Source of the DNA: Oceanospirillum multiglobuliferum
Lineage (GTDB): Bacteria > Pseudomonadota > Gammaproteobacteria > Pseudomonadales > Halomonadaceae
Length of the DNA stretch: 64,000 bases
Direction of reading: 5' to 3'
Assembly: GCF_900167095.1 (NCBI RefSeq)
Contig: NZ_FUXG01000011.1
Coordinates: 64,253 to 128,252 of the forward strand
Shown here: positions 1 to 64,000 of the stretch, one piece after another
Position numbering within the stretch: the stretch's first letter is position 1
Layout of the letters: each line of letters begins with the position of its first letter
The notes under the pieces: generated by a model
Told to the model about the DNA's origin: nothing
The model's database searches: none
Seen by the model: the letters and a program-made list of their open reading frames with translations, nothing else
Translations under genes and position numbers: made by a program

Positions 1-272
1 CCCGCCCAAGTTTTAACCAATCGGGCGGCGATAACCAACGCTTCTATCTCATCTTTGGTGAACATGATAGGTGGGATGTCAAAACCGTGGCGCAGTACAT
101 AGCCAACTCCGGCTTCACCTTCGATGGGGACGCCAGAGAGCATTAAGTCCTGAATGTCACGGTAGATGGTGCGCTCGGAAACTTCGAGCTTTTCCGCCAA
201 CCATTTCGCCGTAGTTAAACGACGGTTACGCAGGTATTGGATGATTTGGAAAAGACGGTCTGCCCGGCGCAC
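1..272 (-). CDS. YafY-type HTH/WYL transcriptional regulator (3' end cut by window edge)
   Basis: Only the first 90 residues lie in the window. They form a DeoR-like winged helix (about residues 3-55, with a typical recognition-helix stretch SERTIYRDI), followed by the linker into a WYL effector domain (GVGYVLRHGF). This is the standard layout of YafY-family repressors. The start is a GTG at 272 because an AGGAG sits six bases upstream and the HTH begins at once. It lies 30 bases downstream of the VOC gene on the same strand, so the two are probably co-transcribed and the regulator may control that gene. The family assignment is firm; the ligand and targets are unknown. Confidence 0.85.
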   Translation of the reverse strand, partial: MRRADRLFQIIQYLRNRRLTTAKWLAEKLEVSERTIYRDIQDLMLSGVPIEGEAGVGYVLRHGFDIPPIMFTKDEIEALVIAARLVKTWA

Positions 273-302
273 GCGAATCTCCTAACTTTATGGCGAAGTA
301 AG

Positions 303-683
303 TTATAACATGGAGTGAATACCGAGGCGGTTACCTTCGGTGTCCATAAAGTGGGCGATGTAGCCAATTTCATCACTCAGATGGATTTTAGGTAGCAGCA
401 CTTTACCACCCGCTGCTTCGACTTTCGATAAAACAACCGCCAGATCAGCCCCGCCATTTAAGTAGACGATGCAGCCATCTGATGAGGGTTTAAAACCTTC
501 ACCGTGAATTACGGCACCGGAAACTTCGGCTTTATTATTATGGGGGAAAAGTCCCATCCGAAGTTCTGCCATATCGAAGTTTTCAAGCTCCACCTCAAAA
601 ATGCTCTGGTAAAAGCTGACTGCACGATCAAAATCGGTGGATGGGATCTCAAACCATACGGCGATATTGGTTTTATGTTCCAT
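303..683 (-). CDS. VOC-family (glyoxalase/bleomycin-resistance fold) protein
   Basis: 126 residues forming two beta-alpha-beta-beta-beta modules of the vicinal-oxygen-chelate fold. The first module starts with WFEIPSTDFDRAVSFYQSIF and the second holds AAGGKVLLPK and ends with the typical MDTEGNRLGIHS. Members are small cytoplasmic dimers that bind a metal or a small ligand; without a conserved substrate pocket the reaction cannot be named. It is the probable first gene of an operon with the WYL regulator 30 bases downstream. A 9-bp perfect dyad (748-771) lies upstream of its start and could be an operator. Confidence 0.85.
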   Translation of the reverse strand: MEHKTNIAVWFEIPSTDFDRAVSFYQSIFEVELENFDMAELRMGLFPHNNKAEVSGAVIHGEGFKPSSDGCIVYLNGGADLAVVLSKVEAAGGKVLLPKIHLSDEIGYIAHFMDTEGNRLGIHSML

Positions 684-747
684 TGCGGATACTCCATGTT
701 GCTGTTTGGGGTGTTGTTAAATTTGACCTGTGCAGTGTAATGCAGGG

Positions 748-771
748 CTACTGACAGCATGGTGTCAGTAG
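748..771. promoter_or_regulatory. 9-bp inverted repeat between VOC gene and radD
   Basis: CTACTGACA, six bases, TGTCAGTAG. A perfect dyad in the divergent region between the VOC gene (leftward) and radD (rightward). No T-tract follows, so an operator for a dimeric regulator such as the adjacent WYL protein is more likely than a terminator. This is inference only. Confidence 0.35.
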
Positions 772-876
772 TGTTGTCTTGGAGGGCAGTTTTTTAATAA
801 CTGAGAATCCATACAGTCTTTTTCTGCAAGATTTGCTATCATCTCTTTTTCGTTCATCACTTGATAAAAGCCTGTT

Positions 877-2628
877 ATGACCACGCCTTTCACCCTTCGC
901 CCATATCAGCAGGAAGCCGTTGATGCCACGATAAAGCATTTTCGCAAGTCGAATACGGCGGCTGTGATTGTGCTGCCCACGGGTGCGGGCAAAAGCTTGG
1001 TGATTGCCGAGTTGGCGCGGTTGGCGCGGCGTAAAATTCTGGTGCTGACCCATGTGAAAGAGTTGGTGGAACAAAACCATGCCAAGTACCAAAGTTATGG
1101 TTTAACAGGCAGCATCTTCTCCGCAGGGTTAAAGCGCAAAGACAACCAGCATCAGGTGACTTTTGCCAGTGTGCAGTCGGTGGCGGCTAACTTAGAGCAG
1201 TTCAATCAGGAATACTCATTGCTGATCATTGATGAGTGCCATCGGGTGAGCGGTGATGACAGCAGCCAGTATCAGCGCATTATCGAATTGCTGCGCCAAC
1301 AAAATCCCGCGCTTAAAGTATTGGGACTCACCGCCACGCCTTATCGGTTGGGAATGGGGTGGATCTACCGCTATCACTATCGAGGATTTGTGCGCAGTGA
1401 AGAGGACAAACCTTTTCAGCACTGCATTTATGAACTGCCTTTGAGCTACATGATCCATCGGGGCTATCTCACCAAACCTGTATTGGTGGATGCTGCGGTG
1501 GCGCAATATGATTTTTCATCACTGTCTCAAAACCGTTTTGGCGAATATGCTGAAAAAGAGGTCAATCAACTGCTGGGCAAATATCAGCGAGTCACCCGCG
1601 CCATTATCGAACAAGTAGTAGAACTGGCGATGCAACGCAAAGCCGTAATGATTTTTGCCGCCACGGTAGAGCATGCCAAAGAGATCACAGGCTATCTACC
1701 GGAACCGCAAACCGCGTTAATTACAGGCGCCACTGATCTGAAAGAGCGCGACCGTTTGATACAAAGTTTTAAACAACGTCAGTTGAAATATCTGGTCAAT
1801 GTTTCAGTGCTCACCACAGGTTTTGATGCACCTCATGTGGATGTCATCGCCATATTGCGCCCCACTCAGTCGGTGAGTTTGTATCAGCAAATTGTCGGGC
1901 GCGGCCTGCGTTTGGATGAAGGCAAAACCGACTGTTTAGTGATGGATTACGCAGGTAACAACGTCAACCTGCATCACCCCGAAGTGGGCGAAAAGAAACC
2001 CAATCCCGATAGCCAACCTGTACAAGTGTTCTGCCCCGGTTGTGGATTTGCCAATATCTTTTGGGGCAAAACCGACAGTGCAGGCCATGTGATAGAACAC
2101 TACGGACGCCGTTGTCAGGGGCTGCTAGAACCTGTCGAGGAAAACGAGCGACCAGAACAATGCGACTATCGGTTTCGCTTCAAAGCCTGTCCACACTGCG
2201 GGGCTGAAAATGACATTGCCGCCCGAAACTGCCATCAATGCAAAAAAGCCATTATCGACCCTGATGATCAGTTAAAAGACGCCCTAAAGCTGAAAGATGC
2301 GATGGTGATTCGGTGCGCGGGTATCAGCTTAAACACCAGTGAGAGCAAACTCAAAATCACCTATCAAGGAGAAGATGGAGAGGAGCTGAGCGAATCGTTT
2401 GATTTCAGTAAACCTGCACAGCGCCATGTCTTTAACACCCTGTTTGGGCGACGTTTAGCCAACGGCCAAACCCCGCTAACGTTCAAAACCCTTGAAGAGG
2501 TCTTGCAGCTGCAATCCCTACTGCCTGCACCAGATTTTGTGATTGCCCGTAAACAAAAACACTACTGGCAGGTGCAGGAGCGTATTTTTGATTATCAGGG
2601 CAATTACCGAAAGGCCAATGAGATTTAG
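877..2628 (+). CDS. radD: RadD (YejH) superfamily 2 DNA repair helicase
   Basis: 583 residues, close to the usual 586 of E. coli RadD and recognisably collinear with it. Seen: Walker A PTGAGKS at 34-40, Walker B DECH at 119-122, motif III-like GLTATP near 150-155, the second RecA domain with [12 protein letters not shown] and the arginine-finger motif [11 protein letters not shown]-terminal zinc-binding part has CPGC at 386-389, then CPHC at 438-441 and CHQC at 452-455. RadD is an SSB-interacting ATPase that helps double-strand break repair and limits RecA-dependent crossover products. It is transcribed away from the VOC operon; the start ATG is the one that begins the conserved N-terminus [12 protein letters not shown]. 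Confidence 0.95.
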
Positions 2629-2947
2629 GGATTATGAGAAGGCTAAAAAACTTCCTCGCAACTTCTATAGGATGGAAGAGGATGAGACTTAAGGTGCAGT
2701 TTACCGATTGTAGGGCTTGGGATAGACTGCAAATTCAAGTAATTATGAAAAGTAGGCTCGAAATTACAAGTGCCTGCTGCTCAGAGCCGAATAACGCACA
2801 AAAGCGTTTAGCAGGGAGGCTGCCAGATCAGAAAATGGATTTTTCCTTCTTATCAAAATCTTTCCTTAAAAGCTGCCGATATTTTGAAACCGGTGACGTG
2901 TATCTGGCTGGAATTTTACAAGTCTAAATCAGTAGAGCGTAAAAAGA
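2629..2947. other. 319-bp stretch downstream of radD without a convincing gene
   Basis: A plus-strand ORF (2634-2927, 97 codons) begins six bases after the radD stop but has no ribosome binding site, no recognisable domain and an amino-acid mix typical of chance reading. A different frame encodes a charged 20-codon peptide (DYEKAKKLPRNFYRMEEDET) before a stop, which could be the debris of a former gene. I see no terminator for radD here. Confidence 0.4.
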
Positions 2948-3337
2948 ATGGAATCATGTAACTGTGGCGATAAAGCTGAGATTGGTGCAACAGTAGACTT
3001 TCAATGCAAGATTTGTGAAAACACTATAGAAAGGTTTTCGATCAAAAAACCACTTAAAGCGGCCAGTTTAGCCGCAATACTTGCCTATGGTGGAAGTCAA
3101 TTTATTGATTACGCAATTACCGATAATCGCTATCCACTAGCGGTAGAGTCAGCAGTTTTAGAGGCATGCCATAGCGCATATCAGGAACCGTTATCCTATC
3201 AAGGTTTCGAATCGAAGAAGAAAATATGCCTTTGCGCTCTAGAGGAAACTATGAACGAAATTTCATATATTCGATACAAAGTGGATGAAAAAGGCTTTTT
3301 GAGAGCCTTTGAAAACAATGCAAAGGCATGCAAGTAG
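2948..3337 (+). CDS. Small membrane protein with N-terminal Cys pairs, unknown function
   Basis: 129 residues. The N-terminus has two cysteine pairs (CNC at 4-6 and CKIC at about 20-23) that could form a zinc ribbon. A short hydrophobic alanine-rich segment (about 36-50, LKAASLAAILAYGGSQFI) could span the membrane, and the rest is a soluble tail containing CLCALEETMNE and ending ENNAKACK. The remaining cysteines in the tail could form disulphides if it faces the periplasm. The ribosome binding site is weak (purine run AAAAAGA just before ATG). The gene ends in a strong terminator that overlaps its stop codon, so it is transcribed alone. I do not recognise a characterised family. Confidence 0.6.
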   Translation: MESCNCGDKAEIGATVDFQCKICENTIERFSIKKPLKAASLAAILAYGGSQFIDYAITDNRYPLAVESAVLEACHSAYQEPLSYQGFESKKKICLCALEETMNEISYIRYKVDEKGFLRAFENNAKACK

Positions 3338-3363
3338 CTTGAGCTTGCCCAAGCTACTTTTTT
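3334..3363 (+). terminator. Intrinsic terminator overlapping the stop codon of the 129-aa gene
   Basis: Perfect 8-bp stem GTAGCTTG / CAAGCTAC with an 8-base loop, followed by six T. The stem starts one base before the TAG stop of the upstream gene. Confidence 0.85.
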
Positions 3364-3365
3364 AA

Positions 3366-3455
3366 CTAGTCTCCGAAATAATTGTCGTTGTTTGGATTAT
3401 TAATATCTGACCAAAGATCTAATTCCTCGTCAGACATTGTTGACGTATCGGGCAT
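3366..3455 (-). CDS. 29-residue acidic microprotein
   Basis: A 29-codon ORF with the strongest ribosome binding site of the patch (AGGAGG, six bases before ATG). The peptide begins MPDTSTMSDEELDLWSDINN and continues with PNNDNYFGD; it is very acidic, with no membrane segment or cysteine. Its Shine-Dalgarno overlaps the stop codon of the upstream SMP-like gene (TAAATAGGAGG), which indicates translational coupling. A stretch of the form N-P-N-N-x-x-Y also ends several short bacterial proteins that I recall only loosely. Function unknown. It is short, but the coupling and RBS make it more credible than a chance ORF. Confidence 0.6.
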   Translation of the reverse strand: MPDTSTMSDEELDLWSDINNPNNDNYFGD

Positions 3456-3463
3456 AAAACCTC

Positions 3464-3676
3464 CTATTTACTTTTTGGTGGGTTGTTGCCTCGACCACCA
3501 CCGGAGGGATTGCCTGTTTTACTTGGCCCATTTGGTGGTGGAGTTGAACCAGACTTACTTGCTGCAGACTGAGCTCGAGCAGCGAAAGAGCCTTTAGGAA
3601 CAGAGCCACCGTTTGATACTGCAGTTGCAGATTGAATTCGTGCAGCAGCGGCTTTCGACATTGTATTCTTGGTCAT
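3464..3676 (-). CDS. 70-aa SMP-like (seed-maturation-type) small protein
   Basis: The first half carries two similar motifs, AAAARIQSATA and FAARAQSAASK, separated by GGSVPKGS. This alternation of AAxxQSA and a Gly-Gly turn is the signature of the SMP domain of plant late-embryogenesis proteins, also seen in short bacterial proteins. The second half is a disordered, Pro/Gly/Ser/Asn-rich tail. GGAG lies seven bases before the ATG. The next gene (29 codons) starts just after its stop and uses an RBS that overlaps it. A link to desiccation or stress is only a family analogy; function is not shown. Confidence 0.6.
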   Translation of the reverse strand: MTKNTMSKAAAARIQSATAVSNGGSVPKGSFAARAQSAASKSGSTPPPNGPSKTGNPSGGGRGNNPPKSK

Positions 3677-3753
3677 TATTTACTCCCATTGAATAAAGGT
3701 TTACTGCTCCCGCTGGAGCAGTGTCTGGAATATAACAAAGGTGCTAGGGACAA

Positions 3754-4095
3754 ATGGGGACAACAGAAACACAAGTAGAAATTAAAAGACTGCTAGGCAA
3801 GCTTAAATGGTCACAAAAAAGACTAGGCCGAGAATTTTATTATGCTAAGCATGAATACGAGAATGACCCTAATGAGATCATTCGCTATGAGGAAAAAGTG
3901 AAAAAAGACCTTTCAAGGGAAAGCACCAAACTTGAGGTCCTGCAGTCTTATTTGGATATAATTGCTCAACATAATGAGTTCCAAAAATTAGATTTAGTTA
4001 TTCCTATTTACAAAAGAAGCAGCATATTGAGTGAAGAAATGGAGATGGGAATGGCTGATATATCAGAATTAATTAACAAGATGACGTCTGATTAA
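3754..4095 (+). CDS. 113-aa charged protein of unknown function
   Basis: Strongly charged and largely helical, with no cysteines or membrane segment. The opening, KRLLGKLKWSQKRLGREFYY, resembles a helix-turn-helix start, and the middle (residues about 40-60) is a Lys/Glu-rich helix. It is divergent from the SMP-like/29-aa pair, with 77 bases between the two starts, so both may share a control region. RBS: GGG four bases upstream. Homologues of this shape are often left as hypothetical; I cannot name a function. Confidence 0.6.
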   Translation: MGTTETQVEIKRLLGKLKWSQKRLGREFYYAKHEYENDPNEIIRYEEKVKKDLSRESTKLEVLQSYLDIIAQHNEFQKLDLVIPIYKRSSILSEEMEMGMADISELINKMTSD

Positions 4096-4161
4096 ATTTC
4101 TTGTAAGAAAGCGCTGCTGTCAGATCAATTTTTAGCAACGCACGGTTCTAGCACTCTAGCC

Positions 4162-4199
4162 CTTTGATGCTGTGAAAAAACTCCTTCACAGCATCAAAG
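4162..4199. terminator. 15-bp perfect hairpin between the 113-aa gene and the RND pump
   Basis: CTTTGATGCTGTGAA and its exact reverse complement are separated by eight bases. No long T-tract follows on either strand, but it lies between the stops of two convergent genes, so a bidirectional terminator or transcript-end stem is the simplest reading. Confidence 0.55.
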
Positions 4200-4222
4200 T
4201 GTCAAAACCCAATATTCAGAAC

Positions 4223-7200
4223 TTACTCGTAATCCGGCTCTGGCAGATGCGGCAGTTTCTGCACAATGTAGGTGTATACCGTTGGCACCACATACAAGGT
4301 TAGGATCGTACCGAAGGTTAAGCCCCCTACAATCACCCAACCAATGGCCTGACGGCTTTCTGCCCCTGCGCCAGTGGCGAGTGCCAGTGGTACGTTACCC
4401 AGCACCATTGCGCCTGTGGTCATGAGGATCGGGCGTAAGCGCAGCACTGAGGCTTCGACAATGGCGTCAAACTTTTCACGCCCCGATTCACGCAGTTGGT
4501 TGGCAAACTCGGTCATTAAGATACCGTGTTTGGTGATCAAACCAATGAGGGTGATCAAGCCGATCTGGCTGTAGACGTTTAAGGTGCCACCGGTCATTTT
4601 CATGGTCAGTAACGCCCCTAAGATTGCCAAAGGCACGGTGAGCATGATCACCATAGGTGAGCGGAAGCTTTCAAACTGTGCCGCTAATACCAAGTAGATG
4701 AACAACAGCGCTAGGGCAAAGGTGACCATTAACGAGCTGCCAGAGGTCATAAACTCACGGGCTTGGCCGCTGTAATCCAACTGCACCCCTGTGATGTTCA
4801 ACTCTTTGGCGGTGGTTTCTACGGTTTCAGCCAACCACGCCAGTGCTTCACCTTGGGTTAAACCGGGGGTTAAGCTGGCTTGAATGGTGGCAGAGCGCAG
4901 TTTGTTAAAGTGGTTCAGCGCCCTTGGTGCCACGTTTTCAGAAACGGTCACTAAGTTTGACAGCTGTACCATTTGCCCTGTGCTGGCGCGTACATAGATG
5001 GCCGACAATGATGACGGGGTGGCACGATCTACATCGGCTACTTTCACGATCACGTCGTACTGCTCGTTGCCTTGTTTGTAACGGGTCACGGTGCGACCGC
5101 CTAACAAGGTTTCTAAGGTACGGGTAATTTCTGAAACCGATACACCTACCGCGGCGGCTTTATCACGGTTGATGTTGACCTGTAGCTGAGGTTTGTTCAG
5201 TTTTAAGTCCACATCGGGGTTGGCCAGTTTACCGCTGGCATAGACTTTACCCATTACCGCGCCCACTAGCTTTTGTAGTTCGGCAAAGTCGCCTGTGGTT
5301 TGCACCACCAGCTCAATCGGGCGTGCTATCGGGCTTTGGCCTAATGAAGCAGGGGTGATTGGGAATGACATAATCCCCGTGATCCCCGCAAACATAGGGC
5401 CACGTAGGCTACCTGCGATGGCTTGAGAGCTGCGCTCACGGGCTTCCCAGTCGGTTAAACCCGCAAAGGAGATGATGTTGCTTTCTGTGGGGAATAAACC
5501 CGTGATCACAAAGTAGCGTTCAATTTCGGGAACGCCTGCAAACACTCCTTCGATGCGGCGGCTGTATTGGTCTAAAAACTCGGTGGTAGAACCTTCAGGA
5601 CCAATACCAAAACCGATGATGGTGCCACGGTCTTCAACAGGGGAAAGCTCAGACTGCAAGCTGTTAAAGCTGTAATACAAGCCGCCCATGCAGCTAAGGC
5701 CAACCAGTAAAACAAGTGGACGCGCTTTTAAACTGGCTTTGAGCGAGCGGCGATAGAGATTGCCAAGACCATCTAAAACTTTCTCCCCCCACAGATAAAA
5801 ACGTCCGTGGTTTTCATGTTTCAGTAAGCGTGAACACATCATCGGTGAGAGGGTCAGCGCCACAAAGCCAGACACCAATACAGCACCTGCCAGCGTTAAA
5901 GCGAACTCGGCAAACAGCTTACCTGTGCGGCCTTCGGTAAAGGCTAAAGGGGCAAATACAGCGGCTAAGGTGATGGTCATGGCGACCACGGCAAAGCCGA
6001 TCTCTTTCGCACCTTTAAAAGCGGCTTGAATCGGCTCCATGCCTTCTTCGATATGACGGTAGATGTTTTCCAACATCACAATGGCGTCATCCACCACCAA
6101 GCCAATCGCCATCACCATCGCCAATAGGGTTAAGGTGTTGATGGAATAGCCCAGTACATACATAAAGATAAAGGCACCGATCAGTGAGACTGGAATGGTG
6201 ACTAACGGAATCAAGGTGGCGCGGAAGGAGCGCAGGAACAGGAAGATCACCAAAATCACCAGCGCAACCGCTTCGATAATGGTGGTGTAAACGGCTTTGA
6301 TGGAGCGATCAATAAAGATCGAAGAATCATAGGCCACGTTAACTTTCATGCCTTCCGGCAATAGCGCCTCAATCTCAGGCGACATTTTGCGTACCGCTGC
6401 AGACACATCTAACGGGTTGGCAACCGACTGTTTCACAACCCCCAGTGCTACCGCTGTTTGGCCTTTAAAGCGCACGGTGCCTTGGTCGCTGGCACTGTCG
6501 ATACGCACACGGGCAACGTCGTGTAGACGCACCAGATAACCGTCGTTGTTTCGTAGAATCACCTGCTCAAACTGTTCTGGGGTTTGCAGATCAGTTTGTG
6601 TCAGTACGGTGAACTCTCGCGCGGCTGACTTAATCGTACCGGATGGCACCTCTAAGTTTTGGCTGCGCAGTGCGTTTTCAATATCAGATACCGTCACGCC
6701 ATAAGCGGTCATACGCGCCTGATCTAACCAGATTCGCATGGAGTAGCGGCGCTCACCAAAGATACGCACCTCTGCCACACCAGGAATGGTTTGCAGACGA
6801 TCCTTCACCAAGCGATCGGCATAATCGGTCATCTGTAGCGGGGTGTGGTTCGGGCTTGAGAACGCCAGATACATAATCGGCTGTGCGTTGGCTTCAACCT
6901 TAGCAACAATAGGCTCGTCAATATCCGCCGGCATACGGCCGCGCACTCGACCTACACGGTCGCGCACGTCAGAGGCGGCATTATCCGCATCACGATCCAG
7001 CTTGAAGTTGATCGTGATCTGGCTTTTGCCTGAGCTGGAGGCTGAGGTCATAAAGTCGATGCCTTCAATGCCCGATAGAGAATCTTCCAGCACGTTGGTG
7101 ACTTGCGACTCAATAATACTGGCGTTAGCGCCGGTATAAGTGGTGGTCACCGAAACCGTAGGCACGTCAATATTGGGATATTCCCGCACCGACAAACGGT

Positions 7201-7288
7201 CAAAGGTGATGATCCCCAGTAGTAGCAACAGTAAGCTCATTACTGTCGCCAGTACGGGGCGTTTGATGGAGATTTCAGACAAGACCAT
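4223..7288 (-). CDS. RND-family (HAE1) multidrug efflux transporter, inner-membrane subunit
   Basis: 1021 residues, normal for the AcrB/MexB superfamily. It starts with ISIKRPVLATVMSLLLLLLG (first membrane helix), has the TM4 acidic pair in GLVVDDAIVMLENIYRH that carries protons, and the second hydrophobic bundle near the C-terminus (LVLAAQFESFRSPMVIMLTV). Such pumps take up drugs, detergents or fatty acids from the periplasm and outer leaflet and drive them out through an adaptor and outer-membrane channel using the proton gradient. The adaptor gene is 11 bases upstream; no outer-membrane factor is in the operon, so a TolC-type protein elsewhere must serve. RBS AAGGAG precedes the ATG. Substrate cannot be read from sequence. 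Confidence 0.92.
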   Translation of the reverse strand: MVLSEISIKRPVLATVMSLLLLLLGIITFDRLSVREYPNIDVPTVSVTTTYTGANASIIESQVTNVLEDSLSGIEGIDFMTSASSSGKSQITINFKLDRDADNAASDVRDRVGRVRGRMPADIDEPIVAKVEANAQPIMYLAFSSPNHTPLQMTDYADRLVKDRLQTIPGVAEVRIFGERRYSMRIWLDQARMTAYGVTVSDIENALRSQNLEVPSGTIKSAAREFTVLTQTDLQTPEQFEQVILRNNDGYLVRLHDVARVRIDSASDQGTVRFKGQTAVALGVVKQSVANPLDVSAAVRKMSPEIEALLPEGMKVNVAYDSSIFIDRSIKAVYTTIIEAVALVILVIFLFLRSFRATLIPLVTIPVSLIGAFIFMYVLGYSINTLTLLAMVMAIGLVVDDAIVMLENIYRHIEEGMEPIQAAFKGAKEIGFAVVAMTITLAAVFAPLAFTEGRTGKLFAEFALTLAGAVLVSGFVALTLSPMMCSRLLKHENHGRFYLWGEKVLDGLGNLYRRSLKASLKARPLVLLVGLSCMGGLYYSFNSLQSELSPVEDRGTIIGFGIGPEGSTTEFLDQYSRRIEGVFAGVPEIERYFVITGLFPTESNIISFAGLTDWEARERSSQAIAGSLRGPMFAGITGIMSFPITPASLGQSPIARPIELVVQTTGDFAELQKLVGAVMGKVYASGKLANPDVDLKLNKPQLQVNINRDKAAAVGVSVSEITRTLETLLGGRTVTRYKQGNEQYDVIVKVADVDRATPSSLSAIYVRASTGQMVQLSNLVTVSENVAPRALNHFNKLRSATIQASLTPGLTQGEALAWLAETVETTAKELNITGVQLDYSGQAREFMTSGSSLMVTFALALLFIYLVLAAQFESFRSPMVIMLTVPLAILGALLTMKMTGGTLNVYSQIGLITLIGLITKHGILMTEFANQLRESGREKFDAIVEASVLRLRPILMTTGAMVLGNVPLALATGAGAESRQAIGWVIVGGLTFGTILTLYVVPTVYTYIVQKLPHLPEPDYE

Positions 7289-7299
7289 GCAAAAACTCC

Positions 7300-8379
7300 T
7301 TATTGACCACTGGTCGCTGCGGGGGCTTTAGGCAGATTGATCGGCATAGCCGCTGCCCCCGGACGTAGCTTCATTTGGCCTGCAGTGACAACGATATCCC
7401 CTGCATTTAAGCCCTCTACCACCTGTACACGGCCACGCTCACGAATGCCTAAACGCACGGGACTGATTTTAACTTTGCCCTCAACCAAGGTGTAAATCAG
7501 CTGTGCGTTACCTTGTGGTACTAGGGCTTCTTCTTGCACCATCAAGACGTTGTCTAAGGTTTGCAGCTGTAAATTCACTCGAGCAAACAAACCTGGGCGT
7601 AACTTACGCGCACTGTTATCGACACGGGCGACTACTTTTACGCTGCGGCCATTGGTGTCGACCTCTGGTGAGATTGCAAACACTTCACCCGTGAAAACCT
7701 CACCCAGCACCGCATCTAACTTCACATCCACTTTTTGCCCTACTGCCAAGCTGGTCAGGTAAAGCTCAGGTACACGAAACTCAACTCGTAGCGGGTCAAT
7801 GGCGACTAGGTTAACCAAAGCTTGGCCGGGGGTGACATATTCACCCAAACTGACCGAGCGCAAACCCACTAAGCCATCAAATGATGCCGTTAGGTTCATC
7901 TGTGCAACACGCTCTTTGGCAAGGCTGACGCTGGCCTCATCAATTTGTAGTTTGGCCTGTGCGGTGTCACGGGCATTTTCACTGCCTGCATTGCGGCTGT
8001 ATAGCTCATCTGCCCGTTTGAATTCGATCTGGCTTAAGCTACGGCTGGCTTCTGCCTTTTTCAGTTCGGCCCGTTGGATTGAGCTGTCCATCGTAAAAAG
8101 GGTTTGGCCCCGTTGAATCAACTGGCCCTCTTTAAAATTAATACTGGCAATACGGCCTGATACTTCTGGGCTGATCATAACGGATTCGTTAGCACTTAAA
8201 GAGCCGACCAGTTCAACACTACGAATTAGGGTTTCTGGCTGCACAATTTGTGCTTCAACAGGCATCGCTGGCATTTTAGGTTTTTCAGCTGCGAGTGCAG
8301 AAGAGGCCGCTAACGGGCTAAGTAAACTAAGCAGCAGCGCTGAATGGGATAGTAAGTTGCGGGGTAAAATTGTTTTCAT
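7300..8379 (-). CDS. RND efflux periplasmic adaptor (membrane fusion protein)
   Basis: 359 residues. A signal peptide (hydrophobic LLSHSALLLSLLSPLAASSALAA) leads to a periplasmic protein with the standard adaptor order: beta-barrel/lipoyl half-motif (VSGRIASINFKEGQLIQRGQ), a short helical hairpin (about residues 100-160), the second lipoyl half (ASFDGLVGLRSVSLGEYV) and a C-terminal membrane-proximal domain. It bridges the inner-membrane RND pump encoded 11 bases downstream to an outer-membrane channel. The stretch between the start and the next gene (8380-8669) should hold the operon promoter. Confidence 0.9.
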   Translation of the reverse strand: MKTILPRNLLSHSALLLSLLSPLAASSALAAEKPKMPAMPVEAQIVQPETLIRSVELVGSLSANESVMISPEVSGRIASINFKEGQLIQRGQTLFTMDSSIQRAELKKAEASRSLSQIEFKRADELYSRNAGSENARDTAQAKLQIDEASVSLAKERVAQMNLTASFDGLVGLRSVSLGEYVTPGQALVNLVAIDPLRVEFRVPELYLTSLAVGQKVDVKLDAVLGEVFTGEVFAISPEVDTNGRSVKVVARVDNSARKLRPGLFARVNLQLQTLDNVLMVQEEALVPQGNAQLIYTLVEGKVKISPVRLGIRERGRVQVVEGLNAGDIVVTAGQMKLRPGAAAMPINLPKAPAATSGQ

Positions 8380-8552
8380 AACAGGCCTCTGCGGGTTCCT
8401 TGAGTTAACTCGGCGTGTAGCAAATAAAGCAGTAGATCAATAAGAAGGGGCAAAATTTGCTCTGCTGCTGAAACATAATGTTCAAAGGAAGTAAGTGATC
8501 AAAACATCAAAATAACACCATTCAATTAAGGACGTTAGTGGGATGCTTTGAG

Positions 8553-8577
8553 CCGTTGAGATACTCATGCTCAACGG
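8553..8577. promoter_or_regulatory. 8-bp dyad upstream of the efflux operon
   Basis: CCGTTGAG, nine bases, CTCAACGG. It lies 170 bases upstream of the adaptor start and 93 bases downstream of the TauE/SafE stop. No T-tract follows, so it could be an operator for the efflux operon or a weak terminator stem of the upstream gene. Confidence 0.35.
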
Positions 8578-8669
8578 TGCACGACATCATACCCAGCTTT
8601 AGCATAGGCGACATATGAAACAATTAATCATAATCGTTTTAAACATTAATATGCGCGCTTGATGTCGTA

Positions 8670-9401
8670 CTAAACCGCTAGTACCTGCCAAATTAAACGT
8701 AGTGCAAGCAGTGTTACCATCCATTTGAAGATTTGATTAAAACGTTGTGCAGGGATTTTATTCAGCAATTTCAAGCCAAGCCAAGTGCCGACCGCGCCCG
8801 ATAAAATCATCAGTAAAATGGGCTGCCACCAGTCAGCAAAAGCAAAGCCCAATGCACCAAAGACTGCGGCTTTCAAAATATGCTGAAATGACATGCAACT
8901 GGCAAAGGCGGCGGTGGTGGCTAACTTGTCATGCCCCATCCGATGGATAAAAGCGGCAACCAGAGGGCCTGATGCGCCCACAAACATTGAGATTAAGGTG
9001 GTGGCGAACCCCACCAGAAGGGTTCCCGTATGTGAAACCGTCACCTGTTTAGGTTTAGGTGCCCACACCACCAATAAAATAAAGCAGGCAACCGCCAGAC
9101 GGATGGTATCAACGGGCAGCTCTACTAACACTTGAGAGGCCAGCAGCGCCCCTGCACTTGCGCCAATGGCAAAGCGAATCAGCATGGGCCAGTGAATATG
9201 ATGGCGGGTGACAAAAGCTCGGTTGGCATTGGAGCCAAGCTGTACCATGCCATGAACGGGGATCAAAACCATAGGGGGTAAAATGCTGGCCATAATTGCC
9301 AACAGCATCACACCGCCACCAATACCCACTGCTGCGGTGATAAAAGAGGTGATACCGCTGGAGATGATCAGTAGTCCGAGATCGAAAGAGGAAAGCACCA
9401 A
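8670..9401 (-). CDS. TauE/SafE-family sulfite/organosulfonate exporter-like membrane protein
   Basis: 243 residues with about eight hydrophobic helices and the family repeat hallmark: an N-terminal SFITAAVGIGGGVMLLAIM and a matching FVGASGPLVAAF in the second half. TauE/SafE proteins are inner-membrane anion exporters linked to sulfite, sulfoacetate or other C1/C2 organosulfur compounds. The start is TTG at 9401, with GGAG eight bases upstream; a GTG follows directly and is an alternative. It is transcribed in the same direction as the YitT gene upstream, 71 bases apart. Substrate is not inferable. Confidence 0.85.
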   Translation of the reverse strand: MVLSSFDLGLLIISSGITSFITAAVGIGGGVMLLAIMASILPPMVLIPVHGMVQLGSNANRAFVTRHHIHWPMLIRFAIGASAGALLASQVLVELPVDTIRLAVACFILLVVWAPKPKQVTVSHTGTLLVGFATTLISMFVGASGPLVAAFIHRMGHDKLATTAAFASCMSFQHILKAAVFGALGFAFADWWQPILLMILSGAVGTWLGLKLLNKIPAQRFNQIFKWMVTLLALRLIWQVLAV

Positions 9402-9472
9402 GGTTGTCGCTCCAATTTGAACGAGAAAAACGACAGCCTAGGCGCAATCTTAATGAAGGTAAAGCGGGATAA

Positions 9473-10084
9473 TTAAGTCTCTGAACGCTCGACTTTAAGC
9501 TGTGGCTGAGTATTTTGTTGTCGATAACGACCAATAATTGACCCCATCACTACGGTAACCAAAAGTGAGCTTAACCAAAGCTCTGCACCAAACATCACCA
9601 ATGCAGAGCCAATAGTGATTGCATCAATCGCCAATAATGCAAAGCCACGATTGAGGTGCCACTTACGCTCTAAAAAGAGTACCAATACCGTGAACCCCCC
9701 TGTAGAGGCGTTGTGTTGAAATAGCGTCACAATACCAAAAGCGATTAAAGCACCACTGGCTAGCGCTCCTAAGATAGGGGAGTTTAGTTCAAGCTGAACG
9801 TTTTGCACTAATAGATCAGTGAATAAACTGATCAAGGTTACCGCTATAGCCGTGCGCACCGTAAACATTAAACCTTTTTCACGATAGGCCAACCAATAGA
9901 AGGGTAAGTTGACCACTAAAAAAATCTGGCCAAAAGAAAAACGTGGCATTAACCAATCTGCAATCAAAGCCACTCCTGTAATACCACCGACGGCAACATG
10001 GGTCGATTTTAAAAATAAAATCCCCAGCGCCACTAAAAAGCTGCCTTCTAATAAGCCTAACCAAGCATGTGCATGACGTTTCAT
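9473..10084 (-). CDS. YitT family (DUF161) membrane protein
   Basis: About 203 residues with five to six transmembrane helices and the family motif VGGITGVALIADW near the N-terminus, followed by NLPFYWLAYREKG and NASTGGFTVLVLFLERK. YitT-type proteins are integral membrane proteins of unknown transport role. I place the start at the ATG at 10084, which has GGGA six bases upstream; an in-frame TTG four codons earlier (10096) is an alternative. The stop is followed by the TauE/SafE gene on the same strand. Confidence 0.85.
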   Translation of the reverse strand: MKRHAHAWLGLLEGSFLVALGILFLKSTHVAVGGITGVALIADWLMPRFSFGQIFLVVNLPFYWLAYREKGLMFTVRTAIAVTLISLFTDLLVQNVQLELNSPILGALASGALIAFGIVTLFQHNASTGGFTVLVLFLERKWHLNRGFALLAIDAITIGSALVMFGAELWLSSLLVTVVMGSIIGRYRQQNTQPQLKVERSET

Positions 10085-10561
10085 AGTTGTTCCCAACTGA
10101 ATATAACTAAGCCAGCGTTTATAGGATTTAACCTAAAGCCGCTAACTTAAAAATAGAAATAAAGAGGTTTGAATTAAAGCGCGTACAGTCAGAAGGGAAA
10201 TCAACTGTGGCAAATACGCTGCAATAGTTGCAGTGAGGCAAACAGCCATTCATTAGGTTTAGAGGTGGCAGATTTAATGCGTCGTACAGGAGATAGGCGC
10301 AGCACTGAGCAAAACCCGCTTAACATCGACGCGTAGGAACACTGGAGTGCCATGCACCAGTTCAACTGCGTATGATGATTGTTAGGGTGAGTCATTCAGT
10401 TTATCGCTCTATGCTAGAGGCCAGATAGCGTCTGCTTTTATTGAATAGAAGTGCGCGCATTTTAGGCGGCTATTTTTAAAAGAAAAGCAGAAGAAGGGTA
10501 TTGTAAACTATAGTTTACGCAGGATTTCATCTACAAGGCATAGGCTCCAAAATGGTGCGCT
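10085..10561. other. 477-bp intergenic stretch with one perfect palindrome
   Basis: A leftward 64-codon ORF (10201-10395) has no RBS, no domain and chance-like composition, so I do not call it. The only structure I see is the 16-bp perfect palindrome at 10503-10518. No RNA gene is recognisable. Confidence 0.5.
10503..10518. promoter_or_regulatory. 16-bp perfect palindrome
   Basis: GTAAACTATAGTTTAC reads the same on both strands. It is 43 bases beyond the stop of the GT9 gene and about 420 bases upstream of the YitT start. Without spacer it suits a protein operator better than an RNA hairpin. Confidence 0.35.
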
Positions 10562-11617
10562 TTAGTCTAGCGCTTGTACAGGCACCATGCTCATCACCGC
10601 TGCTTTTACACGGGCAACCGTTAATGCCTCCACACAAGGGGCGGTTTGATTGCCACGGGCTAAATGGCAGGTGCTAGGTTCACAGGGCTGACAATATAGG
10701 TCGCTACGTACTGAGCGCGACTTCTCCGGTTGATCGACGGGCATAAACTCTTGTAAGCCCGAAGTGCCAGATAAGGCTATTAGCGGTTGTTTTAATGCCA
10801 GTGCAAATTGACTGAATAACCGATCTTGTGCAACTACGACTCGGCTAAAAGCCATTAGATCAATCATCTCTTCCCATGCCAAGCGGCCTGCAAGATTACT
10901 GATCGACATCTGCTGCTCACGATCAAGCCCTGCACAGATCTGCTCGCATAACGCCTGCTCAGCCTTAGGTGCCATTAACCAAATCACCCAACCCTGAGAG
11001 ATCAATTCTGCGGCCAGTTGACTCCAATTACGGACAGGCCAACGCTGATTATTAGCCAGTGTTGCTGCGGGGCAAAACAGTGCCACAGGTTTGTCATCTT
11101 GAATATCGTCTTGCAAGTAATGGCTTTGTAGCAGTGCTTGGCCTTGTTCTGCGTCGGCAAATAACTCAGGTTCTGGCAGCTCTGTCACTGCTTCACCGTG
11201 ATCATCCGCTAAAGCCAAATACTGTTGGCGCTCGGTGGCAAACTGTTTGGAGTTTAATAAGCGGGCATCATTGAGCAAAATGAAGCGCAGACGACCTAAC
11301 CAACCTGTACGACGTTCTACCCCAGACAGAGTGGGTATTAGTGCAGGCTTCCAACGGCGGGTCAATACAATGGCTTGATCAAAGTGATAGCTCTCGAGTT
11401 GTCGCCCTGCCCACCAAAAGTACTTAAAGTGAACATCTGCCTCTGGTAATACCAATAACTCATCCAATAGCGGTAAACGACGCGCCAACGAGTGTAACGC
11501 TTTAGGCGCCAACAAACTGATTCGGCAGTTACGGTGTTTCAACACCAGTCGCTGCATTAATGCTTGCAGGTTTAGCAAACCTTCAGGATGTTCATCAGCA
11601 ATAAGCAGAATTTTCAT
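10562..11617 (-). CDS. Divergent GT9 (heptosyltransferase-like) glycosyltransferase
   Basis: 351 residues with two Rossmann-like halves in the GT-B arrangement: an N-terminal MKILLIADEHPEG and a middle stretch GWLGRLRFILLNDARLLN that matches the WaaF-type GxxGExRxxLLND region. In the C-terminal half, ALFCPAATLANNQRWPVRNW corresponds to the nucleotide-sugar segment (normally PGA...KRWP). The usual TNDSGxxH near the C-terminus is replaced by VVAQDRLFSQFALAL, so key donor-binding residues are altered. A late CQPCEPSTCHLARG cluster resembles the Cys-rich tail of heptosyltransferases. It may add a different sugar or be weakly active. It stands alone, leftward. Confidence 0.7.
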   Translation of the reverse strand: MKILLIADEHPEGLLNLQALMQRLVLKHRNCRISLLAPKALHSLARRLPLLDELLVLPEADVHFKYFWWAGRQLESYHFDQAIVLTRRWKPALIPTLSGVERRTGWLGRLRFILLNDARLLNSKQFATERQQYLALADDHGEAVTELPEPELFADAEQGQALLQSHYLQDDIQDDKPVALFCPAATLANNQRWPVRNWSQLAAELISQGWVIWLMAPKAEQALCEQICAGLDREQQMSISNLAGRLAWEEMIDLMAFSRVVVAQDRLFSQFALALKQPLIALSGTSGLQEFMPVDQPEKSRSVRSDLYCQPCEPSTCHLARGNQTAPCVEALTVARVKAAVMSMVPVQALD

Positions 11618-11708
11618 AAGGGTCGTCTTGGCTAAAAAAAGAGTGTTTAAGATGGTAAACAGAACGAGCAGATTTACAAGTGAGATGTATCAAGGTTTGT
11701 TTCGGGGA

Positions 11709-11743
11709 TAAAAAAACCGGCTTTGGTCGAGACCTTAGCCGGC
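11709..11743 (-). terminator. Intrinsic terminator of the first acyl-CoA dehydrogenase gene
   Basis: On the minus strand: AGCCGG stem, inner GGT/ACC pairing, then CCGGCT followed by six T. It lies about 60 bases past the stop at 11805. Confidence 0.8.
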
Positions 11744-11804
11744 TAAAACTCCAAATCTAATCTTTGCGCGGGTTAGGCGCTTAACACGTACCCTACGAGG
11801 TGAC

Positions 11805-13601
11805 TTACTCTGCGTAGAACAGTGCTTCATCAATTGCCATTAAAGTCTCTGCGCCAGCGTCAACTTGTGCAGCCAGAGAAGCAGCTTTTGGCAGAATACG
11901 AGCATAGAAGTAGTTGGCCACTTTAACTTTAGCGTCATAGAAACCGCTGCTGTCATCGGCGGCTTTTGGCGCGGCAACCGCTACCATACGCGCCCATAGG
12001 TAGGCATAAGTCACCAAGCCAAAAAGGTCTAGGTAGTCTTGTGCAGCTGCGCCCATCTCTTCTGGGTTCGCTTTTGCACGCGCCAGAACACCTTCTGTTA
12101 CGTGAGACAGCGTTTGTAGGCTTGCATCCAGTTTAGTCAGATAAGGCTGTACAAAAGCGTTATCAGCTTGCTCGGCCATAAAGGCGCGGATGTCAGCTTC
12201 AAACAGTTTGACGTATTCGCCGTTATTCGCGACCACTTTACGACCGATCAAATCCATCGCCTGAATGCCGTTGGTGCCTTCGTAGATCTGTGCGATACGG
12301 GCATCACGTACATATTGCTCAGCGCCCCACTCACGGATATAACCTTGGCCGCCGTAGATCTGTTGTGCGGTAATGGTGCAGTCTAAACCACGGTCGGTTA
12401 AGTAAGACTTGGTCACAGGGGTTAGCAGGGCAACCAGTGCAGCGGCTTTGTTACGAACCTCAGCATCTTCGTGATACTTGGACATGTCCAACTGCATGCC
12501 TACGTAAGAGGCGAATGCACGACCCGCTTCGTTGAATGCACGTACATTCAATGCCATACGACGCACATCTGGGTGAACCAGAATGTTGTCAGCAGATTTC
12601 TCAGGATATTTTGCGCCCGTTGGTGAACGGCTCTGGGTACGTTCTTGTGCGAAGTCCATCGCGCTTTGATACGCCACTTCGCCCAAACCTAGACCTTGAA
12701 TACCAATTGATAGACGCTCGTAGTTCATCATGGTGAACATGCAAGCCAGACCACGGTTAGGCTCGCCGATCATCCAACCTTTGGCACCGTCAAAGTTCAT
12801 CACACAAGTGGCTGAACCTTTGATGCCCATTTTGTGCTCAATAGAACCACAGAATGCTGGGTTGCGCTCGCCTACAGAGCCATCTTCGTTGATCAGGAAT
12901 TTAGGCACCATGAACAGAGAGATGCCGCGAGAACCCGCTGGTGCATCAGGCAGTTTCGCCAATACAAGGTGAACAATGTTCTCAGTCAGGTCGTGCTCAC
13001 CACCGGTGATGAAAATTTTGGTGCCGGTGATGTTGAACGAACCATCTTCGTTAGGCTCTGCCTTGGTGCGAATTAAGCCTAAGTCTGTACCAGAGTGCGG
13101 CTCAGTTAAGCACATGGTGCCTAACCAGCGACCTTCATACATGGCAGGCAGCAGTTGCTCTTTCATCGCCTCTGTGGCGTGGTTGTCTAAGCACAGTGCC
13201 GCACCACTGTTCAGTGCGGGGTACAACGCAAATGAGGTGTTGGCAGCGTACAGCATCTCTTCAAACAATACGGTCAGCATTTTTGGCATGCCTTGACCGC
13301 CAAACTCTGGGTTGCCGCCAAGACCTAACCAACCGCTTTCGGATAGTAGTGTGAAAGCTTCTTTAAAACCTTCTGGCGTTTTTACGTCACCGTTGTTGAA
13401 CTGACAGCCTTCTTCGTCACCCGTGCGGTTCAGTGGAAATAGTTCGTTCTCTGCGACTTTTGCGCCTTCTTCTAGAATCGCATCCACCAGATCAGAGGTG
13501 ACCTCTGCCGTTGCAGGCATAGACGCCCACAGTTTATCCGCTTCAAAAACTTCGTTCAGAACAAAGCGCATATCGCGCAAAGGGGCTTTATACTTTGCCA
13601 T
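11805..13601 (-). CDS. Acyl-CoA dehydrogenase with C-terminal extension domain (FadE-like), copy 1
   Basis: 598 residues. The FAD-binding acyl-CoA dehydrogenase core is visible through MCLTEPHSGTDLGLIRT and FNITGTKIFITGGEH, and the region with the catalytic glutamate is IYEGTNGIQAMDLIGRK. It is followed by about 130 extra residues, the C-terminal domain of the long Pseudomonas-type enzymes. The family oxidises acyl-CoA to trans-2-enoyl-CoA in the first step of beta-oxidation, passing electrons to ETF. It is closely paralogous to the gene at 13944-15749, with the same strand and length. The ATG is preceded by AGAGGAATAATTGTC. Chain-length preference cannot be read from sequence. Confidence 0.92.
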   Translation of the reverse strand: MAKYKAPLRDMRFVLNEVFEADKLWASMPATAEVTSDLVDAILEEGAKVAENELFPLNRTGDEEGCQFNNGDVKTPEGFKEAFTLLSESGWLGLGGNPEFGGQGMPKMLTVLFEEMLYAANTSFALYPALNSGAALCLDNHATEAMKEQLLPAMYEGRWLGTMCLTEPHSGTDLGLIRTKAEPNEDGSFNITGTKIFITGGEHDLTENIVHLVLAKLPDAPAGSRGISLFMVPKFLINEDGSVGERNPAFCGSIEHKMGIKGSATCVMNFDGAKGWMIGEPNRGLACMFTMMNYERLSIGIQGLGLGEVAYQSAMDFAQERTQSRSPTGAKYPEKSADNILVHPDVRRMALNVRAFNEAGRAFASYVGMQLDMSKYHEDAEVRNKAAALVALLTPVTKSYLTDRGLDCTITAQQIYGGQGYIREWGAEQYVRDARIAQIYEGTNGIQAMDLIGRKVVANNGEYVKLFEADIRAFMAEQADNAFVQPYLTKLDASLQTLSHVTEGVLARAKANPEEMGAAAQDYLDLFGLVTYAYLWARMVAVAAPKAADDSSGFYDAKVKVANYFYARILPKAASLAAQVDAGAETLMAIDEALFYAE

Positions 13602-13943
13602 GACAATTATTCCTCTAAGTGTTCAGTGACCTGCGACTGAAGCAATCAAATCATGCCTGTTGATTAGAAACAGGAGGCGACTAAATAATATATTTTAGTC
13701 ATATTACTGAATGCATCCGGTTGCTGCTAGCAAGTAGCGTGACTTGTGAGTTCAGTATTCATGCGCCTTTCAGCGATTTTGCGCTGCAATATAGAGCTGA
13801 TGCGGCCTTCAGAAATGTCAATCTTAAAGCCTGCAACATTGGTCTACTATTGCGGCAAAAATATGGTGTGAAAAAAAACAGGTCGTCCCTGACCTGTTTG
13901 ATTCTGAAATGCTGCGCTTAGATTAGTAGAGTGAATCTAAAGC
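13602..13943. other. 342-bp spacer between the two acyl-CoA dehydrogenase genes
   Basis: Holds the terminator of the upstream copy (13871-13899) and an AT-rich imperfect dyad at 13679-13700 (GACTAAA, eight bases, TTTAGTC) near the promoter of the downstream copy. No gene is seen; the plus-strand ORF at 13721-13921 lacks an RBS and a domain. Confidence 0.6.
13871..13899 (-). terminator. Intrinsic terminator of the second acyl-CoA dehydrogenase gene
   Basis: On the minus strand: AAACAGGTC, six-base loop, GACCTGTTT, then a run of T. It is 45 bases beyond the stop at 13944. Confidence 0.85.
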
Positions 13944-15749
13944 TTAGATCTCAAAACCTAAACCAAATTGCTCATCTTCCATCGCCATTAAGCTATCTGC
14001 GCCTGTTTGCATAGTGGCAACCAATGCACGAGTACGTGGCAGCAGTTTCTGGAAGTAGAAACGTGCAGTGGCAAGCTTGCCTTGATAAAACGCAGTTTCA
14101 TTAGTGCCGTTGGCCAATGCGGTTTGTGCTGTTTTAGCGGTTTGCGCCCAGAAGTAAGCTAGTGTGACGTAGCCTGAGTACATCAGGTAATCCACAGAAG
14201 CTGCACCCACTTCATCACGGTTCTGCATCGCTTTCATACCCACTTGCATGGTCAGCTCGCCCCACTCTTGGTTCAGTTGTGACAAGGTGGTGGTGAACTC
14301 AGCCAGTTCGCTATTGCCTTCTTCTGCTTTGCAGAACTTGTGAACCTGTTTGGTAAAGCGTTTCAGACTTTCCCCTTGGCTCATCAGGATTTTACGACCT
14401 AATAGATCAAGGGCCTGAATGCCTGTGGTGCCTTCGTATAGGCGAGTGATGCGACTGTCACGTACAAACTGCTCCATGCCCCATTCGTGAATAAAGCCAT
14501 GACCACCGTAGATCTGTACGCCTTCGTTCGCAGCTTCAAAGCCTGCTTCGGTTAAGAAGGCTTTTACAATTGGTGTTAACAGACCTAGTAGTTCGTTGGC
14601 TTCGTTAGCGTCCTCACCACCTGCATGTACTTTGTCGATCAGTTGAGCGGTGTAGTAGATCAGCGCACGACCACCTTCTGCGAAGGCTTTTTGAGTCAGC
14701 AGCATACGGCGTACATCTGGGTGTACGATGATAGGATCTGCCGCTTTTTCTGGAAATTTAGGGCCGTTAAGTGAGCGCATCTGTAAACGATCACGGGCAT
14801 AAGCCAATGAGTTCTGGTATGCCACTTCGGTTAAGCCTAGACCTTGCATGCCTACACCGATTCGTGCTGCGTTCATCATGACGAACATGTAAGACAGGCC
14901 TTTGTGCGGCTCACCAATCAGGTAGCCCTGAGCACCGTCAAAGTTCATCACGCAGGTGCTGTTGCCATGAATTCCCATTTTGTGCTCAATCGAGCCACAC
15001 TGTACGCCGTTGCGCTCACCTGCTTCGCCTTGTGCATCAGGCATAAACTTAGGCACGATAAACAGCGAAATACCTTTTGAGCCGCCAGGTGCGTCAGGCA
15101 GTTTTGCCAGAACAAGGTGTACGATGTTGTCAGACATGTCGTGTTCACCGGCAGAGATAAAGATCTTGGTGCCGCTGATGGCGTAAGTACCGTCTGCTTG
15201 AGGCTCTGCTTTAGTGCGAATCAAGCCTAAGTCAGTGCCGCAGTGTGGCTCTGTTAGGCACATGGTGCCAGTCCAGCTACCTTCAACCATTTTCGACAAG
15301 AACATCTCTTTTTGTGCATCAGTACCGTGGTGGAGCAACACGTCCATTGCACCGTGTGATAAGCCCGGATACATACCCCATGATAGGTTTGCAGAGCACA
15401 CCATCTCATTAAGCACCATGCCTAGAGAAGAGGGCAAACCTTGGCCACCATAAGCTGGATCTTGTGTCATTGATGGCCAGCCACCCTCAACATACTGTTG
15501 ATAAGCTTCTTTGAAACCATCAGGGGTTGTCACTACGCCTTCGTTATAAGAACAGCCTTGGCTGTCACCCACTTGGTTCAGCGGGGTGAGTACTTCTTCA
15601 GTGAACTTAGCACCCTCTTGCAGAATTGCACTGACGATTTCAGGAGACGCATCGTCACCGTTTGGCAGCTGTGCATAGTGCGTAGGGAAATCCAATAATT
15701 CATCCATAACAAAACGGATATCACGCAGGGGAGCTTTATAAGTTGGCAT
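13944..15749 (-). CDS. Acyl-CoA dehydrogenase with C-terminal extension domain (FadE-like), copy 2
   Basis: 601 residues, collinear with the copy at 11805-13601. Shared landmarks are MCLTEPHCGTDLGLIRT, ISGTKIFISAGEHDM, the catalytic-site region LYEGTTGIQALDLLGRK and the same C-terminal extension. The N-terminus MPTYKAPLRDIRFVMDELLD matches the paralogue, supporting this ATG. It has its own terminator and, 80-100 bases upstream of the start, a CAAAC-N4-GTTTG dyad that fits the PsrA operator. PsrA is the long-chain-acyl-CoA-sensing TetR repressor of beta-oxidation genes in Pseudomonas, so fatty-acid induction is likely. Confidence 0.92.
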   Translation of the reverse strand: MPTYKAPLRDIRFVMDELLDFPTHYAQLPNGDDASPEIVSAILQEGAKFTEEVLTPLNQVGDSQGCSYNEGVVTTPDGFKEAYQQYVEGGWPSMTQDPAYGGQGLPSSLGMVLNEMVCSANLSWGMYPGLSHGAMDVLLHHGTDAQKEMFLSKMVEGSWTGTMCLTEPHCGTDLGLIRTKAEPQADGTYAISGTKIFISAGEHDMSDNIVHLVLAKLPDAPGGSKGISLFIVPKFMPDAQGEAGERNGVQCGSIEHKMGIHGNSTCVMNFDGAQGYLIGEPHKGLSYMFVMMNAARIGVGMQGLGLTEVAYQNSLAYARDRLQMRSLNGPKFPEKAADPIIVHPDVRRMLLTQKAFAEGGRALIYYTAQLIDKVHAGGEDANEANELLGLLTPIVKAFLTEAGFEAANEGVQIYGGHGFIHEWGMEQFVRDSRITRLYEGTTGIQALDLLGRKILMSQGESLKRFTKQVHKFCKAEEGNSELAEFTTTLSQLNQEWGELTMQVGMKAMQNRDEVGAASVDYLMYSGYVTLAYFWAQTAKTAQTALANGTNETAFYQGKLATARFYFQKLLPRTRALVATMQTGADSLMAMEDEQFGLGFEI

Positions 15750-15829
15750 AGTGACCTCGGTTTTTACTGTTCTTGTATCAGTTCAGATGGGTTGAATTAG
15801 GCGTTTTAAGTTTGCTCTTTAGGCTCTAA

Positions 15830-15847
15830 TTCAAACGTATGTTTGAA
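15830..15847. promoter_or_regulatory. PsrA-like operator upstream of acyl-CoA dehydrogenase copy 2
   Basis: TTCAAACGTATGTTTGAA: 7-bp perfect arms with a four-base spacer, containing CAAAC and GTTTG as in the published PsrA consensus. It is 81-98 bases upstream of the ATG at 15749. No psrA gene is in the window. Confidence 0.55.
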
Positions 15848-15943
15848 ACTTATGATAGAGAGGGGCTGGGGTCAAGATTTTTTTATCAGTTCCTTAGAAT
15901 ATAGTTCGAAATTGCTCTGAAATATTAAAGCGCATAAAAGATT

Positions 15944-16669
15944 TTATGCGCTTACGGATATTTGTTGGCCAGAGGCTATAGGCGGATAAGTAAGACCAAG
16001 CTCATCAAACTTATTTTTAAGTTGTTGAGCTTGTGAAGGTGCAGGATTTTCTCGTTGAAAATACGCTGCGGTGTAAGTTTGTGGTATCACCATAGCAAAA
16101 GAGAAACTTTTAGGTTTGGCAGCTTCTGGGTTTTGCTCTGCTGTATGATCGGTGTCGAGGGTTTCTACATTGGCGTCAGGATCATTTGCCGCTAAAGCCT
16201 CTTCATCTTGCTGTGCCAATAGCTGTATATGGGCGTCCATCTGCATGGCACGCGCTTCAGCTGCAACTTTTAGGTCTTGGCCAGAGGGTTGAGCAGGTGC
16301 AAGAGCAGCACGGGCAATAATCTCCGCTTTTTCTAGAGTGGCTTCAGGGTCGTTAGGGATTGGAGAAGTGTCGATATTAACTCGACCACCAGTGGCATAG
16401 GTTTTACCGTCTGGGCCTTTAGTTAGCTCATACTCTGGCCCAGTAGCATATTGACCACCGATGGCTTTATGGGCCTGCTCATGTGTGCGCACTTCTGCGT
16501 CACGTTGGGCAAGCTGCGAGATGACTTCTTGTTTTTTTTGATCGAGCGTTTTCTGCTCGTCAGGATCGGTAGGCACCGCTCTTGTGAGTTCCTTTTTACG
16601 GTACTCTTGAACAATGTGACTATAACGCGCGGAGCTACTGACGGATGGCGTTTCCATAATGCACACCAT
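15944..16669 (-). CDS. Putative metalloprotease of the CJM1_0395 (SprA-related) family
   Basis: 241 residues. The core domain (about 60-150) has the zinc-protease-like motif VRTHEQAHKAIGGQYATG, followed by the family run YELTKGPDGKTYATGGRVNI. The flanks are low-complexity and likely disordered, and there is no signal peptide. Family members are often found in flagellated proteobacteria and are annotated as putative metalloproteases without biochemical proof. The start could be the ATG at 16669 or the one at 16657 (METPSVSS); neither has a good RBS. It precedes the chemotaxis genes but is separated from cheR by a terminator, so it is transcribed on its own. Confidence 0.75.
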   Translation of the reverse strand: MVCIMETPSVSSSARYSHIVQEYRKKELTRAVPTDPDEQKTLDQKKQEVISQLAQRDAEVRTHEQAHKAIGGQYATGPEYELTKGPDGKTYATGGRVNIDTSPIPNDPEATLEKAEIIARAALAPAQPSGQDLKVAAEARAMQMDAHIQLLAQQDEEALAANDPDANVETLDTDHTAEQNPEAAKPKSFSFAMVIPQTYTAAYFQRENPAPSQAQQLKNKFDELGLTYPPIASGQQISVSA

Positions 16670-16759
16670 TAATTAAGCACTTGATAAGCTAATTATGGTG
16701 GATTTTTCTGAGAAGTTCCTAGCATTTTTTTGTAACTTGTATCTTTGCTTGTTATACAG

Positions 16760-16797
16760 AAAAGCCCGCTAACAGAGAAGCTAGCGGGCTTTTTTTA
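16760..16797. terminator. Bidirectional terminator downstream of cheR
   Basis: AAAAGCCCGCTA, ten bases, TAGCGGGCTTTTTTT. It has a strong stem with A/T runs on both sides. On the minus strand it ends the cheR transcript about 60 bases past the stop. Confidence 0.9.
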
Positions 16798-16855
16798 GTA
16801 AATCAAATGCTTACAAAGTTGTATCTAATAGCTTACTTTTTTGATAGGCGAAATT

Positions 16856-17695
16856 TTATTTTGCGCGGTAGATAATACCAGGACGACATTGCACCATTTC
16901 ATATAGGTCTGGCATATTGCTAAGCGCTTCAGATGCACCTAAAAATAAATAACCGCCAGGTTTTAGCGTGGCATGAATACGTGTCAGGATGTCTTTCTTT
17001 AGCTCAGCAGAAAAGTAGATCAGCACGTTACGACAAAATACGATATCGAATTTGCCTAGCATCGAATAGCTATGCAGCAGATTCATCGGGCGGAAATCAA
17101 CTCGCTGTTTAATAGGGGCTTTCACGGCCCAGCGTCCGTCACCTGTTTGAGTGAAGAACTTTGTTAAGCGATCTTGTGATAAGCCACGACCAAGTGCGAG
17201 CATTTCATACTCACCTGCTTTTGCAGCAGCCAGAACAGTTGCTGCAATATCGGTCGCAACAATACGTTCGCCGCTACGGAAAGCACCTGGGTTTTTTTGT
17301 TTGAACTCATCCAACACCATACTAATTGAGTAAGGCTCTTGACCTGTTGAGCAAGCTGCAGACCAAATCTTAAGCTGTTGCCCACCTAAACTCTTACTTA
17401 ACTCAGGTAATAGCTGGTTTTGTAGGATATTGAATGGATGGATATCACGAAACCACAGGGTTTCATTAGTGGTCATGGCGTCAACAACCGCTTCTTTTAA
17501 ACCGGAGCGAGGGTGAGCCAGTATCTCTTTAGTCAGCTCACCTAAAGTCGTCATGCCATGCTGTGCCATGATTTTGTTTAAGCGACTTGTGACAAGATAC
17601 TGCTTGTTGTCACCAAGCAATATTCCACAGGCATCTTGTAAAAACTTACGAAACGCCTCGTAATCCTGTGCACCAATTGTTCTAACTGTAGACAT
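16856..17695 (-). CDS. cheR: Chemotaxis protein methyltransferase CheR
   Basis: 279 residues. It has an N-terminal helical CheR domain (residues about 10-65) and a C-terminal SAM-dependent methyltransferase domain with LKIWSAACSTGQEPYSISM (AdoMet loop), the conserved FDIVFCRNVLIYF motif and LKPGGYLFLGASEAL. It methylates glutamates of chemoreceptors in the cytoplasm to reset sensitivity. It lacks a C-terminal receptor-tethering pentapeptide of its own. It is 127 bases downstream of cheV on the same strand, the cheV-cheR order found beside flgA in many Pseudomonas relatives. Confidence 0.95.
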   Translation of the reverse strand: MSTVRTIGAQDYEAFRKFLQDACGILLGDNKQYLVTSRLNKIMAQHGMTTLGELTKEILAHPRSGLKEAVVDAMTTNETLWFRDIHPFNILQNQLLPELSKSLGGQQLKIWSAACSTGQEPYSISMVLDEFKQKNPGAFRSGERIVATDIAATVLAAAKAGEYEMLALGRGLSQDRLTKFFTQTGDGRWAVKAPIKQRVDFRPMNLLHSYSMLGKFDIVFCRNVLIYFSAELKKDILTRIHATLKPGGYLFLGASEALSNMPDLYEMVQCRPGIIYRAK

Positions 17696-17822
17696 CCCTT
17701 GAACTCACCAAACCGTATGACAGATATTTAATAGCTTACCACATGTTTTAAATAAACAAGGGCTTTTATGCGACCAGTGCGCCAATTTAAAAAGCTGGAG
17801 GCGCACAGGGTTATTTGGGGTA

Positions 17823-18764
17823 TTATACTGTAGCTGTACCTTGCAACACATTGATACGCTGCACTACTTTGCGTGCTAGCTCATCGGCATCGTATTTGGG
17901 TAGGAAGTCATTGGCACCCACTTTTTTAATCATCGCCTCATTAAATATGCCGCTCAGAGAGGTGTGCAGCATAATGTTTAGATTATTAAAAGCAGGGTTG
18001 CTTCTGATTTCGGTTGTTAAGGTGTAACCATCCATTTCAGGCATTTCGATATCTGAAATAACCATGAGTATTTCTTCACTGGCCGACTTACCGCTTTCCT
18101 CGATGGCGTTGAGATAGTCCAGAGCTTCTTTGCCATTGCTTAAGCCTATGGTTTGCACGCCTACTTCCTCAAGGCAGCGAATCACTTGGTTGCGCGCAAC
18201 ACCAGAATCATCTACAACCAAGACGTTATACTTGGATGAAATCAGCTTCAGTTTCTCGTCGATAACGCCTTTGCTGATGCGTTCATTGACAGGGTGTACC
18301 TGCGAGATAACCTTTTCGACATCAATGATCTCTATCATTACGCCATTCAGTTCTGTTACAGCCGTCAGATAAGTGTCTTTACCTGTTGCCGCTGGCGGCG
18401 GATGAACCTCTTTCCAATTGAGATTGACAATTTTGTCTACTTTAGTAACAAGAAAGCCCTGAGTGACTCGGTTGTATTCCGTTACGATAACAACTGATTC
18501 CGAGAGGTCTTTAATTGGCGGTAGCCCAATTGCCATGCCGAGGTCTACAACAGATATGGTCATACCTCGAATATTGGCTACACCTCGTACAATAGGATTG
18601 TGTTGAGGTAAATTGGTTAGTTTGGGACAAGGTAAAATTTCTTTTACCTTAAAAACATTAATTCCGTAGCTCTGTCGACCGCGCAAGTGGAAAAGCAGCA
18701 ATTCCATACGGTTGCCACCTACGGTTTGTGCGCGCTCAGCTAAACGCCCTGCCTGTTCAGTCAT
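17823..18764 (-). CDS. cheV: Chemotaxis coupling protein CheV (CheW domain plus receiver)
   Basis: About 313 residues: a CheW-like SH3-type domain (residues about 20-165, with MELLLFHLRGRQSYGINVFKV and GVANIRGMTISVVDL), then a response-regulator receiver (about 190-310) with the phospho-acceptor aspartate in VISDIEMPEMDGYT. CheV couples chemoreceptors to CheA and adapts through phosphorylation. I place the start at the ATG at 18764, seven bases after GGA; a GTG four codons upstream is the longer option. It is divergent from flgA with a 183-base shared promoter region. Confidence 0.93.
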   Translation of the reverse strand: MTEQAGRLAERAQTVGGNRMELLLFHLRGRQSYGINVFKVKEILPCPKLTNLPQHNPIVRGVANIRGMTISVVDLGMAIGLPPIKDLSESVVIVTEYNRVTQGFLVTKVDKIVNLNWKEVHPPPAATGKDTYLTAVTELNGVMIEIIDVEKVISQVHPVNERISKGVIDEKLKLISSKYNVLVVDDSGVARNQVIRCLEEVGVQTIGLSNGKEALDYLNAIEESGKSASEEILMVISDIEMPEMDGYTLTTEIRSNPAFNNLNIMLHTSLSGIFNEAMIKKVGANDFLPKYDADELARKVVQRINVLQGTATV

Positions 18765-18947
18765 GTTTATTTCCACAGGTATGAATTCAATTCAGAATCA
18801 GTAGACTAACATTTATCTAGAGTAAGGTAGAACTATAACCCTATTAAACAAAGTGAAAACTGACAATTTCTCTCAAAAAAATTACGAGACGGTTACATTA
18901 AAATGCTAACCTCTCCATAGGTTGCGAAATGTCAAAAGGATCCCAGT

Positions 18948-19661
18948 TTGTTACTTAAATATTTACTAGGCTTATATCTTGTTATGCTCAGCTTGTGCCA
19001 GTCAGTATGGGCTGTAGAGGATGATCCTCTATTTGAAAGTCAAGCCAGCTTAGAACAAGCCATTAAGGCGTATTTAGAGCCTCAGTTTACCTCATTGAAA
19101 GGCGCACGCTTTGAATTAGAGATTAATAACATTGATCCGAGACTGCGCTTAGGTAAGTGTCAAGTCCCCTTGGAATTGAATCCTCTTGGCCGCAATGAGT
19201 TGCGCGGTAAGATGAATATCAAGATAACTTGCACAAGTCCTCTATGGGGTATATTCATCCCTGTGCAAGTCAATAGTTTTGAACCTGTGGTCGTTAGCCT
19301 TGTCAGTTTACCTAGAGATACTGTAATCAGTGCCAGTATTCTAGGGTTAAGAGAGATGGAAACTAGTGCGTTGAACTACACGTTTTTCCGTTCTATCGAT
19401 CAGGTTGTTGGCACTACGGCTGCACGCTCCATCCAAGCTAACAGCGTTATTTTTACCAATATGGTGAAAGCTGCTGAGGCAGTCCGTAATGGTGATAATG
19501 TGATTATTAAGGCAACGGCAGGATCGTTAACAGTACGTATTAAAGGACAGGCGTTGCAAGATGGCGCTATTGGCGAGCAGATTCAGGTGCGAAATACGCA
19601 ATCTAGGCGTATAATAAGGGCAATTGTTATCGCGCCAGGGCAGGTCGAAGTGCCCATGTAA
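18948..19661 (+). CDS. flgA: Flagellar P-ring assembly chaperone FlgA
   Basis: 237 residues. A signal peptide (LLGLYLVMLSLCQSVWA, cut before VEDDP) leads to a periplasmic protein with a C-terminal SAF domain (LPRDTVISASILGLREMET and later GDNVIIKATAGSLTVRIKGQALQDGAIGE). FlgA chaperones FlgI monomers into the P-ring of the basal body. The start is a TTG with AGGA about eight bases upstream; no ATG gives a complete signal peptide. Divergent from cheV. About 60 bases past its stop lies a sigma-28 promoter for flgM. Confidence 0.92.
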   Translation: MLLKYLLGLYLVMLSLCQSVWAVEDDPLFESQASLEQAIKAYLEPQFTSLKGARFELEINNIDPRLRLGKCQVPLELNPLGRNELRGKMNIKITCTSPLWGIFIPVQVNSFEPVVVSLVSLPRDTVISASILGLREMETSALNYTFFRSIDQVVGTTAARSIQANSVIFTNMVKAAEAVRNGDNVIIKATAGSLTVRIKGQALQDGAIGEQIQVRNTQSRRIIRAIVIAPGQVEVPM

Positions 19662-19719
19662 TCAACTGAAAAAGGTATATTTTCTACAACAAATAAGCGA
19701 ATAAAATACTAAAGTTTAT

Positions 19720-19746
19720 TAAAGTTTTAGAATTGTATGCCGATAC
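19720..19746 (+). promoter_or_regulatory. Sigma-28 (FliA) promoter of flgMN
   Basis: TAAAGTTT, 11 bases, GCCGATAC. It matches the FliA consensus at all but the last -10 base with the canonical 11-base spacer, 44 bases upstream of the flgM start. Confidence 0.85.
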
Positions 19747-19789
19747 CTATTTTAGGTTAAAGATGAATTACTTATAGGGGTCAGCACAT

Positions 19790-20107
19790 ATGGCTATTGA
19801 TCTAAACAGCCTGTCTGGCGGTCTTCACGGCAGTAAAATACGTAGCAATAACGTTAGTACCTCTGGTAAAGAGGAGGTCTCTAAACGTGAGACAGCTACC
19901 TCTGCAAGCACCGCTCAAACGGGTGTAAGAACTGACAGTTTCCAGCTCAGCGAAGAAGCGACGGCACTGCATGAGCGAGCAAACTCTGCACCTGACATTA
20001 ATGAAGATAAAGTAAATGCTATTCGCGCAGCTATAGCTGATGGCAGCTACAAAGTTGATGCTAAGACGCTAGCGAAAGATATTATGCAATTTGAAACTAA
20101 CTTCTGA
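19790..20107 (+). CDS. flgM: Anti-sigma-28 factor FlgM
   Basis: 105 residues, typical for FlgM. The N-terminal half is disordered and rich in Ser/Thr (SGKEEVSKRETATSASTAQT). The C-terminal half holds the FliA-binding helices (KVNAIRAAIADGSYKVDAKT, then AKDIMQFE). FlgM binds and inhibits FliA until it is secreted through the finished hook-basal body. RBS AGGGG lies before the ATG. It is preceded by its own FliA promoter, giving the usual feedback loop, and sits eight bases before flgN. Confidence 0.93.
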   Translation: MAIDLNSLSGGLHGSKIRSNNVSTSGKEEVSKRETATSASTAQTGVRTDSFQLSEEATALHERANSAPDINEDKVNAIRAAIADGSYKVDAKTLAKDIMQFETNF

Positions 20108-20115
20108 GGTTAGCA

Positions 20116-20604
20116 GTGAAACCCGAACTTCCATCTGAAATCAAACAGCATTTACTTGATAGCATTCAAAATTTGAAGGCTATCAAGCTTTGCCTTGAGA
20201 ATGAGAAGTTGGCATTGCAAACTCGAGATTTAGATCAAATTGAGTCTTTAGCTAAGCAAAAAGAACATTGCTTAGAGCAGATTAAAGGCGATATTAAAGC
20301 TAGAAACAGCCTGATTAGCAGTATGGGTTTTAGTATTGACGAAGCGGGTATGGAGTCTTTGATTGCCTCTTTGCCTGAGCAACATGCCAATGCTTTAAAT
20401 AAGGGTTGGCAGCAGTTGGTTAATCTGCATAATGACATACAGCAGCTTAATCAAGCAAATGGCATGGTCATTAACCGAGGTTTGCAACAGGTCGATATGA
20501 TGTTAGGTATTGTACAAAGTGGTAGTAATGCACGTACTACTAAAACTTACAATGCCAAAGGGCGTTCGGTTGCGACAACTTCTCGGATCATTGGACAAGC
20601 ATAG
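20116..20604 (+). CDS. flgN: Flagellar export chaperone FlgN
   Basis: 162 residues, mostly long helices, as expected for FlgN, which escorts the hook-filament junction proteins FlgK and FlgL to the export gate. The start is GTG, with GAGG seven bases before it inside the end of flgM, eight bases after the flgM stop. The C-terminus (YNAKGRSVATTSRIIGQA) has the short small-residue tail often seen in this family. It shares the flgM transcript. Confidence 0.88.
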   Translation: MKPELPSEIKQHLLDSIQNLKAIKLCLENEKLALQTRDLDQIESLAKQKEHCLEQIKGDIKARNSLISSMGFSIDEAGMESLIASLPEQHANALNKGWQQLVNLHNDIQQLNQANGMVINRGLQQVDMMLGIVQSGSNARTTKTYNAKGRSVATTSRIIGQA

Positions 20605-20638
20605 CTAGCATTGCTTAATACACATTAGGGGCTAATCT

Positions 20639-21409
20639 ATGTCTGGCAATGAAGCTATCAGCATTACCACTACATCAAAAGATGATGAAAAACACATCAT
20701 CACCCGCCAAGCCAGTATCTTTGCTATTTTGCGCTCATTGCAGAAGCATCGCTCTGCATTGTCTATTGTTTTTCGTGGCGATAGCAAACAAGTCTATACC
20801 AGTATTGTTTTAAAAGTTGACCTTGATGAAGGCTACTTTCTAATAGATGAGTTAGCGCCTGCCAGTGGTAACAAGCGTATTCTAGCAGGTGATGTCTTTA
20901 GCATCCGAGCCAATGACCGAGGCGTACAAGTGTTGTTCAGTGGCAATAAAGTTGTTGCCGCAGGTCATAACAATGGTGCTGCAATCTACAAAGTAGCCTT
21001 GCCAAACAAAGCGCTTTATAAGCAGCGCCGTGATGCTTTTCGTGCTCACATCAGCATTGCCAACCGTGCAGAAATTAAACTAGTTTCGTATGAGCGTCAG
21101 CGACCATTAATAGGTAGCTTGATTGACATATCCTCAACTGGCTGCAAAATTGAATTTTCATATTTGGTCGAGCCTGCATTTGAAGAGTTTGAAGTATTTG
21201 ACGAAGTAAGCTTTGACCTTCCTGAAGCAGTATTCGACTCGTCAGTACTTTGCTCCGCAGAGGCTCGACATGCTGTATATGATGAACATAAGCAGATAAC
21301 TCAGTGCGGTTTTCGCTTTTTAAGCCCAGATGGCCGCAATCAGCGTGAAATTGACCGCTATGTGGCTTTTCTTCAACGTGATGCCCGTCGTTTAGGTATC
21401 GCTGAATAA
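20639..21409 (+). CDS. YcgR-type c-di-GMP-binding flagellar brake protein (PilZ domain)
   Basis: 256 residues. An N-terminal YcgR domain (about 30-120) precedes a C-terminal PilZ domain. The c-di-GMP-binding signature is present in both parts: RRDAFR (RxxxR) at about 136-141 and DISSTGCKI (D/NxSxxG) some 30 residues later. On binding c-di-GMP such proteins dock on the motor and slow it. It is 34 bases after flgN and probably co-transcribed. Its last 18 bases overlap the end of the convergent transferase gene. Confidence 0.88.
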   Translation: MSGNEAISITTTSKDDEKHIITRQASIFAILRSLQKHRSALSIVFRGDSKQVYTSIVLKVDLDEGYFLIDELAPASGNKRILAGDVFSIRANDRGVQVLFSGNKVVAAGHNNGAAIYKVALPNKALYKQRRDAFRAHISIANRAEIKLVSYERQRPLIGSLIDISSTGCKIEFSYLVEPAFEEFEVFDEVSFDLPEAVFDSSVLCSAEARHAVYDEHKQITQCGFRFLSPDGRNQREIDRYVAFLQRDARRLGIAE

Positions 21410-22048
21410 AGCCTCGCTCAGTGCTCGCCAGCGCCTTAAATCCTCAGGGCGATCAATATCCCAAAGTGGCTCAAATGTAATCACGCTAAGTCCTGCCCTT
21501 TCAATGCAAGCTAAGCTTTGCTTTAGTACTTTACTTCCCCCCCATTCAACTCCTTCAAACAGCTGCTCTGGTAGTGGCTGGCGGCTGCCTATCAACACAT
21601 ATCCTCCATCTTCAGCGGGAATTAATACCAAATCGGATGAGTTCTCTTGTGTAAGTAAGGCATGAAAAGCCCTCTCTATAACTTCCCGTGTCAATACAGG
21701 GCAGTCGCTACCTACAAGTAAAGCCACGTTGCTGGTGCGGAGCGCTTGATTTAATGCTACACACATTTTTACGCCTAAATCCCCGTCGACTTGAACTTGT
21801 ACCTGTGCCTTAGGATGTTGGTGATAGGGTGCAAAGAAGTTATCGTCTATTGCTCCTGCAATTTGTAAGTGGATCTGGTCAGCTGTTGTGGTTGTGAGTA
21901 GCGAAAAGGTTAAAGCAGTAAGCTCGCAGTGAACTGCCAAGGCTTCTTCTGCGCTGAGCTGAGTTTGCAGGCGAGTTTTAACTTGCCCAAGCACAGGGGC
22001 CTTTGCAAATTGAATGGCTGTTTTTTGAAAACGCATAAGCTGGTTCAT
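21392..22048 (-). CDS. TIGR04282-type arsenosugar-cluster glycosyltransferase (DUF2064)
   Basis: 218 residues with a nucleotidyl-sugar-transferase-like fold: FAKAPVLGQVKTRLQTQL at the start, VALLVGSDCPVLTREVIERA and the acidic EDGGYVLIGSR. These match the rSAM-associated transferase family now called arsenosugar biosynthesis glycosyltransferase (TIGR04282). It directly follows the TIGR04283 gene (stop TAA then ATG) and overlaps the end of the convergent ycgR-like gene by 18 bases. The specific donor and acceptor are inferred from gene company only. Confidence 0.8.
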   Translation of the reverse strand: MNQLMRFQKTAIQFAKAPVLGQVKTRLQTQLSAEEALAVHCELTALTFSLLTTTTADQIHLQIAGAIDDNFFAPYHQHPKAQVQVQVDGDLGVKMCVALNQALRTSNVALLVGSDCPVLTREVIERAFHALLTQENSSDLVLIPAEDGGYVLIGSRQPLPEQLFEGVEWGGSKVLKQSLACIERAGLSVITFEPLWDIDRPEDLRRWRALSEALFSDT

Positions 22049-22789
22049 TTAAGGTTGAGATGATGAGCCTGACACCTGCTCAGTCTTGGAATGAGCGTGA
22101 TGGTTAGCGGGCTTAACATCAGGGTAATAAAGCCGTACTAAATGCTCAGGTGAGTCACCGAAGAAATAACGTAGACGCAGTTGCCACATAAAGAGAATTG
22201 TTTTTATGGTGCCATTTTTCTGCCAACGACGTGCAGAAGTCGTTACCTTTGCATGAAAGCAAATTGGCTTTTGTAACTTTTTTAGACGTGTAGATAGTTC
22301 AATGTCCTCCATTAAGGGTTGTATCGGTATACCACCTATTTGACGCCATAGTTGCCGACTGACAAAAATGCTCTGGTCACCTGTTGCTATACCTGTTAAT
22401 CGAGAGCGTAAGTTCATCATATGCCCAACTAAGGCTAGCAGCCCTTTACGTTCGTCTAGCTGAACATCGAAGCGCCCCCAGCAAGGCTGAGCATTAGCGA
22501 TAGGTGCTAATAAACTTAATGCATCGGGAGGTAGAGTAGAATCACAGTGATGAAACAACAGTAAGTGGCCTTCAGCGTGCTCTGCGCCTGCGTTCATCTG
22601 TAGCGCCCGCCCTTTGGGGCTGTGCAGTAATTTATCGCATAGAGGTTGTGCGATATGTACACTCTGATCAGTGCTACCGCCATCGACGACAATAAGCTCG
22701 TGCCCTTCAACTCTAAATGCTTGTAGTGCTTGTAAATGCAAGGCCAAACCCTCAGCCTCATTTAAAACGGGCACGATAATACTGATCAA
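22049..22789 (-). CDS. TIGR04283-type arsenosugar-cluster glycosyltransferase (GT2 fold)
   Basis: 246 residues. GT2 features: ISIIVPVLNEAEGLALHLQA at the N-terminus and ELIVVDGGSTDQS (nucleotide-binding acidic run); LLFHHCDSTLPPDAL provides the metal-binding region. The C-terminal helix (TILFMWQLRLRYFFGDSPEHL) is the family hallmark. It is coupled to the downstream TIGR04282 gene without spacer and follows arsS by 39 bases. Named for its place beside ArsS. Confidence 0.82.
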   Translation of the reverse strand: MISIIVPVLNEAEGLALHLQALQAFRVEGHELIVVDGGSTDQSVHIAQPLCDKLLHSPKGRALQMNAGAEHAEGHLLLFHHCDSTLPPDALSLLAPIANAQPCWGRFDVQLDERKGLLALVGHMMNLRSRLTGIATGDQSIFVSRQLWRQIGGIPIQPLMEDIELSTRLKKLQKPICFHAKVTTSARRWQKNGTIKTILFMWQLRLRYFFGDSPEHLVRLYYPDVKPANHHAHSKTEQVSGSSSQP

Positions 22790-22828
22790 TTTCTACCTCT
22801 TACTTCTTTATGTATTGAATACAGAAGA

Positions 22829-23791
22829 TTAAGCCAACGCACCACCACAACTGCTACCTTGCCCAGCAGTACAGCCATAGCAATGGTCTGCAATGCGAAT
22901 CTCTTTATCTTGAATATCAATATCTAATAGGTCTTTGACATGCACTTTGCTGCGATCAGAAGCGATCATGGGCATTTTGAGCATTTGATTGAAGTCACAA
23001 TCATATACATAGCCCTGCCAATCAATGCTGACTAGGGATCGGCACATTAGGTTCTGCAAATTATGCTCAGAAAAGTTGTCTTTCAGTAGTGTCATATAGG
23101 TTTCGAATTGACCTTTTGACAATAGCGTGCTGCCAAATCGGCTAATGGGCATATTGGTGATGGTTAATAACTCGTTAAACTGAATACCGAAGTTTTCACC
23201 AAGCTCTTTTTGATAAGCCTGTTGTAAGCCTTGCTGACTTGGAGGTAGAAAAGCACCACTAGGATTATAGACAAGGTTTAACGTTAAGTGCCCACCCTCA
23301 ATGCCATAGCCTAGCGCATTAAGCTTTTGTAGCGCTGCAATGCTGTCAGCGAAAACCCCCTTTCCACGCTGGGCTTCAACATTTTGCTCTGAGTAACAAG
23401 GTAGTGATGCGGTTATGATGACGTTATTTTCGGCCAAAAACTCTGCTAGATCAGCATATTCTGGCAACATTAGGATAGTAAGATTGCAACGATCTATAAC
23501 TTGTACGCCCCTTGCTCGCGCCTCTTTTACAAGGTAACGAAACTCAGGGTTCATTTCAGGCGCACCACCAGTCAGATCTAATACTTTTATTTTTCGTTTA
23601 TCAATAAGCTGTAAAAGATTGTCGATAATGGCTCTAGACATCATCTCTGTACGCTTTGGCCCAGCATTAACATGACAATGTACACAACTTAAGTTACAGC
23701 GATAACCTAAATTCACCTGCAATACACTGAGCGGGCCTCGATAAATTGTTGGAAAGTCAGTTTCCGCTAACAATGGTGCAGTGTCTAACAT
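22829..23791 (-). CDS. arsS: Radical SAM/Cys-rich protein ArsS (arsenosugar biosynthesis)
   Basis: 320 residues. Radical SAM motif CNLSCVHC (CxxxCxxC, residues about 32-39), the GG-type motif VLDLTGGAPEMNP, and a C-terminal Cys-rich tail CYGCTAGQGSSCGGALA typical of the rSAM/SeCys-related family that binds a second cluster. ArsS makes the ribosyl link of dimethylarsenosugars from SAM. The start is the ATG at 23791, eight bases after AGAGG; the TTG before it is less likely. Here all active-site positions are cysteine, not selenocysteine. arsM is not in the window, so the function could also be in a related metabolite pathway. Confidence 0.85.
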   Translation of the reverse strand: MLDTAPLLAETDFPTIYRGPLSVLQVNLGYRCNLSCVHCHVNAGPKRTEMMSRAIIDNLLQLIDKRKIKVLDLTGGAPEMNPEFRYLVKEARARGVQVIDRCNLTILMLPEYADLAEFLAENNVIITASLPCYSEQNVEAQRGKGVFADSIAALQKLNALGYGIEGGHLTLNLVYNPSGAFLPPSQQGLQQAYQKELGENFGIQFNELLTITNMPISRFGSTLLSKGQFETYMTLLKDNFSEHNLQNLMCRSLVSIDWQGYVYDCDFNQMLKMPMIASDRSKVHVKDLLDIDIQDKEIRIADHCYGCTAGQGSSCGGALA

Positions 23792-23853
23792 CAATCAATC
23801 CTCTGTTTGGTATTTTGCGGTTAACTCTTTATAATGCCCGCTCTTGATATTTT

Positions 23854-23930
23854 GCCTCAATAGCTCAGTTGGATAGAGCGTCCCCCTCCTAAGGGGAAGG
23901 CCGCAGGTTCGATTCCTGCTTGGGGCACCA
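23854..23930 (+). tRNA. tRNA-Arg (anticodon CCT)
   Basis: 77 bases folding into a cloverleaf. Acceptor GCCTCAA pairs with TTGGGGC, discriminator A, encoded CCA. D arm GCTC/GAGC, anticodon stem TCCCC/GGGGA with loop CTCCTAA (anticodon CCT), T arm GCAGG TTCGATT CCTGC. It is intact and doubles as the attachment site of the integrated element: bases from the anticodon stem to the CCA are repeated at 33235-33283. Confidence 0.97.
23882..23930 (+). repeat. attL: 49-bp direct repeat inside tRNA-Arg
   Basis: Identical to 33235-33283, starting at CCCCCTCCTAAGG and ending at the tRNA CCA. The base before it differs (T here, A at the other copy), so the repeat boundary is sharp. Confidence 0.92.
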
Positions 23931-23985
23931 ATAAACCCTTATAAAACAATGTGTTGCAAGTCTGTGTAAATCGCCTAAAAACCCT

Positions 23986-24023
23986 GTTTTAAAATTAGAT
24001 ACAGCATAGATACAGGGCGGCAC
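23986..24023 (+). repeat. 38-bp direct repeat, left copy (integrase arm-site candidate)
   Basis: Matches 33078-33115 at 37 of 38 positions in the same orientation, 56 bases inside attL. It contains two AGATACAG words exactly 11 bases apart, one helical turn, which fits a recombinase or excisionase arm site. Confidence 0.75.
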
Positions 24024-24215
24024 AAACTAAGACAAACAAACACCCCTAAAGTTTAGCCTCTCCCAAGCTCCCATCCCACTGTATTTTCCAACCCCCTCAA
24101 TATGCGTACCCCATTGGTCAGATTGGCACCAACTTTTAGGCGTTCTGTATCAGCCAAATTAGCGCCAGCACTTGAGCCTAATTTTCTAAATCTTTTTCAG
24201 CTTTTAGCTTTTGGT

Positions 24216-24306
24216 GGTGTAACAGGTGTAACAGGTGCTACAGCGTTGATTTATATAAACTTTCCAAGGTGTAACACTTAAAAGGCTTGGTGTAACAGGT
24301 GTAACA
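24216..24306. repeat. Iteron module, left (91 bp): candidate replication origin
   Basis: GGTGTAACA occurs at 24216, 24225, 24268, 24289 and 24298, with a degenerate copy (GGTGCTACA) at 24234. TTGATTTATA lies 30 bases into the module, an AT-rich stretch suitable for strand opening. The right module (31575-31665) has the same length and layout but inverted orientation. Confidence 0.7.
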
Positions 24307-24487
24307 GGTTGCCTTTGTTGTGGTGGCGCGAATCGGCCTGTAACCCGCATGGTTTATAGGTTTTGGTGTTTTTGCTGGCGCTCTGTGTCAATCAGGTGGG
24401 CAAGTTCAACAGGCTGTTGAAGTGGGTTAGGCGTGGTCAAATCGGCCACCCTTGTAAGCGTTGGCGCTTGTGTTGGCGGTCTGATCT

Positions 24488-24625
24488 CTAGGCGGCTGGG
24501 AATGGGTAGCCGTTACCTTGACGGGGTTCAGGGGGTAATCTGCATTTTTTGCAATAACCGCTTTTGCTAGTAGTGAGGCTTTTACAGGCTGGCGTTTTGC
24601 ATCGGCTTGGTAGGCTTAGAATCAT
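24488..24625 (-). pseudogene. Remnant of an HNH-nuclease-like zinc-finger N-terminus
   Basis: A 45-codon ORF encoding RCKTPACKSLTTSKSGYCKK then C, that is C-x4-C-x10-C-x2-C, then a Pro/Gly-rich tail and a stop. This is the usual start of phage HNH endonucleases (a CxxPGCPxLTxxGYC type pattern), but no His-Asn-His domain follows in any frame. I read it as a truncated gene; an intact small zinc-finger protein is the alternative. RBS is weak. Confidence 0.4.
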
Positions 24626-24728
24626 GGCGGGAATCTCTATGCTGTATTTTTAACCAGTATATCGACTGGGCGGCTTTTTTGCCTTGGGTGTGTTGCGTGT
24701 CTGCCCATTGTCTGCGCACCCCTGTTTT

Positions 24729-24767
24729 GAGCTGTTGCGGGTTGGCCTTTATGTTGGCCTTTATGTT
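24729..24767 (+). repeat. 39-bp direct repeat, copy 1
   Basis: GAGCTGTTGCGGGTTGGCC followed by two TTTATGTT-type units; identical to 24820-24858. Each copy contains an internal TTGGCCTTTATG tandem repeat. Confidence 0.85.
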
Positions 24768-24819
24768 GGCCTTTTGTTGATCTGTGCCTGTGTTGGTGGC
24801 TGATCTAGTGGGCGTTTGG

Positions 24820-24858
24820 GAGCTGTTGCGGGTTGGCCTTTATGTTGGCCTTTATGTT
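24820..24858 (+). repeat. 39-bp direct repeat, copy 2
   Basis: Second copy of the repeat at 24729-24767, 91 bases downstream. The 52 bases between the copies are unrelated to the repeat apart from a few GT-rich words. Confidence 0.85.
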
Positions 24859-24935
24859 TTGCCCGTCAAACCCACTGAGAAAATTTTTCTTATTTCGCAC
24901 ATAAAAAAATACAGCTAAGGGTGCGGTCATTCGCC

Positions 24936-25322
24936 CTATAGAGCTTTGGACTTTTGAGCCGCCCCTACTCGTTGTGCGTTCATTGTCTGCTTAGCCCTGT
25001 TTTGGGGTGTCGTGGGTAGTTGATGTGTCTCTGGTTTAGAGACAGATTTTGTCTTTAACTTAGAGACAGTATCTCTAGTTTGATCCTGTGGCGCTTTGGT
25101 CGTGGTGTGTTGGTTTGGTGTTGGTCGCTGGCCGTGTTGGCTTCGGCACCTTCGGCACCACAAAAAGGCTCTGCAATGCGGTGTTGGGTTCGGTGCTGCT
25201 GACGACCCTCTACCCCCGAAATTTAGCCAATAACCGCGACTCTGCGTCCCCGTGGCGTTCAAAATGTCGCTGGGAAGTACCTTGGGTTTTATTGCCAATG
25301 TGCGCCAGCTTATGATCTGCAC
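24936..25322 (-). CDS. Doubtful 128-codon ORF, Pro/Thr/Gln-rich
   Basis: The reading frame is open, but composition is skewed (rich in Pro, Thr, Gln, Arg and Ser) and there is no clear RBS or domain. The stretch YWLNFGGRGSSAAPNPTPH is vaguely like the opening of Ash/Icd-type phage peptides. It lies in a repeat-rich region where open frames arise easily. I keep it only as a possibility. Confidence 0.2.
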   Translation of the reverse strand: MQIISWRTLAIKPKVLPSDILNATGTQSRGYWLNFGGRGSSAAPNPTPHCRAFLWCRRCRSQHGQRPTPNQHTTTKAPQDQTRDTVSKLKTKSVSKPETHQLPTTPQNRAKQTMNAQRVGAAQKSKAL

Positions 25323-25352
25323 CCAAGATCGGATACGCAGGTATAAGGTTAA

Positions 25353-25401
25353 AACAACCCTAAAGAGGTCAGAACAACCCTAAAGAGGTCAGAACGACCC
25401 T
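25353..25401 (+). repeat. 20-bp tandem repeat, 2.4 copies
   Basis: Unit AACAACCCTAAAGAGGTCAG repeated twice exactly, then a partial third copy (AACGACCCT). It could be protein-binding sites or slippage-generated. Confidence 0.8.
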
Positions 25402-25605
25402 ATATACCTGTGATTGATGTGTCTCCGGTTTGATCCTGTAGCGCTTTGGTCTTGGTGTGTCGTTTGGTGTGCCGTGCTTCCGCTACAGCCCTTGTTATTA
25501 GAAGCCTCTAGCGTGTCACTAGGTGTGTCGTTTAGGTGTTTGGGTTGTGTGAGTGCGGCCAACGGCTTATAGTGCGCCTCAGAGCCTCATTGAAGGCCAA
25601 CAAAT

Positions 25606-25643
25606 AGCCCAGATCGGCATCACTACTGATCTGGGCTTTTTTT
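25606..25643 (+). terminator. Strong rightward terminator in the element's left end
   Basis: AGCCCAGATC, 12 bases, GATCTGGGCT, then seven T on the plus strand. The minus strand lacks a T-tract. As every credible element gene runs leftward, this suggests a rightward transcript from the left end. It also lies just past the stop of the 77-aa gene and could help end that transcript. Confidence 0.8.
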
Positions 25644-25660
25644 CGTCTGTTGGTTTCTGA

Positions 25661-25894
25661 TTAATGGCTGGCGCTTTTGTATGCCTGCTTAAGACTTTGG
25701 CCTTCTAAGCATAAGTTAGTAGGCGGCCTGTGTTTGGGGCTGCGGTGCTGTACTTGGCATAACTTGCATTTAAAGTAGTGCCTGTGCCAGTTGTCACGCG
25801 CCAGCACAAAGGCGGGGTTTGTTGGCTTGCTGGGTGCAATAGCTGTAGTGCCCTGCCTGTTGTTGTAGGTGTTGATTAACTCGCTTAACCCCAT
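25661..25894 (-). CDS. 77-aa small protein with possible zinc knuckle, unknown function
   Basis: The start is two bases after the stop of the DUF927 gene, so it is the last gene of the replication operon. The middle has HYFKCKLCQVQH (CxxC followed by His) and a later Cys (NLCLEGQSLKQAY), enough for a small zinc site. Basic N-terminal half. No homologue recognised; position suggests a replication accessory. Confidence 0.5.
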   Translation of the reverse strand: MGLSELINTYNNRQGTTAIAPSKPTNPAFVLARDNWHRHYFKCKLCQVQHRSPKHRPPTNLCLEGQSLKQAYKSASH

Positions 25895-25896
25895 AT

Positions 25897-27714
25897 CTAG
25901 TACCCTTTGTAGCTTGGTAATACAGCATATAGCCTAACTGGGCGGCCTCCTACACGCTTTGATACTGAGCTTTTACCATCGCTGTTTTTCTCATAGAGCC
26001 ACCCTTCCCCGTCTAGCTTTCTGGCAATGGTCTTAATGTCATAACCCGCCCCAGCTTCTTTAAGTGCTGCTGAGTTGAAATAAAACACCCGCCCTTTTTC
26101 GGTATCCTGATAGTACCCTGCGCGGTTTATCACCTTGTCATTTTGCGGGTTGGTGTACTGTAGGTTGGAGAATCGGCTATCCCCGTGCGCCTCTATGAAC
26201 TCATTAATGCTGGTGAGTATGTGACGGGTTTCTGTGTTGCCTTGGCCACGTTCATTACGCCAAAGGTTAAAGCCCTCTATGGCTGCGAGTAGTGCGCTAC
26301 CCTCTTGCCAGCCTGTAAAGCCAAACTCGGTAGCCAGTTCACCCGCCAGCGCCAACAGGGCAAAGGTTCCACCCGCCCTAGATTCCGCTCCGTCATTGGA
26401 TTTAAAGTCGTCCAGCGCCAACAGCTTTTTGTATTGCTCGGGTAGGCTCTTTTGGTAGCTGGCTAATTCACTGATAAAGGCTAACCCCACTTGCCCGTAA
26501 TGGCTGGCGGCTTCGGCCTGTATCATATCGGCAAAGGTGCGGCCATCTTCAAAGCCGTGTAAGTCGTCAAAAGCACCATAGCGCCTAAGGGCTGCGGGAA
26601 CGCTTAAAAGCCTTGCCTCTTGCCCTGCTGCGGCCTGTTGTCCAGCTTTCGCCATGTGTGCGGGTAGTGTGACCTCTCCATTAGATAAGACCATCAAGCG
26701 CCAACTTGCGGACGTTTGCATACCGCCTGTTTTAACCGCCCTCTGCTTGCCGTTACCATTGGCTAACAGATAAACCATGTTACCTACGTCATTTGGGTCG
26801 CTGAGCGCGAGTTCATCCAGTATCAGACAGCTATCGTTTAAACTGGCGGCCAGTGCCTCTACCCCGTTGCCCGTTGTTGCCCAGCCCCGTCTAAAATTAG
26901 GCGCGCCCCAAACACTTGCGGCCACATAAAGCGCAACAGATTTACCCTTAGAACTATCACCCACAAGGTGAAGCCCTGCGCCCCCTTCGGTCTGCTGTTT
27001 CGCAGGTAGTAATAAGGTTCCCGCTAAACTGGTGCAAACCGACAGAATTAAAATCAAATTGCCTTCGCAGTATTTCCCCACGGATCCGCGCCAGCTCTTA
27101 ACCGTACCTTTTTGGGCAAAGTAGCTTTGGTACCTGCCCTCTGATTGGAACCTGTAGAGCGCATCACCAACGGTCTGATCGGGAAGCACAAAGGCGGCTC
27201 TATCGCCATGCCAGCCTGTACGGGTTGCAGCGACTAAACGGGCGCTCGGTTTACTGCTCATCAGGTAGCGGGTTAGGTGGCTTTTGGCCTTGTCGTTGTA
27301 CACGTAGCCCATTTTCAACAGTTCGCCCCTAAGTGTGTCCCCGTTACCTGCTAATAGCGCCATAGGGGCTAACCATTCACGCCAATAGTTGTTTGTATCT
27401 TTGAAGCGCAGCAACCGGCCAAAATTGTATTTGTGCTCGTCATGGCTTATGGCTTCAACGTGTAGCGGTTCACCTATCCATACGTCTACGGGATTGCCTT
27501 CTCTGTTGGTGTCGTGCCAGTACAAACCCGCTCTGTTGGGGTGAATGCTGGCGCTATCAGCAAAGCGCACATAATCATCATAAGCGCCATAGCAGGGGCG
27601 CTTAATCTCTTTAATGACTAGGCTTGTATCGGCTGGCGGTGTGTCGCTGGTGTTGATGACCTTTAGCTTTAGCGGTGCTTTCTTAACGGGGTTGTCTTTA
27701 GTCGGGTTGGTCAT
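25897..27714 (-). CDS. DUF927 replication helicase of the element
   Basis: 605 residues. A P-loop is clear at about 248-255 (GDSSKGKS), with the Walker-B-like acidic run CLILDELALSDPNDV about 60 residues later, and LMVLSNGEVTLPAHM beyond. DUF927 proteins are helicase/ATPase parts of satellite and prophage replication modules, usually next to a Toprim primase. Here the primase gene overlaps its start by four bases (ATGA). Together they likely form a split version of the P4 alpha-type primase-helicase. The iteron-binding part might be its C-terminal domain or the primase; that is not shown. Confidence 0.85.
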   Translation of the reverse strand: MTNPTKDNPVKKAPLKLKVINTSDTPPADTSLVIKEIKRPCYGAYDDYVRFADSASIHPNRAGLYWHDTNREGNPVDVWIGEPLHVEAISHDEHKYNFGRLLRFKDTNNYWREWLAPMALLAGNGDTLRGELLKMGYVYNDKAKSHLTRYLMSSKPSARLVAATRTGWHGDRAAFVLPDQTVGDALYRFQSEGRYQSYFAQKGTVKSWRGSVGKYCEGNLILILSVCTSLAGTLLLPAKQQTEGGAGLHLVGDSSKGKSVALYVAASVWGAPNFRRGWATTGNGVEALAASLNDSCLILDELALSDPNDVGNMVYLLANGNGKQRAVKTGGMQTSASWRLMVLSNGEVTLPAHMAKAGQQAAAGQEARLLSVPAALRRYGAFDDLHGFEDGRTFADMIQAEAASHYGQVGLAFISELASYQKSLPEQYKKLLALDDFKSNDGAESRAGGTFALLALAGELATEFGFTGWQEGSALLAAIEGFNLWRNERGQGNTETRHILTSINEFIEAHGDSRFSNLQYTNPQNDKVINRAGYYQDTEKGRVFYFNSAALKEAGAGYDIKTIARKLDGEGWLYEKNSDGKSSVSKRVGGRPVRLYAVLPSYKGY

Positions 27715-28637
27715 AGGCTCCCCCCGTTCATCCAGTTGGCTAGGTCGTTGAAGTCGGTTAGATGTTCAGGTGCACCAATAGGCCAATCAGGCGCAACCAG
27801 TAGGGCATCTGTGGCTATGGCGGCTTCACGGGCTTTCACCATGCCCACGTTTATTCCTTCGCGTTGGGCTAACAGGCGGTCATCATCAGCGCATACAGTG
27901 AGTGCGGCACTAGGCCACCGATTACGGGCAAAGGTGGCAACGGCTTTAAGGTTGTTAGCATTCATGGCACAAAGCACGGCCTGCCCTGTGTCCTCGTAAA
28001 TGGTCGCACCGGTTGCCCATCCCTCGCAGATATAAACTGCAGTTGGTGCGTCACATAAACCCATAAAGGCAAAAGCGCCAGCCATACGGCCACCCGATAA
28101 AAAGCGTTTCTGTATTTGGCCTGATTCGTCTCGGTAGATGCGTTGCAGATTCACCAGTTGATCATCTGCAAAAAGCGGTACAAGCAAGGTGTTACCCAAT
28201 TGCATTAGGTCATGTGCGCCAACTTGTTTATTGACTAAGTACGGGTGCTGCGGATCGGCTGGGGTCGCACGGCTGATTAGTTTGAATGCTTTCTCTCTGG
28301 CGGCTTGTTGGCGTTGGCGGGTTTCTTGTTCCCGCTGCCTTTTGGCCTCTGCCAGCTTTTGATCAAATAGCTTGCGCTCTGATCGGGTCATGGATGGCTT
28401 ACCGCCACAAATCCATGTTTGATAATGGCCTGTACGCCAGTTGCCAAAGTAACCCGCTGGGTGGCAATCATCTAAAAACAATTGGCAATAACAGGCGTTG
28501 TTGCCGCGCTTGCCCTTGGGATCATCAAAGCGGGTAATCTTGCTGGGGTTGACGTGATTGGGGGCGGCTCCCAAGTCTTTGAGCATGGCCGCCTTGAACT
28601 GATCCTCTACCATTCCGATTAACCAATCATCACTCAT
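27711..28637 (-). CDS. Toprim-domain primase of the element
   Basis: 308 residues. The N-terminal part resembles a P4-type primase zinc region with CYCQLFLDDCHPAGYFGNW and WICGG; the middle is a charged coiled helix (residues about 80-115). The C-terminal Toprim domain has the catalytic Glu in VYICEGWATGATIYE (about 205) and the acidic CADDDRLLAQ (about 250). It makes primers for element replication in the cytoplasm. It overlaps both neighbours by a few bases, so translation is coupled to the DUF927 gene. Confidence 0.85.
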   Translation of the reverse strand: MSDDWLIGMVEDQFKAAMLKDLGAAPNHVNPSKITRFDDPKGKRGNNACYCQLFLDDCHPAGYFGNWRTGHYQTWICGGKPSMTRSERKLFDQKLAEAKRQREQETRQRQQAAREKAFKLISRATPADPQHPYLVNKQVGAHDLMQLGNTLLVPLFADDQLVNLQRIYRDESGQIQKRFLSGGRMAGAFAFMGLCDAPTAVYICEGWATGATIYEDTGQAVLCAMNANNLKAVATFARNRWPSAALTVCADDDRLLAQREGINVGMVKAREAAIATDALLVAPDWPIGAPEHLTDFNDLANWMNGGSL

Positions 28638-28944
28638 GACTCACCCCACTAGCGCCAGCGGTTGCCGCTTGTTCTGCATCGTCATTGCTTGGGTATAGGC
28701 TTTCGCTCATGTCCTCGATACGTGCGGCCACCTCTGCGGTCTGTGCTGCCATCACGCTTAAGGCATCCATTAAACCCAAGGTATCGGCCTCAGTCATAAA
28801 TGGCACGTTTTCAAAATTAAGCGTTGCCAGTTTGGTAATGGTGCGGCTGCCCCTGCTGATCGTCATTAGCTGCTGTGCGTAGTCGTTCAACAAGGTGGTC
28901 TTGTAGTGCTCAATAAACGCCTGGTTGTTTGGTGTATGGCTCAT
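28630..28944 (-). CDS. 104-aa element protein, unknown
   Basis: Overlaps the primase start by eight bases and is itself overlapped by four bases by the gene upstream, so it belongs to the leftward operon. Mostly helical, acidic at the C-terminus (EDMSESLYPSNDDAEQAA), with no Cys and no motif that I recognise. Confidence 0.6.
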   Translation of the reverse strand: MSHTPNNQAFIEHYKTTLLNDYAQQLMTISRGSRTITKLATLNFENVPFMTEADTLGLMDALSVMAAQTAEVAARIEDMSESLYPSNDDAEQAATAGASGVSHE

Positions 28945-29195
28945 GCTTTGCCCCTCGCCCCTTTGATGCTGTTAACGTCTCGGTCAAAACTCCCCGTTGT
29001 TTCAACTGTATGGTGCCCAAGCTGGCGCAAGGCGTAGATAAGCCCAAGGCGGTCATTGCCGCTTAGCTGTGCGGCTTCGTGGTCAACCTCTGAGTGAGCC
29101 AACAGGTTAGCGATTGAATAAACCGCTGTACCAATCTCAAAAAAACGGGTGCTGTAGTCTTCTGCAATATCTTTGATTAAGTCATGGCGGCTCAT
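28941..29195 (-). CDS. 84-aa element protein, unknown
   Basis: Four-base overlaps with both neighbours (ATGA). A helical small protein (LIKDIAEDYSTRFFEIGTAV; LGLIYALRQLGHHTVETTG) with no recognised domain. Its place in the operon before the primase is its only functional hint. Confidence 0.6.
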   Translation of the reverse strand: MSRHDLIKDIAEDYSTRFFEIGTAVYSIANLLAHSEVDHEAAQLSGNDRLGLIYALRQLGHHTVETTGSFDRDVNSIKGARGKA

Positions 29196-29686
29196 TGTGT
29201 GCGGCCTCCATGCTGTAGAGGCTTACGGCTGACTAGCGCCAACGACAGGCCAACGAATGCAGAACGGGCAACAGATAGCGTGGGGGCGTAACAGCTCACC
29301 AAACGGACGCGGTTAAGCTGGGATAGCTTTAAGCCCTTGGGGGCAATAAGAAAGGTGTAGATCATGGGATGGAACCCCTTGTTCATTTTGAAAACAAAGG
29401 GCGGATTGGCAGCCGCAAGACAGCACCGAACAAGGAAGGTGCAGCGGGGGGCTTCGCGGTCAAGCCGCTTGGCTCCCAATCCATCCCCCCAAAACAGGGC
29501 AAAGCGCACCAGCTTAAGGCCAGTGTGCAAAAATTTGTCATTAGGGAGATTATGTTCTCCTTGTTCAGATACTGCCTGCGGGTGTCTAATCCGCCTGCTG
29601 TGCTGGGTGTCTAGTCCAGCGCCACCGATACTAACGACAGCACCGACAGAAGGCAATACACAATGCGTGTTAGGTGTGGTCATCAT
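29192..29686 (-). CDS. Ash/Icd-like phage protein (host cell-division inhibitor-like)
   Basis: 164 residues with two parts. The first 100 are low-complexity and Arg/Cys-rich, as in Ash-type frames of P4. The last 65, from an internal ATG (MNKGFHPMIYTFLIAP), fit the Icd-like pattern: a beta strand, then LNRVRLVSCYAPTLSVARSAF and a basic tail. In P1 and P4-like elements such genes use nested starts and affect cell division or helper derepression. The internal start may be the functional one. Family assignment is by pattern only. Overlaps of four bases with both neighbours place it in the operon. Confidence 0.5.
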   Translation of the reverse strand: MMTTPNTHCVLPSVGAVVSIGGAGLDTQHSRRIRHPQAVSEQGEHNLPNDKFLHTGLKLVRFALFWGDGLGAKRLDREAPRCTFLVRCCLAAANPPFVFKMNKGFHPMIYTFLIAPKGLKLSQLNRVRLVSCYAPTLSVARSAFVGLSLALVSRKPLQHGGRTQ

Positions 29687-30000
29687 GCGGCCACCTTTGC
29701 GAGATAATGCTTAACCAAGTTATCAGCATCAGCGCGGCTACTTTCGGCCAACGTGTAGCGGGTAAAGTATGCTGTGCCGCCATCTTGGTGAATGTGCGGC
29801 TCTGGCTGGCGCTCAATGGTTAAACCGTGGGTATTGCTTAACTCGCTGATTGTTGAGTGTAAGCAGGTTTCCCCGTACAGGCTCAACGCTTCCAACTGAA
29901 TCAGTGATCGCGCCATCAGATACTGTAAGGCTATAATCTTTTTCGGTGGCTTACGGCTGGCGGCCTTCTTAACGGGGGGCGCTGGTTGTTGCTTCGTCAT
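29683..30000 (-). CDS. 105-aa basic element protein, possible DNA-binding
   Basis: A Lys/Pro-rich N-terminus (PPVKKAASRKPPKKIIALQY) is followed by a region with winged-helix character: ETCLHSTISELSNTHGLTIE and a beta wing TAYFTRYTLAES. It is 15 bases after the AlpA-like gene and overlaps the Ash/Icd-like start by four bases. Similar small proteins accompany satellite replication modules; function unproven. Confidence 0.6.
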   Translation of the reverse strand: MTKQQPAPPVKKAASRKPPKKIIALQYLMARSLIQLEALSLYGETCLHSTISELSNTHGLTIERQPEPHIHQDGGTAYFTRYTLAESSRADADNLVKHYLAKVAA

Positions 30001-30015
30001 CTTGTCACCTTCCCC

Positions 30016-30255
30016 TTATGCAACCGCCATTGCGGCCTGTGCGGTGTTGGTGAAGGTCTGAAACTGCGCCAGCCAATTATCTAGGTCACTTTTCTTATAA
30101 CGAACGTTGCGCCCCATTTTAATGAATGGCGGGGCTTCTACGCCTGCCAGTGTTCCAGTGGCACGACTTAAACGAATGGTGTATTCACTAAAGCCCAAAA
30201 TTTCAGCGGCTTGAGCACTGGTTTTAAGTGTGGTGTTAGTTTCTGGTGCGGTCAT
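30016..30255 (-). CDS. AlpA/excisionase-like HTH protein
   Basis: 79 residues with a MerR-type winged HTH: TSAQAAEILGFSEYTIRLSR (recognition region), then APPFIKMGRNVRYKKSDLD as the wing and a C-terminal helix. AlpA-like proteins of satellites act as activators or recombination directionality factors for the integrase. It is the first gene of the leftward operon. Its Shine-Dalgarno (GAGG) lies in the 3' arm of a perfect 13-bp hairpin, so its translation is likely controlled. Confidence 0.82.
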   Translation of the reverse strand: MTAPETNTTLKTSAQAAEILGFSEYTIRLSRATGTLAGVEAPPFIKMGRNVRYKKSDLDNWLAQFQTFTNTAQAAMAVA

Positions 30256-30258
30256 GTG

Positions 30259-30296
30259 TTGCCCTCACGTTTCTTTGTTGTTTAACGTGAGGGCAA
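30259..30296 (-). promoter_or_regulatory. 13-bp hairpin that buries the Shine-Dalgarno of the AlpA-like gene
   Basis: In the mRNA: TTGCCCTCACGTT, 12-base loop, AACGTGAGGGCAA, then CAC and the ATG. GAGG, the RBS, is in the 3' arm, seven bases before the start codon. As DNA it could also act as an operator. Confidence 0.7.
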
Positions 30297-30422
30297 GGTT
30301 AAGCGGGAGTTAGATTGCTTTCTCTACAGGTTTTAATTTAACAAAACCGCCTCAATTTCATGTTGAAGGATGTTGTAGCAATTAGTTAAAACTAATTATT
30401 GCCGCAAGTTTTGGTTTCTAGT

Positions 30423-31370
30423 TTATGGCTGGTTAATATTTTCTATCGCCATTTCTGCATAGAGCTTATTTAAAAATGTTTCAGATAATGCCTTTTCTGC
30501 ATTAGGGGCAGTTACTCTTTGTACCTTGTCTGCGCTTCTAACTTCTTTAACGCCATTGTTAAAAGAGAACAGAATCTGAGCGGCTAAAGCATCGGTTAAA
30601 ATTCCATGCCCCTCTAAAGAATCCCATATAGTTAAATCAATATATGGAATAACTCTGTCATTTATCACTTTCTCAATAGTTAGGTTTTTAGGCTCTGGCG
30701 GATATATGCCTATGATCTCTCTGTATTTCTCAAGAAAGGCTTTTACATCTCTTAGTATCTCTTTGTTAGTTGCGGCTAGGTCAATTGATAAATGAACCTC
30801 AGTTCTACCTTTGCAAACGCCAGAGCAAGAATTCAATAGGGCAACGTCATAAGCCATGTGGTCAATATCGTATTTTGGCAGGCTGGCGCGCTCTTTTAGC
30901 AGCATATAGGTGTCATCTAAGCCCCCATCCCTAAAGTTTTTGGTATCTGCTGACAGGCTTTTTTCTCTGATCCTCTCATCTCCAAAGGAATCTATTATGT
31001 CGTATTTGTCGTTAATCTCTTGTTGTGCTTGCTCGGCCAGAAAAAGCATTGTCTCTTTAGCCCTAATTACCGCCTCTGCCATTTCTTCGACTTGACTAAC
31101 ATAGATGGGCGAAACCAAGGCGGTTCGGGGTGTTTCTTTGGTCGTGGCAATATCAATTTGGTAACCCATATCTGATAGGCTTATTTTTCCTGTTTGTTTG
31201 ATCTGCTCCCAGTGAGATAAAACCCATTCGTTTTCCGTTGGCAGCATATCCCGTAAAAGCGCCCTAGCCGATAACTGTTGGTATAGTTCATACAAAGAAC
31301 AGCTTTCCAAATACTCGTAATTGCTGTGCTTATACCAACTTAAATCAATATTTTTCTTGGTCACTTCCAT
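30423..31370 (-). CDS. DUF6387 family protein
   Basis: 315 residues. Pattern match to DUF6387: a short N-terminus with WYKHSNYEYLESCSLYELYQ, a variable middle, and a C-terminal VIPYIDLTIWDSLEGHGILT followed by LAAQILFSFNN. Family members are found beside integrases of gammaproteobacterial elements; no function is known. It lies between the AlpA-like gene (167 bases away) and the right iteron module. No membrane segment is seen. Confidence 0.7.
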   Translation of the reverse strand: MEVTKKNIDLSWYKHSNYEYLESCSLYELYQQLSARALLRDMLPTENEWVLSHWEQIKQTGKISLSDMGYQIDIATTKETPRTALVSPIYVSQVEEMAEAVIRAKETMLFLAEQAQQEINDKYDIIDSFGDERIREKSLSADTKNFRDGGLDDTYMLLKERASLPKYDIDHMAYDVALLNSCSGVCKGRTEVHLSIDLAATNKEILRDVKAFLEKYREIIGIYPPEPKNLTIEKVINDRVIPYIDLTIWDSLEGHGILTDALAAQILFSFNNGVKEVRSADKVQRVTAPNAEKALSETFLNKLYAEMAIENINQP

Positions 31371-31708
31371 TTTGCTGAACCCTTACCAGCACCCCCTCAT
31401 TAGATCGGCTAACCAAGGCAAAGAGGGTTGCTTTGCTTTTCAGGCCGTCACCCTATGGTTAACCGTTGCTGTATATAATCACAGCTATACAACAGGCAAC
31501 AAGCGCAAATAAGGAAAGGGTTAGGCGGGTTGGCTTACTGGCGCTTCCTTAGTAGACACCATAGGATTAAAAAGTGTTACACCTGTTACACCTACTATTT
31601 CTTTAGGTGTAACGCTTAAAGCCCTTATAAATCAATGTTGTAACACTTGTTACACCTGTTACACCTAAAAAACATAGCTCCCCAAAATTAATTTAACTAT
31701 TCCCGCCC
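31371..31708. other. 338-bp spacer that holds the right iteron module
   Basis: No gene seen; the short plus-strand ORF at 31321-31512 overlaps the DUF6387 start and lacks an RBS. It separates the integrase stop from the DUF6387 start and should include the DUF6387 promoter. Confidence 0.6.
31575..31665. repeat. Iteron module, right (91 bp), inverted relative to the left one
   Basis: The complement TGTTACACC occurs at 31575, 31584, 31648 and 31657. A GGTGTAACG in opposite orientation lies at 31606, and the complement of TTGATTTATA is at the same offset as in the left module. Length and spacing match the left module exactly. Confidence 0.7.
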
Positions 31709-33064
31709 TTAATTCGTGACCGCCTTAACCTCTGGCAAGCCTGTAGTGTCGCTGGGCATCAGTGCGGTATTTGCAAACAGATCAACAGCATGGCGCTTGT
31801 GGTCAGGTCTAAGGTGGCCGTAATTCTTAATCGTGGTGTGTATGTCCTTGTGCGCCATCAGTTCAGATACGGCCAACAGATCGACCCCCGCCATAATCAA
31901 CTGACTAGCGAAGTTATGGCGCAAGGTGTAGAGCACTAGCTTTGTGGGTAGACCTGCCAACTGGCGTATTTTTGCCCAAGGCGTTTGCATCGCGTTTTTA
32001 CTCATGCGGCCACCTGTACGCTCAGAGGGGAATACATAGCCGCTTATTGGCTTGCCTCGTTGCTGGTGCCAGTCGGTCAGTATTTTTACTAACGGCTTGC
32101 TGATCGGGAATGAACGTGGCTCAGGGTTATGGTGAGCTGTTTTCTCTATGGTCTTGGTGATCGTGGCAAAGTTTAGGTTAACGTGCTCCCATCTCAAGCC
32201 GAACATATCCCCAGACCTAAACCCCGTGTAATACATCATCAACACCATAGGCTTAACGTGATCAACATACGTCATAACATCCCAGTCAGGTAATCGTAAC
32301 TTTCCATGTGATCGGCTGTTCCTGCGTTGCTGGCGTTTAATTTCTTGATAGTCGTCTAGTGCTTTGAATAGTGCGGTGACTTCGTAAGCCTCTAGGTACC
32401 TGCGACTAGCGCCAGCTTTAGAAAGCTCGATTTCCGTCATAGCAGGCTTGGTTAATTTGTATCCCTTGATAGGGTTGCTATCAATAAACCCTTTGGTGGC
32501 GGCATGGTTGAGCATGGTTCTAAGCGCGCCAAAGATTCTAGTAATGGTTCCCCATGCCAAACCCTCAGCCTCTTTGGTTGCCTGCCATCGTTCTATGTCT
32601 CTTGAGGTGATTTTTGATAAAGGTCTGCCCATCAGATCAGTAAAATGGTTGCTGATCATCGACAGGGTTTCTTTGCCCTTTTTGTGTCGGTCTTGGTATA
32701 CCTTGTAATGCGTCCATAGATAGGCTTTTAGCGTTTGCTGTTTTTGCAGGTCAGATTCTTTTTTAGCACTTCGCTTAATTTCTTGAACATCCTCCCCTCT
32801 AGCGACTCGCCCTAATAGGTCTTTTGCCTGCTCTCTGGCTTGCTCTGCTGTTATTTTTGGGTAATGGCCTATCGTGTAGATTCTCTGGGTATTACTGTTT
32901 GGGGCTTGGTATTTGATTCTAAAACTAATGCTTTTTGCACCAGACCGAACATGAAAGCCTTGGATCTCAGAATCAAAAATATCTTTCGTTGGTTGGTCTG
33001 CTGAAATGGCTCGGGCAATTTGCTGTAGTTTTTTAGCAGTGATTTTTTCAGTTGTCTTTACCAT
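31709..33064 (-). CDS. Tyrosine recombinase/integrase of the element
   Basis: About 451 residues from MVKTTEK. An N-terminal arm-binding DUF4102-like part (KLQQIARAISADQPTKDIFD), a SAM-like core-binding domain (about 110-210) and a catalytic domain with Arg in TGFRSGDMFGLRWEHV, the box YTLRHNFASQLIMAGVDLLA and the Tyr nucleophile in TTIKNYGHL. The first His of HxxR is Tyr, a variant seen in related integrases. It catalyses insertion at tRNA-Arg(CCT). An upstream ATG in frame (33115) would start inside the 38-bp repeat; the downstream ATG has GAGAG before it. Confidence 0.92.
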   Translation of the reverse strand: MVKTTEKITAKKLQQIARAISADQPTKDIFDSEIQGFHVRSGAKSISFRIKYQAPNSNTQRIYTIGHYPKITAEQAREQAKDLLGRVARGEDVQEIKRSAKKESDLQKQQTLKAYLWTHYKVYQDRHKKGKETLSMISNHFTDLMGRPLSKITSRDIERWQATKEAEGLAWGTITRIFGALRTMLNHAATKGFIDSNPIKGYKLTKPAMTEIELSKAGASRRYLEAYEVTALFKALDDYQEIKRQQRRNSRSHGKLRLPDWDVMTYVDHVKPMVLMMYYTGFRSGDMFGLRWEHVNLNFATITKTIEKTAHHNPEPRSFPISKPLVKILTDWHQQRGKPISGYVFPSERTGGRMSKNAMQTPWAKIRQLAGLPTKLVLYTLRHNFASQLIMAGVDLLAVSELMAHKDIHTTIKNYGHLRPDHKRHAVDLFANTALMPSDTTGLPEVKAVTN

Positions 33065-33077
33065 CTCTCTGTACCTA

Positions 33078-33115
33078 GTTTTAAAATTAGATACAGCATA
33101 GATACAGAGCGGCAC
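33078..33115 (+). repeat. 38-bp direct repeat, right copy, upstream of the integrase
   Basis: Second copy of 23986-24023, overlapping the possible upstream integrase start. It lies in the integrase promoter region, so it could serve both autoregulation and recombination. Confidence 0.75.
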
Positions 33116-33234
33116 CCATTAATGTCAACAAGCACCAACAAGCGTATACAGTGAAAATCAGCTAATTGATTGTATTTGAAGGGATATTTTGAGTTTTCTT
33201 GTTTATGCTTGTTTGTGGTAATATACGCCCTTAA

Positions 33235-33283
33235 CCCCCTCCTAAGGGGAAGGCCGCAGGTTCGATTCCTGCTTGGGGCACCA
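33235..33283 (+). repeat. attR: 49-bp copy of the 3' part of tRNA-Arg
   Basis: Identical to 23882-23930. It carries half of the anticodon arm, the T arm and CCA, but no 5' half, so it is not a functional tRNA. Confidence 0.92.
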
Positions 33284-33421
33284 CTTGAATCATGTGCAGC
33301 TGATAGAAGTCTGCGCGTCCACTTAAGCTAATACGTCTTATTATTGGCTTTGGATTCAAAACCCGCTTAACCAATATCTCTTAGCTTTACTCAAGGTATG
33401 GTTAACAAAGGATCATACCCT

Positions 33422-34954
33422 ATGCATTCCAAACCCGTAAAATATACCGCCGTACTATTAACAGTAGTGACATTGTTGCATGGGTTTACCGCTGCGCTCC
33501 TTCCTCTTTCCATTGATGAAGCTCACTATGCTTTGTATGGCGCACTACCTGCTTTAAGTTATTTTGATCATCCTCCTATGGTGGGTTGGCTTCAGTTTGC
33601 AGCTCTATCTGTTTTAGGTGACAGCGAGTTAGCACTGCGGGCTTGGGCTTTGATCATTTGGTTAGCTATTTGCTTTGTGCTTTATCGTTTGGCCTGCCGA
33701 CTCTCACCAGAGCAGCCTTATGCAGGTTTCTTTTCTGTTGCTTTAATTAACTTGGCGACATTGAATCAGCTGATTAGCATGAGTGTGCTACCCGAAATCC
33801 CCTTATTGCTGTTCAGTTTGCTCACAATGCATTTAGTGCTAGATCTGATCGAAACACCAATTAAACAAAGTGCGGTGATTTGGCTTAAGCTTGGTGCTAT
33901 TTTGGGACTTGCTGCGCTTTCTAAATACACGGCGATCACCTTGGTGTTGTCGATAGCGCTTGTCATGCTAATGGAAAGGCGTTTGCCAGAGTTATTGCAA
34001 AGAGGGCCTTGGCTAGGTGCTATCATCGCATTGACCTTGATTAGCCCTATTTTGTTTTGGAATGCTGACAATCAGTGGATCTCGTTTAGTTATCAACTCG
34101 AACATGGTACGGGTAAAAGTGAGTGGGACTTTGCTAATATTGCATTACTGCAATTGGCTCAATTTGTATTGTATGGCTCAGCGCTCTATATATCAGGTTG
34201 GTATATCGGTATTAAAACGCTGTCACTAAAAGCCGAGACGCTGCAACAGCGTCAAGCTAGAGCCGTAGCCCTATTTTCACTTCCCATATTACTGTTGTTT
34301 GGCATTACCGCTGGCAAGGGACATTCATTACCCCATTGGACGATGGTGAGTTGGGGGTTATTAACGCCTTTGGCGATGACGGCACTGCTGGCTGGCTGGA
34401 AAAAAGCTATTTGGCGTAGATTGCAAATTTTTAGCTATGCATTAAGCGTTGTTCTAACGCTTACAATGCTTATGATATTAGCTTTACCCCAGTTATTACC
34501 TGCGAAGTTAGTCAGCTCAACACGTCAGGACTTTGATGGTTGGGCTGAGGCTGCACAAAGCGCTAAAGCACTATTAAGCAGTTTGCCTGAGACTAACGCT
34601 TCACCAGTGATGGAACAGATAGAGCCTTATACTGGTCGTATTATTGTTACGAGCTGGACAGAGGCGAGTCGAGTAGGCTGGTATGCCTATCCAACACCTT
34701 TAAATGTGTTATCTGAACGTAACAAGCAGTTCCACATTTGGTATGGCGAAGCTGATCCTTTGGAGCAGGGGGTACTTATTGTCGATGATCAAAAAGCACT
34801 TGATGCACCTATCCCCACGGCACCAGACAATCTCAACTGCCAGTATCATTCTAGCCAGCCTGCTTATCAAAGCAGTGTACTGGTAAATCGTTTCCATTTT
34901 TATGTTTGTAATCTCAAGCAAGAGACTGCAAATTCAGCCGAGCAAAATCAGTAA
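33422..34954 (+). CDS. GT39-type (PMT/ArnT-like) membrane glycosyltransferase
   Basis: About 510 residues with roughly 11 membrane helices. The first periplasmic loop has the GT39 acidic motif LPLSIDEAHYALYG followed by SYFDHPPMVGWLQ. The C-terminal 120 residues form a periplasmic domain. Enzymes of this family move a sugar from a lipid-phosphate donor to lipid A, glycan or protein at the periplasmic face. The ATG at 33422 has AAAGGA nine bases upstream; the ATG at 33398 lacks a properly spaced RBS. Its stop overlaps the GtrA start by one base (TAATG). The acceptor is unknown. Confidence 0.85.
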   Translation: MHSKPVKYTAVLLTVVTLLHGFTAALLPLSIDEAHYALYGALPALSYFDHPPMVGWLQFAALSVLGDSELALRAWALIIWLAICFVLYRLACRLSPEQPYAGFFSVALINLATLNQLISMSVLPEIPLLLFSLLTMHLVLDLIETPIKQSAVIWLKLGAILGLAALSKYTAITLVLSIALVMLMERRLPELLQRGPWLGAIIALTLISPILFWNADNQWISFSYQLEHGTGKSEWDFANIALLQLAQFVLYGSALYISGWYIGIKTLSLKAETLQQRQARAVALFSLPILLLFGITAGKGHSLPHWTMVSWGLLTPLAMTALLAGWKKAIWRRLQIFSYALSVVLTLTMLMILALPQLLPAKLVSSTRQDFDGWAEAAQSAKALLSSLPETNASPVMEQIEPYTGRIIVTSWTEASRVGWYAYPTPLNVLSERNKQFHIWYGEADPLEQGVLIVDDQKALDAPIPTAPDNLNCQYHSSQPAYQSSVLVNRFHFYVCNLKQETANSAEQNQ

Positions 34955-35409
34955 TGAGTCAACAACCTTCATCAGCCTCGCCAATGCAGCTCTTTAATGC
35001 TTATCGTCGACGCTATCCTATAATTAATGATTTTCTTAAGTTTGGTACAGTGGGAGCTTCAGGCTTTTTAGTTGATGTAACAATCTACTATCTTTTGCAA
35101 TGGCTGCTCGGTATTCCACACCTTACTGCCCGTGGTATGTCATTTTGGTTTTCAGCCAGCTGGAACTGGTATTGGAATCGTAATTTTACTTTTAAGCATC
35201 GCCGACATGGCCGGAAAGTCACTCAGTGGGTGGGTTATATCATCACAGGTGGCGTAGGTTTTGGGTTGAACTGGGGAACTTACTACTTGTTGGTTACCTA
35301 CGTTGAGTTTTTTGACCAATATAAAATTCTGGCTTTAATTGCCGGTGTAGGAGCAGGTATGATGTTTAACTTCGTCAGTGCTCGTACACTTATTTTCCGC
35401 TCAATCTAA
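34954..35409 (+). CDS. GtrA family membrane protein
   Basis: 151 residues with four helices and the family signature FLKFGTVGASGFLVDVTIYY near the N-terminus and FSASWNWYWNRNFTFKHR in the middle. GtrA proteins are thought to flip or hand over undecaprenyl-phosphate sugars. TAATG overlap with the upstream GT39 gene indicates coupling: GtrA would supply the lipid-linked sugar to it. Confidence 0.88.
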   Translation: MSQQPSSASPMQLFNAYRRRYPIINDFLKFGTVGASGFLVDVTIYYLLQWLLGIPHLTARGMSFWFSASWNWYWNRNFTFKHRRHGRKVTQWVGYIITGGVGFGLNWGTYYLLVTYVEFFDQYKILALIAGVGAGMMFNFVSARTLIFRSI

Positions 35410-35432
35410 ACGCGTTAAGGCAGCTCTCTATT

Positions 35433-36671
35433 ATGAAAGTAGATACAATGCGCAAAATTGACCACCATGTGGGCATCCCCTTGTGTTTTTTATTGGGACT
35501 GTGGTTCAAAGTCAAAGCGCTTATCAGTAAACCAATTCGGCAGCGTCCACGCAATATTCTCTTTATTGAACTTTCAGAAATGGGCAGTGCAATTATTGCT
35601 GATCCTGCAATGCGCAAAGCTAAAGCAGAGGGTGCTGAGCTATTTTTTGTTATATTTAAAGATAATGTTCATAGCCTGCGTTTACTGCAAACGGTGCCTG
35701 AAGCCAATATTTTTAAACTGGGCAGCAGCAATCTGTTTGATTTAGCGTTAGATAGCCTGAAGTTTCTATTTTGGTGCCGTAAAAATAAGATTGATACAAC
35801 AGTCGATCTTGAGTTGTTCTCACGCTTTACCGCTTTACTATCAGGGTTAAGTGGCTCTACTAATCGTGTGGGTTATGATGGTTTTCATAATGAAGGTCTA
35901 TATCGCGGTAACTTTCTGACCCATAAAGTGAGCTACAACCCGCATATTCATATCGCGAAGAACTTTATGGCATTAATTCACGCTGCGTTTGCTCAACGGG
36001 AAGAAATACCATTTAGCAAAATTAAAATTGAAGATGCTGAAGTAAAAATTGCTCAGGCAACTTGTAGTGAGACAGATAAACTGCAGGTTATTGATAAGAT
36101 TAAAGGCTGCTACCCAGCTTATCAGCCTGATTCGCACAGGATTATTTTGATAAACCCTAATGCCAGCGACCTGTTACCACAAAGACGCTGGATGCCAGAA
36201 TACTTTGTGCAAGTAATGCAACATATTGTGCAATCTTACCCTGATACTCTAGTGCTCATCACAGGCGCACCAAGTGAGTCCGCTCAGGCTGAAAGATTAC
36301 GCCAGCAGGTTAATCATGAGCGCTGTATTAATTTTGCAGGCCAAGTAGGCTTTCAGCAACTTATACCGCTTTATTATCTCAGCACGTTAATGTTGACCAA
36401 CGATTCAGGGCCGGGACATTTTTCATCTGTTACGCCTTTACGTACATTTGTAATTTTTGGCCCAGAAACACCTGCTTTATATAGCTCCCTTGGGAACTCA
36501 ACAGCAATTTTTGCTGGCTTGGCCTGCTCGCCTTGTGTCAGTGCAAGCAATCATCGAAAAACGCCTTGCGAAGATAACCGTTGCTTGCAAGTCATTACGC
36601 CAGAGTCTGTTATTCAAACCTTAACACCCGCACTAGAAAGCGAAATTAAGCTGACACAAGTCAGCGAATAA
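35433..36671 (+). CDS. GT9 family glycosyltransferase (heptosyltransferase-like)
   Basis: 412 residues. Unlike the copy at 10562, the C-terminal motif is intact: LMLTNDSGPGHFSSVTPL, with the P-loop-like RIILINPNASDLLPQRRWMP before it. A late Cys-rich segment (GLACSPCVSASNHRKTPCED) is typical of GT9. It lies 23 bases after GtrA and closes the operon. A short N-terminal hydrophobic stretch (VGIPLCFLLGLWFKVKALI) suggests peripheral membrane attachment. It may build the glycan that the GT39/GtrA pair decorates. Confidence 0.82.
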   Translation: MKVDTMRKIDHHVGIPLCFLLGLWFKVKALISKPIRQRPRNILFIELSEMGSAIIADPAMRKAKAEGAELFFVIFKDNVHSLRLLQTVPEANIFKLGSSNLFDLALDSLKFLFWCRKNKIDTTVDLELFSRFTALLSGLSGSTNRVGYDGFHNEGLYRGNFLTHKVSYNPHIHIAKNFMALIHAAFAQREEIPFSKIKIEDAEVKIAQATCSETDKLQVIDKIKGCYPAYQPDSHRIILINPNASDLLPQRRWMPEYFVQVMQHIVQSYPDTLVLITGAPSESAQAERLRQQVNHERCINFAGQVGFQQLIPLYYLSTLMLTNDSGPGHFSSVTPLRTFVIFGPETPALYSSLGNSTAIFAGLACSPCVSASNHRKTPCEDNRCLQVITPESVIQTLTPALESEIKLTQVSE

Positions 36672-36775
36672 GTGAGCTACAATAAAGATAGAGAGAAAAT
36701 GTCTGTTCGCTCTCTATCTTTTTGAAAAGAATTCACTTATAGATTAATTCATGCACAACAACATAATTTGACGGC

Positions 36776-37792
36776 ATGACAATAATTTCTTATATCACGA
36801 CTCTTATATCATTCTTAGCTCTATTTTTAGCCTTAAGCTTTTTATGGCGAAGGTTGCGTCGTGCCCAGCAGGCTGAACGTCATTCAGATCATCGGCTGAA
36901 AAGTTATCTGATGATTATCAATCGTTACGTTGTTACCTCTAGAACCGATATTCAAGGCAATATACTTGAGGTAAGCGATGCTTTCTGTGAAATATCGGGT
37001 TATAGCAGACAGGAATTGATCGGTAATAGCCACAATCTTGTACGCCACCCCAATACTGATGACCAGACCTACCAAGATCTTTGGCAAACCATTCAACAGG
37101 GTAAAAGCTGGCAAGGTGAAATGTGCAACCGCCGGAAAGATGGCTCGCTTTATTGGGTGCAGGCTTCGATCACCCCTGACTATGATCTTGATGGGAAAAT
37201 GCGTGGCTTTATCGCCGTTCATCAAGACATTACAGACCATAAAATGGTGATAGAACTTTCTATTCGAGATGCTTTAACGGGCCTGTATAACCGTCGCCAT
37301 TTCAATCAGAATTTTGAGCAACTCCTCCAGCAGCGCAAATCTCAAGATGGCTTCATCAGTTTAATGATTTTAGATATCGATAACTTTAAAAAGTACAACG
37401 ATACTTACGGTCATCAAAAAGGCGATACCGTATTGTCTGAAACAGCAGCGGTTATTCAAGATTGTTGCGATAAAGAAATGGCCAGTTGCTACCGCTTAGG
37501 TGGTGAAGAGTTTGCAGTACTCTCAACGCTTGATTTGGAATCTGCTCAAGCCTTGGCTGAGAGAGTAAGAGCACAAATTGAAAACCTCAATATTGAGCAC
37601 ATCAATAATGCTAATTTGGGTAAAGTTTCAATCTCTATTGGTTTATACAGCTGTAAAATTGATCACTTTTCAGTTGATGAACCTGACGAAATATTCAGAA
37701 TCGCAGATCAAGCGCTTTATCAAGCGAAAGAGATGGGGCGAAATAGGGTGAATAGCGCCAATCTAGATACGAGTAGTATTGAGTTATTCTAG
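36776..37792 (+). CDS. Diguanylate cyclase: TM, PAS, GGDEF
   Basis: 338 residues. One N-terminal helix (IISYITTLISFLALFLALSF), a PAS domain with its PAC segment (about 45-160; GNILEVSDAFCEISGYSRQE, NRRKDGSLYWVQASITPDYD), then GGDEF (about 170-330) with the active-site motif RLGGEEF. No RxxD inhibitory site is found at the usual place upstream of it. It makes c-di-GMP. It is followed by a strong bidirectional terminator. Confidence 0.92.
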   Translation: MTIISYITTLISFLALFLALSFLWRRLRRAQQAERHSDHRLKSYLMIINRYVVTSRTDIQGNILEVSDAFCEISGYSRQELIGNSHNLVRHPNTDDQTYQDLWQTIQQGKSWQGEMCNRRKDGSLYWVQASITPDYDLDGKMRGFIAVHQDITDHKMVIELSIRDALTGLYNRRHFNQNFEQLLQQRKSQDGFISLMILDIDNFKKYNDTYGHQKGDTVLSETAAVIQDCCDKEMASCYRLGGEEFAVLSTLDLESAQALAERVRAQIENLNIEHINNANLGKVSISIGLYSCKIDHFSVDEPDEIFRIADQALYQAKEMGRNRVNSANLDTSSIELF

Positions 37793-37836
37793 TAAGGGAA
37801 TAAAGTTGGCAATTCATTGAGAAGCGATTAGAAAAC

Positions 37837-37873
37837 AAAAAGCCGTGTAATTCAAAGAGTTACACGGCTTTTT
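37837..37873. terminator. Bidirectional terminator between the PAS-GGDEF gene and tRNA
   Basis: AAAAAGCCGTGTAA, nine bases, TTACACGGCTTTTT: a long stem with A and T runs. It can serve the GGDEF gene (plus) and the convergent tRNA (minus). Confidence 0.92.
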
Positions 37874-37886
37874 GTTTTGTGTTCGG

Positions 37887-37963
37887 TGGTGGGCCCACCA
37901 GGACTTGAACCTGGGACCAATGGATTATGAGTCCACTGCTCTAACCAACTGAGCTATAGGCCC
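37887..37963 (-). tRNA. tRNA with CAT anticodon (probably Ile2, else elongator Met)
   Basis: 77 bases. Acceptor GGGCCTA pairs with TGGGCCC except at the last pair; discriminator A and encoded CCA. Anticodon stem GTGGA/TCCAT with loop CTCATAA, T arm CCAGG TTCAAGT CCTGG. The GGGCC acceptor and the absence of initiator features suggest the lysidine-modified tRNA-Ile2; a Met elongator cannot be excluded by eye. Confidence 0.88.
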
Positions 37964-38266
37964 TAAAACGAGCGTCATTGTACAAAAACAAAAGTGTCTA
38001 GGCTAGTCCTTTATGACTGAAACTACGCCTCAACTAGTTGAGTTGGTTAGAAAAACTAATTCAACACATGCTATGTCGTTCTTATTCAGATGGGCAGCCA
38101 TATAACTTATCTAAATCTAATAAGATATGCTTTGGGTCTTAAACATTCCTATCGGTATGTTAATATCGAGTTCTACTCGGCACAGGCTTAAGACTCCCTG
38201 TCCATCAGCCCAAGGACGCAAGGGCTTTGCTCATTCATGTTCCCATTTATTCAGGTTAGGTTACAA
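37964..38266. other. Intergenic stretch upstream of a Cache-GGDEF gene
   Basis: No gene. Positions about 38175-38230 hold GGCACAGGC and GGACGCAAGGGC, words that loosely recall the c-di-GMP-I (GEMM) riboswitch. The full fold cannot be drawn by eye, so I do not call a riboswitch. Confidence 0.35.
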
Positions 38267-39955
38267 ATGAAGCTGAGACTGCGTTTTATTATTTTTTCCT
38301 TGGTGTTGATAGTCGTGTCGTTTTTGGCTGTTTGGGCCTCAGTAAAATCTCTGGCTGAAAATATTATTGAACAGTGGGCAGTACGCTATGCTGAGAAGCA
38401 AATTTTGTTTGATCGTGAGCGCACTTTACAACCCATCATGCGAGAAATTGTCCTATCTCGTCAGTTTGCCAGTTCTATAGTGATCAGAGCATTTGCAGAG
38501 AACCCTGACGACCCTGCTCTACGTGCCACTGCTATACAAGAGATGGAAAACTTCCGTTTTACCTTTGCTGAAGCTAACTACTTTGTGGCGATTAAGCAAA
38601 GCGGTGAATATTTCCATAACGACAGCAACAATACCTATGCAGGCAGGCAATTACGCTATCTATTAGACTCTTCACGTCCTCAAGACAGTTGGTTTTTCAA
38701 GTTAATTGAGCAGCGTAGAAATATTCATATCAATGTTAATCCTGATGTAGCGCTAGGTGTTACAAAGCTTTGGATTGATGTTCTGATGATGGATGGTAAT
38801 AAGGTACTAGGTGTTGTGGGTACGGGGTTAAACTTAACACGCTTTTTGAACGAAATTGTGGCCTCAACAGATGAGGGGGTTACTAACTTATTTATTGATT
38901 CTGATGCAGCTATTCAACTCTATCATGATCGTTCAATGATTAATTTTGCCTCCATCAGTAAAGATCACGTACAAAAAATTACCGCACATCAGCTACTAGA
39001 CTCTCCAGATGATAAAGAAAAGCTAACACAAGCTTTAAAGCAAGCTAGGTCTAAACGAGACCTTGTTGTGAGTGATTTCGTGATGGTGAAGAATACGCGT
39101 AATTTGATGGCTATTGCTTATATTCCTGAGCTTGACTGGTACGAAGTTACGCTTATTGATATTACCAAGCTTTTACCTATCTCGAAGTTCTCTGGCATAT
39201 TCATTGTCTACGCACTGTCTATTGTAAGCCTTATTATTTTATTCAATTTATTCTTGAGGCGAACGGTACTGAAACCGTTACGTCATTTAGAGCAAGCAAT
39301 GGCGCAGGTCAAACAAGGGCAGCCTTTGAATCATCAATTGGAAGGCCAAGGTGAGATAGGTGCTTTGATGATGCACTTTAGCCAGATGGCCGCATCAGTT
39401 CACGAGTCCAAATTAGAATTAGAGGCCAAAGTTCAGCAGCGTACAGAAGCTTTAGAGCGCCTATCCCAAACGGATACACTGACTCAGTTATTGAACCGTA
39501 GAGGTATGTCTGAGTACTTAGAATCAGCCTTGATTGATAATCAAGCAGGTTTTGGCTTTATTTGGTTAGATGTGGATTACTTTAAAGAGATCAATGACCT
39601 TTATGGTCATGCACAAGGGGATTATGCACTGAAAGAGATCGCCAACGTGTTAAATGAGCAGGTTGCCAGCTCAGGATTTTGTGCACGATGGGGTGGTGAT
39701 GAGTTCTTAGCCTGCCTGCCTCAGTCTAATGATAAGCAGCTATTCAGTGTGGCAGAGCGCATTCGACTTTTAGTTACTCAGCTGAGTTTGAGTAGTGCTA
39801 GTAACAATCGAGTATTACCTTTGAGCGTAAGTATTGGTGTACATCTCTCGCGTGAAGAGGAGTCTTTAGAGCAAGCTTTACATTGTGCAGACTCAGCCTT
39901 GTATCAAGCTAAGGCAGAAGGGCGTAATAGGGTATGTTGTTATTCAGAAGGCTAA
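38267..39955 (+). CDS. Diguanylate cyclase: Cache sensor, HAMP-like, GGDEF
   Basis: About 562 residues. TM helix (IIFSLVLIVVSFLAVWASV), a large periplasmic Cache sensor (about 40-300; FAEANYFVAIKQSGEYFHND; VLGVVGTGLNLTRFLNEI), a second helix (IFIVYALSIVSLIILFNLFL), HAMP and a GGDEF domain with ARWGGDEF. No RxxD inhibitory site at the usual position. I choose the ATG at 38267 because the membrane helix follows directly; an ATG at 38237 is the longer option. It ends close to the convergent cyclase at 40019. Confidence 0.9.
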   Translation: MKLRLRFIIFSLVLIVVSFLAVWASVKSLAENIIEQWAVRYAEKQILFDRERTLQPIMREIVLSRQFASSIVIRAFAENPDDPALRATAIQEMENFRFTFAEANYFVAIKQSGEYFHNDSNNTYAGRQLRYLLDSSRPQDSWFFKLIEQRRNIHINVNPDVALGVTKLWIDVLMMDGNKVLGVVGTGLNLTRFLNEIVASTDEGVTNLFIDSDAAIQLYHDRSMINFASISKDHVQKITAHQLLDSPDDKEKLTQALKQARSKRDLVVSDFVMVKNTRNLMAIAYIPELDWYEVTLIDITKLLPISKFSGIFIVYALSIVSLIILFNLFLRRTVLKPLRHLEQAMAQVKQGQPLNHQLEGQGEIGALMMHFSQMAASVHESKLELEAKVQQRTEALERLSQTDTLTQLLNRRGMSEYLESALIDNQAGFGFIWLDVDYFKEINDLYGHAQGDYALKEIANVLNEQVASSGFCARWGGDEFLACLPQSNDKQLFSVAERIRLLVTQLSLSSASNNRVLPLSVSIGVHLSREEESLEQALHCADSALYQAKAEGRNRVCCYSEG

Positions 39956-39962
39956 GCGTAAT

Positions 39963-40000
39963 AAAAAAGAGTTGCGTAGATCCTATCTAAGCAACTCTTT
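39963..40000 (-). terminator. Terminator between two convergent GGDEF genes
   Basis: AAGAGTTGC / GCAACTCTT stem with partial inner pairing, six T on the minus strand. Best suited to the leftward gene at 40019. Confidence 0.75.
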
Positions 40001-40018
40001 CAGTATTGCGACTAATCC

Positions 40019-41185
40019 CTATACGGCTGTTTCTAGCTTAGGAAAGTGTAGTTCTGTGCTGTCTGGGCAAATACATTTAGCACGCCCTGACTGTTTGGCT
40101 TTGTATAACCGTTGATCAGCTAGTTCTACTAGCTCTTTCCAGCTTGCAGCGTGATCTTCTACTAGTTCAGCCATACCTATACTTGCGGTAACAGGTGTGC
40201 CGTCAGGTAACTGTGCTAAACCTGTTTCCATAATACGTTGTACGACATTCTTTGCAGAGCTGGCCTCTGTGTGTGGCAGTAGTACAAGGAACTCCTCTCC
40301 ACCCCAACGAATAGCCGCATCACCTCTACGAATACAGCTGCTTAATGCTTTTGAAGTTTGGCGTAAAATCTCATCGCCAGCGTCATGGCCTAAGGTGTCA
40401 TTAATGTTTTTGAATTTATCTAAGTCAATAAATAACACTGCGAAATTAGACTGTTGTAGGCCTGTCGCACGAAATAGTGACTCCATAATGTCCATGCCTG
40501 CACGACGAGTTAACAACTTAGTAAGCCCGTCATAGCTGGCCTTAACCATCTGAGAGATTAAGTAGCGCACTTGCTGTAGAGATGAAAACATGGACACGCC
40601 GAGAATAACCAGCAATAGCCAAACTTGAACCAATAGCATAGTTAAGTCGCTACCGTCGGCCCGATAAAGTCCCCAAGATGACAGCGCGGTCAAGATAACC
40701 GCAAACAATCCAAACTCTTTCAGCGTGAGTGGAAAGAGCGCCAACGAAGCGATCACAACGTAAGGTAGTAAGCCATATAAATGAATCAATATGTCGGCAA
40801 TACCTGTTAGTTCAACTTTATCAATCAATGGTGTACTGAATTGATAAAACAGAGTGGGCACCATTAGCATTAACATAAGACTGGTTAGCGCACGCTTCAT
40901 ACCTATTCTAATTTTTTTAGTAACGTAAGCGAGGGCAAAGAATACAATGCCAGAGGCTAGGCGCATTATCAGGAACTGAATAGAGACCTCAGCAGGTAGA
41001 AAAATAAGGTCAAGCACTCCCCAGATTGGCACTAAAATAGCGAAGAGCAGTGCAAAGGGATAAATGCGACTGGCGATTAGCTCTGATCGGTGTTGACGAA
41101 TAATATCCTGATGATCTTTTGCGCTGATTAAATCAGCAAACTGTTCTTTGGAGTTCACTCCAAATAGTTGATAGACAGATAACAT
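40019..41185 (-). CDS. Diguanylate cyclase: six-helix membrane domain plus GGDEF
   Basis: 388 residues. The N-terminal 200 residues hold about six membrane helices (IYPFALLFAILVPIWGVLDL; VVIASLALFPLTL; LLVQVWLLLVILGVSMF). The GGDEF domain (about 215-375) has RWGGEEF. The inhibitory RxxD motif is present (RRGD, five residues before GGEEF), so product feedback is likely. It is transcribed leftward and is flanked by other GGDEF genes. Confidence 0.92.
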   Translation of the reverse strand: MLSVYQLFGVNSKEQFADLISAKDHQDIIRQHRSELIASRIYPFALLFAILVPIWGVLDLIFLPAEVSIQFLIMRLASGIVFFALAYVTKKIRIGMKRALTSLMLMLMVPTLFYQFSTPLIDKVELTGIADILIHLYGLLPYVVIASLALFPLTLKEFGLFAVILTALSSWGLYRADGSDLTMLLVQVWLLLVILGVSMFSSLQQVRYLISQMVKASYDGLTKLLTRRAGMDIMESLFRATGLQQSNFAVLFIDLDKFKNINDTLGHDAGDEILRQTSKALSSCIRRGDAAIRWGGEEFLVLLPHTEASSAKNVVQRIMETGLAQLPDGTPVTASIGMAELVEDHAASWKELVELADQRLYKAKQSGRAKCICPDSTELHFPKLETAV

Positions 41186-41376
41186 GATTTTCCCCGTAGA
41201 TGGTTCAGTCCATTGACACTTTTTTTAGTATAAGTGTTCTAGGGCTAATAGCATGGATGCGATAGCAAGGGAGTAATGTAACTAGTATGTGAACAACAAC
41301 AAAGGGCTTCTGTTGTTTAATATCGAGAGCCTTGTTCTAAATCAAGTCTTTTAAGGACATTAAAGTATTCTTGCGC

Positions 41377-41406
41377 AATCCCCAAGCAAGACTCAACTTG
41401 GGGATT
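41377..41406. terminator. 10-bp hairpin downstream of the FliL-like gene
   Basis: AATCCCCAAG, ten bases, CTTGGGGATT: perfect arms. No clear T-tract; it follows the FliL-like stop by 34 bases on the minus strand, so a transcript end is the simplest reading. Confidence 0.5.
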
Positions 41407-41439
41407 AATTCGGATCAGCGTTTTAATTCAAAGTCAGTT

Positions 41440-41853
41440 TTATTTCTGATAAATAAAATTAGTAAATAACAGATCTTCAATCACAGGGTGGCCAACCTCT
41501 TTTTGGAACAGATCTTTTACAACCTGAGTTGCATCAATACGCATCTGTTCTTGTCCAACAGGAGAGGTCACAGCATCGTCTGTTTGGCGGCTGAGTAATG
41601 AAACAATCTCATTACGAATCAGCGGCATGTGATGATTTACTGTTTGGGCTGCCAATGGACTAGCGGTGACCAATGTAATGCCTGCTTTTAAATATTTCAG
41701 TCTACCAGGGCCGCCATAGTTTAAAACAAAAGCAGGCTCAATAGCGGTGTAGAGTAGATCGCCAGAGCTGTTAGCCTCTTCAGCGAAAGCTTGACTGCCC
41801 ATGCCTGTAATCAGCACCAGAGCCAGTAGGCAATGCTTAACCAACTTAATCAC
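41440..41853 (-). CDS. FliL-like protein with a signal peptide
   Basis: 137 residues. The FliL core is recognisable in YTAIEPAFVLNYGGPGRLKY, HHMPLIRNEIVSLLS and DLFQKEVGHPVIEDLLFTNF. Normal FliL is anchored by a TM helix; here the N-terminus has a cleavable signal (LVLITGMGSQAFA before EEANSS), so the product should be free in the periplasm. FliL helps stators at the motor. It is outside the flagellar cluster, beside diguanylate cyclases. RBS GGAG precedes the ATG. Confidence 0.8.
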   Translation of the reverse strand: MIKLVKHCLLALVLITGMGSQAFAEEANSSGDLLYTAIEPAFVLNYGGPGRLKYLKAGITLVTASPLAAQTVNHHMPLIRNEIVSLLSRQTDDAVTSPVGQEQMRIDATQVVKDLFQKEVGHPVIEDLLFTNFIYQK

Positions 41854-42060
41854 TAATATATCTCCTTTTGCATTTAGTCCGTCACAGTTTAGGGAACCCG
41901 CCGGAAAATTTGTTATCTACTGACATTGTATGGCTTAGGTGCATATTTTCCAATGCACAAGACCGATATAATCAACGCCAAGTTTCTTTATGGGTTTTGT
42001 AAAAACTCTGTTGAGCTGCATTTATATTTCACTGTTTGATCTTTTAAAAAGGAAGGATTC

Positions 42061-42552
42061 ATGTCCTTAAACTACCGTACTCTTAACTTAGTGGGCTTTG
42101 TCAGCTGTGTGCTTCTGCTGGTTAGTGCTCTCATTATGCAGCATGTGTTCGAACTAGAACCCTGCCCACTGTGTATTTTTCAGCGTGTGGCATTTATGGC
42201 TGCAGCAGCCATTTTTTTAGTGGCAGCTATTCATAACCCTCAGAGTACAGGGCAAAAGGTTTATACCTTTTTAAATTTGGCGGCGTTGATCAGTGGCGTA
42301 GGTTTAGCGTTACGGCATATCTGGTTACAAAACCTACCTGCAGATAAAGTGCCGTCTTGCGGCCCTGGCTTAGACTATATGTTAGAGGTTTTACCCTTTA
42401 CTGATGTGATTAATACAGTATTAAAAGGTAGTGGTGAGTGCGCCGAGGTCTCTTGGACTTTCTTAGGTTTATCAATACCTTGGTGGACACTTTTTGCTTA
42501 TATTGCATTGTGTGCATGGTGTATTTTTAGCTTGAAAATAAGCAAAAGATAA
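42061..42552 (+). CDS. dsbB: Disulfide-bond oxidoreductase DsbB
   Basis: 163 residues with four membrane helices. The first periplasmic loop has the CPLC pair in LEPCPLCIFQR; the second loop has the other pair, CGPG and GECAEV. DsbB passes electrons from DsbA to ubiquinone. The RBS is strong (AAGGAAGGA, seven bases before the ATG). It is transcribed toward rsd, 84 bases away. Confidence 0.95.
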   Translation: MSLNYRTLNLVGFVSCVLLLVSALIMQHVFELEPCPLCIFQRVAFMAAAAIFLVAAIHNPQSTGQKVYTFLNLAALISGVGLALRHIWLQNLPADKVPSCGPGLDYMLEVLPFTDVINTVLKGSGECAEVSWTFLGLSIPWWTLFAYIALCAWCIFSLKISKR

Positions 42553-42635
42553 AGAGGTGACATTAAATGAGTGCTACCGTATGCTTAGAGTCAAAGAGCG
42601 ATTAATCTCTTTCCCTCAAGACTGGAGGTAGCACC

Positions 42636-43109
42636 ATGCTGGAAGGTTGCAAAAACGCACAAGAACGTTGGAGTGGTGTGCATGAGCTTATTGATAAATG
42701 GCTGCATGAACGTCAATCACTAATCGTTTGTTACACAGGGCTAGTACAAACGGTCAAATCGGATCAACTACCCCGTATAGAGCAAATTAAAGCCCTATGT
42801 GATGTAATGGTTGACTATACTTCAGCCGGACATTTTGAGGTTTTCGAGCAGCTGTATCGGGAGGCAGAAGCTTTTGCAGACCAAAGTGCGCTTGATTTGG
42901 GTGAGAAAATACTGCCAAAAATACAGGTCAGTACAGAGGTTATTTTAGACTTTAATGAGAAAATTGAGTCTGGATTACTATCAGAAGGGCTAGCGCCTAT
43001 CTCTGAACAACTCTCTCTGTTAGGCGAACATCTTGCAGATCGTTTTCAACATGAAGACCAACTCATCGAAACTTTACACACTGCACACCAGGAACTAGCA
43101 AGCACATGA
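42636..43109 (+). CDS. rsd: Rsd/AlgQ anti-sigma-70 regulator
   Basis: 157 residues, an all-helical bundle that begins LEGCKNAQERWSGVHELIDK, a near-match to the AlgQ/Rsd start, and continues LHERQSLIVCYTGL. Rsd binds the housekeeping sigma factor in stationary phase and shifts polymerase to alternative sigmas; in Pseudomonas AlgQ also affects virulence and iron uptake genes. A GGAGGT RBS precedes it. Its stop overlaps the next gene by four bases. Confidence 0.9.
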   Translation: MLEGCKNAQERWSGVHELIDKWLHERQSLIVCYTGLVQTVKSDQLPRIEQIKALCDVMVDYTSAGHFEVFEQLYREAEAFADQSALDLGEKILPKIQVSTEVILDFNEKIESGLLSEGLAPISEQLSLLGEHLADRFQHEDQLIETLHTAHQELAST

Positions 43110-44095
43110 TATTGACCAGAAATAAGATTATTTCAGTACTTCTGGGCGCTACTCTGGCACTGGGTGGTTGTTTTAGCCAAACACCACCAGCCAACACATG
43201 GGAGCTAGCCATTGATAGCGCTTATGATGCGGCACTTTCTGATGATGGTAGCATTGCTGTTATAGCTTCTATCAACCATGGTGGAAGTTTATGGCAGCTA
43301 CCTGTAAAAGAACGTGTATATAACTGGAATCACAAAGCAGGTGAATACAGCTTATTTGATCAAGTAGCAGTGTCTGGAGATGGCCGTTTTGGCGCAACTT
43401 CAGAACAAGACCGCCTTACACTATGGGACGGCACCTCTGGTAAGCCCATTAACTTTTGGTCTTTGCCTGCTCACATTCGCAGTTTAACTTTATCTGCTGA
43501 TGGTAGCTTTCTACTCGCAGGGCTAGACAATAGTACTGCACTATTAATTAACACCAGCATTGGCAAAGGTGTAAAAACATTCAGCGCTGATGATCAGGTG
43601 TCTGCCGTTGCTTTAAGCCCTGATAATAAGTTGGCAATGTTAGGTACTAGCACTGGGAAGGTGTCCTTGTGGCAAATACCTAATGGTGAGCCTAGAGGCG
43701 AGTGGTCACACAGCAACCAAATTCAAGCGTTAGCGATATCTGCTAATGGTCAATATGCCTTCAGTTCAGCACAAGCGGGTGCAGGTGCTATTGTTGATCT
43801 CAGTAGTGGCAAAATCGCTATGAATATAGATATTAATCGTGGAGGAGAAATTGCAGCCTCAACTTACACCGCAGCTCGCTTTGCTCAAGATCAGCCATTA
43901 CTACTAACTGGTAGCAATACAGGTAAGGTCAAATTGTGGAATATTAGTAGTAAGCAAGAGATCTCTGCTTGGGAAGCGACTAAACGTGATGCATGGAAAC
44001 CTTCAGGTGTTAGTCTTCTAGATGTTTCATTTACAAGAGAGGGAAATTATCGCGCTATTGCTAGTAATGGCTTAGCTTATGAGTTTATCCACTAA
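43106..44095 (+). CDS. WD40-repeat lipoprotein, unknown function
   Basis: 329 residues. A signal peptide with a lipobox (LALGGC, Cys at about 22) gives a membrane-attached lipoprotein. The body is a beta-propeller of six or seven WD40-like repeats with regular blade words such as LTLWDGTSGKP, VSLWQIPNGEP and VKLWNISSKQE. It shares a four-base overlap with rsd, so the two are translated together. Bacterial propeller lipoproteins are scaffolds; BamB is one example but this is not BamB by sequence. Partner unknown. Confidence 0.82.
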   Translation: MILTRNKIISVLLGATLALGGCFSQTPPANTWELAIDSAYDAALSDDGSIAVIASINHGGSLWQLPVKERVYNWNHKAGEYSLFDQVAVSGDGRFGATSEQDRLTLWDGTSGKPINFWSLPAHIRSLTLSADGSFLLAGLDNSTALLINTSIGKGVKTFSADDQVSAVALSPDNKLAMLGTSTGKVSLWQIPNGEPRGEWSHSNQIQALAISANGQYAFSSAQAGAGAIVDLSSGKIAMNIDINRGGEIAASTYTAARFAQDQPLLLTGSNTGKVKLWNISSKQEISAWEATKRDAWKPSGVSLLDVSFTREGNYRAIASNGLAYEFIH

Positions 44096-44098
44096 TAA

Positions 44099-44154
44099 AG
44101 TAACTCGCACTTTCGCTGCTGCTCTGTATTAAGCAGCTATTGGGCGAGTTACCT
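44099..44154. terminator. Bidirectional terminator between the WD40 and ferritin genes
   Basis: GTAACTCGC at 44100 pairs with GCGAGTTAC at 44144, with an inner GCTGCT/AGCAGC hairpin. It lies between convergent stops and is T-rich on both outer sides. Confidence 0.65.
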
Positions 44155-44190
44155 ATTCTCTTCATTTTTTAACCTATAAGCTAGGTGGTA

Positions 44191-44724
44191 TTAGGCTTCC
44201 GTATTACCTGCATCCATAATACTGCCAGCGCTCTTTGTTACCAGCTTGCCAATTTCTTTATCAATGAAGAACAAGCCTTTGCCATCTTCACCAATGATCT
44301 CAATCTTATCCAAAATACCTTTAAATAGCTTTTCTTCTTCATGCTGTTCAGCAACATACCACTGCAAGAAGCTAAAGGTTGAGTAGTCTTGTTCTGTAAA
44401 GGCTGTATGAGCTAGCTCATTAATTTTTTGGGTAATCAAGCACTCATGCTCAAATACTTTTTCAAATAGATCTTTGATTGATTGGTAATCAGATGCTGGA
44501 GCATCAATAGTACCAATCTGTGCCATTGCTCCTGTTTCATTAACATAAGTGAACAAGCGCTTCATGTGCTGCATCTCTTCATCAGCATGCTTTTGCAAAA
44601 ATGCGGCACAGCCCTCATAGCCTTTATGCTCAGCCCAAGCACTCATTTGTAAATAGAGATTTGAAGAGAAAAACTCCAGATTGATTTGCTCATTAAGCCT
44701 ATTGGCCATTTTTTTCTTTAACAT
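44191..44724 (-). CDS. ftnA: Ferritin-like iron storage protein FtnA
   Basis: 177 residues, a four-helix ferritin bundle. Ferroxidase ligands are in place: Glu in [11 protein letters not shown], the EEMQHMK motif (Glu and His), Glu in [10 protein letters not shown] and the late [10 protein letters not shown]. It oxidises and stores iron in a 24-subunit shell. RBS GGAG lies five bases before the ATG. It follows a small Cys-rich gene on the same strand, which has a Fur-box match upstream. Confidence 0.92.
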
Positions 44725-44786
44725 GATGTCTCCAAAGGTATAAGTACTGAGTGAACTGAAGGAGTGTAAGTGATAATTCTAAGTGG

Positions 44787-44957
44787 TTAGATTGTGCTGA
44801 GAGGGCGACATAGCCATTTTTTGTCACGGGCTGAACGAGCACACTTGCCACATATATAGTGGCTAGGTTGAGTAATCTCTGCTAACTCTTTCAGATGCTT
44901 GCTGATATCGCTTTTGTCAAGCTTGCATAAACTGCCAGCCTTAAGGCTTTTTGACAT
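44787..44957 (-). CDS. 56-aa Cys-rich protein upstream of ftnA
   Basis: Small, basic, with ICGKCARSARDKKWLC (CxxC followed by a third Cys) and one earlier Cys (GSLCKLDKSDISK). It may bind zinc or iron. I choose the ATG at 44957 because AGAGGG lies nine bases upstream; a longer frame starts at 44993. The gene precedes ftnA by about 60 bases and probably shares its iron-responsive promoter. No proven function. Confidence 0.65.
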   Translation of the reverse strand: MSKSLKAGSLCKLDKSDISKHLKELAEITQPSHYICGKCARSARDKKWLCRPLSTI

Positions 44958-45049
44958 GCTAAAGAACCCTCTGAAAAATGTACTACTTGTCACCCTTTTT
45001 GCCTATATTGCAGATTGCAAGGCATGCTACATAGTACTGTATATCATTT

Positions 45050-45068
45050 GATATTAATTATCATTAAG
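45050..45068 (-). promoter_or_regulatory. Fur-box candidate upstream of the Cys-rich gene/ftnA
   Basis: On the minus strand the 19-mer CTTAATGATAATTAATATC agrees with the Fur consensus at 15 of 19 positions, including AATGATAAT. It lies about 95 bases upstream of the start at 44957. Confidence 0.6.
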
Positions 45069-45113
45069 AATTATTTGCAATTACCGACAAGTGCTGAAGG
45101 TTTCTCCGATTAA

Positions 45114-46289
45114 CTATTCAGGAGTTGTGTATAAGTCTGCATCGTCGTGCAGGCTAGAAAGAATCGTACTGCTAAGGTCATCTTCGGTAACAATTTGATT
45201 ACGACCTCGGTTTTTTGCAGCGTAAACGGCAATGTCAGCACGGTGCATAGTCTCTTCAATGGTTTCTTTCTTGCGGTATTGTGCAATACCAATACTAGCT
45301 GTGACACGGTGCCCGCCTAAAATATCTAAGCGTGCTTTCTCCATTGATTTACGCAAGCGTTCAGCCACATGATATGCACCATTAAGATCAGTACGTACTA
45401 GTACTAAAACAAACTCTTCACCACCTAGGCGAGCAACAAAGTCAACTTCGCGTACCGCATTGCGGGCAATATCTGAGAAGGTTTGTAATACCTCATCGCC
45501 AGCTTTATGCCCGAAGTTGTCATTGACTTGTTTGAAGTGATCGAGATCGACAAAGCAAAGGGTAAAACAGTAGTCACCCCGTACAGTCAGAGCTTGCTGG
45601 CGACGTAGGATATCCATTAAGTGACGGCGGTTAAATAAACCTGTTAAATCATCCGTAATAGCCTGCTCTTTTGCTTGTTTCATCACAATATTGAGTTCTG
45701 AATTTCGACGCTTCAAGGCCCAGCGTAAGCTACTGATTTCGGTGCCAATAATACTGACACCCATCAGCATAAACAGGAATACAGCGGCGGATAAAATCTC
45801 CTGCTTCAGCTGTATTGGGTATCGCCCCTCCCAAAATAATAATGCCATAACTATGGCATAACAGCTGATAATCACTCCGCCAATAATAAAAAATCCTTTG
45901 CGCTGCATTCGAAATGCACCAAAAAGCACAACCAATAGGTAATGCATCAGAAATACGGTATGCAGCTCGGGAACAAGATAGATTGAGATGGTGTTGGTCA
46001 GTGTGTGCCAAATAAGCTGGGAGATGGTAAGGCTGGGGTCTTTAAACAGTAAATTAATGTCATAACTGATCATTAAAGGGAAGCTAACATTGCCTAGCCA
46101 AATAAGCGTATAGAGCAATAGAAAGTTGGGAACAGGCATTTCAACCATACCTGCCAACATTGCGGTGATGACCACTGTGGTTAGTACTAGACCAGACCCA
46201 GTTGCCATTAAGGTACGGCGCATCCTTAGCATCTGATGAGGATCATCAGGTACAAGATGTGGCACTAGTCTACGAAGTAATGTTGTCAT
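45114..46289 (-). CDS. Diguanylate cyclase: MASE2-like membrane domain plus GGDEF
   Basis: 391 residues. About five membrane helices in the N-terminal 190 residues (LVLTTVVITAMLAGMVEMPV; FLLLYTLIWLGNVSFPLM; AAVFLFMLMGVSIIGTEI), then GGDEF (about 215-375) with ARLGGEEF. The inhibitory RxxD is present (REVD, five residues before GGEEF). The N-terminal arrangement is reminiscent of the MASE2 class of membrane sensors. Leftward, divergent from metR. Confidence 0.9.
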   Translation of the reverse strand: MTTLLRRLVPHLVPDDPHQMLRMRRTLMATGSGLVLTTVVITAMLAGMVEMPVPNFLLLYTLIWLGNVSFPLMISYDINLLFKDPSLTISQLIWHTLTNTISIYLVPELHTVFLMHYLLVVLFGAFRMQRKGFFIIGGVIISCYAIVMALLFWEGRYPIQLKQEILSAAVFLFMLMGVSIIGTEISSLRWALKRRNSELNIVMKQAKEQAITDDLTGLFNRRHLMDILRRQQALTVRGDYCFTLCFVDLDHFKQVNDNFGHKAGDEVLQTFSDIARNAVREVDFVARLGGEEFVLVLVRTDLNGAYHVAERLRKSMEKARLDILGGHRVTASIGIAQYRKKETIEETMHRADIAVYAAKNRGRNQIVTEDDLSSTILSSLHDDADLYTTPE

Positions 46290-46595
46290 GGTTCCCTCTG
46301 TAATAACCTACCTGTTAAACGTCGCATCCATGCAACGAAAGTACTCTTTTACCAGAAACGCCATAATATGCCAAATAAGAGCCTGTACTGAATCGAAAGT
46401 ATTCGTATCTTCATGTCTTCGGTGAGCGTTTTTTGTTTAGCTGGTTAATATAGTATTACCTAATGTTAAGCGGCGTAACTTGGTTCCTAGAACAGCTGGA
46501 AGTATGGTTTTAAATTGCAATTACTGTATGCGTGCTATAATGAATCGAACTAAATCAGTTAACGTCAAACATGAATTGCACTCAAAGAAGCCATT
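46290..46595. other. 306-bp divergent promoter region, GGDEF gene and metR
   Basis: No gene. Just before metR, at 46572-46584, TGAATTGCACTCA differs from the MetR-box pattern TGAA-N5-TTCA by one base, so autoregulation is possible. Confidence 0.4.
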
Positions 46596-47522
46596 ATGAT
46601 TGAGATTAGACACCTAAAAACTTTGATCGCCCTTAGGGATACAGGTAGCTTGGTTGAAGCGGCTGAGCGCATTCATTTAACTCAGTCGGCGTTGTCGCAT
46701 CAGCTCAAAGATTTAGAGGATCGTCTAGGCTGCACACTATTTATACGCAAAAGTAAGCCATTACAGTTTACCAGTGCGGGTATGCGTTTACTGCAATTAT
46801 CAGATGAGGTAATGCCGCTTTTACGCTCAGCTGAGCGTGATCTTGATCGTATGGCTGGCGGTGAAGTTGGGCGTTTAAACATGGCCATTGAGTGTCATAG
46901 TTGCTTTCAGTGGTTGATGCCCACAATTGATAGCTTTCGTAATAACTGGCCAGAAGTTGAGATGGACTTTACGTCTGGATTTAGCTTTACACCTTTGCCC
47001 GCCTTAGCGCGGGGCGAACTTGATTTAGTCGTCACCTCTGACCCTTTACCTCTAAGTAATGTTGAGTATGTACCGCTGTTTCGCTACGAAGGCTTATTGG
47101 CAGTTGCTAAGCAACATCCATTTGCCCAAAAGCACTTTGTAACAGAGCAGGAGTTGGCGGGCGAAACCTTGATTGTTTACCCTGTTGATAAAGAACGTTT
47201 GGATGTCTTCTCGCGGTTTTTAATGCCAGCTGGGCTTGAGCCTGTTGATACACGCTCAGCTGAACTCACTATTATGATGATGCAGTTGGTTGCCAGTGGT
47301 CGAGGGGTTTGTGCTTTGCCTAACTGGGCCTTAACTGAATACTTAGAGCGTGATTATGTGCGCTCAGTACGTCTAGGCCAAAATGGTCTATGGAGTACAC
47401 TTTTTGCAGCAGTACGCAAAGACAGCTTAGACAGTGCTTATATGAAAGATTTTTTACGTACTGCTAGAGAGGTTTCATTTAGAACACTTAATGGTATTCA
47501 ACCTGTACCGATTGGGGAGTAG
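46596..47522 (+). CDS. metR: LysR-type regulator MetR
   Basis: 308 residues. An N-terminal winged HTH (IRHLKTLIALRDTGSLVEAA; LTQSALSHQLKDLEDRLG) and a periplasmic-binding-like effector domain. The C-terminal half shows MetR-specific features such as AIECHSCFQWLMPTID and GRGVCALPNWALTEYLER. MetR with homocysteine as coeffector activates methionine-synthesis genes such as metE and metH, none of which is in the window. Confidence 0.88.
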   Translation: MIEIRHLKTLIALRDTGSLVEAAERIHLTQSALSHQLKDLEDRLGCTLFIRKSKPLQFTSAGMRLLQLSDEVMPLLRSAERDLDRMAGGEVGRLNMAIECHSCFQWLMPTIDSFRNNWPEVEMDFTSGFSFTPLPALARGELDLVVTSDPLPLSNVEYVPLFRYEGLLAVAKQHPFAQKHFVTEQELAGETLIVYPVDKERLDVFSRFLMPAGLEPVDTRSAELTIMMMQLVASGRGVCALPNWALTEYLERDYVRSVRLGQNGLWSTLFAAVRKDSLDSAYMKDFLRTAREVSFRTLNGIQPVPIGE

Positions 47523-47540
47523 AGGGATAAATTTTAGACA

Positions 47541-47569
47541 AAAAAAAGGAGCCCACTGCAAGGCTCCTT
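47541..47569 (-). terminator. Terminator of the histidine-kinase gene
   Basis: Stem AAGGAGCC / GGCTCCTT with an eight-base loop. Seven T follow on the minus strand. It is also about 20 bases past the metR stop, so it may serve both. Confidence 0.8.
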
Positions 47570-47751
47570 CTCAACAAGGAGAGATAAAGGATAGAACATC
47601 AAGTCTCAGCTACAAATCAACCTGCGTTCCAATTTACTGCAGACCTGATAGTACTGAATGACCGCGTGGTCTTTTTTGATATTCATCAAAAGAATGGAAC
47701 CAGACCTTTAATCTGAATCAATGCTGGTTGGTATTTAGCCTAAAAGGCTGA

Positions 47752-49374
47752 TTAATAAGCTACTTCTGTATGAAATCTAGGGAACACAAGGCTAAAACTA
47801 GCCCCTCCTAAGTCATCGCTACGACTTACAATTGCGCTACCCTGATGCCAATACATGATGCGATGTACAATAGATAAACCTAAACCGTAACCGCCAGATG
47901 CGCGGGTACGGCTGTCATCCAGCCTAGAAAATGGTGTGAACACTCTTTCCCAGTCTTCTTCTGGAATACCTGGGCCATCATCTTCTACATCTATACGCAG
48001 GCTGTCAGCTTCCATATAACAGCTGACCATAACCTGACCAGACGCATAGCGGCAGGCGTTACTGACTAAGTTTTGGACTGCACGCTGAAAATAGCGAATT
48101 TCTACCTCTGCATGATCGCCCTCGTAAGGGTTTAAGTGTCGAACCTGCAGTTTTAAGTTAGGCTTGAGTACCTGTAAACCGTCTAACACTTCTTGTACCA
48201 GTGGGAGTACATGACAAGATTCGTAGTTCAGGCTTAAACCCTCTTGTCCAAGGCGCGCATAAGTTAAAATTTCATCGACTAAACCGTCCAACTCTTGAAT
48301 ATCAGCGTCAATACCTTTCAACTGCTTGTGGACAAAAGGGTCTTCGACAAGGTCTTCTATCATTTGCATGCCAAAGCGAATACGTGCAACAGGAGTGCGT
48401 AGTTCATGAGAGACTGCATGAATCATCTCTTGCTGAGTACGTAGTAGCTCTTGTACTTGCTTAGCCATAGAGTTAAATGCTTTAGCCAAGCGCACAACAA
48501 AATCATCGCCCTCAACTCTTACTCTGGTACTTAAGTGACCCGCTGCGATTCGGCTTGCGGCCTGTTCTACTTTTTGCAAACGATGCTCTAGTATGCGCAG
48601 GGAAAAATAGATCCCACTACCAGAAAGTAACAAGGCAATTAAAGCAATTGCGGCCATAAGCACTAGAGGGTAAGGGTCAAATAAATTGACTGGCCCTACC
48701 TGTAAGAGACGGTTCTCATCTAAACGTGTATAGGCTATAACAGATCGACCCGATTCAATAAATACCAAAATTGTTTCATTATTGGCTAATTGCTGTTTTT
48801 GTGTACGCTCTAAGCGTATCTGATCAAAAGCCACAATTTTGATAGGGTAAGAGAAGTTTAGACCCAGCTCCGCAAGCACCTGCTCTGGCGGCTGGCTACT
48901 ATTTTGAACGGTTTGTAGCAACAGCTGTACAGAAGCTCTTGCATGCTGTTCAGATAACCTTGGGATATAGGCTTGCACCAGAACGCCTTCTTCAGGGCTT
49001 AGATAACGATAAATCATAAGCTCATCTGTAGTGCGTCCATTGAGTAATAATGTTCTATTCTCAGACAATCGTCTGAGTTGCCAGTGATCAAGCCCAGAAG
49101 ATGCTAGCGTAGTGGTGTTCAGCTCTATATCCAGTAGCTCGCCTGTTTCTATTAGCCAGCTTGCCCTTTTTTCAGTGGATTGCTGCTGCCAACCTCGGCT
49201 GAGTAAATAAAAGGTCCCCGAAGCCAGTTGCTCACGATACTGCTCAACACGAACATGATTGATCAGAGATGTTGCCCCTACTGCTAATATGATCACCAAT
49301 AGCATAGAAAGCAGCATATGCAGGTAAACACGTATAAATATACTGTTTACACGGAAAAGATTAGACAAGTTCAC
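47752..49374 (-). CDS. RstB-like sensor histidine kinase
   Basis: 540 residues. TM1 (VYLHMLLSMLLVIILAVGAT), a periplasmic domain of about 180 residues, TM2 (PLVLMAAIALIALLLSGSGI), HAMP, dimerisation/phosphoacceptor helix with His at about 322 in AVSHELRTPVARIRFGMQMI, and an ATP-binding domain (N box NLVSNACRYA, G1 DDGPGI, G2 GGYGLGL). The HAMP-to-DHp segment is close to RstB of E. coli. Its regulator lies 51 bases upstream. The signal is unknown. Confidence 0.9.
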   Translation of the reverse strand: MNLSNLFRVNSIFIRVYLHMLLSMLLVIILAVGATSLINHVRVEQYREQLASGTFYLLSRGWQQQSTEKRASWLIETGELLDIELNTTTLASSGLDHWQLRRLSENRTLLLNGRTTDELMIYRYLSPEEGVLVQAYIPRLSEQHARASVQLLLQTVQNSSQPPEQVLAELGLNFSYPIKIVAFDQIRLERTQKQQLANNETILVFIESGRSVIAYTRLDENRLLQVGPVNLFDPYPLVLMAAIALIALLLSGSGIYFSLRILEHRLQKVEQAASRIAAGHLSTRVRVEGDDFVVRLAKAFNSMAKQVQELLRTQQEMIHAVSHELRTPVARIRFGMQMIEDLVEDPFVHKQLKGIDADIQELDGLVDEILTYARLGQEGLSLNYESCHVLPLVQEVLDGLQVLKPNLKLQVRHLNPYEGDHAEVEIRYFQRAVQNLVSNACRYASGQVMVSCYMEADSLRIDVEDDGPGIPEEDWERVFTPFSRLDDSRTRASGGYGLGLSIVHRIMYWHQGSAIVSRSDDLGGASFSLVFPRFHTEVAY

Positions 49375-49425
49375 AAGGGAAATCCTGAGGCAAGAAAAAA
49401 GGCAGGTTAAACCTGCCCTTTAATT

Positions 49426-50145
49426 TTAAACTTCCTTAACGAAAAGGTAGCCTTTACTGCGCACCGTTTTGATACGGCGTGGATGCATTGGGTCGTCGCC
49501 TACTTTGGGACGAATGCGAGAAACGCGTACATCAATGGAGCGATCTTGCCCATCGTATTCAATACCGCGCAACGCAGTGAAAATCTCTTCACGGGTTAAT
49601 ACCCTGCCTGCATTAGAAGCCAACAACCACAACAGGTCAAACTCTGCACTGGTCAGATCAACGCTTTCATCGTTTAACCAAGCTTCGCGCATAGCATTGT
49701 CGATGACCAAACCGCCAAACTGTAAGCGGCTGTCATCATCTGAAGCTATGGCTTCAGGCTGTTCGTTATGTGATAAGCGGCGCAACAGTGCTCTAACTCT
49801 TGCCAGTAGCACTCTTGGGCGTACAGGCTTAGAAATGTAATCATCAGCGCCCATCTCTAAACCAACGACTTGATCCATATCATCAGTACGTGCCGTCAGC
49901 ATTAGTATAGGACCTGAATATTCAGGGCGAACTCGACGACATACTCCAAAACCATCTTCTCCAGGTAGCATCACGTCCAAAATGACCAGATCAGGCTTTT
50001 CCTTAAGAATACGCTCTACAGCTCGATTGCCATCACCCTCAACACTCACTTCAAAACCATTGCCGTCTAAATACTCTTGAGTCAGCGTGGCTAGGCGCTC
50101 ATCGTCTTCAACGATTAATATACGGGAAGTTTCTTGTGTATCCAC
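49426..50145 (-). CDS. RstA-like OmpR-family response regulator
   Basis: 239 residues. Receiver with the acidic pair IVEDDE, phospho-Asp at 57 in LVILDVMLPGEDG, Thr/Lys switch residues (LTART, YISKPV), then a winged-helix DNA-binding domain (about 140-235) with LTSAEFDLLWLLASNAGRVL and VDVRVSRIRPKVGDD. It pairs with the downstream kinase gene. A perfect 17-bp palindrome at 50177-50193, 32 bases upstream of its start, may be an autoregulatory operator. Confidence 0.92.
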   Translation of the reverse strand: MDTQETSRILIVEDDERLATLTQEYLDGNGFEVSVEGDGNRAVERILKEKPDLVILDVMLPGEDGFGVCRRVRPEYSGPILMLTARTDDMDQVVGLEMGADDYISKPVRPRVLLARVRALLRRLSHNEQPEAIASDDDSRLQFGGLVIDNAMREAWLNDESVDLTSAEFDLLWLLASNAGRVLTREEIFTALRGIEYDGQDRSIDVRVSRIRPKVGDDPMHPRRIKTVRSKGYLFVKEV

Positions 50146-50176
50146 GGATTGCTCTCTAATTATTTTTGAGTCATCT

Positions 50177-50193
50177 CCTTGGCGTCGCCAAGG
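50177..50193. promoter_or_regulatory. 17-bp perfect palindrome upstream of the RstA-like gene
   Basis: CCTTGGCGTCGCCAAGG: 8-bp arms, one-base centre. Too short a spacer for an RNA hairpin, so an operator is more likely. Confidence 0.5.
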
Positions 50194-50512
50194 CTCTAAA
50201 TCTGGTTGATACGTTTTCTATTGTGTGACCTCGAAAATAATAAATTTCAAGGATTTTTGTTAAAAATTTATATTCTTTATATCTTAATCAAGCAATATTA
50301 GCTTGATTTTTATGGTATTAAATCATAACTCAGCCTTAGACAAAAACAATAGAGTACTCTGTGCTGATTATCTGAGGAGGATCAATAAAAACTTTCATTT
50401 TTCTTCTGGTTTAGCTGAAAAAAAATTCTTTTTTTTTGCTTGAAATTCTTGATTCCCCTCTGCGCTATAAGCTGCAAGGTAAGTGTGCTTTTACCTCTGA
50501 AATAAACACAAG

Positions 50513-50532
50513 TTGTCCACAAGTTATCCACT
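50513..50532 (+). promoter_or_regulatory. Two DnaA-box-like sites upstream of nrdA
   Basis: TTGTCCACA at 50513 and TTATCCACT at 50524, each one mismatch from TTATCCACA, in direct orientation 11 bases apart. DnaA controls nrdAB through two boxes in E. coli. Confidence 0.65.
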
Positions 50533-50551
50533 TGCAAGAGAGGGAAAACAA

Positions 50552-50592
50552 CATTATCTTGTGCCAACTGAAAAACAGACCCCAATATATAG
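50552..50592 (+). promoter_or_regulatory. NrdR box pair upstream of nrdA
   Basis: CAATATATAG at 50583 matches the core CWATATATWG perfectly. CATTATCTTG at 50552 matches 8 of 10. Their spacing is 31 bases, the canonical three-turn distance for NrdR pairs. Confidence 0.75.
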
Positions 50593-50648
50593 GGGTTACG
50601 CACAAAACAAACTACATTTCAAGATAAGCCTTTGAAATAGCCAAAAGC

Positions 50649-50671
50649 TCCGGATTCTTCCGGATTTTTTT
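50649..50671 (+). terminator. Terminator-like hairpin in the nrdA leader
   Basis: TCCGGA, four bases, TCCGGA, then seven T. It lies between the NrdR sites and the nrdA start, so it could be an attenuator. Confidence 0.55.
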
Positions 50672-50771
50672 ATGGTGTTGCAGCCTTTGTGACATCTAAC
50701 AGTGCTTCACAACATCAGATCATAAACGAACCCACTCAACACCGAGTCACTTCGAGTTATTCGTTAGATTT

Positions 50772-53705
50772 ATGTTGAAAGCATGGCGAACCATTGCGAC
50801 ACAAACCGACGAGCAGGCATTACAAGCTATGGCACAGGACAGTATGAACAACACCGCGCACAGCACTCTTCAAGTTATGAAGCGTAACAGTGATTTAGCC
50901 GTGTTTGATCCCAGTAAAATTTCCGTGGCAATGAGCAAAGCATTCATTGCTGTTGAAGGCGATAGTGCCAATGCATCAAGCCGTATCCATGAGTTGGTAG
51001 ACCAGTTTACCCAAAATATCGTCGACACCTTTGTACGTCGTCTACCTGCTGGTGGCATCGTTCATATTGAGGATATTCAGGATCAAGTTGAACTGGTGCT
51101 GATGCGTTCAGGTGAGCAGAAAGTTGCTCGCGCTTATGTGTTATATCGCGAAGAACATGCGCGTCTGCGTGCCGCTAAAGAGCAAGGCATCCACAAGCCA
51201 CACCCTAGCATCAATGTGACCCACTTGGATGGCGTGCGTTTACCGCTAGATTTAGGCCGTATTGAAACGATCGTGTCTGAGGCCTGTGAAGGTTTGGCGG
51301 GCGTTGATAAAAAGCTCATTCTAGACGATGCGCTGAAGAATCTATACGACGGTGTACCTGTCGATGGTGTTTCAACCGCACTGACCATGTCAGCACGCAC
51401 ACTGGTTGAAAAAGAACCAAACTACAGTTATGTGACAGCTCGCCTGCTACAGGACAGCTTGCGTCGTGAGGCTCTAAACTTCTTAGACGTAGCGCCAGAA
51501 GCCACCCTACACGAAATGGCAGATCTTTACCCAAAAGCCTTGATCGCTTATGTGGCAAAAGGGATCGAGCTTGAACACCTAGACCCTAAATTGGCCGAGT
51601 TTGATTTGGTTGCGTTAGGTCAGGCGATTAAGCCTGAGAACGACAACAACTTCACCTATTTAGGTTTGCAGACTTTATACGATCGCTATTTCATCCACAG
51701 CAACAATGTGCGTTATGAGCTACCTCAGGTGATGTTCATGCGAGTGGCGATGGGCTTAGCTTTAAATGAAGCCAATCGTACCGAGCGCGCCATTGAGTTT
51801 TATAACTTGCTGTCGAGCTTTGATTACATGGCATCGACGCCGACATTATTTAACTCTGGTACACGTCGCCCACAATTGTCGTCTTGCTATCTGACAACCG
51901 TTCCAGATGACCTTGAAGGCATTTATGGCGCGATTAAAGACAATGCGCTGTTATCAAAATGGGCTGGTGGTCTGGGTAATGACTGGACACCTGTGCGTGC
52001 ATTGGGCTCTTACATTAAAGGTACTAATGGTAAGTCCCAAGGTGTTGTGCCGTTCTTGAAAGTAGTTAACGACACTGCAGTTGCCGTGAACCAAGGTGGT
52101 AAGCGTAAAGGGGCTGTTTGTGCCTATCTTGAAACTTGGCACATGGACGTAGAAGAGTTTCTTGATCTGCGTAAGAACACAGGTGATGACCGTCGCCGTA
52201 CTCACGACATGAACACCGCGAACTGGGTGCCTGATCTGTTTATGAAGCGCGTCTTTGAAGACAAAGCTTGGACGCTGTTCTCGCCTTCAGACACCCCAGA
52301 TCTGCATGACCTTTACGGCAAAGCTTTTGAAGCGCGTTATGAAGCTTATGAAGAGATGGCTCAAAACGGCCAGATCAAACTGAGCAAACAAGTTCGTGCT
52401 AAAGACCTGTGGCGAAAAATGCTGTCGATGTTGTTTGAAACAGGCCACCCTTGGATCACCTTTAAAGATCCGTGCAACCTACGTTCTCCACAACAACATG
52501 TCGGTGTCGTGCACTCTTCAAACTTATGCACAGAGATCACGCTGAACACCAACCGTGATGAAATTGCGGTTTGTAACTTAGGCTCCGTGAACTTAGCGCA
52601 GCATGTGACCGAAAGCGGTGAACTGGATGTGGATAAAATCCGCAACACCGTCACGGTTGCGGTACGCATGTTAGACAACGTGATCGACATTAACTACTAC
52701 GCAGTGCCACAGGCGCGCAACTCGAACCTGAAACACCGTCCAGTAGGTTTAGGCATCATGGGCTTCCAAGATGCGCTTTATAAGATGAAGACCCCTTATG
52801 CGTCTGAGGCGGCTGTGATCTTTGCTGACCGCTCAATGGAAGCGATCAGCTACTTTGCAATTCAAGCCTCTAGTGACTTAGCCGCTGAGCGTGGCCGCTA
52901 TGAAAGCTACGAAGGTTCACTCTGGAGCCAAGGCATTCTACCGCTGGACTCACTGAGTAAGCTGGTTGAAGCCCGTGGCGCACAGTTTATTGAAGTGGAC
53001 ACCAGCAGCACATTGGCGTGGGATGAACTGCGTCAGCAAGTGTTGGCTCAAGGTATGCGTAACTCAAATGTGATGGCTATTGCGCCAACAGCGACCATCT
53101 CTAATATCTGTGGCGTGTCTCAGTCGATTGAACCGACCTATCAGAACCTATACGTCAAATCGAACCTATCAGGTGAGTTCACCGTGGTGAACCCTTATAT
53201 GGTGCATGATTTGAAAGCGCGCGGTCTGTGGGATGAGGTGATGGTCAATGACCTGAAATACTACGATGGTTCTGCACAGCCAATCGATCGTATTCCAGAT
53301 GACCTAAAAGAGCTGTATGCCAACGCTTTTGAGGTTGAACCTCGTTGGTTGGTAGATGCTGCAAGCCGCCGTCAGAAGTGGATCGATCAAGCGCAATCGT
53401 TGAACCTGTATATCTCAGGTGTTAACGGTAAGAAGCTGGATGTGACCTACCGCATGGCGTGGTTCCGTGGTCTCAAAACCACTTACTATCTCCGTGCGAT
53501 GGGCGCGACCAGTGTTGAGAAATCAACGGTCAGTCGCAGCACGCACAACGCGGTATCGTCTAGCATTGAGCCTGTTGCCGCACCCGTTGCCGCGCCAGCA
53601 CCTGCACCGAAACCCGTTCGTGATGAGTTTGAACTGGCAGGCGAAGGCGCAGCTGTGCCGCTGGCTTGCTCAATTGACAATCCAGATTGTGAAGCTTGTC
53701 AGTAG
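50772..53705 (+). CDS. nrdA: Class Ia ribonucleotide reductase alpha subunit NrdA
   Basis: 977 residues, similar to the long Pseudomonas form. Two N-terminal ATP-cones (about 35-125, VMKRNSDLAVFDPSKISVAM to VARAYVLYREEHARL; and a degenerate second to about 225). The barrel holds SSCYLTTVPDD (active-site Cys), NLCTEITLN and the CNLGSVNLAQHV segment. A Pro/Ala linker (PVAAPVAAPAPAPKP) leads to the C-terminal redox pair CEAC. It reduces NDPs to dNDPs together with NrdB. The ATG chosen lacks a clear RBS; an internal ATG at codon 25 is possible. Controlled by NrdR and DnaA sites upstream. Confidence 0.95.
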   Translation: MLKAWRTIATQTDEQALQAMAQDSMNNTAHSTLQVMKRNSDLAVFDPSKISVAMSKAFIAVEGDSANASSRIHELVDQFTQNIVDTFVRRLPAGGIVHIEDIQDQVELVLMRSGEQKVARAYVLYREEHARLRAAKEQGIHKPHPSINVTHLDGVRLPLDLGRIETIVSEACEGLAGVDKKLILDDALKNLYDGVPVDGVSTALTMSARTLVEKEPNYSYVTARLLQDSLRREALNFLDVAPEATLHEMADLYPKALIAYVAKGIELEHLDPKLAEFDLVALGQAIKPENDNNFTYLGLQTLYDRYFIHSNNVRYELPQVMFMRVAMGLALNEANRTERAIEFYNLLSSFDYMASTPTLFNSGTRRPQLSSCYLTTVPDDLEGIYGAIKDNALLSKWAGGLGNDWTPVRALGSYIKGTNGKSQGVVPFLKVVNDTAVAVNQGGKRKGAVCAYLETWHMDVEEFLDLRKNTGDDRRRTHDMNTANWVPDLFMKRVFEDKAWTLFSPSDTPDLHDLYGKAFEARYEAYEEMAQNGQIKLSKQVRAKDLWRKMLSMLFETGHPWITFKDPCNLRSPQQHVGVVHSSNLCTEITLNTNRDEIAVCNLGSVNLAQHVTESGELDVDKIRNTVTVAVRMLDNVIDINYYAVPQARNSNLKHRPVGLGIMGFQDALYKMKTPYASEAAVIFADRSMEAISYFAIQASSDLAAERGRYESYEGSLWSQGILPLDSLSKLVEARGAQFIEVDTSSTLAWDELRQQVLAQGMRNSNVMAIAPTATISNICGVSQSIEPTYQNLYVKSNLSGEFTVVNPYMVHDLKARGLWDEVMVNDLKYYDGSAQPIDRIPDDLKELYANAFEVEPRWLVDAASRRQKWIDQAQSLNLYISGVNGKKLDVTYRMAWFRGLKTTYYLRAMGATSVEKSTVSRSTHNAVSSSIEPVAAPVAAPAPAPKPVRDEFELAGEGAAVPLACSIDNPDCEACQ

Positions 53706-53721
53706 TCGCAATTTGATTCAT

Positions 53722-53753
53722 ACCATCGCCTGTCCTAGATAGGCGATGGTTTT
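53722..53753 (+). terminator. 10-bp hairpin after nrdA
   Basis: ACCATCGCCT, nine bases, AGGCGATGGT, then four T in all. A weak terminator or a processing/stabilising stem between nrdA and nrdB. Confidence 0.5.
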
Positions 53754-53772
53754 GAAAGCAAACAAGGACTGT

Positions 53773-53810
53773 TTGCCACAGCACTTTTGGTATCGAAAAT
53801 GTTGTGGCAA
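53773..53810. promoter_or_regulatory. 11-bp near-perfect dyad between nrdA and nrdB
   Basis: TTGCCACAGCA at 53773 pairs with TGTTGTGGCAA at 53800 with one mismatch. It lies upstream of nrdB and after the hairpin above. Confidence 0.45.
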
Positions 53811-53880
53811 GCAATACGCTATACTGTACATATCATCAGACACCCCTTGATGACACGCTTATTTTGAAGAGGTAAAAACC

Positions 53881-55152
53881 ATGCTGAGCTGGGACGAATT
53901 TGATACTGACGACACAATCGTTGCCGAACCCAAACCACAGACTGTTGCACAGCCAAAAGCCGCGCCACAAGCTGCCGCCAGCTCACCTGCACCTGTAGCA
54001 TCGGTTGCTCCAACCGTTCAGGCTGCACCGACTCGTACTTATACGGCACCAGCGACCGATGCTGTTGCCCGTGCCAAAGAAGCCGTTGCCAGCATTGATG
54101 TTGCACCGGGACTTGAAGATTTGGAAATGGGCGCTGCCCGTATCCAAGTAGATGACAAGCGCATGATCAACTGTCGTGCTGATTTAAATCAGTTGGTGCC
54201 TTTCAAATATGACTGGGCATGGCAGAAATACCTTGATGGCACTTCAAACCACTGGATGCCACAAGAAGTGAACATGAATGCCGACATCGCCTTGTGGAAA
54301 AGCCAAGATGGTCTAACCGAAGATGAACGCACCATAGTGATGCGCTCTTTGGGTTATTTCTCAACTGCGGATTCTCTAGTGGCCAACAACTTAGTGTTGG
54401 CGGTTTACCGCTTAATCACTAACCCAGAGTGCCGCCAATATCTGCTACGCCAAGCCTTTGAAGAAGCGATTCACACCCACGCCTACCAATACTGTGTAGA
54501 GTCTTTGGGTATGGATGAAGGTGAAGTGTTCAACATGTACCGTGAAATACCTTCTATCGCTAAAAAAGCGAGCTGGAGCTTGAGCCACACGCATTCACTG
54601 TCGAACCCTTATTTCACCACTGGCACACCAGAAACCGATCAAGAGTTGCTGCGCAACCTTATCGCATTTTACTGCGTAACTGAAGGTATCTTCTTCTACT
54701 GTGGTTTCAGCCAGATTCTGTCTATGGGTCGTCGTAACAAAATGACTGGGGTTGCCGAGCAGTTCCAGTACATTCTGCGTGACGAGTCTATGCACCTGAA
54801 CTTTGGCGTTGATGTGATCAACCAGATCAAAGCGGAAAACCCACACCTATGGACGGCTGAGTTCCAACAGGAAGTGATTCAGATGATTCTGGAAGGCACC
54901 GAGCTTGAAATTGAATATGCCCGTGACACCATGCCACGCGGCGTATTGGGTATGAACGCTGGCATTATGGAAGAGTACTTGCACTTTATCTGTAACCGTC
55001 GTTTACAGCAGCTAGGTTTGAAAGAACAGTTCCCAGGCGCGACCAACCCGTTCCCTTGGATGTCTGAGATTATCGACCTACGTAAAGAGAAAAACTTCTT
55101 TGAAACCCGTGTCACTGAATATCAAGTCGGCGGCTCACTGAACTGGGATTAA
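53881..55152 (+). CDS. nrdB: Class Ia ribonucleotide reductase beta subunit NrdB
   Basis: 423 residues, longer than the usual 375 because of an Ala/Pro/Gln-rich N-terminal extension (residues about 20-60) that echoes the linker of NrdA. The diiron protein core shows the ligand motifs [11 protein letters not shown] and DESMHLNFG and the helix with the radical Tyr near [10 protein letters not shown]. It generates the tyrosyl radical for NrdA. It follows nrdA by 175 bases that hold two hairpins, so expression may be adjusted separately. AGAGG precedes the ATG. Confidence 0.95.
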
Positions 55153-55187
55153 TCTCCGTTTAAAGGCGCTCGGCATCAAGTTCCCAC

Positions 55188-55224
55188 CTCTGTCCTGATA
55201 GGTTGATCAGCTATCGGGGCAGAG
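55188..55224. terminator. 14-bp hairpin downstream of nrdB
   Basis: CTCTGTCCTGATAG and CTATCGGGGCAGAG pair over 14 bases with two G-T wobbles. It sits between the convergent stops of nrdB and the deaminase gene. No strong T-tract. Confidence 0.55.
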
Positions 55225-55237
55225 TTCTCTGGGCCAT

Positions 55238-55801
55238 TTATCTCATCCCCTCCCAATGCTTCACCACCTTCTGCCGCATTTGATCGGCATTCACCTCAAT
55301 ACACTGCTGTGCAAAACGCGACCAAAAAAGATCCACTCGCGCTGGAGCAACCGACACTTGCTGCGCCAAATTTGCCCAAGCAGGCGGTAAGTGATGCCGA
55401 TGGGTCAATAATCCGCCAACTGCATCTTTTGCCAAATAACGTACACGGCCAATGCCCGAAAGCAAAATACGCCCCGTACACATCACACAAGGTTCTAAGC
55501 TGACATAAAGCGTTAAGTTTCTGCGATTCAGATGAGAGAATTGGTTTTCCAATAGGTCAATCAGCTCCATCTCGGCATGACGTTGGCTTTGATAATCCCC
55601 CTCAACAAAGACTTGATTGCGGCTTTCGCAAACCAGCTCATTTTCAGCATTGACAAACACCGCGCCCACGCCATAACAGCCTTGTTCAATCGCCAAGAGC
55701 GCTTGTTGACAGCAGCGCTTTGCCCATAAATCATCTGGCTGCTCACAGCTTGGTGCTAAATCAATCTGCTCATTTAAAGGTTTAATGTTAGCTCCTATCA
55801 T
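55238..55801 (-). CDS. Nucleoside/tRNA-adenosine-type deaminase (CDA superfamily)
   Basis: 187 residues. Zinc ligands are in place: HAE in QRHAEMELID and PCVMC in SLEPCVMCTGRIL; the segment GIGRVRYLAKDAVGGLLTHR is typical of the superfamily. It hydrolyses an amino group from a base or nucleoside; the substrate (guanine, cytosine, or other) cannot be fixed by eye. The extended C-terminus (about 55 residues past the domain) is unusual for TadA, so I do not call it tadA. It is convergent with nrdB. Confidence 0.78.
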   Translation of the reverse strand: MIGANIKPLNEQIDLAPSCEQPDDLWAKRCCQQALLAIEQGCYGVGAVFVNAENELVCESRNQVFVEGDYQSQRHAEMELIDLLENQFSHLNRRNLTLYVSLEPCVMCTGRILLSGIGRVRYLAKDAVGGLLTHRHHLPPAWANLAQQVSVAPARVDLFWSRFAQQCIEVNADQMRQKVVKHWEGMR

Positions 55802-55973
55802 GACGCGTGCTCCTTTCAGATGATTATGCTAGGAAATGTCACTAAAAAAGTGCAAATACTCAGCTTGTATAATTGTTTCGCTCACAGCACCTAAGTTACA
55901 ATTTAGTTACATAATTAAAATAAAATTACGGCAGCAAAGACCACCCACTCACACTATAAAGGATTGCAGATCA

Positions 55974-57596
55974 ATGGAGATCCGTCATTGGCCTATCGCC
56001 CGCAAGTTAACATTGTTAATTGGGTTGTTGTTCACCACGCTGATGTTAATTGAGTCGAACTCACTCTATCGACTCTATCACGAACTACTAAGCGCTCGAA
56101 AAGCTCAAGTACAAGAGCAAGTGCAGTCTGCTTATAGTTTGGCAGACCATTACTACAAGCAGATTCCTGCTTTAGGAGAGGCAGAGGCCAAATCTCAAGC
56201 TTTAGCCGCAATTGCGAGTTTACGCTATGGCAAAAATGGCTATTTTTGGATTAACGACTTAGAGCACAAGCTTGTGATGCATCCAATCAAAAGTAGTTTG
56301 ATTGGTAAAGATATGACCAACGCTAAAGACGCTTCAGGCAAGCTGCACTGGCAAGAGATGGTACAGGTGGTGAAGACTCAAGGTGAAGGTTTTGTAGAAT
56401 ATACCTACAAAGGCCCACAGTTTGATCAGCCGAAAGACAAAGCCTCTTATGTCAAAGGCTTTAAGCCTTGGGGCTGGGTGATTGGTAGCGGGGTTTATCT
56501 CAGTGATGTAGCGGATATCTTCTGGGCCGCATTCTGGGAGTCTGCAATTTTCCAACTGATCTTAATGTTAGTGGCTTTTTTGGGTAGCTGGAAGATGGTC
56601 TCCTCTATCACCAAACCATTGCAAAGCATGTTGCAAACCGTACGTTATATTGCCAGCGGAGACTTAACTCATCAGATTAAACTGGATCGAAAAGATGAGC
56701 TGGGGCAGTTGGCAAAAGAGGTTGATCTGATGACCTCGACGCTGAGAAACACATTGCAAGAGGTCGAATTAGCCGCAGACCAGTTACGGACACATACAGG
56801 TGAGATGCGCTATAACACTGAAGAAACGCGCTCTGGTATGGATCGTCAATTCCATGAGGTAGATAAGCTGGCCTCAGCTATGACCGAGATGTCTTCTACT
56901 ATTCAAGAGGTGGCGCGTCATGCGGTTGAAACTGCTGAGACCACTCGTAGTGCTAAAACCGAAGCAAGCCAAAGTGTGCAAGAGCTGAATAAAACGGTTG
57001 ATGCAATTGCACAGCTGGCTCAGCATGTTGGGGCAGCAAATTCAGTGATTGGTCAGCTAAGCGAGCAAACGGATCAAATTGGCAATGTGATTGAAGTGAT
57101 TCGAGGTATCTCTGAGCAAACTAATCTATTGGCGCTGAATGCTGCTATTGAAGCGGCCCGTGCAGGTGAAGCGGGTCGAGGTTTTGCGGTTGTAGCAGAT
57201 GAGGTACGTAACCTTGCCAGCCGTACACAAGGTTCAACGGTTGAAATTCAAACGATTATTGAACAGCTTCAACTGCGCGCTTTGGATGCCACTGAATCTA
57301 TGGGGCAAAGTGCAGATCAAGCGCAACGCAGTGTAACCCAGATGAACCACACGGGTGGCGATTTAAACAGCATTGTGCAACACATCAATAACGTGAACGA
57401 TATGAGCACTCAAATTGCCTCTGCGGCTGAGCAGCAAAGCTCTGTTGCAGAAGAGATTAATAGCAACTTGTTGGGTATTCGCTCAATTTCTCAAGATGTT
57501 CTGGAGCGATCAGCAACAATTACCCGTAGTAGCCAAGAGATTGCCGCAATGGCTGATGGTCTACGAAGCCGACTCAGTCGTTTTAGCTTAGGCTGA
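55974..57596 (+). CDS. Methyl-accepting chemotaxis protein with a single Cache domain
   Basis: 540 residues. TM1 ([17 protein letters not shown]), periplasmic sCache sensor (about 35-185; [33 protein letters not shown]), TM2, HAMP, and a long coiled-coil signalling domain with the tip [20 protein letters not shown]. It signals to CheA through CheW. I use the ATG at 55974 rather than the one at 55836 because the N-terminus then begins just before TM1 and AAAGGA precedes it. The Cache fold is typical for small carboxylates, but the ligand is unknown. Confidence 0.92.
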
Positions 57597-57617
57597 GTCA
57601 TATCATATAAAGACGAT

Positions 57618-57645
57618 GAAAAGGGGGCTTTAAAGCCTCTTTTTC
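57618..57645 (+). terminator. Intrinsic terminator after the MCP gene
   Basis: GAAAAGGGGGCTTT / AAAGCCTCTTTTTC: palindromic GGCTTTAAAGCC core and five T. It is about 20 bases past the stop. Confidence 0.8.
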
Positions 57646-57739
57646 ATTAACCCACCTTAACAACTCGGGTATGATCTATTTTTTAAGTTGATAATACAGC
57701 TCATTAGCTTATCTATCGTGAATCCTTTTAAGGTGTTTT

Positions 57740-58150
57740 ATGCAGGTCTATCGGGTTTATCAGCACCCTGTGCAAGGTTACGCAGCATTGGTTTCAGGCT
57801 TTAACTGGTCTGCCGCCATATTTTCTATGCTCTGGACAATGGCAAACAATTTATGGGGACCTAGTTTTATTCTATTGTTAGGTTATGGCTTCTGCTTGAC
57901 GGGCGTTATTGTTGGTATGCAGATGAACCTGACATTGCTGGCATTAACTTTTCTGGCTATTGCAGTTTTTTTACCTATTTGGTCTGGTATGAGTGCAATG
58001 ACATGGCAAGAGCAAAAGCTGGCGAAACAAGGCTATCGATTAGTCCATAAAGTAAGAGCGCAGTCTGCACAAGGTGCAATTCAAACTACACAACGTAAGG
58101 CATCGCCTAAACATGCCTCAACTAAAACTGGCCGTACCACCGCTCGATAG
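57740..58150 (+). CDS. DUF2628-like membrane protein
   Basis: 136 residues. Opens VYRVYQHPVQGYAALVSGFNWS as in DUF2628, followed by two hydrophobic segments (FILLLGYGFCLTGVIVGM; LLALTFLAIAVFLPIW) and a basic, Ser/Thr/Lys-rich tail. The family has no assigned role. Its last 38 bases are read in another frame as the start of the next gene. AAGG precedes the ATG. Confidence 0.75.
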   Translation: MQVYRVYQHPVQGYAALVSGFNWSAAIFSMLWTMANNLWGPSFILLLGYGFCLTGVIVGMQMNLTLLALTFLAIAVFLPIWSGMSAMTWQEQKLAKQGYRLVHKVRAQSAQGAIQTTQRKASPKHASTKTGRTTAR

Positions 58151-59153
58151 ATCGAGTGCAAAACTTATCATCTATGCTTATGTGGGCTTTGTGCTCATTA
58201 CTCTTTGCTCTGTATGGTCTAATGACGTCTATGCAGAAGAAAATGCCCAACCGCCTCAGATCAGAAGCGTCTTCTCTTCTGGAGTGGCTCAAAGCCGAAA
58301 TTTATTAGGGCAAACGGCAGCTTCTATTGGTATTGGTTTAGACTCTCTGTTTGGTTCTCCTGATCGTTCGCAGCAAAACGAAAGTACACTGATTTTACAG
58401 TCAGGCTTTTTCTTTGATGATGTTGAAGCATTCAGTTTATTTAATCGTTTTTCTTTTCGTGCAGACTTACCTTCTACCACTGAAAAACTACAGCTTTTTG
58501 TGCGTGGTCAGCAGGAGGAGAGTGTTTCTGAGGTTCAAACAGTTAGCTCGAATAGCCTAAATGGGGCTACGGCTATAGACCGCTCCATAAAAGCCAGTAA
58601 TGCAGGGATATTCATACGCTATATTTATAAACCTGAAGATCATATGTGGCAAACGACCCTTGATACAGGCTTTGCATTTAGCAATTTTGCAGTTGAACCT
58701 GTCAGTTATCTGCGGGCGGGTCGTAACTATCAAATGAATGAATGGACATTACGTCCTGTGCCCAATCTCTCATGGAGTGAGAGTGTAGGTGTGAGTTACG
58801 GTTTAGCTTTGCACGCTTATCGAGAGTTAGACCGTATTACTTCTCTGCAAAATAGCAATACTTTCAGCCATGTAATCAGTAGCGATACAAACTATTACAG
58901 TCATGGTTGGCAATTGAATAAAACATTCAGCTCTAATCTTAGGGTGGTATACAACTTAACGCTGACTAGTGCAGACGACACGGCTCATTTTATTGATACC
59001 TTTGAGCTGTCTGCCACTCTACGGCGTAGGGTTCAGGGTGAGTGGCTATTTTTTAGTGTGACGCCTGCTGATCGGCGTAAGGCGGAAGACCAGTTTACAC
59101 GTGACTTGAGTCTAACTTTACAGTTTGATGCTAAATTTGGAACCCAATACTGA
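58113..59153 (+). CDS. Probable outer-membrane beta-barrel protein, unknown
   Basis: About 346 residues. A long positively charged n-region and a hydrophobic segment (LIIYAYVGFVLITLCSVW) end at VYA-EE, a likely signal peptidase site. The body alternates polar and hydrophobic residues in beta-strand style, with aromatic ends (WQTTLDTGFAFSNFAVEP; HGWQLNKTFSSNLRVVYN; LSLTLQFDAKFGTQY). The C-terminal residue is Tyr, as accepted by the barrel assembly machinery. It overlaps the DUF2628 gene by 38 bases out of frame. A 13-bp dyad spans its stop. No homologue recognised. Confidence 0.65.
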   Translation: MPQLKLAVPPLDRSSAKLIIYAYVGFVLITLCSVWSNDVYAEENAQPPQIRSVFSSGVAQSRNLLGQTAASIGIGLDSLFGSPDRSQQNESTLILQSGFFFDDVEAFSLFNRFSFRADLPSTTEKLQLFVRGQQEESVSEVQTVSSNSLNGATAIDRSIKASNAGIFIRYIYKPEDHMWQTTLDTGFAFSNFAVEPVSYLRAGRNYQMNEWTLRPVPNLSWSESVGVSYGLALHAYRELDRITSLQNSNTFSHVISSDTNYYSHGWQLNKTFSSNLRVVYNLTLTSADDTAHFIDTFELSATLRRRVQGEWLFFSVTPADRRKAEDQFTRDLSLTLQFDAKFGTQY

Positions 59154-59165
59154 GTATTGGGTTCC
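59139..59165. terminator. 13-bp perfect dyad across the stop codon of the barrel gene
   Basis: GGAACCCAATACT, one base, AGTATTGGGTTCC; the TGA stop is in its centre. Lies between convergent genes; few T follow. Possibly a bidirectional end. Confidence 0.5.
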
Positions 59166-59181
59166 TCAGTCCAAAAAGTGA

Positions 59182-60333
59182 TTAGCTTAATACTTGATCT
59201 AAACGTGTTAGTGCAGCGAGTAACTGTGCTTTTGGGCAACCGAAGTTCAGCCGTGCAAAACCTGGACAACCAAAGTCACTACCTTCTGACAAAGCAACGC
59301 CTGTTTCTTGCAACAGCCACTGTGCTGGGCGTTCAATTTCATAAGCCCGTAAATCAAGCCAGCCTAAGTAAGTAGCTTCTGGTGCTGTGAATTTAACCTG
59401 CTGTTTACTTTTAGCCCAGTTTGTCAAAATTGTGAGATTTTCTTTTAAGTACTCTCGCAGTGCGTCAAGCCAAGGTTCTCCCTCTCGATAAGCGGCTTCA
59501 GCAGCAACAAAACCTAAAATATTCACTTCAGGCATAAAACCTTGAATAGAACGTTTGAACTGTTTGCGCAGTATAGGATTTGATATTACGGCAGCGGAGC
59601 AAGCTAGACCTGCAATATTAAAAGTTTTGCTCGGTGCCAATAGGCTGATGCAGCGGTCGGCAATTTGCTCATTTAAGCTGGCCATCGGGATATGCGCTTG
59701 CTCAGATAACACTAAGTCGCAGTGAATCTCGTCAGAACATAAAAGCAACTTATGTTCCAAGCAAAAATCCGACAGTTGCTCCAACTCTTCACGGGTAAAA
59801 GCTCGGCCTGTTGGGTTGTGTGGGTGGCATAGCATAAACAGTTTAGTTTGCGGAGTAATCTGTTGCGCCATTGCGTCGAAATCCAGCTGCCAGCCTGAGC
59901 CTGTTTGATCAGGCTTCAGCATTGGAACCGCTTGTAACAGCTGTTGATTTCGCTCCGCTAGCTTTAGAAAAGGTGGGTAAACAGGAGTATGGGTCATTAG
60001 TGCACTGTCTGGACTACCAAACGCCTTAGCTACAGCGTGAAGTCCACAGACTAAACCGGGTAGCCAAACAATCCACTCCGGCTCAATTTGCCAATGATAG
60101 CGACGTGAATACCAGTCACAAAAAGCTTCGGCAACATCTGTTGATTCGTGCCCATAGCCATAAACTTGTTCAGCCACCCTTTTTTGTAATGCTGTCACCA
60201 CTGAAGGGGGCGATGCAAAGTCCATATCAGCCACCCACATTGGAATGACATCTTGGTTAGCGTATTTTTGCCATTTGATACTGTCACTGTGCTGGCGGTT
60301 TAAAATTTGGTCAAAATCAAATGGATTGCTCAT
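59182..60333 (-). CDS. PatB/MalY-type C-S lyase, PLP-dependent
   Basis: 383 residues of the aminotransferase class I fold. Starts SNPFDFDQILNRQHSDSIKW, with PMWVADMDFASPP as in MalY/PatB enzymes. The PLP Lys is in LLAPSKTFNIAGLACS, and a C-terminal Arg region is GFARLNFGC. Such enzymes cleave cystathionine or other C-S compounds; MalY-type proteins can also regulate. It is transcribed leftward from a promoter close to the divergent 142-aa gene. Confidence 0.88.
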   Translation of the reverse strand: MSNPFDFDQILNRQHSDSIKWQKYANQDVIPMWVADMDFASPPSVVTALQKRVAEQVYGYGHESTDVAEAFCDWYSRRYHWQIEPEWIVWLPGLVCGLHAVAKAFGSPDSALMTHTPVYPPFLKLAERNQQLLQAVPMLKPDQTGSGWQLDFDAMAQQITPQTKLFMLCHPHNPTGRAFTREELEQLSDFCLEHKLLLCSDEIHCDLVLSEQAHIPMASLNEQIADRCISLLAPSKTFNIAGLACSAAVISNPILRKQFKRSIQGFMPEVNILGFVAAEAAYREGEPWLDALREYLKENLTILTNWAKSKQQVKFTAPEATYLGWLDLRAYEIERPAQWLLQETGVALSEGSDFGCPGFARLNFGCPKAQLLAALTRLDQVLS

Positions 60334-60490
60334 GCGCAGCCTCTGTTTCAGGTTTGATAGGAAAGAAGATTATGATCTGCTGTGCCTAAGGTGATATATC
60401 CTAGTTTTAAGGTCAACAATTGTTATACTGAGCCACAATTACTCACTGTATAACTGATTAACACTTTCTGACGGTTGATGGATTTTTGTG

Positions 60491-60916
60491 ATGTCGACAA
60501 TTCCCACTGAATATTACGGTTTAAACCGTTGGTTTACCTTAGCCCAAGGCGATGAAGCTTTGTTGGTGCGTATTTTAGCAGATACAGCAGGCTTAAAAGG
60601 TTGGCTACCTCGCCCTTTGCATGACCAACTCAATGGTGCTGACCTTAAAGTGGTGCTGGCAAGTGAGGGCTGTGCAGGTTTTGAAACTGCCGCAGTTTAT
60701 TTACTCAGTCAAATGCCATTGTTTAAAGGGCCTGAGACAGAGCAAGAGTGGCAGTATTGGCTTATACAGTGGGCTATTATCTATAAACAGAAAACGCCCG
60801 CTGAGCAAATTGACCTACTACCAGAGCGTTTTCAACGTGCGCAAGCAGAGCTGGTTTTGCAACAGCTGAATCAAAATAAGGCTCACCTTGAGATTCCAAT
60901 AACAGCTTTGGATTAG
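60491..60916 (+). CDS. 141-aa protein of unknown function
   Basis: Soluble, helical, acidic in its middle (GPETEQEWQYWLIQWA). No known motif, no Cys pair, no signal. The ATG at 60491 is eight bases after GGA; a GTG immediately before it gives the other reading. Divergent from the C-S lyase gene and convergent with trmH. I do not recognise a family. Confidence 0.65.
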   Translation: MSTIPTEYYGLNRWFTLAQGDEALLVRILADTAGLKGWLPRPLHDQLNGADLKVVLASEGCAGFETAAVYLLSQMPLFKGPETEQEWQYWLIQWAIIYKQKTPAEQIDLLPERFQRAQAELVLQQLNQNKAHLEIPITALD

Positions 60917-60930
60917 CCTTTTATTTGGGG

Positions 60931-61635
60931 TTATTTGTTTGTTTCAGTCCCAATGCTTGCCTCTAGTACTTGCTTGTGCCAATTAGAGGCATCTGCCACA
61001 TCCCCTTCGTCATCTAGTTCTGGATATGGCAGTTGGCGCTGCTGGCAAAACTCAGCTACTTTGGGCTGCGCCCATTCAAAAAGGGTTTTTTGATAAGTTA
61101 TAGTATCTAAACGACACTGATCATACAGACCCTTTTCATCTCGCTGACGTTGCGCTTCTGCCAAAATAATCGCAGCTGCAACTGAAACATTAAAAGAGGA
61201 CACCATCCCCATCATTGGCACAATAACATGCTCATCGGCTAGTTCTGCGGCTTCAGCACTGACACCTTCTAGCTCAGCCCCTAATAACAGTGCGCAAGGT
61301 TGAGTGAAATCTATTTTCCGATAATCTACAGCTCGGTCAGAAAATGTGGCGGCGATTACTTTAAAACCTTGTTGTTGTAGTTGTTGAATTGGTGTACTGA
61401 CTTCATCATAAATGTTTACACCTAACCATCGATGACTGCCTTTTGCTGTACCGTGATGTGTACCATAACCATCCATAGGACGTGCAGAGTGTATTTGATG
61501 AATACCTACGGCGTCGCAGGTACGAACAATTGCTGACAGATTACGTGACTTATGTACATTATCAGTAATCACCGTTAGGTCAGGTTGCCTACGGTTCAGC
61601 ACTTGCTGCAACTTGAAAAAACGTGCCTGATTCAT
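60931..61635 (-). CDS. trmH: tRNA (guanosine-18-2'-O)-methyltransferase TrmH
   Basis: 234 residues, SPOUT fold. Begins with QARFFKLQQVLNRRQPDLTV as in TrmH, then HKSRNLSAIVRTCDAVGI. The knotted SAM site is given by LLLGAELEGVSAEA, IVPMMGMVSSFNVSVAAAI. It 2'-O-methylates G18 in the D loop of tRNAs. I use the ATG at 61635, seven bases after AAAGGA; longer in-frame starts exist (61638 and 61650). Confidence 0.9.
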   Translation of the reverse strand: MNQARFFKLQQVLNRRQPDLTVITDNVHKSRNLSAIVRTCDAVGIHQIHSARPMDGYGTHHGTAKGSHRWLGVNIYDEVSTPIQQLQQQGFKVIAATFSDRAVDYRKIDFTQPCALLLGAELEGVSAEAAELADEHVIVPMMGMVSSFNVSVAAAIILAEAQRQRDEKGLYDQCRLDTITYQKTLFEWAQPKVAEFCQQRQLPYPELDDEGDVADASNWHKQVLEASIGTETNK

Positions 61636-61678
61636 CATATATCCTTTCAATTTATAGACTGACTAAACACTTGCTCAG

Positions 61679-62113
61679 TTAGGAGTGAGTGGTTTCAAAG
61701 TTCACTCCTAACATTAGCAAGAAGAGTGATAAAACAGACTGTACCAACAATACTAACTGTAGTTGTTGACTACGTTTTTGTGCTCCGCGCCAATTTACAC
61801 CGCGAATTGCCTGCATAAGATCCACTTTTCGTAGCCAAAATGATGGCAACAATGTGATCAACAAAAGAGATAAACAAGCCCATAGCCACCAATCTGTATT
61901 AGGCAAATATTGGTACAAAGCCACAAAAGCCAGAGCAATAGAGATCAGTGATAACCATTGTTGTAGCATTAATGCTTGAGTTCTGAAAGTGAAGCGAGCA
62001 TCAGGGCTACGCAGTGCAGGGTGGAAGAATTCTAATGCTAATACCAGTAATGCACTGACCAAAACCGCAGAGTTAGCAAAAACAAAAGCAAAAATAGGTA
62101 GAGAAAGGGACAA
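61679..62113 (-). CDS. Four-helix membrane protein, unknown
   Basis: About 144 residues with four hydrophobic helices (LPIFAFVFANSAVLVSALLV; WLSLISIALAFVALYQYL; WWLWACLSLLLITLLPSFWL; LVLLVQSVLSLFLLMLG). A TTG at 62113 is seven bases after AAGGA and I take it as the start; a TTG at 62134 is the longer alternative. It precedes trmH on the same strand. No family recognised. Confidence 0.6.
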   Translation of the reverse strand: MSLSLPIFAFVFANSAVLVSALLVLALEFFHPALRSPDARFTFRTQALMLQQWLSLISIALAFVALYQYLPNTDWWLWACLSLLLITLLPSFWLRKVDLMQAIRGVNWRGAQKRSQQLQLVLLVQSVLSLFLLMLGVNFETTHS

Positions 62114-62406
62114 GTCATATTCCTTGGGTGCCAAAGGTGAACCGCATAGATTGGGTTAACCGCTTGAAATTTCAAGCTTAAGTGTTGATTAGAGCAATGT
62201 GTAAACTAAAACTCACGCTATTCTTTTAATAAAGGCAATTCAGCACCTGATCATTAATTTAACGTTAAGTGCTAGACAGCCTATCTCTAGCACTGCATCA
62301 TCCAGAATAATAAAAACAATCTCTCCTGCTTGAGCACCTTTCAAGTCTATTTCTGCAAAGTCCAAACCTTTGACATTCAATTACAAATTATCAGGGTCTA
62401 AGCTCT

Positions 62407-63624
62407 GTGGAGATGTTTGTGTCTGACTTTATTTTACCGAACGATTCTGCGTTTATTCGTCGAAGTGAGCCGCTGTTTTGGCGCGCCAGTTTAGCGTTAT
62501 TCTGTGGAGCTTTTGTTACTTTCGCCAACTTGTACAGCACTCAGGCTCTGTTACCTTTACTGGCAAAAAAATTTTCCATCTCGCCTGCTGCTGCCAGTTT
62601 AAGTTTGTCAGTAGCAACCATAGCTCTGGCAGTATCGCTACTTTTTACGCCGAGCCTGTCTGATCGTTTAGGACGTAAAAGTGTTATGTTAAGTTCACTG
62701 GCGCTGACCTCTCTGTTAGGTTTTGCTGTCACTTTTGCTGAGCACTACAGTTTACTTTTGCTATTACGCGCTTTACAAGGTGCCAGCTTGGCGGGCTTGG
62801 CTTCCATCGCAATGACGTATGTGAGTGAGGAGTTTTCTAATGACTGTCGTACCTTAGCAATGGGCTTGTATGTCAGTGGCACTGCTGTAGGCGGTATGAC
62901 TGGGCGAATTATTACAGGCAGTTTAACCGAATATTATGGTTGGGAAACTGCATTACAGGTTCTGGCGTTTGTCAGTTTGATCTGTACGCTGCTATTTGCT
63001 TTCATGCTGCCTCAATCTAAACACTTCTCGGTACGCACCTTTTCAATACAGGGGCTGTTGAAAGGCTTTGGTTATCACTTAAAGCAGCCTGATCAGCTTG
63101 GCCGCTTTATACATGGTTTTCTATTAATGGGGGGACTGGTCAGCTTATATAACTATGTAGGGTTTCGTTTGAGCACCGCGCCTTATTTGCTCGGTGAGAG
63201 CCAAATTGGCTGGCTATTCAGTATTTATTTGTTAGGTATTTTTAGTTCAACTTGGTTAGGCAGTAAAGCAGATCGTCACGGCCATCGTAAGGTCTTGCTT
63301 TACTCTATAGCCATGATGTTAATAGCTGTGCTGCTCAGTTTAAGCCCGAATCTTTTACTTCTTATATTAAGCTTAGGTCTTTTTACATTTGGCTTTTTTG
63401 GTGCACATTCTATTGTCAGTAGCTGGACTGGGCTGGTGGCTAAATCATATAAGGCACAAGCATCGGCACTTTATTTACTGTTTTACTATGTAGGTTCAAG
63501 TGTGATGGGGGTTGTTGGCGGCTATTTCTGGAGTCACTGGTACTGGCCAGGAGTTGTCGCTTTGGTGACAGGGTTAGTGTTGGTCAGCGGCTTTATTGCT
63601 TGGATGAGCCCAAAAGAGGCTTAA
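62407..63624 (+). CDS. MFS transporter (YnfM/arabinose-efflux-like)
   Basis: 405 residues, 12 helices. Helix 1 begins LALFCGAFVTFANLYSTQAL. The loop 2-3 motif is LSDRLGRKSVML, and motif C-like glycines lie in GLYVSGTAVGGMTGRIITG. Such antiporters export drugs, sugars or metabolites. The start is a GTG at 62407; a GTG at 62419 with GGAG six bases upstream is about equally likely. The substrate is not readable from the sequence. Confidence 0.85.
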   Translation: MEMFVSDFILPNDSAFIRRSEPLFWRASLALFCGAFVTFANLYSTQALLPLLAKKFSISPAAASLSLSVATIALAVSLLFTPSLSDRLGRKSVMLSSLALTSLLGFAVTFAEHYSLLLLLRALQGASLAGLASIAMTYVSEEFSNDCRTLAMGLYVSGTAVGGMTGRIITGSLTEYYGWETALQVLAFVSLICTLLFAFMLPQSKHFSVRTFSIQGLLKGFGYHLKQPDQLGRFIHGFLLMGGLVSLYNYVGFRLSTAPYLLGESQIGWLFSIYLLGIFSSTWLGSKADRHGHRKVLLYSIAMMLIAVLLSLSPNLLLLILSLGLFTFGFFGAHSIVSSWTGLVAKSYKAQASALYLLFYYVGSSVMGVVGGYFWSHWYWPGVVALVTGLVLVSGFIAWMSPKEA

Positions 63625-63680
63625 GCTATAACTTGAGAGCTTGGATAATCTAAGCTCTCAAGCTTGTCTTCTGATGTTGA

Positions 63681-64000
63681 CTAGATCTTAAACTGGCGAA
63701 CCAATGCGTGTAGACGATCTGATTGGTTAGCTAATTCATCGCTGGCATGACTGACTTGCGAGGTTGATTCTGAAGTCATCTGAGACAAGTCAACTATATT
63801 TACTACGTTGCGATTGATCTCTTCTGCGACCAAAGATTGCTCCTCTGCTGCACTGGCAATCATATCGTTCATATCCCGAATAGACTCTACGGCAAGCAAG
63901 ATACTATCCAATGAGGTGCCCGCCTCCGTAGCAGTGGTGACAGTTTTCTCTGTTGATATAAGGCTGTTGTCTATTGAGCTGACAGCCTCAGCTGCGGCGC
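63681..64000 (-). CDS. Methyl-accepting chemotaxis protein, C-terminal part (cut by window edge)
   Basis: The frame stays open to the window end. The visible 106 residues are the descending coiled coil of an MCP signalling domain: MIASAAEEQSLVAEEINRNV, then the C-terminal VSHASDELANQSDRLHALVR. The N-terminal sensor and hairpin tip lie outside. The ending lacks a CheR/CheB-tethering pentapeptide. Confidence 0.85.
   Translation of the reverse strand, partial: AAAEAVSSIDNSLISTEKTVTTATEAGTSLDSILLAVESIRDMNDMIASAAEEQSLVAEEINRNVVNIVDLSQMTSESTSQVSHASDELANQSDRLHALVRQFKI

Follow-up and report, generated by a model that had tools for sequence, protein, structure and literature searches.

What do two 91-bp iteron modules do for the integrated mobile element whose replication genes they flank in opposite orientation? 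The locus was found in Oceanospirillum multiglobuliferum, within a 64-kb stretch of DNA that was analysed as a whole (the window). Our analysis suggests that the modules are probably the two halves of a P4/PICI-type replication origin, which would belong to a satellite-like integrative element, be split around its genes and be bound by its DUF927 helicase. The element is 9.35 kb long, is bounded by 49-bp att direct repeats and has tRNA-Arg as its target. Its features, in window coordinates, are as follows.

23854-23930: tRNA-Arg(CCT)
23882-23930, + strand: attL, 49-bp direct repeat at the 3' end of tRNA-Arg(CCT), 100% identical to 33235-33283
23981-24044, + strand: 64-bp repeat beside attL, 83% identical, in direct orientation, to 33073-33136
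24216-24306, + strand: left iteron module (word-blind module score 50, shuffled maximum 41)
25897-27714, - strand: DUF927 protein, 605 aa (Pfam PF06048, E 1.3e-78)
27711-28637, - strand: Toprim primase, 308 aa (Pfam Toprim_3, E 3.5e-9; best PHROG 2249, E 1.2e-52)
28630-28944, 28941-29195 and 29192-29686, - strand: three small ORFs with no assigned function
29683-30000, - strand: 105-aa ORF (HTH_39 match, weak and under the Pfam threshold)
30016-30255, - strand: AlpA-like HTH_17 regulator/excisionase
30423-31370, - strand: DUF6387 protein, accessory (Pfam E 5.2e-60)
31575-31665, - strand: right iteron module, inverted (word-blind module score 52)
31709-33115, - strand: tyrosine integrase (Phage_integrase, E 1e-25; Arm-DNA-bind_3, E 1.6e-13)
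33073-33136, + strand: partner of the 64-bp repeat, beside attR
33235-33283, + strand: attR, the other 49-bp direct repeat, at the right end of the element

The 10 ORFs scanned gave no match to capsid or packaging families, apart from one PHROG hit at chance level (E 0.095). The element had no megablast match among plasmids, and an Rfam search of the window and three viral loci returned tRNAs alone. The tRNA locus is present in all six genomes of the genus, including the element's own; when an empty integration site was sought by reading short loci in these six genomes, the right-flank gene was found in its own genome only. The 64-bp repeats beside the att sites are possibly an Int/Xis arm region.

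Recomputing the modules confirmed the equal length, coordinates and offsets given in the sequence-only reading. In each module, three direct iterons are followed by a core, then by a lone iteron and another two direct iterons. On the + strand, the left module carries GGTGTAACA at offsets 0, 9, 52, 73 and 82 (24216, 24225, 24268, 24289 and 24298), the degenerate iteron GGTGCTACA at offset 18 (24234) and TTGATTTATA at offset 30 (24246-24255). The right module, read on the - strand, has exact copies of GGTGTAACA at 0, 9, 73 and 82 (31657, 31648, 31584 and 31575), the degenerate copy AGTGTTACA at 18 (31639) and TTGATTTATA again at 30 (31626-31635). The lone copy is indeed flipped in the right module, where an inverted copy with one mismatch lies at offset 51 (GGTGTAACG on the + strand, 31606-31614); in the left module it is exact on the + strand at offset 52 and is overlapped by an inverted copy with two mismatches at offset 54 (24270). 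The modules are inverted relative to each other, with 66/91 identities when one is reverse-complemented and 27/91 when it is not. Of all inverted 91-bp pairs in the element they match best, and 25 dinucleotide shuffles of the element gave at most 48 identities. With the second-module test, the window scored 77.7 against a shuffled maximum of 40.7, exceeding all 50 shuffles.

The iteron is also the element's own, as had been proposed. All nine exact copies of GGTGTAACA in the window fall within the modules; there are also 15 one-mismatch copies, two of them in the right module, giving a total of 24 against 14.1 expected. The 18-bp tandem pair, with up to two mismatches allowed, occurs in the 3.5-Mb genome at four exact and two two-mismatch places, all inside the modules.

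The modules lie 7268 bp apart and flank the replication genes, as first described, with the genes for the Toprim primase and the DUF927 protein, which overlap by 4 bp, between them. The left module is about 1.59 kb beyond the DUF927 stop, and the right module is upstream of the DUF6387/AlpA gene block. A profile of 34 DUF927 relatives matched the PDB entries 8tch_A (E 2.4e-39) and 5dgk_A (E 7.2e-24), titled 'Pathogenicity island protein' and 'Active helicase'. We take the former, from its title, to be a SaPI Rep and the latter to be Cch. This homology makes the DUF927 protein a probable Cch/SaPI Rep-type initiator helicase.

The proposed search for such pairs around other DUF927 genes gave a positive result. 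DUF927 matches were found in 43/390 and 69/275 genomes in two genome searches, seven genomes being common to both, including the element's own; these searches confirmed relatives, whereas scans of genome contigs and of viral contigs with the DUF927 protein confirmed none. The 66 relatives comprise 60 hand-chosen stretches, taken mostly by rank, and six named records, a sample that left out some primase-DUF927 fusions and some near-identical matches. Because some loci are near-duplicates (L037/L039, L117/L118 and L101/L104), the counts that follow are not independent. The module scan was blind to the repeat word, and the second module was tested against 50 shuffles per locus. Among the 67 loci examined, 46 were seeded, and in 39 of these (38 relatives and the window) the second module exceeded all 50 shuffles; in the other seven it was reached by one to six of them. 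All 39 significant pairs are inverted. Every one of the 10 relatives with at least 45% DUF927 identity has the pair. No module scoring 43 was found near DUF927 in 21 of the 66 relatives, among them vB_Pae_U10 and the circular plasmid record pHS87b, where other repeats are present, and 14 scan hits scoring at least 43 fall outside the accepted pairs.

The placement of the pair varies widely. In 26 of the 39 elements, one module is embedded in the DUF927 open frame at its 5' end and its partner follows shortly after the stop, with a gap of 1.7-2.0 kb; in 10, both are downstream of DUF927, at distances reaching about 1.5 kb, and are separated by roughly 18-55 bp, once by 662 bp. The gap is 5.2-7.3 kb in the window element and two relatives. 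Among the 29 elements without both modules downstream, the downstream module starts 12-44 bp past the DUF927 stop in 27; the exceptions are one element at 225 bp and the window at about 1.59 kb. A strong AT-rich block adjoins the both-downstream modules, and none is seen beside the gene-flanking ones. The lone copy is usually inverted in the relatives' module sequences inspected, a tendency that is biased because the selecting scan scores an inverted block. Across these sequences, the distance between the halves appears to be free, and the inverted orientation is the feature that is kept.

The iteron word differs among elements and largely agrees inside each one. Within-element mismatch averages 1.29/9, compared with 3.78 under shuffled pairing (21 elements, p <=0.0001). 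Across 30 elements, the distance between words correlates with that between DUF927 proteins (Mantel r 0.53, p 0.0005), with lower values for the primase (r 0.27) and the integrase (r 0.08, p 0.058). The partial correlation of the word with DUF927 given the primase is 0.54, and that with the primase given DUF927 is -0.28. The DUF927 alignment used 34 of the 67 loci and the domain-resolved Mantel test 33. This test did not single out the DUF927 C-terminal domain: the word does not follow residues 501-605 over and above the AAA+ part (partial r 0.04), and the values are 0.26 for residues 401-500 and -0.20 for the N-terminus.

These observations bear differently on the alternatives. One module alone may be the origin, with the other titrating the initiator as a handcuffing or copy-number control site; the origin would then not be truly bipartite. 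Handcuffing iterons are known in iteron plasmids, and the highly variable module distances are allowed by looping and titration alike. However, titration does not need the inverted orientation, which is invariant in 39/39 pairs, and the layout is kept in both modules, to the point that an inverted 91-bp stretch overlapping both modules of L086 is 82/91 identical; we regard this explanation as rather unlikely. It is improbable that the modules are operators for the AlpA-like or another HTH regulator. Such a role would fit the right module upstream of the DUF6387/AlpA block, but it sits poorly with a word that tracks DUF927 and with the 26 of 39 elements whose modules sit one within the 5' end of the DUF927 frame and one past its stop. 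Finally, integrase or excisionase arm sites, as might be suggested by the peripheral position of the modules within the element and by an integrase with Arm-DNA-bind_3, are very improbable given the separate 64-bp repeat beside each att site, a word that barely follows the integrase, and the 26/39 and 10/39 elements with modules in and just after the DUF927 frame or both downstream of it.

The preferred reading, a split origin bound by the DUF927 helicase, draws on the likeness to satellite phage P4, a comparison that proved apt. P4, like the window, has two separate iteron regions, ori1 and crr, on either side of its initiator operon, crr lying about 45 bp 3' of the alpha gene. The two P4 sites act together through DNA looping. 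In ori1, direct 8-mers occupy offsets 0, 10 and 21, with an inverted copy at 43 and a further pair at 86 and 96 (period 10-11), set against 0/9/18, 51-54 and 73/82 in the window, offsets being compared by position only. The P4 iteron GGTGAACA is one base shorter than GGTGTAACA, and the window primase and P4 alpha have the same best PHROG, 2249. There are also differences. The opposite polarity of ori1 and crr holds by majority only (5 to 1 in ori1, 3 to 2 per crr repeat), polarity towards the initiator gene is reversed relative to the window, and crr, with two 120-bp repeats whose iterons run in both directions (3 to 2), departs from the window layout. The P4 initiator is one fused protein (Toprim, D5_N, DUF5906 and Pox_D5, without DUF927), whereas the window encodes separate Toprim and DUF927 proteins. 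The window thus shares the flanking iteron regions and their mutual inversion with P4 and lacks an alpha-type (D5/DUF5906) primase-helicase.

PICI/SaPI elements offer a second comparison, with an initiator that, on our reading of 8tch as a SaPI Rep, is homologous to the window DUF927 protein (8tch_A, E 2.4e-39). According to an excerpt of one report, PICI origins have two iteron sets near the initiator gene, and in mapped E. coli PICI origins the two are found side by side 3' of rep, flanking an AT-rich region (PMC6092414). These origins resemble the 10/39 elements with both modules downstream of DUF927. The window has the Rep-homologous helicase but not paired sets directly 3' of rep around an AT-rich stretch: its sets are 7268 bp apart, the left one about 1.59 kb past the stop. 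As described in part of another paper, the SaPI Rep C-terminal domain recognises an iteron origin directly downstream of the rep gene, Cch, a relative of SaPIbov1 Rep, contains DUF927, and the SCCmec initiator helicase Cch2 binds direct repeats just downstream of its own operon (PMC7581432). As far as that part goes, Cch2 differs from the window in being a helicase of the SaPI5 Rep/D5 type and in having just three short iterons, all at a single place, and the DUF927 relative is Cch, not Cch2.

The cores within the modules were also examined; those of the window are without much of the usual core. The core GGCTCAACCATGCGGGTT occurs in 66 stretches of viral contigs (reversed control, 0), of which one has a module scoring at least 42 within 100 bp, two have DUF927 and one has an alpha relative; 17 fall within open frames of 150 codons or more. 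These counts tell against a general reading of the core. The core CCAGTAATGACGGGGNTT was found in 36 viral-contig stretches, some resembling terminator hairpins. The other core (<=4 mismatches, within 3 kb) lies near 2/36 of them, compared with 3/36 for the best of the three shufflings made per stretch; the viral contigs therefore do not show co-occurrence of the cores. Blastn of the 48-nt core region against phages gave four records at E 0.9-3. When six cores were folded as DNA, the L041-type alone was clearly better than shuffles (z -3.69); a hairpin reading of the core was dropped because the core with the 18-mer does not fold clearly better than shuffles (z -0.16). The layout can be seen by eye in L138, L201 and L218.

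A wider proposal, which we put forward tentatively, is an origin grammar common to satellites and phages with different helicase families (DUF927 and alpha/DUF5906). It would combine a constant frame of iteron positions, cores of two types, with one module preferring CCAGYAATGACGSGG and the other GGCTCAACCATGCGGGTT, and an exchangeable word co-evolving with the helicase; the halves would be non-equivalent and obligatorily facing, about 20 bp to 7 kb apart, with one half even inside the initiator coding sequence. In the open-access full-text literature, subscription papers being mostly outside its scope, no title or abstract among the best matches listed describes a two-module DUF927 plan, and the core letters had no match.

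If the split-origin reading holds, the element would excise and circularise, and the DUF927 protein, presumably able to load itself as a helicase in the manner of SaPI Rep, would bind the iterons of both modules, probably as one assembly per module. The two sites may cooperate through DNA looping, as with P4 ori1 and crr; strands would then open at or beside a module, the helicase would load and the Toprim primase would prime. The bipartite origin proposed by the sequence-only reading is partly supported overall, with the flanking modules, the recurring paired plan, the element's own word and the P4 likeness in its favour. Several observations weigh against a split origin bound by the DUF927 helicase: the distance of the left module from the DUF927 stop and the reduced cores in the window, the loci with no significant second module or no module near DUF927, the scan hits outside the accepted pairs, the failure of the word to track residues 501-605, the missing AT-rich block beside gene-flanking modules, and the P4 polarity, which is opposite by majority only and reversed towards the initiator gene. 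The finding would provide a sequence rule predicting origins for a large group of little-studied integrative elements. Their naturally occurring pairs of initiator protein and iteron word would also be material from which to learn how these helicases read DNA. Furthermore, because one half may lie up to 7 kb off or inside the initiator gene, the cooperation of distant inverted sites in helicase loading, a question tied to P4 so far, would become directly testable.

In the window, the sequence-only reading had claimed two 91-bp iteron modules of equal architecture in inverted orientation. The positions were correct and the inverted likeness was borne out: 66 of 91 bases are identical with the iteron read on the same strand, compared with 27 of 91 without inversion, and when the element was dinucleotide-shuffled 25 times, no inverted 91-bp pair exceeded 48. 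The 64-kb window holds few exact tandem 9-mer pairs, mostly rotations of GGTGTAACA, and five shuffles of it gave 0, 0, 0, 0 and 1; in a whole-genome search, the 18-bp pair with at most two mismatches was confined to the two modules. The element comprises the following features.

23882-23930: first copy of a 49-bp direct repeat, the 3' end of tRNA-Arg(CCT)
24216-24306, plus strand: left module
24936-25322: 128-aa ORF, within the ~1.6-kb stretch between DUF927 and the left module
30423-31370: DUF6387 protein, accessory cargo
31575-31665, minus strand: right module
33235-33283: second copy of the direct repeat; the two copies bound the 9.35-kb element
Gene order, minus strand: integrase, DUF6387, AlpA-like HTH, small ORFs, Toprim primase, DUF927

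The gap separating the integrase stop from DUF6387 contains the right module; the left one sits in the ~1.6 kb beyond DUF927, where no gene is recognised. This stretch (24307-25896) carries internal repeats at 24729-24858 and three 20-bp units at 25346-25405, and a 77-aa ORF in it (25661-25894) had no family match above chance level. The tRNA-Arg(CCT) locus was found in all six genomes of the genus examined, its own included. In one of the others, G539, a second att copy (98% identical) lies ~10 kb downstream beside an integrase 72% identical to that of the window; apparently, more than one element uses this site. The G539 site (contig C25, ~720720-731122) seems occupied by a different element, and the genome gave no DUF927 match.

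Sampling 390 genomes of the order and 275 of the family showed DUF927 relatives in 43 and 69 of them, respectively, counting the window's own genome in each. We oriented 67 loci (66 relatives, L-numbered, plus the window) by DUF927 and gave every position a word-blind layout score for a tandem triplet of 9-mers, a 9-mer pair 71-75 bp further on and one inverted copy between. The window modules scored 52 and 50, against a maximum of 41 in 80 shuffled strand scans, and 46 of 67 loci had a module scoring at least 43 near DUF927. A second cluster was then sought with a word model derived from this seed and compared with 50 shuffles. Paired modules, which the sequence-only reading had suggested seeking around DUF927 genes elsewhere, are indeed present: the second cluster exceeded all 50 shuffles in 39 of the 46 seeded loci and was inverted in all 39. 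In the remaining seven it was equalled or exceeded by 1 to 6 of 50 shuffles, and six were inverted (exception L116). Weak second clusters lie ~120 bp from the seed in L045, L114, L115 and L119, as does a significant one in L120. By identity to the window DUF927, pairs were present in 10/10 loci at >=45%, 17/24 at 40-45%, 8/17 at 36-40% and 3/15 below 36%.

No seed was found in 21 of the 67 loci, many with distant DUF927 proteins. Two of these, L106 and L125, have contig ends close to the gene; in L105 and L107, DUF927 is flanked by the highest-scoring inverted 91-bp pair, but at only 55 and 53 this is close to the 46-53 that chance gives elsewhere. Fourteen more layout hits of at least 43 fell outside accepted pairs, resembling extra modules in L047, L089, L091, L092 and L120 and lacking explanation in L113, L044, L041 and L093. 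L047 (7053-8072) and L120 (7147-8945, locus coordinates) carry two successive origin-like pairs downstream of DUF927 with different words, of GGCAACA and GTGGGAACA type, possibly reflecting two initiator specificities or a decoy. L091 (15859-15949) and L092 (4241-4331) have a third module with a GGTGACA-type word right after the integrase, in the place of the window's right module, and a GTGGGAACA pair around DUF927 as well. The circular plasmid record pHS87b (L039, 6850-7420) and phage vB_Pae_U10 (L037), also among the loci without a seed, represent a DUF927 element without the standard module, carrying instead inverted pairs of ACCTGGTGC and repeated GCTAGC. In Candidatus Nitrosoglobus plasmid pTAO100 (L038, 4275-4800), a DUF927-type pair adjoins a separate array of ATATCCCTACA repeats, spaced 22 bp from one another, before repM.

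Spacing varies widely. Judged from open frames rather than mapped starts, 26 of 39 elements have their first module within the 5' end of the DUF927 frame (gaps between modules ~1672-2002 bp; L089 is cut by a contig end), where the 9-bp period preserves the reading frame. Both modules lie downstream of DUF927 in 10 (gaps 18-55 bp in nine, 662 bp in one), and the first directly follows the integrase in three (window, L086, L110; 5179-7270 bp). In 27 of the 29 elements outside the both-downstream class, the second module begins 12-44 bp beyond the DUF927 stop; this distance is 225 bp in another element and ~1.59 kb in the window.

The iteron word varies between elements, with 23 distinct words among 33 loci. 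Within elements, words differed by a mean of 1.29 of 9 positions versus 3.78 with shuffled pairing (21 elements, both modules found blind), and three of the four largest differences resemble register shifts of one word. Word distance correlated more closely with DUF927 distance than with primase or integrase distance (30 elements, kinship entering through partial correlations only); within DUF927 the signal is spread out, slightly stronger at residues 401-500. In the PDB, the window's DUF927 protein has matches in 8tch_A (titled 'Pathogenicity island protein') and 5dgk_A (titled 'Active helicase'), which from these titles we take to be a SaPI Rep and Cch. A DUF927 profile built from 34 of the 67 loci aligned to 8tch_A over positions 88-571 of 574 (E 2.4e-39); the homology therefore extends into the C-terminal part. 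Passages of PMC7581432 describe Cch as a DUF927-containing relative of SaPIbov1 Rep, and the C-terminal domain of SaPI Rep as acting on an iteron origin immediately downstream of its gene. Passages of PMC6092414 on E. coli PICI origins place both iteron sets next to each other on the 3' side of rep, flanking an AT-rich region.

The core between iteron triple and inverted iteron comes in different kinds. CAG[C/T] opens it, as in CCAGYAATGACGSGG, in 27 of 37 upstream (+) cores versus 2 or 3 of 31 downstream (-) ones, depending on the pattern, and GCTCAACCnTGnGG is absent from all 37 upstream cores but present in 13 of the 31 downstream ones. This account does not rest on the window, since its right core retains GGGCTTnnAGC, of which the left core has little. 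In viral contigs the two core words gave 66 and 36 occurrences (reversed first word as control, 0) and rarely co-occur; a layout scan of the 66 confirmed a module at only one. Of ten large ORFs scanned near such cores, three combine DUF5906 helicase domains with primase domains of other kinds (L138, L150, L187) and one has DUF927 (L161), and alpha relatives stand at two further loci (L201, L218).

Phage P4 replication needs both ori1 and crr, which alpha binds and loops. In its annotated record, both ori1 and each of the 120-bp crr repeats carry type-1 iterons, and ~45 bp separate crr from the alpha 3' end. In the sequence of ori1, GGTGAACA stands at offsets 0, 10, 21, 86 and 96, and inverted at 43. 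The two sites are opposed by majority only: ori1 iterons run 5 to 1 in one direction, those of each crr repeat 3 to 2 in the other. Between iteron triple and inverted iteron, ori1 holds CAGTAATGAC, ten bases that also occur in the L101 and L104 upstream cores but are flipped relative to the iterons. PMC9942202 mentions, in the passages available, a P4 cosmid with crr and a P4 origin that is inactive there; the accessible parts of a survey of P4-like satellites (PMC8628076) contain neither 'crr' nor 'origin of replication'.

Among the best-ranked open-access titles, abstracts and passages we found no description of the split arrangement around DUF927, and 'iteron' does not occur in the available text of PMC10111431 and PMC10803314. 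On the excised circle, the coordinates predict a distance between the halves of 7268 bp via the genes and ~1.9 kb via integrase and attP. Our best reading is an origin of the P4/PICI type, the two halves of which would have moved apart to either side of the replication genes, both putatively bound by the DUF927 helicase. Constant inversion combined with free spacing suggests that the halves may pair through a DNA loop, or that two helicase assemblies of defined opposite polarity may form.
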